Source: Bacteroidales bacterium (GTDB lineage: Bacteria; Bacteroidota; Bacteroidia; Bacteroidales; JAGOPY01). Taken from it: a stretch of DNA of 38,510 nucleotides. Position 1 is the stretch's first letter; the number at the start of each line of letters is the position of its first letter. Of this stretch, positions 1 through 38,510 are shown in pieces. The notes under the pieces were generated by a model. The model was not told the DNA's origin. It was given only the letters and a program-made list of their open reading frames with translations, and made no database searches. Made by a program: the position numbers and the translations under genes. The stretch is from the NCBI GenBank assembly GCA_019429045.1, contig JAHYJL010000007.1, forward strand, positions 1 through 38,510, read 5' to 3'.

Positions 1-410
1 GGAGAACCAGGAAAGACCTGAATAAAAAAGAAATTGACCAAAAGATCAATGAGGTCCTGGAAAATGTCGGCCTGGCTGATGCATTGCATAAAATGCCTTC
101 GCAACTTTCCGGTGGCATGCGCAAGCGGATCAGCCTTGCCCGGACCATCGTGGTAGACCCGATGATCATGCTGTATGATGAGCCCACAACAGGGTTGGAT
201 CCGGTGACTTCCGATGAAATTAGCACGCTCATTAATGATGTACAGAAAAAATACAAGACTTCTTCAATGATCATCACCCATGATATAAAATGTGCACTTA
301 AAACAGCAGACAGGATCATTATGCTGGATGACGGAGAAGTTTACCTGGAAGGGAAAATAAAAGACTTCGAGAACTCGAAAGACCCTTTAATCAAATCCTT
401 CTTTCAATAA
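1..410 (+). CDS. MlaF-type ABC transporter ATP-binding protein (5' partial)
   Basis: This is the C-terminal part of an ABC ATPase, open from base 3 in frame to the TAA at 408-410. Visible motifs are the ABC signature LSGGMRKR, the Walker B stretch MIMLYDEP with the TTGLDP D-loop, and the switch histidine in MIITHD. The Walker A motif lies before the window. The Met at 84 is internal and not the start. The signature LSGGM rather than LSGGQ, and the MCE protein that follows 42 bp later, point to the MlaF/Ttg2A family, which powers phospholipid traffic between inner and outer membrane. The family call is inferred from motif and neighbour; the substrate is not shown by the sequence. Confidence 0.9.
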   Translation, partial: RTRKDLNKKEIDQKINEVLENVGLADALHKMPSQLSGGMRKRISLARTIVVDPMIMLYDEPTTGLDPVTSDEISTLINDVQKKYKTSSMIITHDIKCALKTADRIIMLDDGEVYLEGKIKDFENSKDPLIKSFFQ

Positions 411-452
411 AACTAAAAACTAAAAACTAAAAACTTAAAATTAATATTGGTC

Positions 453-1265
453 ATGGATACGCACACACAAAATTTTAAAATACGACTAGGGCTGTTTATT
501 GCAGGAGGCATCGCGCTTTTTGTCATTGCCATTTTTTTAATCGGGAAACAACAAAACCTGTTCAATCCTGTATTTGAGCTTACCACAACATTTAATAACG
601 TAAGCGGATTGCAGGTCGGCAATAATATTCGCCTAACCGGGATCAATGTAGGTACTGTGGATAATATTAAAATCCTGAACGACTCAACAGTAAAGGTGGA
701 TATGCTGATCAGAAAAAATGTCCAGGAATTCATCAAAGAAGACTGCATTGTAGCTATCGGTTCAGAAGGCCTTATTGGCGACCGGTTGATCAATATTACG
801 CGGGGGAGCCCGAATGCTCCTATCGTAAAACCAGGGCAACATCTTGCATCAACCGAACCTATTGAAACAGATGCCATTATGGCCAGCCTGCATGGAACTG
901 CAGCCAATGCCGAAATCATCACGGCTGAACTGGTTGAGATCATGTTTAATATCAACAGCGGAAACGGCACCCTGGGCAGGCTGATCAATGATGCTTCCAT
1001 TGCTGAAAATTTCAGCCAGACCATGTATAATCTGAAAACAAGCTCAAAAAGTTTGGATGAGAACATGGAAGCCGCCAAAAACAATTTCCTGCTAAGAGGC
1101 TACTTTACCAAGAAAGAAAAAGCTGCCATGAAACTCCTGGAAGAAGAGCAGAAAAAATCTGACAAGGAAAAGAAGGCGGATGAAAAAAAGGAAGCGGCCG
1201 ATAAAAAGGCAGCTGACAGGCAACAGAGAAAAGATGATAAACAGCTGGAGAAGGAGCAGAAATAA
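453..1265 (+). CDS. MlaD/MCE-family lipid transport protein
   Basis: A 270-aa protein with an N-terminal membrane anchor at about residues 12-32, followed by one MCE domain (about 40-115, with GLQVGNNIRLTGINVGTVDNI as the recognisable core). The C-terminal 45 residues are almost all Lys, Glu, Asp and Ala and probably form a charged helix. MCE proteins form periplasmic hexameric rings that carry lipids for an Mla-type ABC transporter. It follows the ATPase by 42 bp on the same strand, so the two are probably co-transcribed; the permease (MlaE) should lie upstream outside the window. I chose ATG at 453 over the TTG at 447. Length fits single-MCE Bacteroidota homologues. Confidence 0.85.
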   Translation: MDTHTQNFKIRLGLFIAGGIALFVIAIFLIGKQQNLFNPVFELTTTFNNVSGLQVGNNIRLTGINVGTVDNIKILNDSTVKVDMLIRKNVQEFIKEDCIVAIGSEGLIGDRLINITRGSPNAPIVKPGQHLASTEPIETDAIMASLHGTAANAEIITAELVEIMFNINSGNGTLGRLINDASIAENFSQTMYNLKTSSKSLDENMEAAKNNFLLRGYFTKKEKAAMKLLEEEQKKSDKEKKADEKKEAADKKAADRQQRKDDKQLEKEQK

Positions 1266-1340
1266 TTCCTGAAAACCCTGAAGAAATATATTATGTGGCA
1301 TTTATAAAAGATATTGCGGACATGCTAAGGAAAAATTCCA

Positions 1341-3170
1341 ATGTGGGGCAAAACTATTTTCATACTTTTTCTCGTCACGGTATTAGCCACTGATCTTGCA
1401 TTTGGACAGAAAACGGCTTCAAAAAAGGATACCCGGGAACTTTATGAAAATATTGAAACATACTCCGGACGAAGTAAGTTCACAAAGTTCCTTTACCGGC
1501 TACTATTTAAACCAGTGGCAAAAACTTCAGTTAAAAAGAAGGTTTCCAAGCAACTGATACAACAACCATACAGCACATTCGAGGGCAAAGTCATCAGGAA
1601 GATCATCATCGTGACACTGGACCCTTTTGGCAATTCCATCGCCGACACGATAGCAGGCTCAAAAAATTTCCTGATCAGGGCCGGAAACAGGGTACATGTG
1701 CAATCGCATGTATTTACGATCCGAAATCTTTTACTGTTCAGGAAAAACCAATTATTTGATTCATTGCTGGTCAGAGAATCCGAGCGACTGGTAAGAAGCC
1801 AGAAATATGTCAGGGATGTTTCATTTTATGTAAGAGCGACCTCTCAAGACTCCGATTCTGTGGATATTTTCATCCGTGAATTAGATACCTGGAGTATAAT
1901 TCCCACCGGTGGAGCTTCTGCCTCACGTTTGTCACTTGGATTAACCGACAGAAACTTTGTCGGGATGGGGCACGAAGCGCAGGCCGGTTATACCTGGAAT
2001 CATTCGACCGGAGGTGAGGCATACAACCTGAATTACACTATTCCCAATATCTACAAAACATATATTAATACTGTCGTGCATTTAGACATGGGCGAATCCG
2101 GTGAATTCAGCAAGCGGTTTACTGTGGACCGTCTGTTTTTCTCATCCCTGACAAAGTGGGCGGCAGGCGTATCAGTTACCCAACAGCTCCGCAAAACTTA
2201 TATACCACTGAATGACTCATTTTACGTGCTCCAGCGGTTTAAACTCAATGCGCAGGATTACTGGGCAGGTAATGCAATCCAGATATTCAAAGGCAATACT
2301 GAAAAAAACCGCACCACCAATTTTATATCTGCTGTAAGGTTTTTACGGATCCGGTATCTTGAAAAACCTGTTGAAGCGCTGGATGAGCATCAATCATTCG
2401 CCGATGAGAACTTTTACCTGGCAAGCATTGGGATTTCCATGCGAAATTATGTACAGGATAAATATATTTTCAGATTCGGAATAACGGAAGATGTCCCGAT
2501 TGGAAAAGTGTTCAGTCTGACAGGCGGGTACCAGGAAAAGAATAATTTAAGCCGGATCTATCTGGGTGCGCGCTTTTCATTTGGCGACTATTATCCATGG
2601 GGGTATCTGAGCGCAAACATCGAATACGGATCTTTTTTCCAGGCATCCAGGTCTCAACAGGATATTTTTTCGGCCAGTGCCATATATTTTACAGGATTAA
2701 TTGAAATCGGCCGGTGGAAATTCAGGCAATTTGTAAAGCCGCAGGTGATCCTGGGCCTGAACCCCTATCCTTTTGATACTTTAACACTGAATGACGGTTA
2801 TGGCCTGAGTGGGTTTAAAAGCACCTCATTATCAGGCACAAGCCGCCTGTTATTTACACTCCAGGCGCAATCCTATGCTCCCTGGGATTTTATCGGGTTC
2901 CGATTCGGGCCTTTTCTGAGTTGTACACTGGGGATGCTTGGCCATCCTGAATCAGGGTTTAAATACAGTAAGATGTACACGCAAATTGGTATAGGGGTAT
3001 TAATAAAGAATGACTACCTGGTGCTGAATACTTTTCAGATATCCATATCGTTCTATCCGGTCATGCCGGATAACGGCCATGGCATATTTAAATTCAACTC
3101 ATTCAGAACGACCGATTTTGATTTAGGGGATTATGATATCGGGAAACCGGCCACAGTATTATTTCAATAA
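1341..3170 (+). CDS. outer-membrane beta-barrel protein with POTRA-like N-terminus
   Basis: A 609-aa protein with a signal peptide (residues 1-22, ending LAFGQ). Residues about 78-175 read like one POTRA repeat: a beta-strand (FEGKVIRKIIIVTLDPFG), helix, then the REL-D-W-SIIP stretch seen before BamA/TamA-like barrels. The rest is alternating aromatic and polar residues typical of a 16-strand barrel. It probably sits in the outer membrane. It follows mlaFD-like genes by 75 bp, so it may be the outer-membrane end of the lipid pathway, but this is only context. It could also be a general Omp85-like protein of unknown role. The family assignment is by sequence character, not by search. Confidence 0.65.
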   Translation: MWGKTIFILFLVTVLATDLAFGQKTASKKDTRELYENIETYSGRSKFTKFLYRLLFKPVAKTSVKKKVSKQLIQQPYSTFEGKVIRKIIIVTLDPFGNSIADTIAGSKNFLIRAGNRVHVQSHVFTIRNLLLFRKNQLFDSLLVRESERLVRSQKYVRDVSFYVRATSQDSDSVDIFIRELDTWSIIPTGGASASRLSLGLTDRNFVGMGHEAQAGYTWNHSTGGEAYNLNYTIPNIYKTYINTVVHLDMGESGEFSKRFTVDRLFFSSLTKWAAGVSVTQQLRKTYIPLNDSFYVLQRFKLNAQDYWAGNAIQIFKGNTEKNRTTNFISAVRFLRIRYLEKPVEALDEHQSFADENFYLASIGISMRNYVQDKYIFRFGITEDVPIGKVFSLTGGYQEKNNLSRIYLGARFSFGDYYPWGYLSANIEYGSFFQASRSQQDIFSASAIYFTGLIEIGRWKFRQFVKPQVILGLNPYPFDTLTLNDGYGLSGFKSTSLSGTSRLLFTLQAQSYAPWDFIGFRFGPFLSCTLGMLGHPESGFKYSKMYTQIGIGVLIKNDYLVLNTFQISISFYPVMPDNGHGIFKFNSFRTTDFDLGDYDIGKPATVLFQ

Positions 3171-3177
3171 GCGACAA

Positions 3178-3244
3178 TGTGTGAATGATGTAACATAATC
3201 AAATAATAGTATAAAGATTACCGGGTGAAAGAGAAATATCTTTG
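3178..3244 (+). promoter_or_regulatory. shared stress-type promoter module, copy A
   Basis: The 17-bp box TGTGTGAATGATGTAAC is at 3178-3194, followed by exactly 42 bp and then TATCTTTG at 3237-3244, a perfect Bacteroidota -7 element (TAnnTTTG). The second TGTGTAA box found in the other copies is poorly conserved here. A dyad GTGA-TTTTA-TCAC lies at 3251-3263, just after the expected transcription start. The module probably drives the lmo0937-like gene at 3304 and the small genes after it. Confidence 0.7.
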
Positions 3245-3303
3245 TTAACAGTGATTTTATCACACCTGCCCCACAGGAAAAGGGAACTTAAAAATAAATA
3301 ATC

Positions 3304-3459
3304 ATGGGAAATTTACTTTACATTGTAGCAATAATCTTAATCATTGGATGGGCAGTGGGTTTCTTTGCCTATAACGCCGGAGGCGTCATTCATATCCTAT
3401 TAATTATAGCGCTTATTGCTGTTATTTACAGGATTGTCCGGGGCAGAAGGGTCATTTAG
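3304..3459 (+). CDS. lmo0937-family small membrane protein
   Basis: A 51-aa protein too short for most ORF callers. It begins MGNLLYIVAIILIIGWAVGF and ends with a basic tail (YRIVRGRRVI). It has two hydrophobic segments (about 3-21 and 28-42) separated by YNAGG. This pattern, with the W-G-F in the first segment and the IHILLIIA second segment, is that of the lmo0937/DUF5670 family of tiny membrane proteins, whose function is not known but which often respond to stress. It is the first gene after promoter module A. I am confident it is a gene because of the clean start, the promoter and the family likeness. Confidence 0.85.
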   Translation: MGNLLYIVAIILIIGWAVGFFAYNAGGVIHILLIIALIAVIYRIVRGRRVI

Positions 3460-3550
3460 ACCAGCAGCCTTTCCTTTCAGTTGAACAGTAAGGAGTCCGT
3501 GTATTTGACTGGCATTTATATCAATTATCAACAAATTAAAAAAATTTATT

Positions 3551-3799
3551 ATGGGATCAGGTAAATTATTATTGGGCGTAGTGGCCGGTGTCGCTGCCGG
3601 GGCAGTTTTAGGGATACTCTTTGCCCCTGCAAAAGGTTCAGATACCAGAAAAAAAATATCCAAAAAGGGCGAAGACTTTATCGATGGGTTAAAGGAAAAA
3701 TTCGAGGACTTTGTGGATGATGTCTCTGAAAAATTCGAAGAGGTTAAGGAAGATGTGTCCGGCTATGCTGAGAAGGCTATGCCAAACAAGGGGAAATGA
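3551..3799 (+). CDS. YtxH domain-containing protein
   Basis: An 82-aa protein with a glycine/alanine-rich membrane segment (about 4-27) followed by the YtxH signature FAPAKGSDTRKKI, then an acidic amphipathic helix (EDFVDDVSEKFEEVKEDV). YtxH proteins are small membrane-anchored proteins linked to general stress in Bacillus; their biochemical role is unknown. It follows the lmo0937-like gene by 91 bp and precedes a holin-like protein by 52 bp, so it is probably part of the operon from promoter module A. Length is usual for the family. Confidence 0.85.
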   Translation: MGSGKLLLGVVAGVAAGAVLGILFAPAKGSDTRKKISKKGEDFIDGLKEKFEDFVDDVSEKFEEVKEDVSGYAEKAMPNKGK

Positions 3800-3851
3800 A
3801 ATAGCCGGGGAATACCGGATATTCCACACCTGGTGCAAAAGATAAAAGCCC

Positions 3852-4193
3852 ATGGAAGAAAATACCAATTTGATTGAGTCACTGCTTGAAAAAGCCGGGG
3901 ATTACGGCAAGACCCGTTTTGAACTGGTTAAGCTTAAAGCGCTGGACAAGGCGACTGATGTCGTTTCGTCCTTAATACCTCATGCTGTAATCCTGATCCT
4001 TTTTGCATCATTTATGCTGCTTGTAAATTTTGGAATAGCCTTCTGGCTTGGAGAAATCCTCGGAAATAATTATTATGGATTCTTTGTAATGGCTGGTTTT
4101 TATGTGATTACAGGGCTTGTTTTGCAATTCTTTTTTCATAAAAAGATTAAAAATCTGGTCTGGAATTATATGGTTAAACAAGTGTTCAAATAA
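3852..4193 (+). CDS. holin superfamily III-like (DUF1469-type) membrane protein
   Basis: A 113-aa protein with a short amphipathic N-terminus (EENTNLIESLLEKAGDYGKTRFELVKLKALDK), two strong membrane helices (about 43-65 and 73-95) and a basic C-terminus. This layout is that of the 'phage holin family protein' annotation commonly given to chromosomal DUF1469-like proteins; nothing here suggests a phage. It lies between a YtxH protein and an unknown protein, with only 6 bp to the latter, so the three probably act together at the inner membrane. The exact role is unknown. Confidence 0.7.
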   Translation: MEENTNLIESLLEKAGDYGKTRFELVKLKALDKATDVVSSLIPHAVILILFASFMLLVNFGIAFWLGEILGNNYYGFFVMAGFYVITGLVLQFFFHKKIKNLVWNYMVKQVFK

Positions 4194-4199
4194 GATTGC

Positions 4200-4595
4200 A
4201 TGGAAAAGATAACCTCCGTTGCCGGGCTTAAAAATGCCATTCAGCTTTTAGAAGAAGAGCAAGCTATTAAACAGCAAATGCTCAGAGAACAATTTTATCT
4301 CATCTACGACAGTTTCAAGCCTGCTAAATTAATTGGCATAACCTTAAAACAAATGTTTTCATCGCCGGATCTGATAGAGAATGTCATAGACACTTCTCTT
4401 AGCTTAGCTACCGGATACTTTGCGAAGAAAGCAATTGTCGGCGTATCCGGAAATATAATCAGAAGGATTGTAGGAGCTGTCATGCAGTATGGTGTTACAA
4501 ATTTTCTAAGCAAAAACGCTGATGACATCAGGTCAGTCAGTAAACTTGTCTTTCAGCGTATCTTCAGCAAAAAAGAAAAATCTGAAGAAACATGA
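4200..4595 (+). CDS. conserved small protein of unknown function
   Basis: A 131-aa protein starting 6 bp after the holin-like gene. The N-terminal third is a charged helix (LLEEEQAIKQQMLREQFYLIYDSFKP). The middle (about 50-100) is weakly hydrophobic and glycine-rich (SLATGYFAKKAIVGVSGNIIRRIVGAVMQYGVTNFL), suggesting membrane association without a clear transmembrane helix. The tail is basic then acidic. I do not recognise a family. The tight spacing and order (YtxH, holin-like, this gene, OmpA) suggest a membrane or stress role in the same operon. Confidence 0.75.
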   Translation: MEKITSVAGLKNAIQLLEEEQAIKQQMLREQFYLIYDSFKPAKLIGITLKQMFSSPDLIENVIDTSLSLATGYFAKKAIVGVSGNIIRRIVGAVMQYGVTNFLSKNADDIRSVSKLVFQRIFSKKEKSEET

Positions 4596-4654
4596 AAATG
4601 GTTGTGTCAGCCAATTAAATAACCTTGATTTTTAAACATGATAAAATATTCAAA

Positions 4655-5452
4655 ATGAAAAATGTAAGGCGTTACCCATTACTATTAGCCCTTGTGTTTG
4701 GCCTGGTATTTACATCCTGTGTTTCAAACAAAAAATTTGCAGCTTCTGAAGCCAGGGCTGATAGACTTCAAAAAGAAAATACCAGCACGCTTGGGAAGTT
4801 GAATGATTGTAATGCCCAGGTGAAAAATCTGAAGGGGGAAAATGCAATCCTGTATGATGAAGTCGCTTCAGTTCAAAATGATTTAAAAGATCTTGCTGCC
4901 TCATCAAATATGACGATAGCCGATCAGGCGAAGCGATTAAAAAACCTTCAGGACAACCTTCAGGCGCAAAGGGATGTCATGACAAACCTAAAAAACACCA
5001 TAGCCGCTGCATTGATGAATTATAAAGCTGATGAACTATCCGTATATATCAAAGACGGTAGCGTATATGTTTCACTCGCGGAAAAATTATTGTTCAAGTC
5101 GGGCAGTGATGTGATGAATGCCAAAGGCAAGGATGCGCTCAAATCGCTGGCTAATGTAATAAACAACACAAAGGACATCAATGTGATGATCGAAGGCCAC
5201 ACCGACAATGTCCCTATTAAAACCGGTCAGTATAAAGATAATTGGGATCTTAGTGCGGCCCGGGCAACATCCGTTGTTCGCATTTTAACAAAAGACTACG
5301 GCTTTGATCCGAACCGCATTACCGCTTCAGGCAAAGGTGAATTTCATCCCGTGGCAACAAATGAGACAACAGAAGGACGCGCCACCAACAGAAGAACAGA
5401 AATAATCCTGTCACCCGATTTGTCGGAGCTTTATAAACTATTGTATCAATAA
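4655..5452 (+). CDS. OmpA-family lipoprotein with coiled coil
   Basis: A 265-aa lipoprotein: basic N-terminus, hydrophobic stretch and lipobox LVFTSC with Cys22. Residues about 25-125 are a heptad-like coiled coil (Leu/Ala/Asn with charged positions). Residues about 135-255 are an OmpA C-terminal peptidoglycan-binding domain with IEGHTDN, NWDLSAARA and ATNRRTEI, the conserved Asp and Arg that contact diaminopimelate. It should tether an envelope membrane to peptidoglycan, with the coiled coil spanning the periplasm. I start at ATG 4655, because the longer TTG start at 4625 would put charged residues before the signal sequence. It is the fifth gene after promoter module A. Confidence 0.88.
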   Translation: MKNVRRYPLLLALVFGLVFTSCVSNKKFAASEARADRLQKENTSTLGKLNDCNAQVKNLKGENAILYDEVASVQNDLKDLAASSNMTIADQAKRLKNLQDNLQAQRDVMTNLKNTIAAALMNYKADELSVYIKDGSVYVSLAEKLLFKSGSDVMNAKGKDALKSLANVINNTKDINVMIEGHTDNVPIKTGQYKDNWDLSAARATSVVRILTKDYGFDPNRITASGKGEFHPVATNETTEGRATNRRTEIILSPDLSELYKLLYQ

Positions 5453-5481
5453 GTAACAGATCATAGTTATTAAACAAAAAA

Positions 5482-5691
5482 ATGAAAATAGCAGGTATAA
5501 TCATCATCATCGTTGGGTTGGTACTGACCATTTTTACAGCTACCACTTTTTTCACAAAAGAGAAAGTAGTGGATATGGGAAAAATTGAGATCACCCATAA
5601 CAAACCGCATTCCCTCAAATGGTCGCCACTGATTGGTATTGCTGTTATGGCGGTGGGAGGAGTGGTATTGTGGAGGTCTTATAAAAAATAA
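5482..5691 (+). CDS. small two-TM membrane protein
   Basis: A 69-aa protein with two membrane helices: residues 3-24 (IAGIIIIIVGLVLTIFTATTFF) and about 47-64 (SPLIGIAVMAVGGVVLW), ending in a basic YKK. The loop between them is about 22 residues long and mixed in charge. I do not recognise a named family, although two-helix proteins of this kind are frequent in Bacteroidota next to OmpA genes. It lies 29 bp after the OmpA lipoprotein and 3 bp before the radical SAM gene, so it may belong to either unit. Confidence 0.75.
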   Translation: MKIAGIIIIIVGLVLTIFTATTFFTKEKVVDMGKIEITHNKPHSLKWSPLIGIAVMAVGGVVLWRSYKK

Positions 5692-5694
5692 GTC

Positions 5695-7188
5695 ATGAAC
5701 ATATTGTTAGTATATCCGCGGTACCCGGATTCTTTCTGGAGTTTCAAACATGCATTGCGATTTATTTCCAAGAAGGCCGCGGTACCTCCCCTTGGTTTGG
5801 TCACCATATCGGCCATGCTGCCTTCAACATGGAAAAAGAAGTTGGTGGACATGAATGTTACCCGCCTGGAAATAAGTGATATTCAGTGGGCCGATTTTGT
5901 ATTTATCAGCGCCATGTATATTCAGAAAGAATCGGTCGACGCTGTTATCAATGAATGTCTGAAGCAGGGTGTGAAGACCGTTGCAGGAGGGCCCCTGTTC
6001 ACCCAGGAATACCAGAATTATCATCAAGTTGATCACCTTATTCTGAATGAGGCTGAAATAACACTGCCCCTTTTTCTGCAAGACCTGGCGGACGGGCATC
6101 CGGAGAAAATCTATAAAACTGACGATTACCCTGATATCTCATCAACCCCTGTTCCCGACTTCCACTTGTTATCCATGAAAAATTACGCCTTCATGAATAT
6201 CCAGGTTTCCCGGGGGTGCCCTTTCGCCTGTGAATTCTGCGAAATAACTTCCCTGCTGGGCCATAAGGTCAGGCTTAAATCGACACAACAGATACTGAAT
6301 GAACTCGACACGTTGTATGATCTGCAATGGCGGGGTACCGTACTAATCGTGGACGATAATTTTATCGGGAACAAAAACTTCATCAAACACGACCTTCTTC
6401 CGGCCATGATAAACTGGATGCAGGCGCATAACTATCCATTCACATTCAATACCGAAGCATCCATTAACCTGGCCGATGATGAAGAACTGATAGCCCTGTT
6501 GGTGAAGGCCAGATTCAAATCCTTGTTTATCGGGATTGAAACACCCGAGGAAAAATCGCTGCAGGAATGCAACAAAGTTCAGAACAAGAACCGGAACATG
6601 CTGCAAAGCATCAGGAAGATACAGCAAGCCGGGTTACTGGTTTCCGGCGGGTTCATTGTAGGTTTCGACAGCGATCCGCCCTCCGTTTTCCAGCAACAAA
6701 TCGACTTCATCCAGCAAAGCGGGATTGTTTCGGCAATGGTCGGATTGTTGAACGCTCCAAAGAAAACACAACTGTATGAGCGGCTCAAGGCTGAAAACAG
6801 GTTGACCACCGAAGCCACCGGTAACAACACCGATTCAACCATGAATTTCATTCCACGGATGAATTACCAGGAGCTGATGGACGGGTATAAAAAAATAATC
6901 CATAATATTTATGCCACAAAACCTTACAATCAAAGGGTACGAAATTTATTACGCCATTATAAGCCGCGCTATAAAAAACCGATGCGAATTAATCTCGCCC
7001 TGTTTAAAGCATTATTTAAAACCATTTTTATTATCGGTGTAGTGAATAAAGGGCGTAGTGAATACTGGAAACTGATGATATGGACACTTTTCCGGAAACC
7101 GGGATTAATGGTCGATGCGATTGAATATTCAATCTACGGTTATCATTACAGGACAATATACGGCCTGCGGAATAAGAAAATGGATTAA
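5695..7188 (+). CDS. B12-binding radical SAM protein (DUF4070 type)
   Basis: A 497-aa protein. Residues 1-140 form a cobalamin-binding Rossmann-like domain (MNILLVYPRYPDSFWSFKHA at the start). The radical SAM core follows, with the cluster motif CPFACEFC at Cys175, Cys179 and Cys182. The C-terminal region resembles DUF4070. The overall pattern (VYPRYPxSFW, PPLGLVTISAMLP, GCPFACEFCEI, VDDNFIGN, FIGIETPE) is that of the group including the hopanoid methylases HpnP and HpnR, which use methylcobalamin and SAM to methylate unreactive carbons. No hopanoid genes are in view, so the substrate is open. The start is 3 bp after the preceding small gene. Confidence 0.88.
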   Translation: MNILLVYPRYPDSFWSFKHALRFISKKAAVPPLGLVTISAMLPSTWKKKLVDMNVTRLEISDIQWADFVFISAMYIQKESVDAVINECLKQGVKTVAGGPLFTQEYQNYHQVDHLILNEAEITLPLFLQDLADGHPEKIYKTDDYPDISSTPVPDFHLLSMKNYAFMNIQVSRGCPFACEFCEITSLLGHKVRLKSTQQILNELDTLYDLQWRGTVLIVDDNFIGNKNFIKHDLLPAMINWMQAHNYPFTFNTEASINLADDEELIALLVKARFKSLFIGIETPEEKSLQECNKVQNKNRNMLQSIRKIQQAGLLVSGGFIVGFDSDPPSVFQQQIDFIQQSGIVSAMVGLLNAPKKTQLYERLKAENRLTTEATGNNTDSTMNFIPRMNYQELMDGYKKIIHNIYATKPYNQRVRNLLRHYKPRYKKPMRINLALFKALFKTIFIIGVVNKGRSEYWKLMIWTLFRKPGLMVDAIEYSIYGYHYRTIYGLRNKKMD

Positions 7189-7241
7189 CAGATTCAAATT
7201 CAGATTTATACGGACATATCATAATAGAATCGTCAGGATAA

Positions 7242-8372
7242 ATGAACCTATCTTTTCAAAGACTGTTTTTTGCCATTGCGACAGTATTTGCGTTTTTTGC
7301 TATTATGATTTTAGCGAAGTCTATTCTCATTCCCATAGGGTTTGCTTTGCTGATATCTTTTATACTCTTACCGTTAGCCAGGAGGTTTGAGTTGTGGGGA
7401 ACAAACAAAATACTGGCTGCTTTTCTCTCCATTTTTACAACGATCTTAATACTGGGAGGAGGCATCTTTCTTTTCTCGACCCAAATTATCGAAATCTCAA
7501 AAGATCTGTCTGATATCAAGGAAAAAATACTGCGGATTCTCGCAGAACTTACTTTATATATCAACAGCAATTTCAACTTTGTACCCAATCTGGAAAAAGG
7601 CGAACTGCTCCAGGAGATCAAGGACTGGATCAACAAATCGGCAGGTTCACTGGTACGACAAACCTTCAATAGCACTGCAGCATTTCTCACAGGACTGATG
7701 TTCACTGTTATTTTCACTTTTCTGATCCTGATCTACAGGAAAGGAATGGTCAATGCATTTGCTCATTTTTACCCTGAAGACAGAAGAGACAGAGCTGTTA
7801 CGATGTTTAAATCTGTTCAGCAGGTTGGTAAAAAATACCTGGTCGGCATGATCCTGATCATTATTATCGTAGGGGCTCTGAATAGCTTTGGGCTGCTGAT
7901 TATCGGTCTTGACCACCCATTCCTTTTCGGTTTTATGGCTTCCATTATGGCCATTGTTCCTTATGTGGGAACTACGCTTGGTGCGGCCATCCCTGTTGTC
8001 TATGCTTTTATGTCGTACGATTCAATATGGATGCCCATTTCCATTACAATTTTATTCTGGTCTGTGCAGGTGGTCGAGAGTAATTATCTGACTCCGAGAA
8101 TTGTAGGAGGGGGATTGAAAGTAAATGCTTTGGCAGCCATTCTGAGTATAATCATCGGCGCTTCCGTGTGGGGCATTGCCGGGATGGTATTGTTTTTACC
8201 GTTTGTTGCCATTTTAAAAGTAATTTCTGAAGAATATGTGGAGCTTAAACCTATTGCGCTGATGATCGGTGAGCAAAATCAGAAAAAGGATGATGGCAGT
8301 GTTTCATTTAGCCGCCGTTTGTGGGGAAAAATAAAAAGTATAGTGCATACTTCTAAAAAACCAGGGAATTAG
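7242..8372 (+). CDS. AI-2E/PerM-family transporter
   Basis: A 376-aa polytopic membrane protein: paired N-terminal helices, a soluble segment (about 85-140), then further helices including the conserved VGMILIIIIVGALNSFGL and IVPYVGTTLGAAIPVVYAF. The latter matches the PYVG(T/P)..GA.P core of the AI-2E transporter family (TqsA/PerM/YdiK). Family members have been linked to export of autoinducer or to sodium-proton exchange; the substrate cannot be read from sequence. It starts 53 bp after the radical SAM gene. Length is usual (about 350-380 aa). A hairpin formed by the end of the IS remnant lies 35 bp downstream and may end transcription. Confidence 0.9.
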   Translation: MNLSFQRLFFAIATVFAFFAIMILAKSILIPIGFALLISFILLPLARRFELWGTNKILAAFLSIFTTILILGGGIFLFSTQIIEISKDLSDIKEKILRILAELTLYINSNFNFVPNLEKGELLQEIKDWINKSAGSLVRQTFNSTAAFLTGLMFTVIFTFLILIYRKGMVNAFAHFYPEDRRDRAVTMFKSVQQVGKKYLVGMILIIIIVGALNSFGLLIIGLDHPFLFGFMASIMAIVPYVGTTLGAAIPVVYAFMSYDSIWMPISITILFWSVQVVESNYLTPRIVGGGLKVNALAAILSIIIGASVWGIAGMVLFLPFVAILKVISEEYVELKPIALMIGEQNQKKDDGSVSFSRRLWGKIKSIVHTSKKPGN

Positions 8373-8473
8373 TTCCCTGTCATCATATACGACTAAAAAA
8401 AATAAGAGGGTGTCTCAAAAGAGAGCACCCTTTTTTCTTGTATAGATATTTGCCCTCACGCCGGGCGGGCCTC

Positions 8474-8570
8474 GTTGCCGCACTACGACTGAACCTGGCG
8501 CTACCCGACTTCGTCGGGTTTCCCTCGCATGCTCGGGAACCGCGCCAGCTAAGGTCGCTTGTGCGGCAAC
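8474..8570. repeat. GTTGCCGC palindromic element, left copy
   Basis: A 97-bp GC-rich element with perfect 10-bp terminal inverted repeats GTTGCCGCAC/GTGCGGCAAC. A second nested stem TGGCGC...GCGCCA encloses two small hairpins: ACCCGACTTCGTCGGGT and TCCC...GGGA around GCATGC. The predicted fold is a cloverleaf-like stem with two arms. It is not coding. Its composition differs sharply from the AT-rich flanks. Confidence 0.75.
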
Positions 8571-8606
8571 GGTGTTGATTCTTTAATAATTCTCTTGTTT
8601 TTTTGG

Positions 8607-9200
8607 CTAATTGACCATTTTGGCCAAATTGTGAGCAATAGCAAGCAATCCAGTTTCTATTTCAACTTTCGTTAATCCCCTCAGGTTAAGTTGCACGCTC
8701 CGCGCATGGGACATCCCTGACAGTTGCTGGCCTGGTATAGTGTATAAAGGCGTTCATAGCCACTGTCGGTGTGTTTGACCTGAACACCAATATTGATCAT
8801 TCTTTGCCCCATTGGACAGTAAAAACAGTCATCCTGAGCATTGTAATATAGATTCAATAGCCTGTTTAACGGCTTCCGGGGCAATCTGCTCAAAGTGCAA
8901 AGGCTCGGTGTCTTTCATTTCTCCACGGAACCGGTTGATCGTATTATGATCCGGCGTACTCATCCCACTTACCCACATATAGTGAATGTTCTCCTTCAGG
9001 CTGGTTTCTATCTTTCGGGATGAATAAGTATTATCCAAATAGGCATACACCAAAACCTTCAATAAAACCCGCGGGTGATAACTGGAAGTGCCGCCACCCT
9101 TGTATTTCTTTTCCATTGGGGTGATATCAATCTGATCGATGATCTGGCTTACGATTCTTACCGGGTGAATACGATAAGACAGCCCTAAAAATAAAACACC
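8607..9200 (-). pseudogene. IS1182-type transposase remnant in three pieces
   Basis: Piece 1 (about 9200 to 8829) holds the N-terminal DUF772-like domain (HPVRIV, KYKGGGTSSYHPRVLLK, NTINRFRGE) and ends at a stop. Piece 2 (about 8875 to 8681), in another frame, holds the C-terminal zinc-like segment (YYNAQDDCFYCPMGQRM, NCQGCPMRGAC). Piece 3 (about 8690 to 8607), in a third frame, is the tail LRGLTKVEIETGLLAIAHNL followed by AKMVN and a stop. The central DDE catalytic region between pieces 1 and 2 is missing, and a second gap separates pieces 2 and 3. The true N-terminus is cut off by the palindromic element at 9201. Confidence 0.8.
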
Positions 9201-9306
9201 GTTGCCGCACAAGCGATCTTATATTTTACGGTGGCTGCCGCAGGCAGGCATGCCGTCGAGCGCAGGCGAAGACGGAAAGTAAAATATTCAGTCGCGGGGC
9301 GGCAAC
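9201..9306. repeat. GTTGCCGC palindromic element, right copy
   Basis: A 106-bp element with terminal repeats GTTGCCGC/GCGGCAAC, then an inner pair CGA/TCG and a longer AT-rich stem TATATTTTAC/GTAAAATATT. The centre contains CTGCCGCAGGCAG and CCGTC...GACGG hairpins. It shares its outer arms with the element at 8474-8570 but has a different core. The 22 bp at 9195-9216 are the exact reverse complement of 8555-8576, so the two copies face each other across the transposase relic. Confidence 0.75.
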
Positions 9307-9369
9307 AAAAAAAAAGAGGCTGCTCAGACTTTTGAGACAGCCTCTTATTATTGGGATAAAGAAATTCTA

Positions 9370-10038
9370 TCAGAACCGGTATCCCAGTGAAAACCCGAAG
9401 CCGGTATTTTTTATGGATGATTTGTCATCGTCCAGGATCTCATATTCCGGATTGATCTTCACCAGCCCGAGCTGGGCATTCATCTGGGCAAATATCCCAG
9501 CCGGCAATTCATACCCGAAAAATATATTGGCTCCAACATCCAGCGCTTTGTAATAAGGCACTGTCAGGGGATCGGTGAGTTTAACAACATTCTGAAATTC
9601 AATGTCTCTCTTATCATCTACACCGTTCTCTGTTTTGACCTTGCCCATGATGGCATAACCAAGATAGGGCCCCAGTCCGAGAAAAATATACCCATTCCCC
9701 AGTTGTCCTCTGTAAACCAGATTCAACGGCATTTCAATGTATGAAAGATTTACAGTGGTTGTTACCGCGTTGTCTTCGTGTTTTGCCCCTTTGGTACTGA
9801 AGAGCACACCGGGCTGGAAATAAAACTCCGGAGCAATTGGGATCATAATATTTGCTCCAACATGGAAGCCCAGGATCAATTTGTTTTCGAGTTTGTCACC
9901 ATTAAAATCTTTCCCGTTCAGGTTCTGAAAATTAACACCGCCAAGAATGCCTAAGGAAGGCTTCATTACTCCCTGGGCTGTTGTTAATGTTGCCGAAAGA
10001 AAGAGAATTGAAATAATAAAAAGTAATTTCGTTTTCAT
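9370..10038 (-). CDS. outer-membrane beta-barrel protein (porin/PorT-like)
   Basis: A 222-aa protein with a signal peptide (about 1-21, ending TTAQ) and a small barrel: alternating strands such as PSLGILGGVNFQNL, LILGFHVGANIMIPI and EFYFQPGVLFSTKGAK, ending GFGFSLGYRF with the C-terminal Phe typical of outer-membrane barrels. It matches the general 'outer membrane beta-barrel protein' family widespread in Bacteroidota (8-10 strands). The function is unknown. It is on the same strand as the OmpA lipoprotein and begins 40 bp after its stop codon, so both may be transcribed from promoter module B. Confidence 0.85.
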   Translation of the reverse strand: MKTKLLFIISILFLSATLTTAQGVMKPSLGILGGVNFQNLNGKDFNGDKLENKLILGFHVGANIMIPIAPEFYFQPGVLFSTKGAKHEDNAVTTTVNLSYIEMPLNLVYRGQLGNGYIFLGLGPYLGYAIMGKVKTENGVDDKRDIEFQNVVKLTDPLTVPYYKALDVGANIFFGYELPAGIFAQMNAQLGLVKINPEYEILDDDKSSIKNTGFGFSLGYRF

Positions 10039-10078
10039 TTTTTTTAAATTTTAGTTTATAACTATAACATAGAATAAA

Positions 10079-10741
10079 TCAGGACGCTTCTTTTTCAGCC
10101 TCTGCGCGCATCTTTTCATTCGCAGTGATCAGGAACTCAACCCGCCGGTTTTGCGAACGGCCGGCCTCGGTGTCATTCAGATACTTAGGTAAAGTTTCGC
10201 CAAATCCAACTATTGTTAAACGGTTTGCGGAAATATTTTTTGTGATCAGATATCCTGACACTGCATAAGCCCGTTGCTCAGATAAATTCTGGTTGTAAGC
10301 CATGCTCCCTTTACTGTCAGTATGTCCCTGGATCTCAATATCCGTATCAGGATAAGCGTTGAGTACTTTTACAAGTTTATCCAGATTAGTCTTGGCGTCA
10401 TTTGACAGATTTGATTTGTCAAATCCGAAAAGTACGCTGCTGCTGAATTCCACAACAATCCCCTCTCCAACACGAATCACTTTCGCGTCAGGGACGTTTT
10501 TTGCTATTTCCTCAGCCTGTTTATCCATCTGGCGGCCAATGATAGCACCCGTGGCGCCACCTACTGCCGCCCCGATGATTGCACCCAGCGCTGTATTGCC
10601 TGAGGCCCTGCCGATCACAGCGCCTGCGGCGCCCCCTCCGGCTGTGCCAATAACAGCACCTTTCTGGGTCTTGTTCATGGATGCGCAGCTTGCGAGTATC
10701 GCAACTGCACTAAAAACCATTAGAAGTTTAAATGTTTTCAT
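10079..10741 (-). CDS. OmpA-family lipoprotein with glycine zipper
   Basis: A 220-aa lipoprotein with lipobox ILASC (Cys19). Residues about 28-72 form a glycine-zipper membrane segment (repeated GxxxG: GAVIGTAGGGAAGAVIG, GAIIGAAVGGATGAIIG). Residues about 95-210 form an OmpA-type peptidoglycan-binding domain (IEIQGHTDSKGS, NLSEQRA, SQNRRVEF). This is the YiaD/YfiB-like arrangement found in envelope-stress lipoproteins. It is the only minus-strand gene with the shared promoter module (copy B), which places it in the same putative regulon as CsbD and the small acidic protein. Start and length fit the family. Confidence 0.9.
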   Translation of the reverse strand: MKTFKLLMVFSAVAILASCASMNKTQKGAVIGTAGGGAAGAVIGRASGNTALGAIIGAAVGGATGAIIGRQMDKQAEEIAKNVPDAKVIRVGEGIVVEFSSSVLFGFDKSNLSNDAKTNLDKLVKVLNAYPDTDIEIQGHTDSKGSMAYNQNLSEQRAYAVSGYLITKNISANRLTIVGFGETLPKYLNDTEAGRSQNRRVEFLITANEKMRAEAEKEAS

Positions 10742-10777
10742 GTTTTAGTAATTAATTGTTATTAAATTATTTATTTA

Positions 10778-10844
10778 CAAAGGTACCTGCTCCTTAACCA
10801 TTAAACATTACACATATTTATATATGAGTTACATCATTCACACA
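10778..10844 (-). promoter_or_regulatory. shared stress-type promoter module, copy B
   Basis: Read on the minus strand: TGTGTGAATGATGTAAC at 10844-10828, TGTGTAAT at 10814-10807 (starting 30 bp after the first box), and TACCTTTG at 10785-10778, a perfect TAnnTTTG -7 element 42 bp after the first box. It lies 37 bp upstream of the OmpA lipoprotein start. Copy C lies only 26 bp away in the opposite direction, so two divergent promoters with the same operator sit back to back. The downstream GTGA/TCAC dyad is absent here. Confidence 0.75.
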
Positions 10845-10870
10845 TTGAATCTATAACCCAGTCAATAAAA

Positions 10871-10937
10871 TGTGTGAATGATATAACTCTCTTCCAACAT
10901 TGTGTAACCCTTTTTGATAAAACTGTGCCTACTTTTA
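10871..10937 (+). promoter_or_regulatory. shared stress-type promoter module, copy C
   Basis: TGTGTGAATGATATAAC at 10871-10887, TGTGTAAC at 10901-10908 (30-bp offset) and TACTTTTA at 10930-10937 (42 bp after the first box). A dyad GTGA...TCAC follows at 10942-10957. It precedes the acidic protein gene at 10976. Confidence 0.72.
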
Positions 10938-10975
10938 TTAGGTGAGAATTCTTTCACATAATAATAAATAGAAAA

Positions 10976-11167
10976 ATGAAAAATAAACAAGACAACACGC
11001 GTCACGAAGACAGTTCCCATGAACAGTCAATTCGCAAACCTTATGAAGATCTCAACGTACCGGAATTTGATCCGTACAACGATATTATGTTTCTGGGAGA
11101 CGAGGAGGATGAATTTTCAGATTATTCCCTGATGAACCTTGACCAGGATCAGGATTATTATCTGTAA
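10976..11167 (+). CDS. small acidic protein, unknown function
   Basis: A 63-aa, highly charged and acidic protein without a signal or membrane segment. The N-terminal half is polar (KNKQDNTRHEDSSHEQSIRK); the C-terminal half is rich in Asp, Glu and Tyr (FDPYNDIMFLGDEEDEFSDY). It is probably cytoplasmic and largely disordered. I do not recognise a family. It is supported as a gene by promoter module C, whose expected transcript would start about 30 bp before the ATG. Confidence 0.7.
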   Translation: MKNKQDNTRHEDSSHEQSIRKPYEDLNVPEFDPYNDIMFLGDEEDEFSDYSLMNLDQDQDYYL

Positions 11168-11242
11168 ATTTCAATCATCCAGACCATTGTGTTCTATGAA
11201 ACCAAGGTATAATAGAATCTACTGAATATTTTGTTTCCGGGA

Positions 11243-11309
11243 TGTGTGAATCATGTAATTCTTTCCCCTTATTGTGTAATGCTTTCCGGTTAATATAGAA
11301 TGACCTTTG
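11243..11309 (+). promoter_or_regulatory. shared stress-type promoter module, copy D
   Basis: TGTGTGAATCATGTAAT at 11243-11259, TGTGTAAT at 11273-11280 (30-bp offset) and GACCTTTG at 11302-11309 (42 bp after the first box; first base of the -7 element differs from TAnnTTTG). Dyad GTGA...TCAC at 11314-11329. From the second box to the dyad it is almost identical to copy E, suggesting a recent copy of the promoter. It precedes the CsbD gene. Confidence 0.75.
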
Positions 11310-11368
11310 TATCGTGATAATTCTTTCACAAATGTACCGTCATTAACGGGATTTAAAAATTCGAAACA

Positions 11369-11554
11369 ATGAATAAACAAGAATTAAAAGGAAACTGGAA
11401 TGAGCAAAAAGGAAAGCTTAAACAGAAATTTGCCGTCTTAACAGATGATGACCTGATGTTCGCAGAAGGTAAGAAAGAAGAGATGTATGGAAGACTCCAG
11501 CAAAAGCTTGGCAAGACAAAAGAAGAACTGTTCAAGATTATCGCAGATCTTTAA
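11369..11554 (+). CDS. CsbD-family stress protein
   Basis: A 61-aa hydrophilic protein with the CsbD pattern: [20 protein letters not shown] at the start, a [20 protein letters not shown] middle and [13 protein letters not shown] at the end. CsbD-like proteins are small, abundant, general-stress proteins of unknown mechanism, first noted as a sigma-B target in Bacillus. Length is typical. It has its own copy of the shared promoter (D) and a coiled-coil lipoprotein follows 98 bp later. Confidence 0.92.
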
Positions 11555-11652
11555 CATGTCATAGCGCTTAAATATACCGTTTAGCAGCCTGTCTCTTAAG
11601 CTGTATATTTTAAAAATCAATCAAATAGAATTTAATTTCAAAAAAAACAACA

Positions 11653-12120
11653 ATGAAAAAAGTACTTATATCTCTCGCGATAACTTCAGTATTTGTAGCA
11701 GGAACGACACTTACCGGTTGCCAGTCCCCGGAACAGAAAGAGGCTGCTGCACGGGATAAATTGCAGAATGCCAAACAAGAACTGCGGGATGCGCAAACAG
11801 AAGCAAATGCAGAAGCACAAAAAGTGGCAACTGCAGAAGAATGGGAATCATTTAAAAAAGATGCTGAATTAACCATACGGAACAACGAAATCCGCATTGC
11901 TGAATTAAAAGCAAAAATAAATAAACCAGGAACTATACTGGATCCGCTGTATGCAAAAAGGATTGAAACACTGGAACAGCAGAACAGGGATCTGAATGCA
12001 CAGATTTCAGCTTATGAGAAAAGTCAAAGTGACTGGGAATCATTCAAACGTAAATTTAACCATGATATGGCTGTTCTTGGCGAAGCATTGAGAGAGTTTA
12101 CGGTTGGCCCTGAGAAGTAA
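11653..12120 (+). CDS. coiled-coil lipoprotein (sll1863-like stress protein)
   Basis: A 155-aa lipoprotein: lipobox LTGC with Cys23, followed by a long, nearly continuous helix rich in Ala, Glu, Lys and Gln (about 28-125). It contains two copies of a WESFK motif (EEWESFKKDAEL and SDWESFKRKFNHDM). The ending FNHDMAVLGEALREFTV resembles the sll1863-type stress response proteins. It is likely anchored in an envelope membrane and elongated in the periplasm. No copy of the shared promoter lies directly upstream, so it is probably transcribed together with CsbD from promoter D. Confidence 0.75.
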   Translation: MKKVLISLAITSVFVAGTTLTGCQSPEQKEAAARDKLQNAKQELRDAQTEANAEAQKVATAEEWESFKKDAELTIRNNEIRIAELKAKINKPGTILDPLYAKRIETLEQQNRDLNAQISAYEKSQSDWESFKRKFNHDMAVLGEALREFTVGPEK

Positions 12121-12135
12121 GGGATTAGACGAAGA

Positions 12136-12202
12136 TATGTGAAATATGTAAGTTATTCCCTGAATTGTGTAATGCTTTCCGGCTAATATAGAACAACCTT
12201 TG
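12136..12202 (+). promoter_or_regulatory. shared stress-type promoter module, copy E
   Basis: TATGTGAAATATGTAAG at 12136-12152 (diverged first box), TGTGTAAT at 12166-12173 (30-bp offset) and AACCTTTG at 12195-12202 (42 bp after the first box). Dyad GTGA...TCAC at 12207-12222. It precedes the gene at 12239. The first box is the least conserved of the five, but all spacings are kept. Confidence 0.68.
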
Positions 12203-12238
12203 TATCGTGAAATCTTTCTCACAATTAAGATCAAAAAT

Positions 12239-12673
12239 ATGAAAACAATAAAACTGAATGTTTTGACAAGAAACTTACTGATGGGCGTTCTGGCGGCATC
12301 GATGATTATAGTATTCACCGAGTGTTCCAGGAAAGTTTATTTTTTAAGTTCATCTGTTGTTCCGGCAGCCAGCGGATATGTTGAGGTTAAAAAGAACAGA
12401 AATAAGAACTACGTTATCGAGGTCAATGTGTCGAACCTGGCAGAAGCCAGCATGCTCACGCCTCCGAAACAAACGTATGTCGTCTGGATGGTTACGGACC
12501 GTGACCAGACGAAAAATATCGGGCAGATTAGAAGTTCCAGCAGGCTGAACGCTTCATTAGAAACCACATCCTCATTCAAGCCTGTTAAAATATTTCTTAC
12601 CGCTGAGAATGACCCGACCAGCAACTGGCCCGGAGAGCCGGTTGTACTTACAACGGGAAATTTTTGGGATTGA
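12239..12673 (+). CDS. secreted or membrane-anchored protein, unknown function
   Basis: A 144-aa protein with an N-terminal hydrophobic stretch (about 10-26, LLMGVLAASMIIVF) and Cys29 in FTEC, a poor lipobox because of Glu at -1. The mature part is beta-rich (SGYVEVKKNRNKNYVIEVNV, QTYVVWMVTD, FKPVKIFLTAENDP) and resembles a small immunoglobulin-like or anti-sigma-type C-terminal fold (the PPKQTYVVWMV stretch), but I cannot name a family. I chose ATG 12239 over the GTG/ATG-type start at 12200, which would lie inside the promoter. It is expressed from module E and ends before a strong terminator. Confidence 0.75.
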   Translation: MKTIKLNVLTRNLLMGVLAASMIIVFTECSRKVYFLSSSVVPAASGYVEVKKNRNKNYVIEVNVSNLAEASMLTPPKQTYVVWMVTDRDQTKNIGQIRSSSRLNASLETTSSFKPVKIFLTAENDPTSNWPGEPVVLTTGNFWD

Positions 12674-12723
12674 TCATCTTGTAGGCCATCGTTTCATTAT
12701 ATATATCTGGTTAATAGGTTTAT

Positions 12724-12781
12724 TGAGAGATCCTTCTGCGGCTGATAATTCAGCCAAAGGGGGTCTCTCATTGCTTTTTTA
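12724..12781 (+). terminator. rho-independent terminator
   Basis: TGAGAGATCC (12724-12733) pairs with GGGGTCTCTCA (12760-12770) around an inner GGCTGA/TCAGCC hairpin, followed by a T-rich run at 12775-12781. It closes the stress-gene cluster. Confidence 0.8.
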
Positions 12782-12853
12782 TTATTTTAGCTGCAAAATC
12801 GCTTTTTGATGGAAGGCCCTCACCTTTTGAAATAAATCATACATCTTTACGCT

Positions 12854-13216
12854 ATGAAAAATCAAGGAAACCGCGAACCGGGATCCGCCTGGAAATCACG
12901 CCTTGGTGTTGTATATTCTACCAACCCGGATTACCAGTATGACACCCCCGGGGAAGCAGGCCCGGAAACATTACCCCCGCAACAACAAAGATTGGTCATC
13001 AGCCTTGACCGGAAGCAGCGGAAAGGGAAAGAGGTGACGCTTATCCGGGGTTTCGTGGGCAGCGAGGATGACCTGAAAGAGCTGGCGAAAGAACTGAAAA
13101 CCCGGTTTGGTGTTGGCGGAGCGGCCAAGGATGGAGAGATTATCATCCAGGGGGATTTCCGGGAAAAAGCTTGTTTTTTTCTGAAGAATACAGGCTATAA
13201 AGTCAAAGAATCGTGA
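12854..13216 (+). CDS. SUI1/eIF1-like translation factor (YciH family)
   Basis: A 120-aa protein with a flexible N-terminal 45 residues and the SUI1 domain in the rest: LVISLDRKQRKGKEVTLIRG, then the helix DDLKELAKELKTRFGVGG and the strand EIIIQGDFREKACFFL. These match the basic loop and GVGGxxKDGEIxIQGD core of the eIF1/SUI1 family. Bacterial YciH proteins bind the 30S subunit and can influence start-codon choice in vitro; the in vivo role is uncertain. It stands alone, between a terminator and the Fic gene. Confidence 0.92.
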   Translation: MKNQGNREPGSAWKSRLGVVYSTNPDYQYDTPGEAGPETLPPQQQRLVISLDRKQRKGKEVTLIRGFVGSEDDLKELAKELKTRFGVGGAAKDGEIIIQGDFREKACFFLKNTGYKVKES

Positions 13217-13307
13217 ACCAATACAGCTCATCATTATAAAAAATATAGCCCAAATAGTGACAGATTTGAGCTTTATTTGATACATTCGTGAGCTTAATCT
13301 GCAGTAT

Positions 13308-14348
13308 ATGCTCAACAGAAAAGAATCTGAAATAATCAGCTTCCTGAAAAACAACCCTGATTCGTCATCGAAAGATATTCACGATGGAATAACCATTTCC
13401 ATCAGCTATGCTACCGTAAAACGGATCCTGGCGCAGTTGATCAGTGAAAATTTAATTTCAAAAAATGGACAAGGAAAAGGCACAAAGTACTTTATTTCAG
13501 TTATCTATGAATTATTGGACCCAATTGATCCAGCCAGGTATTATGAAAAAGAGATTGATGAACGGCAGATCAGGGAAAGCTTTAATCATGATTTAATACC
13601 TTCGGTATTGCATTTCAACGATATTTTTACCAGGGGAGAATACGCAAAGTTGGAGGATCTGCAGACGACATACCGGCAAAACATATCCCAGCTTTCCGGT
13701 TCGGCATACAGAAAAGAGCTCGAAAAGCTAGCCATCGACCTGAGCTGGAAATCATCACAAATCGAAGGGAATACCTATTCACTGTTAGAAACAGAGAGGT
13801 TGCTGAAAGAAAAGGAAACGGCTGCAGGAAAGACCAAAGAGGAAGCCATAATGCTCCTAAATCACAAAGAGGCAATCGATTTCATCATTGAGAACCCTGG
13901 TTACCTGTCTCCACTGGCTGTTCCAGGAATTGAGGACATCCACCGGATACTGGTTAAAGAGTTGGCCATTGATTTTAATCTTAGAAACCGAAGGATCGGA
14001 ATCACCGGAACAAACTATCGACCCCTTGACAATGTATTTCAGATCAGGGAAGCATTGGCCAATATGTGCGATCTGGTGAACAGGAAAGAGAATGTTTTTG
14101 AGAAGGCTTTGCTTTCGCTGGTATTGATTTCATATATACAGCCATTCATGGATGGCAATAAAAGAACAGCCAGGATTGTCAGCAACGCAGTGCTGATCTA
14201 TAATGGGTATTGTCCCATGTCCTTCAGGACTGTCGATTCTGTTGAGTATAAAAAAGCCATCTTATTGTTCTATGAGCAGAATAATATTTCATACATAAAG
14301 GATATCTTTATCAGCCAGTTTGAATTTTCCGTAAGGACATATTTTTGA
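13308..14348 (+). CDS. Fic-domain protein with winged helix and altered catalytic motif
   Basis: A 346-aa protein. Residues 1-65 are a winged helix (NRKESEIISFLKNNPDSSSK, YATVKRILAQLISENLI). Residues about 140-330 are a Fic domain. The inhibitory helix motif [S/T]xxxE[G/N] is present as SSQIEGN (Ser149, Glu153), marking the class in which an N-terminal helix blocks ATP binding. The catalytic motif reads QPFMDGNKRTAR: the expected first His is Gln278 (CAG at 14139-14141), while Phe, Asp, Gly-Asn and Arg are kept. Fic enzymes use that His to transfer AMP or similar groups to a target hydroxyl, so activity is uncertain. It is probably a transcription-linked regulator or an inactive modifier. Confidence 0.88.
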   Translation: MLNRKESEIISFLKNNPDSSSKDIHDGITISISYATVKRILAQLISENLISKNGQGKGTKYFISVIYELLDPIDPARYYEKEIDERQIRESFNHDLIPSVLHFNDIFTRGEYAKLEDLQTTYRQNISQLSGSAYRKELEKLAIDLSWKSSQIEGNTYSLLETERLLKEKETAAGKTKEEAIMLLNHKEAIDFIIENPGYLSPLAVPGIEDIHRILVKELAIDFNLRNRRIGITGTNYRPLDNVFQIREALANMCDLVNRKENVFEKALLSLVLISYIQPFMDGNKRTARIVSNAVLIYNGYCPMSFRTVDSVEYKKAILLFYEQNNISYIKDIFISQFEFSVRTYF

Positions 14349-14363
14349 AATTGATTACTCACC

Positions 14364-15836
14364 TTGCAAAACCTGCTCACTGGAATAATATCCATTACTT
14401 TTTGCGCCATTTGCTGGCTCATCGCCTGGCGACTGTACCGCAGGGAAAGTTACAGTGCGGCAGTGCTGGCGCTTTTCGTGGCCGGCCTGGCGCTGCGGTT
14501 TTTCACTGCGGGCGACCTTTACCTGCATGAGTGGGATGAGCGCTACCATGCGCTGGTGGCGAAAACCATGATCAGCGATCCGCTGGTGCCCAAGCTTTAC
14601 AACGATCCGGTGTTACCCTACGATTACCGGGAATGGTCGGCCAACCACGTATGGCTGCACAAGCAACCGGCGCCGTTGTGGGCTATGGCCGGCAGCATGG
14701 CGATCTTCGGGGTGAACGAGATCGCACTGCGGCTTCCCTCGGTGCTGATCACTACCCTCGGTATCTGGCTCATCTTTGTTACCGGCAGCTATTTCTTCGA
14801 CCGGAAAACCGGTTTCCTGGCCGCCTTCTTCTTCTCCGTCAACGGCCTGATGATAGATCTGGCCGCCGGCCGTGTACCCACTGATCATATCGACACGCAT
14901 TTCCTCTTCTTCGTCCTGCTGGCCGTCTTCTTCACCGTTCAGTTCGTACAAAAGCAAAAAACCGTTTTCAATATCCTGGCCGGCGTCAGCATCGGCCTGG
15001 CCATCCTGTCGAAATGGCTGCCGGCCCTGATCGTCTGGCCCGTCTGGCTCCTGCTGGTCATTGATTCGGGAAAATTCAGCGCCCGGGCTATCGCCCGGCA
15101 GTTTATCCTGCTGATTTTGGTTACAATAGCGGTTTTTCTCCCCTGGCAGATCTATATCCATGCACTGTTCCCCCGCGAGGCCGCCTGGGAGGCCTCATTC
15201 AACCGGCGGCATATCACCGAGGCGCTGGAGGAGAATACCGGACCTTTCTATTTCTTCCTCGACAAGATCAGGATCAATTACGGGGAACTGGTGTATCTCC
15301 CGCTCATATGGTTTATTTACCTCCTTTGGAAAAAACCAAAGGACCTGAAAAGCTGGGCGCTGGCAGCGTGGTTCTTCATTCCCCTTATCTTCTTTTCCGC
15401 CATCAAAACCAAGATGCAGGGTTATCTCCTGTTCACCTCCCCGGTATTGTTCATGATCACCGCCGCTTTCTTTTTCCGGCTGAACGACTGGAAAAAGCAG
15501 GTAAGGTATCCCTGGCTGGTCACTGTTTTGCTACTGGCTTTCCTGGCATTGCCAGTCCGGTACGCCATAGAACGTTCAAAACCTTTCATCCGTGCCGACA
15601 GGAACCCGGAATGGGTGAGGGAGCTTAGGGCGAAGGGCGAAGGGCGCAGCGCGAAGGGCGTAGGGCATGGGGTTGAAAAGATTGTCCTTTTTAATTATCC
15701 GAGGCCGGTGGAGGCGATGTTTTACACCGGTATGACGGTTTACCCGCATGTTCCGGATTCGGCTACCATACGGGAATTACAGGATAGAGGTTACAAAGTT
15801 GTTATTCATAAGAACTCTCATTTCATTAGTAACTGA
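14364..15836 (+). CDS. GT39/ArnT-like membrane glycosyltransferase
   Basis: A 490-aa GT-C-fold protein with about 11 membrane helices. The first periplasmic loop carries DLYLHEWDERYHALVAKTMI, containing the acidic catalytic residue typical of the PMT/ArnT family, and the loop WLHKQPAPLWA resembles the HKPPL(Y)xW motif. Family members move a sugar from a polyprenyl-phosphate carrier to lipid A or protein; the acceptor is not known here. The start is TTG at 14364; no ATG fits before the first helix. Near the C-terminus (15627-15668) six tandem heptamers (AGGGCGA-like) encode the low-complexity stretch AKGEGRSAKGVGHG. It is followed by the CDF gene after 8 bp. Confidence 0.85.
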   Translation: MQNLLTGIISITFCAICWLIAWRLYRRESYSAAVLALFVAGLALRFFTAGDLYLHEWDERYHALVAKTMISDPLVPKLYNDPVLPYDYREWSANHVWLHKQPAPLWAMAGSMAIFGVNEIALRLPSVLITTLGIWLIFVTGSYFFDRKTGFLAAFFFSVNGLMIDLAAGRVPTDHIDTHFLFFVLLAVFFTVQFVQKQKTVFNILAGVSIGLAILSKWLPALIVWPVWLLLVIDSGKFSARAIARQFILLILVTIAVFLPWQIYIHALFPREAAWEASFNRRHITEALEENTGPFYFFLDKIRINYGELVYLPLIWFIYLLWKKPKDLKSWALAAWFFIPLIFFSAIKTKMQGYLLFTSPVLFMITAAFFFRLNDWKKQVRYPWLVTVLLLAFLALPVRYAIERSKPFIRADRNPEWVRELRAKGEGRSAKGVGHGVEKIVLFNYPRPVEAMFYTGMTVYPHVPDSATIRELQDRGYKVVIHKNSHFISN

Positions 15837-15844
15837 AACATTCT

Positions 15845-16720
15845 ATGGATAAGATAAAAGCAGGCTATACAGAAGGTGTTGTATCCATCATTGCCAATGC
15901 GTTATTGTTCGTGCTCAAATTATGGGCAGGCATTGTTACAGGGTCCATTGCCATTACGGCCGATGCATGGCATACCCTTTCAGATTCGATAAGCTCCATT
16001 GTCGTAGTGATCGGCGTTAAGCTTTCCTCGAAGAAGCCCGACAAGGAACACCCCTTCGGTCATGGCAGGTGGGAACAGATTGCAGCCTTGTTTATCGCAT
16101 TCATTCTTGCCATCATCGCGTATGATTTTATGAAAGACTCGGTCATACAGTTCAGGCAAAAGGAAGCAACCGTATTTGGAACTCTTGCTATTGTGGTCAT
16201 CACCATTTCAATAGTCGTCAAAGAAGCGCTGGCACAATACGCGTTCTATATCTGGCGGAAAACGGATAACGTCAGTATCAAGGCTGACGGCTGGCATCAC
16301 AGGACAGATGCATTATCTTCATTGGTTGTGCTGTTGGGTATTTTATTTGCAAAACAATTTTGGTGGATTGACAGCATTTTGGGCATGATCATTTCACTCA
16401 TGCTGTTTTACGCCACCTATGAAGTTGCCAAAGAAGCCATATCAAAACTATTGGGTGAAAAACCCAGCCAGGATTTGATCAATAAAATAACCAAAGCAGT
16501 CAAACCGGCTTATAAGGGCAATTTACAACTGCATCATTTTCATATTCATAACTACGTTGCTCACCAGGAATTGACCTTTCACATCAAACTGGATAATACC
16601 CTTAGCATAGAAGCAGGACACAACATTGCGACCGACATTGAAAACATCATTTTTGATCAATTTGGAATTATAGCGACGGTGCATGTTGAACCTTTAGATT
16701 TCATCCATTGTTCTGATTAA
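15845..16720 (+). CDS. cation diffusion facilitator (CDF) transporter
   Basis: A 291-aa protein with six membrane helices and a C-terminal cytoplasmic domain. The metal-site motifs are clear: ADAWHTLSDS in helix 2 and ADGWHHRTDA in helix 5, both giving the HxxxD pair. The loop HPFGHGRWE after helix 2 is also a CDF hallmark. The C-terminal part (HHFHIHNYVAHQELTFHI) is His-rich and likely senses metal. HxxxD in both helices suggests a Zn, Fe or Mn exporter driven by protons; the exact ion is uncertain. It begins 8 bp after the glycosyltransferase and ends 23 bp before mrpA, so it may be co-transcribed with either. Confidence 0.92.
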   Translation: MDKIKAGYTEGVVSIIANALLFVLKLWAGIVTGSIAITADAWHTLSDSISSIVVVIGVKLSSKKPDKEHPFGHGRWEQIAALFIAFILAIIAYDFMKDSVIQFRQKEATVFGTLAIVVITISIVVKEALAQYAFYIWRKTDNVSIKADGWHHRTDALSSLVVLLGILFAKQFWWIDSILGMIISLMLFYATYEVAKEAISKLLGEKPSQDLINKITKAVKPAYKGNLQLHHFHIHNYVAHQELTFHIKLDNTLSIEAGHNIATDIENIIFDQFGIIATVHVEPLDFIHCSD

Positions 16721-16743
16721 GGATTATTGTATTTTTGAGCAGC

Positions 16744-19053
16744 ATGAAACTGGCTTACCTGCTGATTATCCTGTATGCGCTGGCCTTTGCCGCGCCTTTC
16801 GTAAACCTTTATTTGCGAAAGTATTCGGGTTGGATACTGGCAGCTTTGCCGATCCTGGTGTTTGGTTATCTCTTGTCACAGGTGCCCGCCGTTTCTGCCG
16901 GAACGGTGTATGCCGAGGAATATGCGTGGATCCCGCAACTGAATGTGAATCTCCGGTTTCAACTGGATGGGCTGAGTCTTTTATTTGCCATGCTGATTAC
17001 CGGCATCGGTGGGTTGATTCTGATCTATGCAGGTTATTACATGCGATCTTATGAAAAGACAGGCCGTTTTTTCAGCTACCTGATCTTTTTCATGGCCTCG
17101 ATGCTGGGGCTGGTCCTATCGACCAACCTGATCGGACTGTTTGTATTCTGGGAGCTGACCAGTGTCAGTTCGTTTCTCCTAATCGGGTTCAAGCACGAGA
17201 AGCCGGAAGCGCGCGATGCCGCCCTGCAGGCGCTGCTGATCACCGGGCTTGGCGGGCTGGCCCTGCTGGCGGGTTTTGTGCTGATGTCCATCCCCTATGG
17301 GACTTTCGAACTGACGGTGATGATAGCCAACCCGGACCTGCTCACCGGCCACAGGCTTTTTATCCCCGCGTTGATCCTGATCCTGGCCGGGGCTTTCACC
17401 AAGTCGGCCATTTTCCCGTTCCACTTCTGGCTGCCGGGCGCCATGCAGGCCCCATCGCCGGTAAGCGCCTTCCTGCATTCAGCCACCATGGTCAAAGCGG
17501 GCGTATTCCTGCTGGCCCGCCTCAACCCGCTGATGGACGGATCGGAGATCTGGTTCTACTCCCTGTCGGTTTTCGGAGCCACTACCATGTTTGTCGGCGC
17601 CTGGCTCTCCATCGCCCAGACCGATATCAAAAAAATACTGGCCTACACGACCGTCAGCGCGATGGGCACGCTGGTGCTGCTGATCGGCACCAATACGACA
17701 TACTCCATGAACGCCTTCCTGATCTTTCTACTGGTGCATGCATTCTATAAAGCCACCCTCTTCATGATGGCCGGCAATATCGAAAAGAAGACAGGCACCC
17801 GCGAGATAGAACAACTGGGAAACCTTCGCGCCTATATGCCCATCGCCACCGGCATCATGCTGCTGGCGCTGCTGTCGATGTCGGGACTGCCACCCATGCT
17901 CGGTTTTATCGGCAAAGAGCTGATCTACGAAGCCAAAGTCAATGCGCCCGGTGCAGCGCCGTTCATCCTCGCCATGGGGTTCCTGGCCAATACCTTCATG
18001 GTTTTTGTATCGATCCGCCTGGCACTGGATATATTCTGGGGAAAAGAGGTCCGGTTCACCCAAAAACCCTTTGAACCCGATATCTCTTTACTTACCGGGC
18101 CCGCCATCCTCGTGCTGATCAGCCTTTTCCTCGGGCTTTTTCCCGATATCATCGAAAAGAGCGTGGTCACCTCCGCTTTACGCGCTATCAGTCCTGATAC
18201 CGAACCGGTCGACCTGAAAATATGGCACGGCTTCAACCTGGTCCTGCTGCTCAGCGCCATTACCATTCTCACCGGGGTGATGCTCTATCTTTATAAAACG
18301 AAAACCATTGCTTTCGCACGCATGGTGAATCTTCGCTACTTCCGGACCAGGTTCTCAAAAAGGTTCTTTGATTTCATTGGCCTATTTCTGCACCTCACCA
18401 AAAAGAAGACCGCTTTCGTGCAGCATGGCTACCATCGCTTTTACCTGATGACGATCTTTATCGCCACCTCGGTGCTGGTGTGGTATATGATCGCGAAAGT
18501 ACCCTTTACCCATATCCAGCTCGAAAGCCTGCGGACGGTCCCGCTGTTCTACATTGCCGTAGCGGCCTTGATCATCATGTCCGCCATCGCTACGCTCACG
18601 GCACAGTCGCGGCTGATCGCCTTCATTTCCATCGGGCTCGTCAGTTTTGGCATATCGGTCATCTTCATCACCTTCAGCGGGGTTGACCTGGCCATTACGA
18701 TGATCATGGTGGAGACCCTGATGGTGATCCTGGGGGCCATGGTGGTGTACCACCTGCCAAAGTACCTCAACTACTCCGGGAAAAGCTCCCGGGTGCGCGA
18801 TGCAATGATCGCGCTGGCGTTCGGCAGCTTTATGACGGTACTGGTGATTAAAACGGGCGCTGCCCCGCCCCAGGATAAGGTTTCCGACTTCTTCAGCCTG
18901 AACAGTTATCCGCTGGCTCACGGCAAAAATATTGTCAACGTGATCCTGGTCGATTTCAGGGCGCTGGATACCATGGGCGAGATCACGGTGCTGGCGATAG
19001 CCGCCATTGGCATCTACGCGCTTTTAAAAGTTAAACTTAAACCCGGTGAATGA
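16744..19053 (+). CDS. mrpA: Na+/H+ antiporter subunit A (Mrp/Mnh)
   Basis: A 769-aa protein. Residues 1-480 form a NuoL-like antiporter module with the key charged residues in place: Glu137 in FWELTSVSSF, Lys220 in TKSAIFPFHFWLPGA and Lys251 in MVKAGVF. The C-terminal region from about 560 corresponds to the MbhD/MbhE-like domain (ALIIMSAIATLTAQSRL, DLAITMIMVETLMVILGAMV, DTMGEITVLAIAAIG) characteristic of MrpA. It is the largest subunit of the seven-part complex that exchanges cytoplasmic Na+ for H+. The ATG at 16744 is preferred over TTG 16735. It is the first gene of an mrpABCDEFG cluster. Confidence 0.93.
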   Translation: MKLAYLLIILYALAFAAPFVNLYLRKYSGWILAALPILVFGYLLSQVPAVSAGTVYAEEYAWIPQLNVNLRFQLDGLSLLFAMLITGIGGLILIYAGYYMRSYEKTGRFFSYLIFFMASMLGLVLSTNLIGLFVFWELTSVSSFLLIGFKHEKPEARDAALQALLITGLGGLALLAGFVLMSIPYGTFELTVMIANPDLLTGHRLFIPALILILAGAFTKSAIFPFHFWLPGAMQAPSPVSAFLHSATMVKAGVFLLARLNPLMDGSEIWFYSLSVFGATTMFVGAWLSIAQTDIKKILAYTTVSAMGTLVLLIGTNTTYSMNAFLIFLLVHAFYKATLFMMAGNIEKKTGTREIEQLGNLRAYMPIATGIMLLALLSMSGLPPMLGFIGKELIYEAKVNAPGAAPFILAMGFLANTFMVFVSIRLALDIFWGKEVRFTQKPFEPDISLLTGPAILVLISLFLGLFPDIIEKSVVTSALRAISPDTEPVDLKIWHGFNLVLLLSAITILTGVMLYLYKTKTIAFARMVNLRYFRTRFSKRFFDFIGLFLHLTKKKTAFVQHGYHRFYLMTIFIATSVLVWYMIAKVPFTHIQLESLRTVPLFYIAVAALIIMSAIATLTAQSRLIAFISIGLVSFGISVIFITFSGVDLAITMIMVETLMVILGAMVVYHLPKYLNYSGKSSRVRDAMIALAFGSFMTVLVIKTGAAPPQDKVSDFFSLNSYPLAHGKNIVNVILVDFRALDTMGEITVLAIAAIGIYALLKVKLKPGE

Positions 19054-19054
19054 C

Positions 19055-19474
19055 ATGCGCTCCGAGATACTGAAAATAGCTGCCCTGCACCTGAAGCCTT
19101 TGCTGCTCAGCCTGAGCCTCATTTTGCTGATCCGGGGCCATAACGAGCCCGGCGGCGGCTTCGTAGGCGGGCTGATGGCCGGGACTGCCTACGTGCTCTA
19201 CGGGATGGCTTTTGGCGCTGAAAAAACTAGGCAATTATGCATGGTAAAGCCTTTCCTGCTCATCGGGCTGGGACTGCTGTTCGCCCTTGTGAGCGGACTG
19301 CTGGCGTTGTTACTTACCGGAGGGGCGATCATGGAGGGGATATGGTTCTCCATCCCGGTTTATGGCGATTTTGCCTTCAAGCTTGGCTCTCCCCTGCTGT
19401 TTGACAGCGGTGTTTACCTGCTGGTTGCAGGCATGTTAATGCTGGTGATGTTATCAATCATGGAGGAAGGATAG
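19055..19474 (+). CDS. mrpB: Na+/H+ antiporter subunit B
   Basis: A 139-aa protein with four membrane helices and the MnhB motif IRGHNEPGGGFVGGLMAGTAY, the strongest signature of the family. It begins one base after the mrpA stop if ATG 19055 is used; the alternative GTG at 19046 would overlap mrpA by 8 bp. As part of the Mrp complex it lies in the inner membrane. Length is usual for subunit B. Confidence 0.93.
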   Translation: MRSEILKIAALHLKPLLLSLSLILLIRGHNEPGGGFVGGLMAGTAYVLYGMAFGAEKTRQLCMVKPFLLIGLGLLFALVSGLLALLLTGGAIMEGIWFSIPVYGDFAFKLGSPLLFDSGVYLLVAGMLMLVMLSIMEEG

Positions 19475-19476
19475 GT

Positions 19477-19827
19477 ATGCTGACATTACTCGCGGTGATC
19501 ATCGGTTTTTTGTATGCGTCGAGCATTTACATGTTCCTCCGGCGGAGCATCGTGAAACTTGTGCTGGGCATCGTTTTCCTGAGCCATGCCACCAACCTGC
19601 TGCTGTTCGTTACCGGCGGTTTGCGCAGCGGCGAACCCGCTTTCACGGCCGAGGACGGAACGGTGGACCTGGCGGCTGTCTCAGACCCCCTGCCGCAGGC
19701 CCTGATACTCACGGCTATCGTGATCGGGCTGGGCATTACCGCCTTCTCGCTGGTGCTGGTGTACCGCTTTCACCAGGAAACCGGCACGGTCGATTTGGAT
19801 GAAATGGCTGAACAAGACAAACCATGA
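19477..19827 (+). CDS. mrpC: Na+/H+ antiporter subunit C (NuoK-like)
   Basis: A 116-aa protein with three membrane helices, homologous in layout to NuoK. Recognisable stretches are RRSIVKLVLGIVFLSHATNL and DPLPQALILTAIVIGLGITA, the latter containing the PLPQALxLTAIVI motif conserved in MnhC. It starts 2 bp after mrpB and overlaps mrpD by 4 bp (ATGA), which indicates translational coupling. Confidence 0.93.
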   Translation: MLTLLAVIIGFLYASSIYMFLRRSIVKLVLGIVFLSHATNLLLFVTGGLRSGEPAFTAEDGTVDLAAVSDPLPQALILTAIVIGLGITAFSLVLVYRFHQETGTVDLDEMAEQDKP

Positions 19828-21302
19828 TGTTATTCCTGCCCGTCATATTGCCCCTGGCTGCCATTGTCCTGCTGCTCTTCACCTACCGGATGAAACGGCT
19901 GCAACAATGGATCAGCATTATTTCCATGAGCGCCATCACGGTCCAGGCCGTCATGATCATGAACAGGGTAGTGCTGGATGGCCCATTTGCAGCGCAGGCG
20001 GGTGGCTGGCCGGCCCCTTTCGGCATCACTTTCACCGCCGACCTGCTTTCAGCCATACTGCTCCTGGCCACCGGGGTTCTCTCCCTGATCGTAACGGTCT
20101 ATTCCATCGGGTTTATGGATGATACCCGGAAAACAGCCGGTTTCTGGATACTGATCCACGGGCTGGTGACCGGGGTGAACGGTTCATTCCTCACAGGCGA
20201 TATCTTTAACCTGTACGTCTGGTTCGAGGTGATGCTGATCTCTTCCTTTGTGCTGGTCACCCTGGGCGCTGAGAGGAAACAGCTTCACGGCGCCATCAAA
20301 TACGTGGTGCTCAACCTGATCGGGTCGGTGATCTTCCTGACGGCCATTGGTTTGATGTACGGGCAGACCGGTACGCTCAACATGGCCGATCTCGCTTTAC
20401 GGCTGCGCGAATCGGAGCACACCGGCCTGATCAACAGCTCCCTGATGCTTTTTTTCATCGCTTTCGGCATTAAAGCGGCGGTATTTCCATTCTACTTCTG
20501 GCTGCCCGCCTCCTACCCCACCCCGCCGGTGGCCATTACGGCATTTTTTGCAGGCACCCTGACCAAGGTAGGGGTCTATGTCATCCTGCGTTTTTACAAC
20601 CTGTTTGTCGTCACCGACCTGGCCACCTGGCAGATCATCGTCATGATCGTGGCGGGCGTTACAATGGTATCCGGCGTTCTGATGGCCGCCTCCTCTTACG
20701 ATATCCGGAAGATCCTGTCGTTCCACATCATCAGCCAGATCGGTTACATGATCATGGGGGTAGGGATTGCAACCGTGCTGGGATTGGCAGGCGCCATCTA
20801 TTTCATCGTGCACAACATGCTGTCGAAAACAGCGACCTTCCTGGCCGCCGGGCTGATCTACAAATACCTGGGCAGCTATGATCTGAAAGCGCTGGGATGG
20901 ATATACAAGGATTATCCGCTGCTGGCCTTCCTGTTTTTGCTGCCGGCCCTGTCGCTGGCCGGCATCCCGCCCACACCGGGTTTTTTCGGTAAATTCTTCC
21001 TGATATACGGCGGATTCCAGGCCGGGGCATGGACCATCACCATTGTCGCCATCCTGGTGAGCATCATAACCCTGTTCTCCATGGTGAAGATCTGGAATGA
21101 AGCTATATGGAAAAAGATCCCCGACGAGAGCGCCGCCAGGCAGAAAAACCCTCTGCCCCTCACCTCCCTCTGGGCAACCATCGTGATGGCCGGCCTGATC
21201 ATTGCGCTGGGACTATTGACAGGATACCTGTCAGGCTATTTCCTGGAGGCCGGCAGGCAGTTGATGGATGTTGATTTATACATCAGAACCGTATTACATT
21301 AG
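19824..21302 (+). CDS. mrpD: Na+/H+ antiporter subunit D (NuoM/N-like)
   Basis: A 492-aa antiporter-like subunit with about 14 helices. Key residues are Glu in YVWFEVMLISSFVLV, Lys in GIKAAVFPFYFWLPASYPTP and Lys in TLTKVGVYVILRF, matching the proton-channel residues of NuoM/NuoN. Together with MrpA it is one of the two large ion-conducting subunits. It overlaps mrpC by 4 bp and ends 9 bp before mrpE. Length is normal. Confidence 0.93.
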   Translation: MMLFLPVILPLAAIVLLLFTYRMKRLQQWISIISMSAITVQAVMIMNRVVLDGPFAAQAGGWPAPFGITFTADLLSAILLLATGVLSLIVTVYSIGFMDDTRKTAGFWILIHGLVTGVNGSFLTGDIFNLYVWFEVMLISSFVLVTLGAERKQLHGAIKYVVLNLIGSVIFLTAIGLMYGQTGTLNMADLALRLRESEHTGLINSSLMLFFIAFGIKAAVFPFYFWLPASYPTPPVAITAFFAGTLTKVGVYVILRFYNLFVVTDLATWQIIVMIVAGVTMVSGVLMAASSYDIRKILSFHIISQIGYMIMGVGIATVLGLAGAIYFIVHNMLSKTATFLAAGLIYKYLGSYDLKALGWIYKDYPLLAFLFLLPALSLAGIPPTPGFFGKFFLIYGGFQAGAWTITIVAILVSIITLFSMVKIWNEAIWKKIPDESAARQKNPLPLTSLWATIVMAGLIIALGLLTGYLSGYFLEAGRQLMDVDLYIRTVLH

Positions 21303-21311
21303 CAAATAGAA

Positions 21312-21659
21312 ATGAAGAAACTTACCAACATACCGCTGAGGCTCATCCGGCTCCTCTTTTTCATCGCTTTCTATTTCAAGGAACTGGTGATGTCGAGCGT
21401 GCTGCTGGCATGGGATATCGCCAGGCCCAGGAAAACCTTTACGCACGGTATTGTTGCCATCGACATCGATCTGAAGAAAAGTATTGCTGTCATGGCACTG
21501 GTCAACCTGTTATCCATGACACCTGGCAGCCTGAGCGTGTACCTGACGCCCGACAGGAAACGTCTTTACATCCATGCGATGTACCTGGAGTACCCTGACC
21601 GGTTCAAAAAGAAAATCAAGAACAGTTTTGAAAACAGGATTAAACGCATCTTCGAATGA
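21312..21659 (+). CDS. mrpE: Na+/H+ antiporter subunit E (short)
   Basis: A 115-aa protein with the MnhE pattern: RLIRLLFFIAFYFKELVMSS, then AWDIARPRKTFTHGIVAIDI, the hydrophobic ALVNLLSMTPGSLSVYL and the strand RKRLYIHAMY. The usual MrpE has about 155-165 residues, with two helices before this region; here the N-terminal helical hairpin is reduced to one. It starts 9 bp after mrpD and overlaps mrpF by 4 bp. Identity is secure from motif and position. Confidence 0.9.
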   Translation: MKKLTNIPLRLIRLLFFIAFYFKELVMSSVLLAWDIARPRKTFTHGIVAIDIDLKKSIAVMALVNLLSMTPGSLSVYLTPDRKRLYIHAMYLEYPDRFKKKIKNSFENRIKRIFE

Positions 21660-21946
21660 TACCACCAATGAACACTCCTTTGGGCTTCGCCCTGCATTTC
21701 TCCCTGGTCTGCCTGTCGCTGGCCTATTTTGCGGCCCTGTTCCGGCTCCTGAAAGGGCCCACCATCCCCGACCGGATCATTGTGATCGACCTGGTGGCTT
21801 CGGCTACCATGGGGATCATCCTCGTATTCATCGTAGCAACCGGTAAAACCATATACATCAACGTAGCGCTGATCATCGCGCTGATCGTATTCATGGGAAA
21901 CGTAGCATTTGCCAAATACCTGAAAAAAACCATGCAAAATGACTGA
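21656..21946 (+). CDS. mrpF: Na+/H+ antiporter subunit F
   Basis: A 96-aa three-helix protein with the family motif FRLLKGPTIPDRIIVIDLVA, including the GPxxxDRxxxxD core that is nearly invariant in MnhF, and IYINVALIIALIVFMGNVAFAKYL near the end. It starts within the mrpE stop (ATGA overlap) and overlaps mrpG by 8 bp, so translation of the run is likely coupled. Confidence 0.93.
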   Translation: MIPPMNTPLGFALHFSLVCLSLAYFAALFRLLKGPTIPDRIIVIDLVASATMGIILVFIVATGKTIYINVALIIALIVFMGNVAFAKYLKKTMQND

Positions 21947-22265
21947 ATGGATTGTTTCGATACTGATCATCCTCGGCTCCCTGTTCATGCTGGTGGCTGC
22001 CCTGGGCATTGTCAGGCTGCATGATGTGTACATGCGGATGCATGCCATCACCAAAGCAGCCTCCCTGAGCATCGTCCTCTTCCTGCTGGCGGTGGTAGTC
22101 CATCAGTTCAGCTGGGGGACGCTATTTGGCGCTATCCTGGTGATGCTCTTCATCATTGCCACGACACCGGTGGCCTCGCATATGATCGCCATGGTCTCGC
22201 ACATGATGGGGATCCCGATGAGCAAAGGGGCGGTGATGGATGAACTGACATCAGAAAACAAATGA
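21939..22265 (+). CDS. mrpG: Na+/H+ antiporter subunit G
   Basis: A 108-aa protein with three helices and the MnhG motif GSLFMLVAALGIVRLHDVYM followed by RMHAITKAASL, then FIIATTPVASHMIA. It completes the seven-subunit operon in the order ABCDEFG. It overlaps mrpF by 8 bp. The next gene begins 35 bp later, is unrelated and has a TTG start, so the operon may end here, although no terminator hairpin is visible. Confidence 0.93.
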   Translation: MTEWIVSILIILGSLFMLVAALGIVRLHDVYMRMHAITKAASLSIVLFLLAVVVHQFSWGTLFGAILVMLFIIATTPVASHMIAMVSHMMGIPMSKGAVMDELTSENK

Positions 22266-22300
22266 ATATTGATCTCATATTTTTAAAAACTGCCTGAATC

Positions 22301-24634
22301 TTGAAGAAATTCATCCCGCCGGTCATTTTGTTATTGGCCAGTGCGGCCATTATATGGCTATTTTACGGCCAGGCGATTTTAAGCGCTGATAATATCCTTT
22401 TCAGTGATGAAGGGGATGCGATCAAAAATTACTTTTCTTATGCCTGGCATATCGCGCACGACAGCTCCTGCGTGAATTTTCAGGGAATGAACTATCCCTA
22501 CGGGGAGCACCTCATATATGCGGATGGCCATCCGGCCCTTTCCAATTCACTCAGGATGCTATCTGCCAGGTTTGAATTCTTCAATACCCACAGCATCGGT
22601 GTCCTGAACCTCATCATGGTCTTCTCTATATTCCTGACCTTTATTACGTGCTATTTCCTCCTGCGGGAGTTTGATATTAGCACGTGGATAAGCCTCCTTT
22701 TCTCTTTCGGTATGGCCCTTCTGGCGCCGCAGATTTTCCGGATGACAGGGCATTTCGCACTTTCTTACAGCGTGGCCATCCCGCTTGCCTGGCTCCTGGC
22801 CATAAAAGCCCTTAAAAGCCCTGGAAACGCCATTTTCGGAATACTTCTCTTCCTAAGTTGCCTCCTCTGGATGTTCATCCACGCCTACCTGGGTATCATC
22901 GTCATATCATTTTTATCATTGCTCATTATCTTTGAAATGATTCCCGTAAGCGGTAAAAAGTTTCATCCGGGATATCTCCTGCTACTGGCAGCAGTTGTTC
23001 TGCCGGTGATTATTTTTTACCTCAGCCTGATACTGACAGATGTGCACACCGGAAGGACCGTCAATCCTTCGGGCTTTTTCTTCTATAATGCTGAAATCGA
23101 CGATGTATTCATCCCTCATCAGGGCCTTTTCAGGGAACTGCTTGACAGGCTGACAGGAAACATCATTAACCAGGAATGGGAAGCTCGCAGCTATGTGGGA
23201 TTTTCCACGACGATCATTCTTCTGGCAAGCTTAATTGCATTGATCACCAGGCACATCGTGCCAAAAAGAACTGGCAGGTTTGTTATTTACACGACCGACA
23301 GGTATTTAAAGCTCTCTCTCCTGTCGGCCTTTATCCTCTTGCTTTTTGCCATGGCTTTTCCTTTCAAGCAAATACCCGGGATGATTGAAGCTTTTCCGGT
23401 CCTCAAGCAATTCAGGGCGACAGGGCGGTTCACCTGGCCATTTTTCTTCACGGCGATGGTTTTTTCAGCCATATTTCTGCAGAATCTTCATAAAAATCTT
23501 AAAGTTAAAAACAAGAAATACATTTCCATTTTCCTGATCCTGGTTGTTGCTGCGTTGAATATCGCAGAAGCTATACCATACCATTCCACTACATCAAAGG
23601 CAATCATAAAATCGCCTAATCATTTCAGAAAAGATTTATTGCCGGATAATTATATTTCTGCCCTGAACGCCATTAAGCCTGATGATTTCCAGGCGATTGT
23701 CAGTCTCCCGTTCTATTACTTTGGCTCTGAAAGCTTTTCCCGGCCGCGGAATAGTGAAGCCGTAAGAACCTCCATGATCATCTCTTATCACACCGGCATC
23801 CCCCTGGTCAATGCTTACTTAACCCGAACAAGCATTGCTGAAAGCAAGAACATCGTTCAGCTTATCTCTCCAGATTATTATACAAAAGAGATCATCGCTG
23901 ACCTGCCCTGCCTGAAGCCATTGTTACTTGTTAAATCGTCCGCTGATCTGACAATAAACGAGCAGGATTTGCTGAAAAAAGGGGCACTGTTTTACAAAGA
24001 TCATGAGTTGGGCCTGTATTCCCTATCGCTGGGGGATCTCACGCGAAACAGCGGCAGGGATATTATCGACTTGTTTCAGCAGCAAAGGCACACATTAACC
24101 CGGCGAGGTAAATTCTACGCTACGGATTCATCTTCATTAATTTTTTTCACGAGTTATGATGATCGGCCTTCAGCGATCAGGCTGGAAGGTGAGGGTGCTT
24201 TCAGTTCGATAAAGAGAGGGGAAAATATCCTGGCTGAATTTAGTCCGGAAACATTCGCTGAGGGGAAAGAATACCACCTGAGCGTCTGGATGCATAACGG
24301 CGTGCCCGATGCGCTCAACCTGTGGTTCCGGCTGATCATCGGGGAATATGATGAAAGGGTAGGGAAATGGCATTCAACTGTATATTTTCCTGAGGAAGCA
24401 GAAACGATCGATGGCGACTGGTCGCTGGCAGAAGGGGTATTCCAGGTAAGGGATGCGCGCCATAAGATCAGGATTATCACAAAGGGAAGCCAGGCAGAAA
24501 AAGCGCCATTCCATGCCGATAATCTGCTGATCCGGGAAAGCGGCACCGATGTTTACCGGTTTGATGAGCCATCGCAAACCTTGTTTTACAACAATCACAG
24601 GATCAGGGACGGATCAGGGACTCCATCCCTGTAG
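22301..24634 (+). CDS. large polytopic membrane protein, GT-C-like, ending in a REP
   Basis: A 777-aa protein. The first 400 or so residues hold about 11-12 membrane helices, with the first external loop containing FSDEGDAIKNYFSYAWHI and GMNYPYGEHLIYADG, which resembles the acidic loop of YfhO-like and other GT-C glycosyltransferases. The last 350 residues are soluble and beta-rich (FSPETFAEGKEYHLSVWMHN), possibly a carbohydrate-binding-like domain. The function is probably envelope glycan synthesis, but I would not name it. It starts with TTG at 22301. The final residues GSGTPSL and the stop codon are encoded by a REP repeat (24617-24629), so the natural end has been replaced or extended. 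Confidence 0.75.
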   Translation: MKKFIPPVILLLASAAIIWLFYGQAILSADNILFSDEGDAIKNYFSYAWHIAHDSSCVNFQGMNYPYGEHLIYADGHPALSNSLRMLSARFEFFNTHSIGVLNLIMVFSIFLTFITCYFLLREFDISTWISLLFSFGMALLAPQIFRMTGHFALSYSVAIPLAWLLAIKALKSPGNAIFGILLFLSCLLWMFIHAYLGIIVISFLSLLIIFEMIPVSGKKFHPGYLLLLAAVVLPVIIFYLSLILTDVHTGRTVNPSGFFFYNAEIDDVFIPHQGLFRELLDRLTGNIINQEWEARSYVGFSTTIILLASLIALITRHIVPKRTGRFVIYTTDRYLKLSLLSAFILLLFAMAFPFKQIPGMIEAFPVLKQFRATGRFTWPFFFTAMVFSAIFLQNLHKNLKVKNKKYISIFLILVVAALNIAEAIPYHSTTSKAIIKSPNHFRKDLLPDNYISALNAIKPDDFQAIVSLPFYYFGSESFSRPRNSEAVRTSMIISYHTGIPLVNAYLTRTSIAESKNIVQLISPDYYTKEIIADLPCLKPLLLVKSSADLTINEQDLLKKGALFYKDHELGLYSLSLGDLTRNSGRDIIDLFQQQRHTLTRRGKFYATDSSSLIFFTSYDDRPSAIRLEGEGAFSSIKRGENILAEFSPETFAEGKEYHLSVWMHNGVPDALNLWFRLIIGEYDERVGKWHSTVYFPEEAETIDGDWSLAEGVFQVRDARHKIRIITKGSQAEKAPFHADNLLIRESGTDVYRFDEPSQTLFYNNHRIRDGSGTPSL

Positions 24635-24671
24635 ACAGGGACTCCATCCCGGGTAACAGGGACTCCGTCCC
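24617..24671 (+). repeat. REP-like repeats, cluster 1 (3 forward copies)
   Basis: Three copies of the 13-bp imperfect palindrome: GGGACTCCATCCC at 24617-24629 and 24638-24650, and GGGACTCCGTCCC at 24659-24671, spaced exactly 21 bp start to start. The first lies inside the 3' end of the preceding gene. Confidence 0.85.
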
Positions 24672-24674
24672 TAT

Positions 24675-24780
24675 GACCATATAAAACCGCCCACCGCCCA
24701 TGTGAACGTCAGCATTGGTATATAGATTATCCTATTTCGTAGATACCAATGAGCAAATCCGCATGGGCGATGGGCGATGG
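24675..24780. repeat. 106-bp hairpin module, copy 1
   Basis: A non-coding module starting GACCATATAAAACCGCCC and ending GGGCGATGGGCGATGG. It folds into a long hairpin: CGCCCATGTG (24695-24704) with CGCATGGGCG (24760-24769), and CATTGGTAT (24713-24721) with ATACCAATG (24743-24751). A second copy of the same length lies 229 bp away. Confidence 0.7.
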
Positions 24781-24823
24781 GATATGGTCGATATATAATG
24801 CATTAACCAGAAATTCATTCACA

Positions 24824-24899
24824 GGGACTCCATCCCTTTAGACAGGGACTCCGTCCCGGGTAACAGGGACTCCATCCCTATTCGGAGGGACTCCGTCCC
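24824..24899 (+). repeat. REP-like repeats, cluster 2 (4 forward copies)
   Basis: Copies at 24824-24836, 24845-24857, 24866-24878 and 24887-24899, alternating CCATCCC and CCGTCCC, again with a strict 21-bp period. The cluster lies between the two 106-bp hairpin modules. Confidence 0.85.
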
Positions 24900-24903
24900 T
24901 ATT

Positions 24904-25009
24904 GACCATACAAAACCGCCTATTGCCCATGTGAAGGTCAACATTGGTAAATAGAATATCCCATTTTCTAAATACCAGGGGGCAAATCCGTATGGGCGAT
25001 GGGCGATGG
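24904..25009. repeat. 106-bp hairpin module, copy 2
   Basis: A second copy of the module at 24675-24780, with about 16 differences by eye. The outer stem GCCCAT/ATGGGC is kept, while the inner 9-bp stem is weakened to TGGTA/TACCA. The bases from 25010 to about 25150 hold nothing I recognise apart from AT-rich sequence. Confidence 0.65.
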
Positions 25010-25150
25010 TTGATTTTTAATCAATTAACTACTAATTTGCCATTTCCCTTGACACTTTAGTTTCGAGCAAACCAGGTAAAAACCTCCAAAATCGGTATCC
25101 TTAGCGCTGGGGTGGATTGCTTAATGATCAATAAGGATATCTGATGCACA

Positions 25151-25185
25151 GGGACGGAGTCCCTGTCCCGGAGGGATGGAGTCCC
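25151..25185 (-). repeat. REP-like repeats, cluster 3 (2 reverse copies)
   Basis: GGGACGGAGTCCC at 25151-25163 and GGGATGGAGTCCC at 25173-25185, the reverse complement of the forward repeats. They lie 43 bp before the Na/Pi cotransporter start and face clusters 1-2 across the hairpin modules. Confidence 0.85.
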
Positions 25186-25227
25186 TTATCAAATATCTCA
25201 AAAATAAATCCTATTTTTGAAGCCATA

Positions 25228-26889
25228 ATGAATTTCGACATCTGGATGCTAATCGCCGGGATCGGCATCTTCCTGTTCGGGATCTACCTGATGGAGGAGT
25301 CGCTGAAAGCGCTTTCGGGAAAGGCTTTTAAGTCATTTATCCGGAAGTATACTTCCACCCCCATCAAAGCCATTGCCACCGGGACATTGTCAACTGGCAT
25401 CCTGCAAAGCAGCTCGGCGGTGACCCTGATGGTCCTGGCCTTTGTCGGAGCGGGCATTATGACCCTCTCCAACGCTTTTGGGGTGATCCTTGGATCTAAT
25501 TTAGGCACAACGCTCACCAGCTGGATCGTCGCCACGGTAGGCTTCAAAGTGGATATCGAATCTTTTGCGCTGCCTTTTATCGGCATCGGGGGACTGGGGC
25601 TCATTTTCCTGGGGCGCTCAAGCCGGATGTCGAATATCAGTAAATTACTGGTAGGTTTCGGTTTCCTCTTCCTGGGCTTGAACTACATGAAGGTGAGCGT
25701 AGAAGAATTCACCGCTCTGTTCGACCTAAGTGATTTCAAAGATTATCATCTGCTTGTGTTCGTCCTCCTGGGGTTTATCATCACGGCCGTGATGCAGTCG
25801 AGTTCAGCCGCCGTGGCCATCATCCTGACTGCCGTTTACGGAAATGCGATCGATTTTTTTACCGCCTCGGCCATGGTCATCGGCACCAACATGGGGACCA
25901 CGGTGACCGTTTTGATCGGAAGTTTCGGCGGACCTGTCGCGAAAAAGCAAGTGGCCATGTGCCATGTCATCTTCAATCTCATCACAGGCATTGTCGCCAT
26001 TGTTTTCCTGAAGCCTCTCAATTACGTGGTGCTGGATGTGTTCAGCCTGAAAAATGATCCCGTGATGGCCCTGGCGTTGTTTCACACCCTCTTCAACGCC
26101 CTCGGGGTCATCCTCTTCTTTCCATTCCTCCGCATTATCGCATCCTTCATCACCCGGCTGATCAAAGACAAGAAAGTGCATTTGTCACAATATGTCTCCA
26201 ATGCCACCGCCGAAGTGCCCGAAGCGGCCCTTGTCGCGATGAAAAACGAATCGGCCTATCTCATCCGCCTGGTCATGGCCCATAACCTGAAATTACTTCA
26301 CATCGACACGAAACTGGTGTTATCTCAGGCTCAGACCTCTTCCGACCCGGTCTTTTCCAGAACCTACGATAAGATCTATTCTGTCATTAAATCGGTGCAG
26401 TCCGAGATATTCCTCTTTTCATCGAAGCTGCAGACCCAGCCATTGACAAAAGATGAGTCGCTCCGGCTCAATAAGAAGCTTCATTCCGTCCGCTATGGCG
26501 TATCTTCCGCTAAGACGCTGAAAGATATCGCTCATGAACTCGAAAAGATGGACCAGTCGGACCTGCCTGCGATGACCAGGAAGCACCAGGAATTCCGGAA
26601 AAAAATGATGCACTTCTACATGATATTTGATGAACTGCTGGAAAACCGGGACAGCGAAGTCAACCTGCCACGGCTGACAGAATTGATGCAAAAAATGCGG
26701 GACGATGAGCAGAACAGCATACAGGAGACGGGCGATTTCATCAGTTCCGCCGGGCTGGGCGAAGCAGAAATATCCACTTTGCTTTCGGCCAGCAGAAGCT
26801 TCACGCTTTCTTTACGGCAACTGGCATTATCGGTAAAAGACCTGGTGCTAACCACAGAACAGTCTGAGATTTACGATAATACGATTTAG
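25228..26889 (+). CDS. Na/Pi cotransporter family protein (NptA/PhoU-like)
   Basis: A 553-aa protein. The N-terminal 320 residues hold two inverted Na/Pi cotransporter repeats, each with the QSSSA motif: GILQSSSAVTLMVLAFVGAG and AVMQSSSAAVAIILTAVYGN, and the paired GSNLGTTLT and GTNMGTTVT. The C-terminal 220 residues are helical and PhoU-like. It probably imports phosphate with sodium or takes part in phosphate sensing. The ATG at 25228 is preferred: the longer frame from 25144 would translate REP repeats. Length fits the family. Confidence 0.92.
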   Translation: MNFDIWMLIAGIGIFLFGIYLMEESLKALSGKAFKSFIRKYTSTPIKAIATGTLSTGILQSSSAVTLMVLAFVGAGIMTLSNAFGVILGSNLGTTLTSWIVATVGFKVDIESFALPFIGIGGLGLIFLGRSSRMSNISKLLVGFGFLFLGLNYMKVSVEEFTALFDLSDFKDYHLLVFVLLGFIITAVMQSSSAAVAIILTAVYGNAIDFFTASAMVIGTNMGTTVTVLIGSFGGPVAKKQVAMCHVIFNLITGIVAIVFLKPLNYVVLDVFSLKNDPVMALALFHTLFNALGVILFFPFLRIIASFITRLIKDKKVHLSQYVSNATAEVPEAALVAMKNESAYLIRLVMAHNLKLLHIDTKLVLSQAQTSSDPVFSRTYDKIYSVIKSVQSEIFLFSSKLQTQPLTKDESLRLNKKLHSVRYGVSSAKTLKDIAHELEKMDQSDLPAMTRKHQEFRKKMMHFYMIFDELLENRDSEVNLPRLTELMQKMRDDEQNSIQETGDFISSAGLGEAEISTLLSASRSFTLSLRQLALSVKDLVLTTEQSEIYDNTI

Positions 26890-27118
26890 CAAAATGTAAG
26901 CGATCGGATCGGGAGGGCCGCAGGTGTGTAACAGGGACTCTATCCCGGGCGAATGAATTAGTAGTCCGACCTTTAGATTTGTCCCCTAGACGCCTGATCT
27001 ATTACCTTTACGACTACCACAGTCAGCATCCGAGGCCCCAGGAAGAAACGGCTTTAGTCGTTGGTGCATGACCCAAACGGGACCCACCCGTCCCGATCCC
27101 ACGGGAGTGTCAAATAGC
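26890..27118. other. intergenic region with one REP and a small hairpin
   Basis: Holds one variant REP (GGGACTCTATCCC, 26934-26946) and a perfect hairpin CGGGAC-CCACCC-GTCCCG at 27078-27095 that could end transcription of the minus-strand FISUMP gene, although only a short T-run follows. Nothing else recognisable. Confidence 0.5.
26934..26946 (+). repeat. REP-like repeat, cluster 4 (1 variant copy)
   Basis: GGGACTCTATCCC, one base different from the consensus, 45 bp after the Na/Pi cotransporter stop. Confidence 0.7.
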
Positions 27119-28458
27119 CTAGAAATCTCTGAGGCAACGGACGCTGAAACCGAATGTCTTGTGCCAGCCGTAGTAGTCGCTCCGGCCTACTTCCGGGAAG
27201 TCGTAACTGAGGTCACGGCCCCATACCCCGTTACCACTTCCCTCCGTCGATGTCCACCAACCGCCGTAGATGCCAACATAGTCGAAGAAACCAACGCCGT
27301 AGTAGCGGTAGCCACCGGGCAGACCTGAGAAGCCGAACAGGTCGGCGCCGTTGAAATTTGCATACCAGCCGCTGGTGGTCTTCAGGTTCGTCCCGGCATC
27401 GTAACCACGATATCCCCAGCTATCCCATAAGATATTGCCAATCCCATACTGGCTGTCCACCGCCCCTTCCAGCACCTTCCACTCCTCATCCGTGGGCACA
27501 TGCCAGCCCGGCGGGCAGATGCCCCGGGCGCCCTGCTGGGTGGTGTACTGCATCATCTCATCCCACTGGTAGAGGCCGCCGTACTTTGTACAACTGTCGG
27601 GTGCGTTGTTGTAACAGTACTTCTCAATGGTTCCATTGTTCGATTGATTTGGGCTTCCAGGGATCATCGTCCCCACGTTCAGGTTCTCCTTCAGCCAGCA
27701 CTGGCTGAAGACCTGGATGGTGTTGTATACCTGTCCTTCGTATTCCACCGTGGGTGTTCCCGGGCAGGGGATATTGGTGGCGAACTGAAAGGTGTAGGTG
27801 GTGCTTTCCTCCGGTGAATCCAGCATGCCTGATTCAAGGCCGTTGGCGTAGCCAATAAACAGCAGTTCATCGCCGGGGGTGAAAGAGAAACTCTGAATGG
27901 CTTGCATGGCTTTTACCTGTGGGGAAGAATCCTCGCTCCATAAATATTCAAGTGAACTCTTTCCCCCTGAATTGAAACCCGTCTGTAGGATTTTGATGCT
28001 GCTGCTCTGTCCCTGCCAACAGGCGATAAAAAAATACAGGCTACTGTTTCCGGGGGTGAACCGGAACGAATGTTTTCCTTTATCTAACACTCTTTCACTT
28101 TTGACAATCATTCGCCCCAGGATATCTGTGACGATGATGCTAACCTTGTCCTTCTCAGGAACATAAAGCGAAACAGTGGTCTGGTCTGTCACCGGGTTGG
28201 GATAGTTCTGAAAGACCTGGAATGAATTTTCTCCTTTGGAAATCTCAGGGATTCCAACATAGTAAATGGATAACACCGTATCGGGCCAGTACAGCACTGT
28301 ATCGCCCCCCTGGGTGCGGTTCATCACTTTAATACTGTCGAGCTGCACATAGACACCGTTGTTCTCAGCGGTGAAGGTCAGCTCCAGTGTAGGGCGCTGG
28401 GAAAACAAGCCCAGCGAATCATTGCCAACAATGCAATAAGGGTAATTTTTTTTGGCAT
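27119..28458 (-). pseudogene. FISUMP-domain secreted protein, frameshifted near the signal peptide
   Basis: The mature frame encodes about 430 residues: an N-terminal segment (RPTLELTFTAENNGVYVQLD), a Por/T9SS sorting-like domain (VFQNYPNPVTDQTTVSLYVP, then ILGRMI), and a C-terminal FISUMP domain (QCWLKENLNVGT, GICPPGWHVPTDEEW, FSGLPGGYR, GWWTSTEG, FSVRCLRD). A good signal peptide, MPKKITLIALLAMI, starts at ATG 28458 but in another frame, and stops at 28378. Adding one base at 28417-28418 would join it to SLGLFSQ and the mature part. The TTG-started open frame reaching 28516 lacks a signal and is probably not the start. It is either a recent frameshift mutation or a sequence error. The product would be exported, with unknown function. 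Confidence 0.7.
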
Positions 28459-28543
28459 GGGCGGATTGGTTAATGTTTGAATCGGCTAATATAATCAATT
28501 TAGGGGCGGAAAGCAAGGAGAAAATGGCAGGGAGACATTAACA

Positions 28544-28577
28544 GGGACTCCATCCCGGAGAAGAGGGACTCCATCCC
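28544..28577 (+). repeat. REP-like repeats, cluster 5 (2 forward copies)
   Basis: GGGACTCCATCCC at 28544-28556 and 28565-28577, with a 21-bp period. They lie upstream of the FISUMP gene and downstream-facing towards the RAYT gene. Confidence 0.85.
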
Positions 28578-28656
28578 TCAGTAGTCAAAAAGGAATTGTT
28601 TCCAAATTTTTTCAAAACTAGCGGGTATATTTCCTGATTTTCCGGATTAACAGGCA

Positions 28657-28731
28657 GGGACTCCATCCCTTTCAATGGGACTCCATCCCCATTCGGAAGG
28701 ATCATATCCCGGTGCACTGGGATGCAGTCCC
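28657..28731. repeat. REP-like repeats, cluster 6 (2 forward, 1 degenerate reverse copy)
   Basis: GGGACTCCATCCC at 28657-28669 and 28677-28689 (forward), then GGGATGCAGTCCC at 28719-28731, a reverse copy with one changed base. The last lies 34 bp before the RAYT start codon. Confidence 0.8.
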
Positions 28732-28765
28732 ATTTCATTTATTCATTCATTTAAACCCTAAAATT

Positions 28766-29368
28766 ATGCCCTCTAAAAAACTTAAAACTCCGCTACGCCC
28801 TGACAGATATTATCATATCTACAACAGGGGAAATAATAAAGAAAAAATATTCTATCATTCTGGCGATTACTTTTCCTTTCTCGCTAAGTACAAGGAATAT
28901 GTTGCACCTTATGTCAGGACATATTCATTCTGCCTGATCCCCAATCATTTTCACCTACTGATCAAGACGGGCTATGAATTTGAATCTGCACAAATGAGCA
29001 TTCCAAATCAATTGAGAAAGCTATTCATATGTCATGCCCAGCGTATTAATTCAATGCAAAGGAGAACAGGTGGATTATTTACCAAAAGCTACCAGAGAAT
29101 TGAAATCAAAGAAGAAGCATATCTGACGCAAGTGGTCAATTATATTCATAAAAATCCTGTGAAGCACGGCGTGGAAAGGAATTTCGAAAAATATATCTAC
29201 AGCTCTTATAAAATAATTCTTAGTGATTCAGAAACCTTACTTGCAAGAGATGAGGTGCTGGATTGGTTCGGCGGAAAACAGGCATTCATTGACTTTCATT
29301 ACAACGATTTAACAGACCCAAAAACCTTCGGTTTATTAAACCTTGAAGAGAACGAAATAAAAACATGA
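28766..29368 (+). CDS. REP-associated tyrosine transposase (RAYT)
   Basis: A 200-aa Y1 transposase. The HUH metal-binding motif is His61-Phe-His63 in NHFHLLI, and the catalytic tyrosine is probably Tyr126 in VVNYIHKNPVKHG. The opening RPDRYYHIYNRGNNKEKIFY and GGLFTKSYQRIEI are typical of the REP-associated group rather than IS200/IS605 proper. RAYTs are single-copy, domesticated-looking enzymes that nick and mobilise REP palindromes. The frame upstream to 28712 would translate a REP, so I use ATG 28766. REP copies lie 34 bp before the start and 6 bp after the stop, in opposite orientation, which strongly supports the role. Confidence 0.92.
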   Translation: MPSKKLKTPLRPDRYYHIYNRGNNKEKIFYHSGDYFSFLAKYKEYVAPYVRTYSFCLIPNHFHLLIKTGYEFESAQMSIPNQLRKLFICHAQRINSMQRRTGGLFTKSYQRIEIKEEAYLTQVVNYIHKNPVKHGVERNFEKYIYSSYKIILSDSETLLARDEVLDWFGGKQAFIDFHYNDLTDPKTFGLLNLEENEIKT

Positions 29369-29373
29369 TTCCT

Positions 29374-29407
29374 GGGATGGAGTCCCTGTCAAAAGGGATG
29401 GAGTCCC
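29374..29407 (-). repeat. REP-like repeats, cluster 7 (2 reverse copies)
   Basis: GGGATGGAGTCCC at 29374-29386 and 29395-29407, 21-bp period, beginning 6 bp after the RAYT stop. Confidence 0.85.
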
Positions 29408-29477
29408 TGTTCACAATTGAAGATAATGATATTATAAAACGTAATTTTACAGCCTGCTAGATCTTAAAGAAAATGCC

Positions 29478-32354
29478 ATGGAAATGAAAACCCGGGAAAT
29501 CCAGACTATTTTTGACGCTTTCAGCCAAAAAGCCGAACCTGAATTTTTCAAATATTTTGAGGATAACATCAAAGAGCTGAACCACTTCATTACAAGCTAT
29601 GAAAAGCATTTCGGCAAACTGGAGGCTGCCATGGATGAACAGGCTGACCTGGTCGAAAGGGTCAAGGCTCACAAGACCTTCAAAGAAAATGTGCTGAAAT
29701 CGCTGCTAGCTTACCAGGAAGATTTACAAACGGGTGATTTCAAAACCCTTTTCGCAGATTTTATCCGGGAAGCTGAAAATGAAATCGGTAAGCTTGATGA
29801 AAGCATCACCGGCGAGCATAAAAAGCCCATTCCTTTCCGGAACATGGCCCGTTTTTACCTTTTGCACCAGTTTGCCGAAAATGCCCGGGAAATACTTCGG
29901 CAGGCGATGCAGGGAAAAAGCAGGGTCCTGGTCGCTTTGTGGCAGTTCGACGAGGCGTATGATAATGCTTTTCAGCCAGTGCTCACACGCAAAGCTGAGG
30001 ATGAACAGGCTAACGAACCCGATATTTCCATACCAGATCATCCGTTCAAACATCTGAAACAAGAGAATAAAGCGCTTCTTCAGAAGATAAAAACCGAAAC
30101 AGGGAACATCAGCCAGCAGGTCTTTCATGCCTTCGACGAATCCTTTCAGAGCGCTTTGACAGAAAAACGGCCAAAATCAAGCTTCCAGCATCAAAAATTA
30201 ACCAGGCAACTGAATATCATCAATGCAACACATGTCACCGAAACAGGGCGGTGGAAAAATACACACCATGTGCTGCTGGATGACTGGGCTGTCGACGTTG
30301 AAATCACCCACCTGTATTATTCGGTTTACGACCAGTATCATCATCTGAAAAACAATACAGATACAATCATATCGCAGGACATCGACACTTCATTTTCCAA
30401 AATCAGATCATTCATCAAGACCAGCGGAAAACGTATCGGGAAGTCTCCGGCTTCTTCAAAGGGTACGGCGGAAGTTCTAAGTGCGGAAAGGGATAAAATT
30501 GGCAAGGAACTGGTTGATAAGATCCTGACAAAGAGCGCAGAATCATTTACCAACTGCTTCTCGGAAGATTTTGATCTCTTCCAAAAAATGGTATTGGAAT
30601 TGACTGGCAAGGTGTCCGATAAACGAAGTTTTATCAGGAGCAAGGATTTTGACCAGGGGATTGGTGATTCGGAGATCAGTTATATTTCGCCCGGTGAATT
30701 GCTGAAAGTAGAAGCTGTGCCCCATTTCAGTGAAAATGTTATTGACATAAAGTCCCGGATTGATGGTCATCTGGAAAAAGTAAGGCTCATTTTGATGTCG
30801 TTGGGAACGGTTTGCGATTTCAACCTCGAATCGGCGCTCATTTACCTGGATGAGCCGGATAAGACGGCAAAAGAAGCTGTTGCCATCGCCCTGGAGGGTT
30901 ACGAGCGGGCATTGAATCAACTGGAGAAGGCTCAGGGGCTCATCCTTGAGATTCAAAACAGTATTGAGGATAACCTGCGTGATGCGGTAAATAACTTCAA
31001 CAACGAAATTCAAAAGCTCAAAAATACCGATAACCTTATCGAGCTGAATTTGAAAGTGGCCCGCATTAAAACAATAGAAAGATCGAAACGAATCAGGAAA
31101 CAGGGGTTAAATTATCTCAGGGCATTCTTCCCAAACGCGGTTATTCTCTCCAAACGCGGCTGGGGTTATATAACAGCCTTTATCCGTGATATCAGAATAC
31201 GGACAGGGTTTTTGTCACAAAAATCTGTCGTGTCTTTCGAACTCTCGGAATTCCTCAATGAAGCCAGACAGACGCTCAAAAAACTTCCTTTCGTCTACCA
31301 GCGGCTTTACCAGCTTCAGCCTACCCATGAGGATCGCTTCTTTGTAAACCGTGATAAAGAGCTTGGTTTACTGAGACAGTCTTACGAAAACTGGGTAAAA
31401 GACCGGTTCATTACCTGTGCCATTATCGGCGAAAAGGGGAGCGGCACAACCTCTTTGATCAATTATTTCCTGAGGGTTATCCCTTCCGATGTTTCCATTA
31501 GCAAGCATACACTGGGCGAAAAAATCTATACCGGCGGGAAATATTTTTCTTTCATGAATTCTTTGCTGGAAACATCCGGGATTGATTCCAATGAAAAGCT
31601 TATCGAAGCAATTAATGCTTCGCCCGGTGGGCGGATCATCATCCTGGAGAATCTCCAGCACATGTTCCTGAAGAAGGTGCATGGTTTTGAAGCGATAAAA
31701 TTGCTGTTTGAGCTGATGACACATACCTCCCGGAAAGTGATGTGGGTTGGTATATATACCCCTGTTTCATGGGAATACCTGGATAAGACGATTTCGGTCT
31801 CCAATTACTTTACCGATGAGATCCGTCTGGAAAAAATGCGTGATGACACCATCCGGGAGATTATATATAAACGCAACCGGCTGAGCGGTTACCAGATCAG
31901 GTTTCTCCCAACGGAAGAGATAACCCGGAGCAAATCGTTTCATAAGCTGGATGACCCGGGGAAGCAGCGCTACCTGGAAAAACAGTTTTTTTCCAACCTC
32001 AACCAGCTGGCAAACGGGAATATTAGCCTGGCACAGCTTTACTGGCTCCGGTCTACCTCATCGGTGGATGAACAGGCGATCAGTATCAGCATGATAGGCC
32101 GGCTGGATTATTCATTCATAAAGGACATTTCAGGTCATTCGCTCTTCGCTCTCCAGGTGCTATTGCTGCATGACGGGCTAACGCTGGAGGACTTTGCCAA
32201 ATCCATGAATGAGAGCATCACTGTCTGCAGGAACCTGCTGATACCCATGCTGGAAAAAGGCTTCCTGATCAGGCCAAAACAAAAATTCAATATAAATCCT
32301 ATCATTTACAAACCTGTAACGGATTACCTCTTATCCAGGAATTTCATTCATTAA
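29478..32354 (+). CDS. coiled-coil P-loop ATPase, unknown function
   Basis: A 958-aa protein without signal peptide or clear membrane helix. Residues 1-600 are mostly helical with long charged stretches. A P-loop NTPase domain follows: Walker A GEKGSGTTS at 651-659, a Walker B-like stretch RIIILEN at 719-725 with Glu as the likely catalytic residue, then a sensor-like VMWVGIYTPVSW. The last 100 residues (FALQVLLLHDGLTLEDFAKS, CRNLLIPMLEKGFLIRP) look like a winged helix. The order coiled coil, AAA/STAND-like ATPase, winged helix is that of a large regulatory switch protein. It is followed after 13 bp by an MscS channel, which suggests the two work together. I do not recognise a named family. 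Confidence 0.8.
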   Translation: MEMKTREIQTIFDAFSQKAEPEFFKYFEDNIKELNHFITSYEKHFGKLEAAMDEQADLVERVKAHKTFKENVLKSLLAYQEDLQTGDFKTLFADFIREAENEIGKLDESITGEHKKPIPFRNMARFYLLHQFAENAREILRQAMQGKSRVLVALWQFDEAYDNAFQPVLTRKAEDEQANEPDISIPDHPFKHLKQENKALLQKIKTETGNISQQVFHAFDESFQSALTEKRPKSSFQHQKLTRQLNIINATHVTETGRWKNTHHVLLDDWAVDVEITHLYYSVYDQYHHLKNNTDTIISQDIDTSFSKIRSFIKTSGKRIGKSPASSKGTAEVLSAERDKIGKELVDKILTKSAESFTNCFSEDFDLFQKMVLELTGKVSDKRSFIRSKDFDQGIGDSEISYISPGELLKVEAVPHFSENVIDIKSRIDGHLEKVRLILMSLGTVCDFNLESALIYLDEPDKTAKEAVAIALEGYERALNQLEKAQGLILEIQNSIEDNLRDAVNNFNNEIQKLKNTDNLIELNLKVARIKTIERSKRIRKQGLNYLRAFFPNAVILSKRGWGYITAFIRDIRIRTGFLSQKSVVSFELSEFLNEARQTLKKLPFVYQRLYQLQPTHEDRFFVNRDKELGLLRQSYENWVKDRFITCAIIGEKGSGTTSLINYFLRVIPSDVSISKHTLGEKIYTGGKYFSFMNSLLETSGIDSNEKLIEAINASPGGRIIILENLQHMFLKKVHGFEAIKLLFELMTHTSRKVMWVGIYTPVSWEYLDKTISVSNYFTDEIRLEKMRDDTIREIIYKRNRLSGYQIRFLPTEEITRSKSFHKLDDPGKQRYLEKQFFSNLNQLANGNISLAQLYWLRSTSSVDEQAISISMIGRLDYSFIKDISGHSLFALQVLLLHDGLTLEDFAKSMNESITVCRNLLIPMLEKGFLIRPKQKFNINPIIYKPVTDYLLSRNFIH

Positions 32355-32367
32355 ACAAGATGTAAAG

Positions 32368-33237
32368 ATGAAACGAATCATTCTCATAATATTAATGCTG
32401 GCAGGCAAGGCCGGTTTTGGACAGGAAGCGGAAGAGACAGTCATTACCAAACCGCTGGAACTAGTCGACATGATCTCTTTCTCAAATATTTTCTGGACGA
32501 TTATCCTGTTGGTTATCGGTTACCTGATGACACGGTTCATCACCCGGATTCTGAAGATCTTCGCGGAACGCAGCGCCAGGATCCGGATCACGATGAAGAG
32601 CATCATCCCGATCATCCGGATCATTATCTGGACTGTCATACTGATCATCATCATCAAAGGAATATATAATCCCCCGATCGAGATGTTGCTGGCCGTAACG
32701 GCAGCTGTTGCCATTGCCGTCGGTTTGGCAGCACAGGACCTGCTGAAGAATATTTTCGGCGGGATCATGCTGTTGTTCGACCGTCCTTTCCAGGTGGGCG
32801 ATAAGATTGAAGCAGGGAAATATTATGGGGAAGTCATTGAAATTGGCCTCCGGGCCACACGCATCGTCACACCCGATGATTCGACCGTTACTATTCCAAA
32901 CATGGAGCTGATGAACAGCTCCGTATCCAATGTCAACACCGGGGAGCTGAACTGCCAGGTGGTGGCTGAGATCATTCTCCCAATTAATGTGGACACGCAA
33001 CTGGTGCGTAAAATAGCGACAGAAGCCGCGCAGGTTTCAAAATACATCTTCCTGAATAAACCTATTGTGGTTTTATTCTTCAATGAGATGTACCAGCGCC
33101 GGTCATACCTGAAAATGCGGCTGAAAGCCTATGTGATGGATATTCGCTATGAATTTGAATTCAAGAGCGATATGACTGAAACGGTCATCCGGGAGCTGCT
33201 CAGCCATGGGATTATTAAGAAAGAAGACCTGGACTAG
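32368..33237 (+). CDS. MscS-family mechanosensitive ion channel
   Basis: A 289-aa protein with an N-terminal signal-like segment (1-18), three membrane helices and the MscS beta and C-terminal domains. The pore helix is AVAIAVGLAAQDLLKNIFGG, matching the A-G-rich TM3 of MscS, and FDRPFQVGDKIEAG is the start of the beta domain. Such channels open on membrane tension to release ions and small solutes. It starts 13 bp after the large ATPase, so the two are almost certainly co-transcribed. Length is usual for the core family. Confidence 0.92.
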   Translation: MKRIILIILMLAGKAGFGQEAEETVITKPLELVDMISFSNIFWTIILLVIGYLMTRFITRILKIFAERSARIRITMKSIIPIIRIIIWTVILIIIIKGIYNPPIEMLLAVTAAVAIAVGLAAQDLLKNIFGGIMLLFDRPFQVGDKIEAGKYYGEVIEIGLRATRIVTPDDSTVTIPNMELMNSSVSNVNTGELNCQVVAEIILPINVDTQLVRKIATEAAQVSKYIFLNKPIVVLFFNEMYQRRSYLKMRLKAYVMDIRYEFEFKSDMTETVIRELLSHGIIKKEDLD

Positions 33238-33246
33238 GTTATTTGC

Positions 33247-33714
33247 TCACCACTTTGTATAAGGGTTCCTGATAAGCATGACATTATAATATTTCAAATC
33301 ACCGGTGACCTCCTCCCCTAACCAGTCAGGTTTTTCGAATGCCTCCTGCTCTGATGCCAGCTCGATTTCAGCCACCACCAGGCCCTGGTTATCGCCATAA
33401 AATTCATCCACCTCGAAGGTATGGTCTCCCGCTTTCACAAGGTAGCGTGTTTTATCAATGACGCCCGGTTCGCATATCTTCAGCAATTCTTCCACATCCG
33501 AAAAAGGGATCTCCATCTCCCATTCGTAACGGATGGCGCCTGATGCATTGCCAATTCCCTTGACGGTAATAAATCCTTTATCTCCCTTAATCCGAACCCT
33601 TACAGTTCTTTCAGGTACTGAGGAAAGGTAACCCTGTATGATGCGGGTCTGTTGTTGGGCAAAAGACTTGAATTCACCTTTTACCAGGAATTTGCGTTCT
33701 ATTTCCTGAGCCAT
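33247..33714 (-). CDS. CYTH-domain protein (triphosphate tunnel family)
   Basis: A 155-aa protein with the CYTH motif EIERKFLV at residues 4-11 (ExExK), RTVRVRIKGDKGFITVKG and YEWEMEIPFSDVEEL, followed by TRYLVKAGDHTFEVDEFYGDN. These strands build the tunnel that binds triphosphates and divalent metal. Bacterial members hydrolyse tripolyphosphate or nucleoside triphosphates; a few make cAMP. The exact activity is unknown. It is convergent with the MscS gene, with only 9 bp between the stops. Confidence 0.92.
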   Translation of the reverse strand: MAQEIERKFLVKGEFKSFAQQQTRIIQGYLSSVPERTVRVRIKGDKGFITVKGIGNASGAIRYEWEMEIPFSDVEELLKICEPGVIDKTRYLVKAGDHTFEVDEFYGDNQGLVVAEIELASEQEAFEKPDWLGEEVTGDLKYYNVMLIRNPYTKW

Positions 33715-33752
33715 TTATCCAATTTTTTCTTTGTCACCCTTATATTAAACCT

Positions 33753-35522
33753 TTACAGTGGCCATATGTACATAATGAGCGGAATACCAATTACAGTAAT
33801 GATGACCTCCAAAGGCAATCCCATTCGCCAATAATCGGTAAATTTATATCCTCCCGGTCCCATCACCAGTGTATTGGACTGATGCCCGATGGGTGTCAGG
33901 AATGCGCAGGAACCTCCAATCGCAACTGCCATCAGGAAAGGGTCAATGGATAATCCAAGCCCATTAGCCACTCCGATGGCTATGGGTGCCATCAGCACAA
34001 CAGTAGCTGCATTATTAATGATATCTGATAAAAACATCGTGATAACGAGGATAATGGTTAAAACGACCCAGGGCTGCAGGCTGTGCCCGACCGTCAGGAC
34101 AAACCCGGCGATCCTCCCAGCGCCGCCGCTGGTTTCCAAAGCAATGCCCACAGGGATCATCGCGCCCAGGAGAATGATGACAGGCCAGTCGATACTGTTG
34201 TAAAACTCCTTGAGCGGCAATATACGGGCCAGTACCATGGCTATGGCTGCCATGGTAAAAGCCGCCTGAACCGGTAACAGACGTGTGACCACCAGTACGA
34301 TGGCTGCTGTAAAAATTCCCAGGGCCAGCGGGATTTTCGTTTTAAAGCCCAGCCGCAATCCCCGGCGGGCCAGCGGCAGGCAGCCCATCGAGGTGATCGT
34401 ATCGTATAGCATATGCTCGCGGCCCTGCAACAACAACACATCACCGGTCCGGAAGACCACATGATCTATGCGGCGCCGGATCTTGAACCCCCGCCGGGCA
34501 ACCGCCAGCAGGTTGATCCCGTAACGGCTGCGCATCCTTAGGGATGCGGCAGTGCGGTCTATCAACGATGAGTCAGCCATGACTACCGCTTCCGTAATGG
34601 CAATCTTATCCGATCCTTTGGCATCCTTCCGGAATTTCTTCTCTCCGACCAATGCTACGCCGGTGTCATGTATGAATGCCTTAAGCTCCTGTGCATTGGT
34701 TTCAAGGATGATAATATCTTTAACCAGGAGAGGCTCTTCCGGATCGGGCGCGTGAATGCGCTTATCCTGGCGGATAAGGCCCAGGATCTGCACATCGGCC
34801 TTCGATATCCTGGTCAGCTCGTCAATGCTCTTTCCGACAATTTTGGATTCTTTCGGAACAATCACCTCAGTGATATAATCGTCAATATTGAAAAGATCAG
34901 CATCCGATTTTGCAGCAGCCCGTTTTGGCAACAACCGCCATCCAACCAGTGTTATAAAAGCGATCCCAACCACTGTCAGGACGATCCCGACAGGCGTGAA
35001 ATTGAACATCCCGAAAGGTTCTCCCGTTTCATCGGCACGAAAAGTGGCAATGATGATATTGGGCGGGGTGCCGATAAGCGTTGTCATCCCTCCAAGCAAA
35101 GATGCAAAAGCAATCGGCATCAGGATATAGGAAGGCGGATACCCGTTTTTCCGGGCCATGTGGATAGCCACCGGCATCATGATGGCCAGTGCCCCGACAT
35201 TGTTCATAAAAGCAGATGCAACTGCTACGATGATGCAAAGGACAAAGATCTGCAGCAACAGATTATTGCCGAGTTTTATCACCCATTTGCCCAGCATATC
35301 CACCACCCCGGAATATTCCAAAGCTTTACCTATGATCAGCACCGCCGCCACCGTAATCACAGCCGGATGCCCGAAACCTTTGAATGCCGTTTCAGGATCA
35401 ATCACTCCGAAAATGATCAGGATGCTCATGGTAATCAGCGCCACCAGATCATGCCGGATGCGGCCCCAGGCGAAGAGGATCAGTGTAACTATCAGCGTCG
35501 CGAATACAATATGATGAGGCAT
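33753..35522 (-). CDS. SLC13-family permease with two RCK_C domains
   Basis: A 589-aa protein. N-terminal helices carry GVIDPETAFKGFGHPAVITV and the SLC13/DASS signature region GGMTTLIGTPPNIIIATF. Residues about 205-375 are two soluble TrkA-C (RCK_C) domains (VPKESKIVGKSIDELTRI, DSSLIDRTAASLRMRSRYGI), and the C-terminal half repeats the transporter fold, ending near CAFLTPIGHQSNTLVMGPGG. This is the common bacterial sodium/anion (often sulfate-like or dicarboxylate-like) permease layout. The substrate cannot be read. It is divergent from the gltP-like gene, with REPs in between. Length is normal. Confidence 0.92.
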   Translation of the reverse strand: MPHHIVFATLIVTLILFAWGRIRHDLVALITMSILIIFGVIDPETAFKGFGHPAVITVAAVLIIGKALEYSGVVDMLGKWVIKLGNNLLLQIFVLCIIVAVASAFMNNVGALAIMMPVAIHMARKNGYPPSYILMPIAFASLLGGMTTLIGTPPNIIIATFRADETGEPFGMFNFTPVGIVLTVVGIAFITLVGWRLLPKRAAAKSDADLFNIDDYITEVIVPKESKIVGKSIDELTRISKADVQILGLIRQDKRIHAPDPEEPLLVKDIIILETNAQELKAFIHDTGVALVGEKKFRKDAKGSDKIAITEAVVMADSSLIDRTAASLRMRSRYGINLLAVARRGFKIRRRIDHVVFRTGDVLLLQGREHMLYDTITSMGCLPLARRGLRLGFKTKIPLALGIFTAAIVLVVTRLLPVQAAFTMAAIAMVLARILPLKEFYNSIDWPVIILLGAMIPVGIALETSGGAGRIAGFVLTVGHSLQPWVVLTIILVITMFLSDIINNAATVVLMAPIAIGVANGLGLSIDPFLMAVAIGGSCAFLTPIGHQSNTLVMGPGGYKFTDYWRMGLPLEVIITVIGIPLIMYIWPL

Positions 35523-35604
35523 GCGTTGTTTATGAATGTTATATTATGGATCAACCACGAACTCATTATGTCGTTCAAATTTAAATAGTTTTTTTCAATT
35601 CACA

Positions 35605-35637
35605 GGGATGGAGTCCCTCCTGGAGGGACGGAGTCCC
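35605..35637 (-). repeat. REP-like repeats, cluster 8 (2 reverse copies)
   Basis: GGGATGGAGTCCC at 35605-35617 and GGGACGGAGTCCC at 35625-35637, with a 20-bp period, in the divergent region between the SLC13 and symporter genes. Confidence 0.85.
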
Positions 35638-35693
35638 TTTTTTATTCCATGGCTTTTTATACCTTTATTGCCTTAAAATGGAAGATTCCATCT

Positions 35694-36917
35694 ATGGCAA
35701 AACTTGTGAAAGCCCCCGCGCTCCACTGGCAGATCCTCATTGCACTTGTGCTCGCCGTTCTCTTTGGCGTATATCTCCCCGGTCAGGTCAATTATATCAG
35801 CTGGATGGGGACCATCTTCCTGCGCGCTCTGCAGATGATCATCATTCCGCTGGTCATCAGTTCGATCATCTCCGGGGTCACCAATATCGGGAATGCGGAA
35901 AACCTGGGCCGTCTAGGGCTTAAAACGATCATCTATTACATTTCCACCAGCACGCTGGCGATCCTGACCGGGCTGGCGCTGGTGAATATCGTAAAGCCCG
36001 GTGTCGGCGCCGACCTCAATCTGACACAGGAGGCCGAACTGGGCTTGGTGGAACACACCTTTAAAGACACGCTCATCCGCATCATCCCTGACAATATCTT
36101 CTCTTCAATGACCCAGAACGGCGAACTGCTGTCGGTCATTTTCTATGCTTTGATCTTTGGTTTTTTCATCACGCAGGTCCCTGCAAAACCAAGGGAAACG
36201 CTGACGGGCTTTTTCAACGCGGTATTTGACGTAATGATGAAGGTGACCATGTTCATCATCCGTTTCACGCCTTTCGGCATTTTTGGACTGGTGGCGGACA
36301 GGATTGCCCAGCAGGACGACCTGGGAGCGCTGGTGCAAAGCATGGGCAGCTATATGCTGGTGGTGATCGCCGGGCTGGCCATCCATGCCCTGGTCACCCT
36401 GCCGCTCATAGCCCGGTTTATCGGTAAAATCAACCCGCTGAAACATTTTCATGCTGTCAAGACCGCTTTGCTGACTGCTTTTTCTACCTCTTCCTCCAAT
36501 GCTACCCTGCCGCTGACGATACAATCGGTCGAAGAAAACGACGGCGTTTCGAACAAGATCTCCAGCTTCACCCTTCCGCTCGGCGCCACGATCAACATGG
36601 ATGGTACGGCGTTGTATGAGTGCGTTGCTGTGATGTTCATTGCCCAGGCATACGGTTTTGATCTCACTTTCGGGCAGCAGGTAATCGTAGTGATCACCTC
36701 GATCCTGGCATCCATCGGCGCCGCCGGCGTGCCCATGGCCGGACTGGTGATGATCACCATCATCCTTTCAGCCGTCGGGCTGCCCCTGGAAGGCGTCGGT
36801 CTGATCCTGGCCGTCGACCGCATCCTCGATATGTTCCGGACTTCCGTCAACGTCTGGAGCGACACCTGCGGAGCGGTGGTGATTGCCAGGAGCGAAGGGG
36901 AGGTGCTGAATGTATGA
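35694..36917 (+). CDS. dicarboxylate/amino acid:cation symporter (DAACS family)
   Basis: A 407-aa symporter of the GltP/DctA family. Recognisable parts are the serine-rich hairpin AFSTSSSNATLPLTIQ, the NMDGTALYE motif in TM7, SIGAAGVPMAGLVM in the second hairpin, and VDRILDMFRTSVNVWSDTCG in TM8. These residues bind the dicarboxylate or glutamate and the coupling ions. I chose ATG 35694; the longer ATG at 35649 would add 15 residues that look like translated spacer, next to the REP cluster. Length is normal for the family. Confidence 0.92.
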   Translation: MAKLVKAPALHWQILIALVLAVLFGVYLPGQVNYISWMGTIFLRALQMIIIPLVISSIISGVTNIGNAENLGRLGLKTIIYYISTSTLAILTGLALVNIVKPGVGADLNLTQEAELGLVEHTFKDTLIRIIPDNIFSSMTQNGELLSVIFYALIFGFFITQVPAKPRETLTGFFNAVFDVMMKVTMFIIRFTPFGIFGLVADRIAQQDDLGALVQSMGSYMLVVIAGLAIHALVTLPLIARFIGKINPLKHFHAVKTALLTAFSTSSSNATLPLTIQSVEENDGVSNKISSFTLPLGATINMDGTALYECVAVMFIAQAYGFDLTFGQQVIVVITSILASIGAAGVPMAGLVMITIILSAVGLPLEGVGLILAVDRILDMFRTSVNVWSDTCGAVVIARSEGEVLNV

Positions 36918-36948
36918 GTGATTAGTGATTAGTGATACTAAAGTGGCC

Positions 36949-38121
36949 TTATCTCCGGGCCATTATCCGGTCGGGACGGAGGCTTACATTGCTGAAAGGA
37001 TGGTTGTCGACGGCAGGGATTTTCTTTGAGATAAGTTTGTAGATATCGCGCAGATAGGCCTTTTCATCCGCGTCGCAGAATGAAAGGGCTTTCCCGCCAA
37101 GGCCTGCCCTGCCGGTACGGCCGATGCGGTGGACATAAGTCTCGGGAATGTTCGGGATCTCGTAGTTGATCACATGCGAAAGCTCATCGATGTCGATCCC
37201 CCTTGCCGCGATATCGGTGGCGATCAGCAGGCGGATCTTCCTCTCTTTGAAATTCCTGAGGGCCCGCTGACGGGCGTTCTGCGATTTGTTCCCGTGGATG
37301 GCCTCGGTAAGGATCCCCTGCCTTTTCAGATATTTCACTAACTTGTCGGCTCCGTACTTTGTCCGGGTGAATACCAGCGCCGACAATACAGACCGGTCTT
37401 TCAGCACATGCGACAGCAGGGCGGGCTTGTCTTTCTTATCCACGAAATAAACCGATTGCTCGATGATATCAACTGTTGAAGATACAGGCGTCACAGCGAC
37501 CATCACCGGTGAAGTCAGGATAGTGTCCGCCAGTTTCACGATTTCCGGCGGCATGGTGGCGGAAAAAAGCAAGGTTTGTCTTTTCTGAGGAAGCAGCGCT
37601 ATCACTTTTTTCACATCGTGAATAAAGCCCATGTCAAGCATCCGGTCGCCTTCATCCAGGACGAAGATCTTCACCTCAGTCAAGTGGATGAAGTTTTGCC
37701 CTATAAGGTCGAGCAGCCTGCCCGGTGTCGCGATCAATATATCGACACCCGCTTTAAGCGACTCGGTTTGCGGATGTTGCGTAACGCCGCCAAAAATAAC
37801 AGTGTGCCGCAATCCGGTATGTTTGCCATAGGCTGTAAAACTTTCCCCGATCTGGATGGCCAGCTCACGGGTTGGCGTCAGGATCAGGCTTTTAATCTTA
37901 CGGTGGCCATTCAGGAGCGGATTCTCCTGCTTTAACATCTGCAGGATGGGTATCGCAAAAGCGGCTGTTTTACCGGTGCCGGTTTGTGCGCAGCCGATCA
38001 GGTCTTTATGGTCGAGTAAAACAGGAATGGCTTTTTCCTGGATAGGTGTGGGTATTGTATATCCTTCTGTTTTTAAAGCCCGCAGAATGGGCTCAATAAG
38101 TCTTAAATCTTCGAATTTCAT
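36949..38121 (-). CDS. DEAD-box RNA helicase (RhlE-like), DEGD variant
   Basis: A 390-aa helicase core without a long C-terminal extension. Motifs in order: Q motif YTIPTPIQEKAIP, I AQTGTGKT, Ia PTRELA, Ib TPGRLLD, II LDEGDRMLDMGF, III SAT, IV ALVFTRTK, V ATDIAARGID, VI HRIGRTGRAG. Motif II reads DEGD rather than DEAD (37645-37656). RhlE-like helicases remodel RNA in ribosome assembly or mRNA decay, often at low temperature. It is a single gene, convergent with the symporter (31 bp between stops). All catalytic acidic and basic residues are kept, so it should be active. Confidence 0.93.
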   Translation of the reverse strand: MKFEDLRLIEPILRALKTEGYTIPTPIQEKAIPVLLDHKDLIGCAQTGTGKTAAFAIPILQMLKQENPLLNGHRKIKSLILTPTRELAIQIGESFTAYGKHTGLRHTVIFGGVTQHPQTESLKAGVDILIATPGRLLDLIGQNFIHLTEVKIFVLDEGDRMLDMGFIHDVKKVIALLPQKRQTLLFSATMPPEIVKLADTILTSPVMVAVTPVSSTVDIIEQSVYFVDKKDKPALLSHVLKDRSVLSALVFTRTKYGADKLVKYLKRQGILTEAIHGNKSQNARQRALRNFKERKIRLLIATDIAARGIDIDELSHVINYEIPNIPETYVHRIGRTGRAGLGGKALSFCDADEKAYLRDIYKLISKKIPAVDNHPFSNVSLRPDRIMARR

Positions 38122-38420
38122 GATAAATTATTAAGTAATTAGCTAACTGCCAATGATATATTGGGATTAATCAGCGGTCTGAGAATGGGAATTTCTTTAA
38201 CGGGAAGTCACACTACAGGCACAAAGATTGCCAAAGGGGCAGCTTTCTGGCTGCAAAGATAGTAAAAAACCCTAACTTTCACTTCAATCCAAATATAAAG
38301 GGATGGAGTCCCAATATAAAGGGATGGAGTCCCTGTTGGCAGGGATGGAGTCCCTGTAACAAGGTTTAGCTGATTAATTAATTACAGATTTTCACGGTAA
38401 ACAATCGCCCGTATTTTTGA
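38122..38420. other. intergenic region with REP cluster
   Basis: AT-rich spacer between the helicase start and the tail of the next minus-strand gene. It contains the REP cluster at 38300-38354; I see no other structured element. The helicase promoter should lie within the first 100 bp, but no clear TAnnTTTG element stands out. Confidence 0.5.
38300..38354 (-). repeat. REP-like repeats, cluster 9 (3 reverse copies)
   Basis: GGGATGGAGTCCC at 38300-38312, 38321-38333 and 38342-38354, exactly 21 bp start to start, as in clusters 1, 2, 5 and 7. Confidence 0.85.
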
Positions 38421-38510
38421 CTACGAGTAGGATGCTCCTTCAAAAATAACATTCTTGCTTTTAAGCCAGGGGTATTTAAATCTGGAATAATTGGACATTA
38501 CCTCAAGGAT
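38421..38510 (-). CDS. tail of an unidentified gene (3' end only)
   Basis: The minus strand is open from the window edge to a TAG at 38421-38423, encoding 29 residues that include NYSRFKYPWLKSKNVIFEGA. Composition looks like real protein, and a REP cluster lies 67 bp after the stop, as is common behind genes here. Too short to identify; it could be chance. Confidence 0.35.
   Translation of the reverse strand: MLEVMSNYSRFKYPWLKSKNVIFEGASYS

Follow-up and report, generated by a model that had tools for sequence, protein, structure and literature searches.

A conserved gene pair encoding an AAA+-winged-helix protein and an MscS channel as a probable osmotic/ionic-homeostasis module

The window analyzed in this work, i.e., the whole stretch of 38,510 nucleotides of contig JAHYJL010000007.1 from a Bacteroidales bacterium, harbors two adjacent genes, the first coding for a large protein, referred to here as the "ATPase", and the second for a mechanosensitive channel. 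The initial annotation had described an open reading frame (ORF) of 958 codons followed, after 13 bp, by an MscS channel, and this layout was borne out by the ORFs and by the Pfam and PDB matches. The features of the pair are the following:

29478..32354, plus strand: AAA+-winged-helix scaffold protein ("ATPase"), 958 aa (ORF; AF2 model; Foldseek)
29478..31202, plus strand: N-terminal all-helical domain, residues 1-575 (AF2 secondary structure, hydropathy scan)
31242..32051, plus strand: AAA+ domain, residues about 589-858 (AF2/Foldseek)
31428..31454, plus strand: Walker A, degenerate, GEKGSGTTS at residues 651-659, with Thr instead of Lys657 (alignment columns, tree)
31635..31652, plus strand: Walker B strand, IIILEN at residues 720-725, without a D-E pair and with Asn at the catalytic Glu position
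32052..32351, plus strand: C-terminal winged helix, residues about 859-958 (AF2; weak YusO profile match)
32355..32367, plus strand: intergenic gap, 13 bp (ORF coordinates)
32368..33237, plus strand: MscS channel, 289 aa (Pfam, PDB, AF2 pLDDT 88.8)
33124..33156, plus strand: signature KAYVMDIRYEF, residues 253-263, cytosolic alpha/beta domain, candidate docking site

Immediately upstream of the pair lies a REP/RAYT-like system, in which a REP-associated tyrosine transposase at 28712-29368 (NCBIfam REP_Tyr_transpos, E 1.8e-14, under the curated cut-off) has hairpin repeats GGGACTCCATCCC on both sides (28540-29411); copies of this repeat with no more than one mismatch occur 22 times in the window, versus 0.07 expected by chance, and span positions 24617-38354. 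Downstream of the pair (33247-35522 and 35649-36917), Pfam recognized a CYTH-domain protein, a CitMHS/TrkA_C anion transporter and an SDF dicarboxylate symporter, the first two being encoded on the strand opposite to that of the pair.

The 289-aa protein matched PF00924 (E=9.7e-22), the other two MscS Pfam domains remaining sub-threshold, and its PDB matches were YnaI, MscK and MscS. The AF2 model consists of an N-terminal signal-like helix, three transmembrane (TM) helices (38-68, 70-100 and 104-138) and cytosolic beta and alpha/beta domains, so that the protein possesses both the PF00924 beta-domain and the pore TM3 that define the MscS superfamily, and shares with YnaI, MscK, MscS and MSL the three-TM pore module and the cytosolic domains. 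MscS channels are the textbook stand-alone valves gated by membrane tension, and the described members act alone or bear extra domains in the same chain; unlike them, the subfamily described here has a conserved cytosolic signature of its own and an obligate AAA+ neighbor. Three other MscS genes exist in the genome of the window, and they are clearly different (27-32% identity over partial matches). The signature, KAYVxDxRxE, was found in 93 of the 108 ATPase-paired channels of the unfused type, in none of the 11 unpaired MscS paralogs of the same loci (intact context), and in none of the 13 channels of the fused type discussed below; three more signature-bearing channels, located on cut contigs, stand outside these counts. 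The motif tracks pairing with the ATPase.

The 958-aa protein is much less readily recognized. Its only Pfam match was a sub-threshold one to AAA_16, no NCBIfam family scored over its cut-off, a single-sequence search of the PDB gave no match, and the family profile retrieved from the PDB only weak P-loop/winged-helix matches, including the winged-helix protein YusO. The AF2 model, based on an alignment of 62 relatives (mean pLDDT 87, pTM 0.69), places an AAA+ domain and a winged helix at residues about 589-958, and the best PDB matches of this part in Foldseek were Orc/Cdc6 and RuvB, with CED-4 ranking lower and with plant NLRs and TnsC also represented. This agrees with the likely winged helix at the C-terminus that had been proposed from the sequence. 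The coiled-coil character proposed for the same protein holds in part: residues 1-575 are indeed made of long helices, but the model does not describe a simple rod-like coiled coil, and the hydropathy scan of this region revealed no transmembrane segment. In the Balneola-type forms (L082-L086, L118-L121, L136) the protein consists of the AAA+ domain and winged helix alone (about 300-430 aa, depending on the ORF start), and therefore the helical arm is dispensable for pairing. The predicted P-loop AAA+ core followed by a winged helix, together with a conserved G-N motif close to the end of the AAA+ domain (alignment column counts), resembles STAND and Orc/Cdc6-like proteins (AAA_16, Orc1/Cdc6, CED-4, plant NLRs). 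However, the repeat sensor (TPR, LRR, WD40) and the effector that STAND proteins carry in one chain were not found, Pfam detecting no repeat family; in place of such a sensor, the members of this family possess long N-terminal helices or a transporter.

The association between the two genes was analyzed in both directions. Starting from the ATPase alone, 72 carriers were found among 395 genomes of the phylum, and 60 loci were taken with their flanks; an MscS gene was adjacent on the same strand in all 58 loci with readable flanks, window included, three further ATPase loci running into contig ends and being outside the 58. Starting from the C-terminal part of the channel alone, a collection of 84,980 genomes yielded 193 matches, the best 80 of which were kept: an ATPase gene adjoins the channel in 76 of these 80, that is, in 76 of 76 readable contigs, given that in the remaining four the start of the contig coincides with the channel gene or falls within it. 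This reverse search was built from the patterns of paired channels and hence measures this subfamily and not all MscS proteins; moreover, the two sets of loci share genomes and are not independent samples. After removal of duplicates, 129 distinct ATPase loci were obtained, family f81 (see below) aside. The pairing is far beyond chance, and counting how often the ATPase adjoins an MscS gene, as the initial annotation had proposed, thus gave the opposite of the rare adjacency that would have spoken against the pair. A scan of genome contigs with a single ATPase sequence found nothing because this protein diverges too fast, whereas the alignment of the channel C-terminus worked. A search of the class to which the window belongs found the family in 21 of 395 genomes and added 14 paired loci. 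Four loci that had appeared unpaired (L063, L066, L070 and L071) were rejected as such, since their ORFs were over-extended in GC-rich DNA and the channel emerged from a six-frame HMM search; L078 and L079 contain minimal MscS channels.

In the relatives, the two genes mostly overlap or are separated by gaps from a few to tens of nucleotides. The ATPase gene precedes the channel gene in most lineages, and the reverse order is found in one large and one small clade; on the tree, gene order changes state three times, twice by a flip and once through loss of the channel. The existence of both orders in separate clades implies that adjacency survives rearrangement. The loss concerns family f81 (six loci, L197-L202), in which an ATPase homolog lacks an adjacent MscS gene, both flanks being readable in L199 and L202, where the neighbors are, by inspection, miaA-like and panB-like genes. 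Since these proteins retain the P-loop Lys and are nested within the SLC12-fused clade on the tree, f81 looks like a derived loss of the channel. The f81 protein is about 1120 aa long and has neither an MscS nor a transporter neighbor. Finally, the distances among ATPases and those among channels are correlated (Mantel r 0.56, the highest of 999 permutations being 0.22), a finding that shows co-inheritance and not contact.

As for the distribution of the pair, the carriers include Balneolia (Fodinibius, Gracilimonas, Rhodohalobacter, Balneola), Bacteroidales and Marinilabiliales-type bacteria (Ancylomarina, Natronoflexus, Geofilum), Cytophagales (Reichenbachiella, Marivirga, Fulvivirga), Aquimarina, Ignavibacteria and KSB1/Calditrichota, in addition to single metagenome-assembled genomes of Gemmatimonadota, SAR324 and Proteobacteria. 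Judging by their names alone, many of them are marine, saline or soda-lake organisms. The pair is present in 40 of 66 good-quality Balneolaceae genomes, and in this group it has a fixed housekeeping synteny, with an N-acetylmuramoyl-L-alanine amidase gene and a uridine-kinase-like gene upstream. No match to the pair was found among plasmid and phage records.

In distant members of the family the AAA+-winged-helix module is fused to a transporter. One clade has ATPases of 1640-1740 aa, whose 10-12 N-terminal TM helices make up an SLC12 cation-chloride cotransporter (E about 1e-49 for PF00324 and 1.6e-4 for the SLC12 C-terminal domain; E about 1e-69 for NKCC1/KCC structures in the PDB), followed by a minimal MscS protein of about 220-260 aa. 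The proteins of another clade (about 1500 aa) begin with a Na+/H+ exchanger (PF00999, E 7e-19); the fused gene is followed by MscS, and trkH and trkA come next in most members. Upstream of this fusion, six loci (L055, L056, L057, L058, L060, L062) contain a gene for a multi-TM protein of 414-422 aa. This protein, possibly a second antiporter, has no Pfam match (L055) and in BLAST weakly resembles the exchanger part of the fusion (E 3e-5). The same partners recur next to unfused forms, in the order TrkA-TrkH-Na+/H+ exchanger-ATPase-MscS in the Cytophagales loci L151, L156 and L166, and exchanger-ATPase-MscS in Natronoflexus and Alkalitalea. Among 100 operon-neighbor proteins, a set that omits 16 M49-type peptidase neighbors of Balneolaceae, we counted TrkH 10 times, TrkA nine, the Na+/H+ exchanger five and CorA three, and in a background of 100 other ORFs drawn at random from these loci none of the four was seen at least twice. 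The operon of the window itself and most Balneolaceae loci lack both ion transporters and Trk genes. The distant members of this AAA+ family thus bear as N-terminal domains SLC12 cotransporters and CPA Na+/H+ exchangers, which in animal cells are volume-regulation transporters; we know of no described SLC12 or exchanger protein with a C-terminal AAA+-winged-helix module or encoded together with MscS. The topology of both transporter types is established and places the fused AAA+ part on the cytosolic side, where the cage of MscS also lies.

A further question concerns the nucleotide site. A Walker A motif had been proposed at residues 651-659 of a "switch-like ATPase"; the position of the motif is correct, but a working nucleotide site is not what the sequence describes, with Thr657 in place of the Lys and IIILEN as the Walker B strand, and the P-loop Lys is absent not only from the window protein but also from nearly all of its clade. 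Indeed, the intact Walker A (GxxxxGK[ST]) and the acidic-pair Walker B of STAND proteins are both missing from the window protein, its Walker B ending in E-N and not in D-E or D-D. Within the family, the P-loop Lys is present in 34 of 63 aligned members, being replaced in the remainder by A, V, I, T, S, L, M, H or R. It is missing in 25 of the 27 rows of the window's clade on the tree (Aquimarina retains it) and, in the main channel-first clade, in each of the 16 members that could be read, and it is kept mainly in Balneolia (with a rare Arg), in KSB1-type forms and in the two transporter-fused forms. Almost family-wide, E-N, E-G or a similar pair takes the place of D-E at the end of the Walker B strand. 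With the Walker A Lys replaced and the catalytic Glu missing from Walker B, the window protein is probably inactive as an ATPase, a degenerate site not being proof that binding is lost, and a nucleotide-independent scaffold is the more likely description of it.

This bears on the possibility that the large protein is an AAA+ chaperone for the insertion, assembly or turnover of the MscS heptamer and not a regulator of open channels. The AAA+ fold, the obligate pairing and the short forms that retain just the AAA+-winged-helix module would all fit such an assembly or quality-control role. Nevertheless, with the Walker A Lys lost from most members of the clade of the window and the Walker B Glu almost family-wide, ATP-driven remodeling is unlikely, and fusion to a transporter suits regulation better than chaperoning; on the whole we regard this explanation as unlikely. 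Another possibility is that the Orc-like module binds DNA and regulates osmotic genes, MscS being merely co-transcribed. The nearest solved folds are in agreement with it, as Orc/Cdc6 and RuvB bind DNA through their winged helices; however, winged-helix domains are structural in many STAND proteins, the module is covalently joined to membrane transporters, and this reading would not explain why the module is obligately adjacent to one channel subfamily, so that we consider it very improbable. The weakest reading, which takes up the defense framing of the initial annotation, is that a STAND-like sensor would detect a phage product and open MscS to kill or arrest the cell: the CED-4 and plant NLR matches, the patchy occurrence in Bacteroidia and the known plan of a large sensor next to a membrane effector might suggest it, but PADLOC gave no match for either protein (E up to 1), the plasmid and phage records were likewise negative, the locus is chromosomally fixed in Balneolaceae, and the operons and fusions hold K+, Na+ and Cl- transporters, with Trk, exchanger and CorA genes leading the neighbors instead of defense genes or a mobile context, which makes it hardly credible and argues for a core ionic/osmotic function and not a mobile defense one.

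On the basis of these data, we consider it probable that the two genes represent a dedicated osmotic/ionic-homeostasis module, in which the 958-aa protein would be the cytosolic scaffold or regulator of its own MscS channel. The 289-aa protein, whose fold is assigned by homology, would form a heptameric channel presumably gated by tension. The AAA+-winged-helix scaffold, carried on its long helical arm, would bind the cytosolic cage of the channel, probably around KAYVxDxRxE, and would either set the opening threshold or hold the channel closed. The idea that the sensor could set the opening of the channel, put forward when the locus was first inspected, is thus supported as a reading of the conserved pair, the effect on gating being the conjectural part. 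Since the same module is fused elsewhere to exchangers and SLC12 cotransporters, its likely general role is to couple the uptake and the release of ions or osmolytes to the state of the cell, the transporter-fused cousins applying the same control to uptake. In the lineage of the window, given the degenerate nucleotide site, control by conformation (in response to crowding, ionic strength or partner binding) would be more likely than control by ATP turnover.

The pair had been noted as not corresponding to a recognized system, and in the open-access papers searched we found no description of an MscS-AAA pair, of SLC12-AAA fusions or of a Balneola MscS. A comparable arrangement is the TPSP-GT-MSC operon of Thermoproteus tenax, which joins a cytosolic osmolyte enzyme to a putative mechanosensitive channel; there, however, the channel is encoded with a trehalose-6-phosphate synthase/phosphatase and a glycosyltransferase, and no AAA+ protein takes part (PMC3634074).

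We also advance, more tentatively and as a plausible extension that falls somewhat short of probable, the idea that these proteins represent a new family of bacterial cell-volume regulators. The AAA+-winged-helix module would be the common cytosolic controller, fused to uptake transporters (the Na+/H+ exchanger or the NKCC/KCC-type SLC12) or standing alone, nearly always accompanied by an MscS channel dedicated to release, and one protein would thereby set both salt uptake and release; in the clade of the window it would act as a nucleotide-independent pseudo-ATPase sensor. An MscS subfamily that apparently never occurs without a large cytosolic partner, the kin of which form part of salt-uptake transporters, points to bacteria in which ion uptake and release may be jointly controlled by one protein. 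This is relevant to the setting of cell volume in halophilic and marine bacteria, and the repeated loss of the P-loop Lys represents a natural test of how an AAA+ domain may function without ATP.
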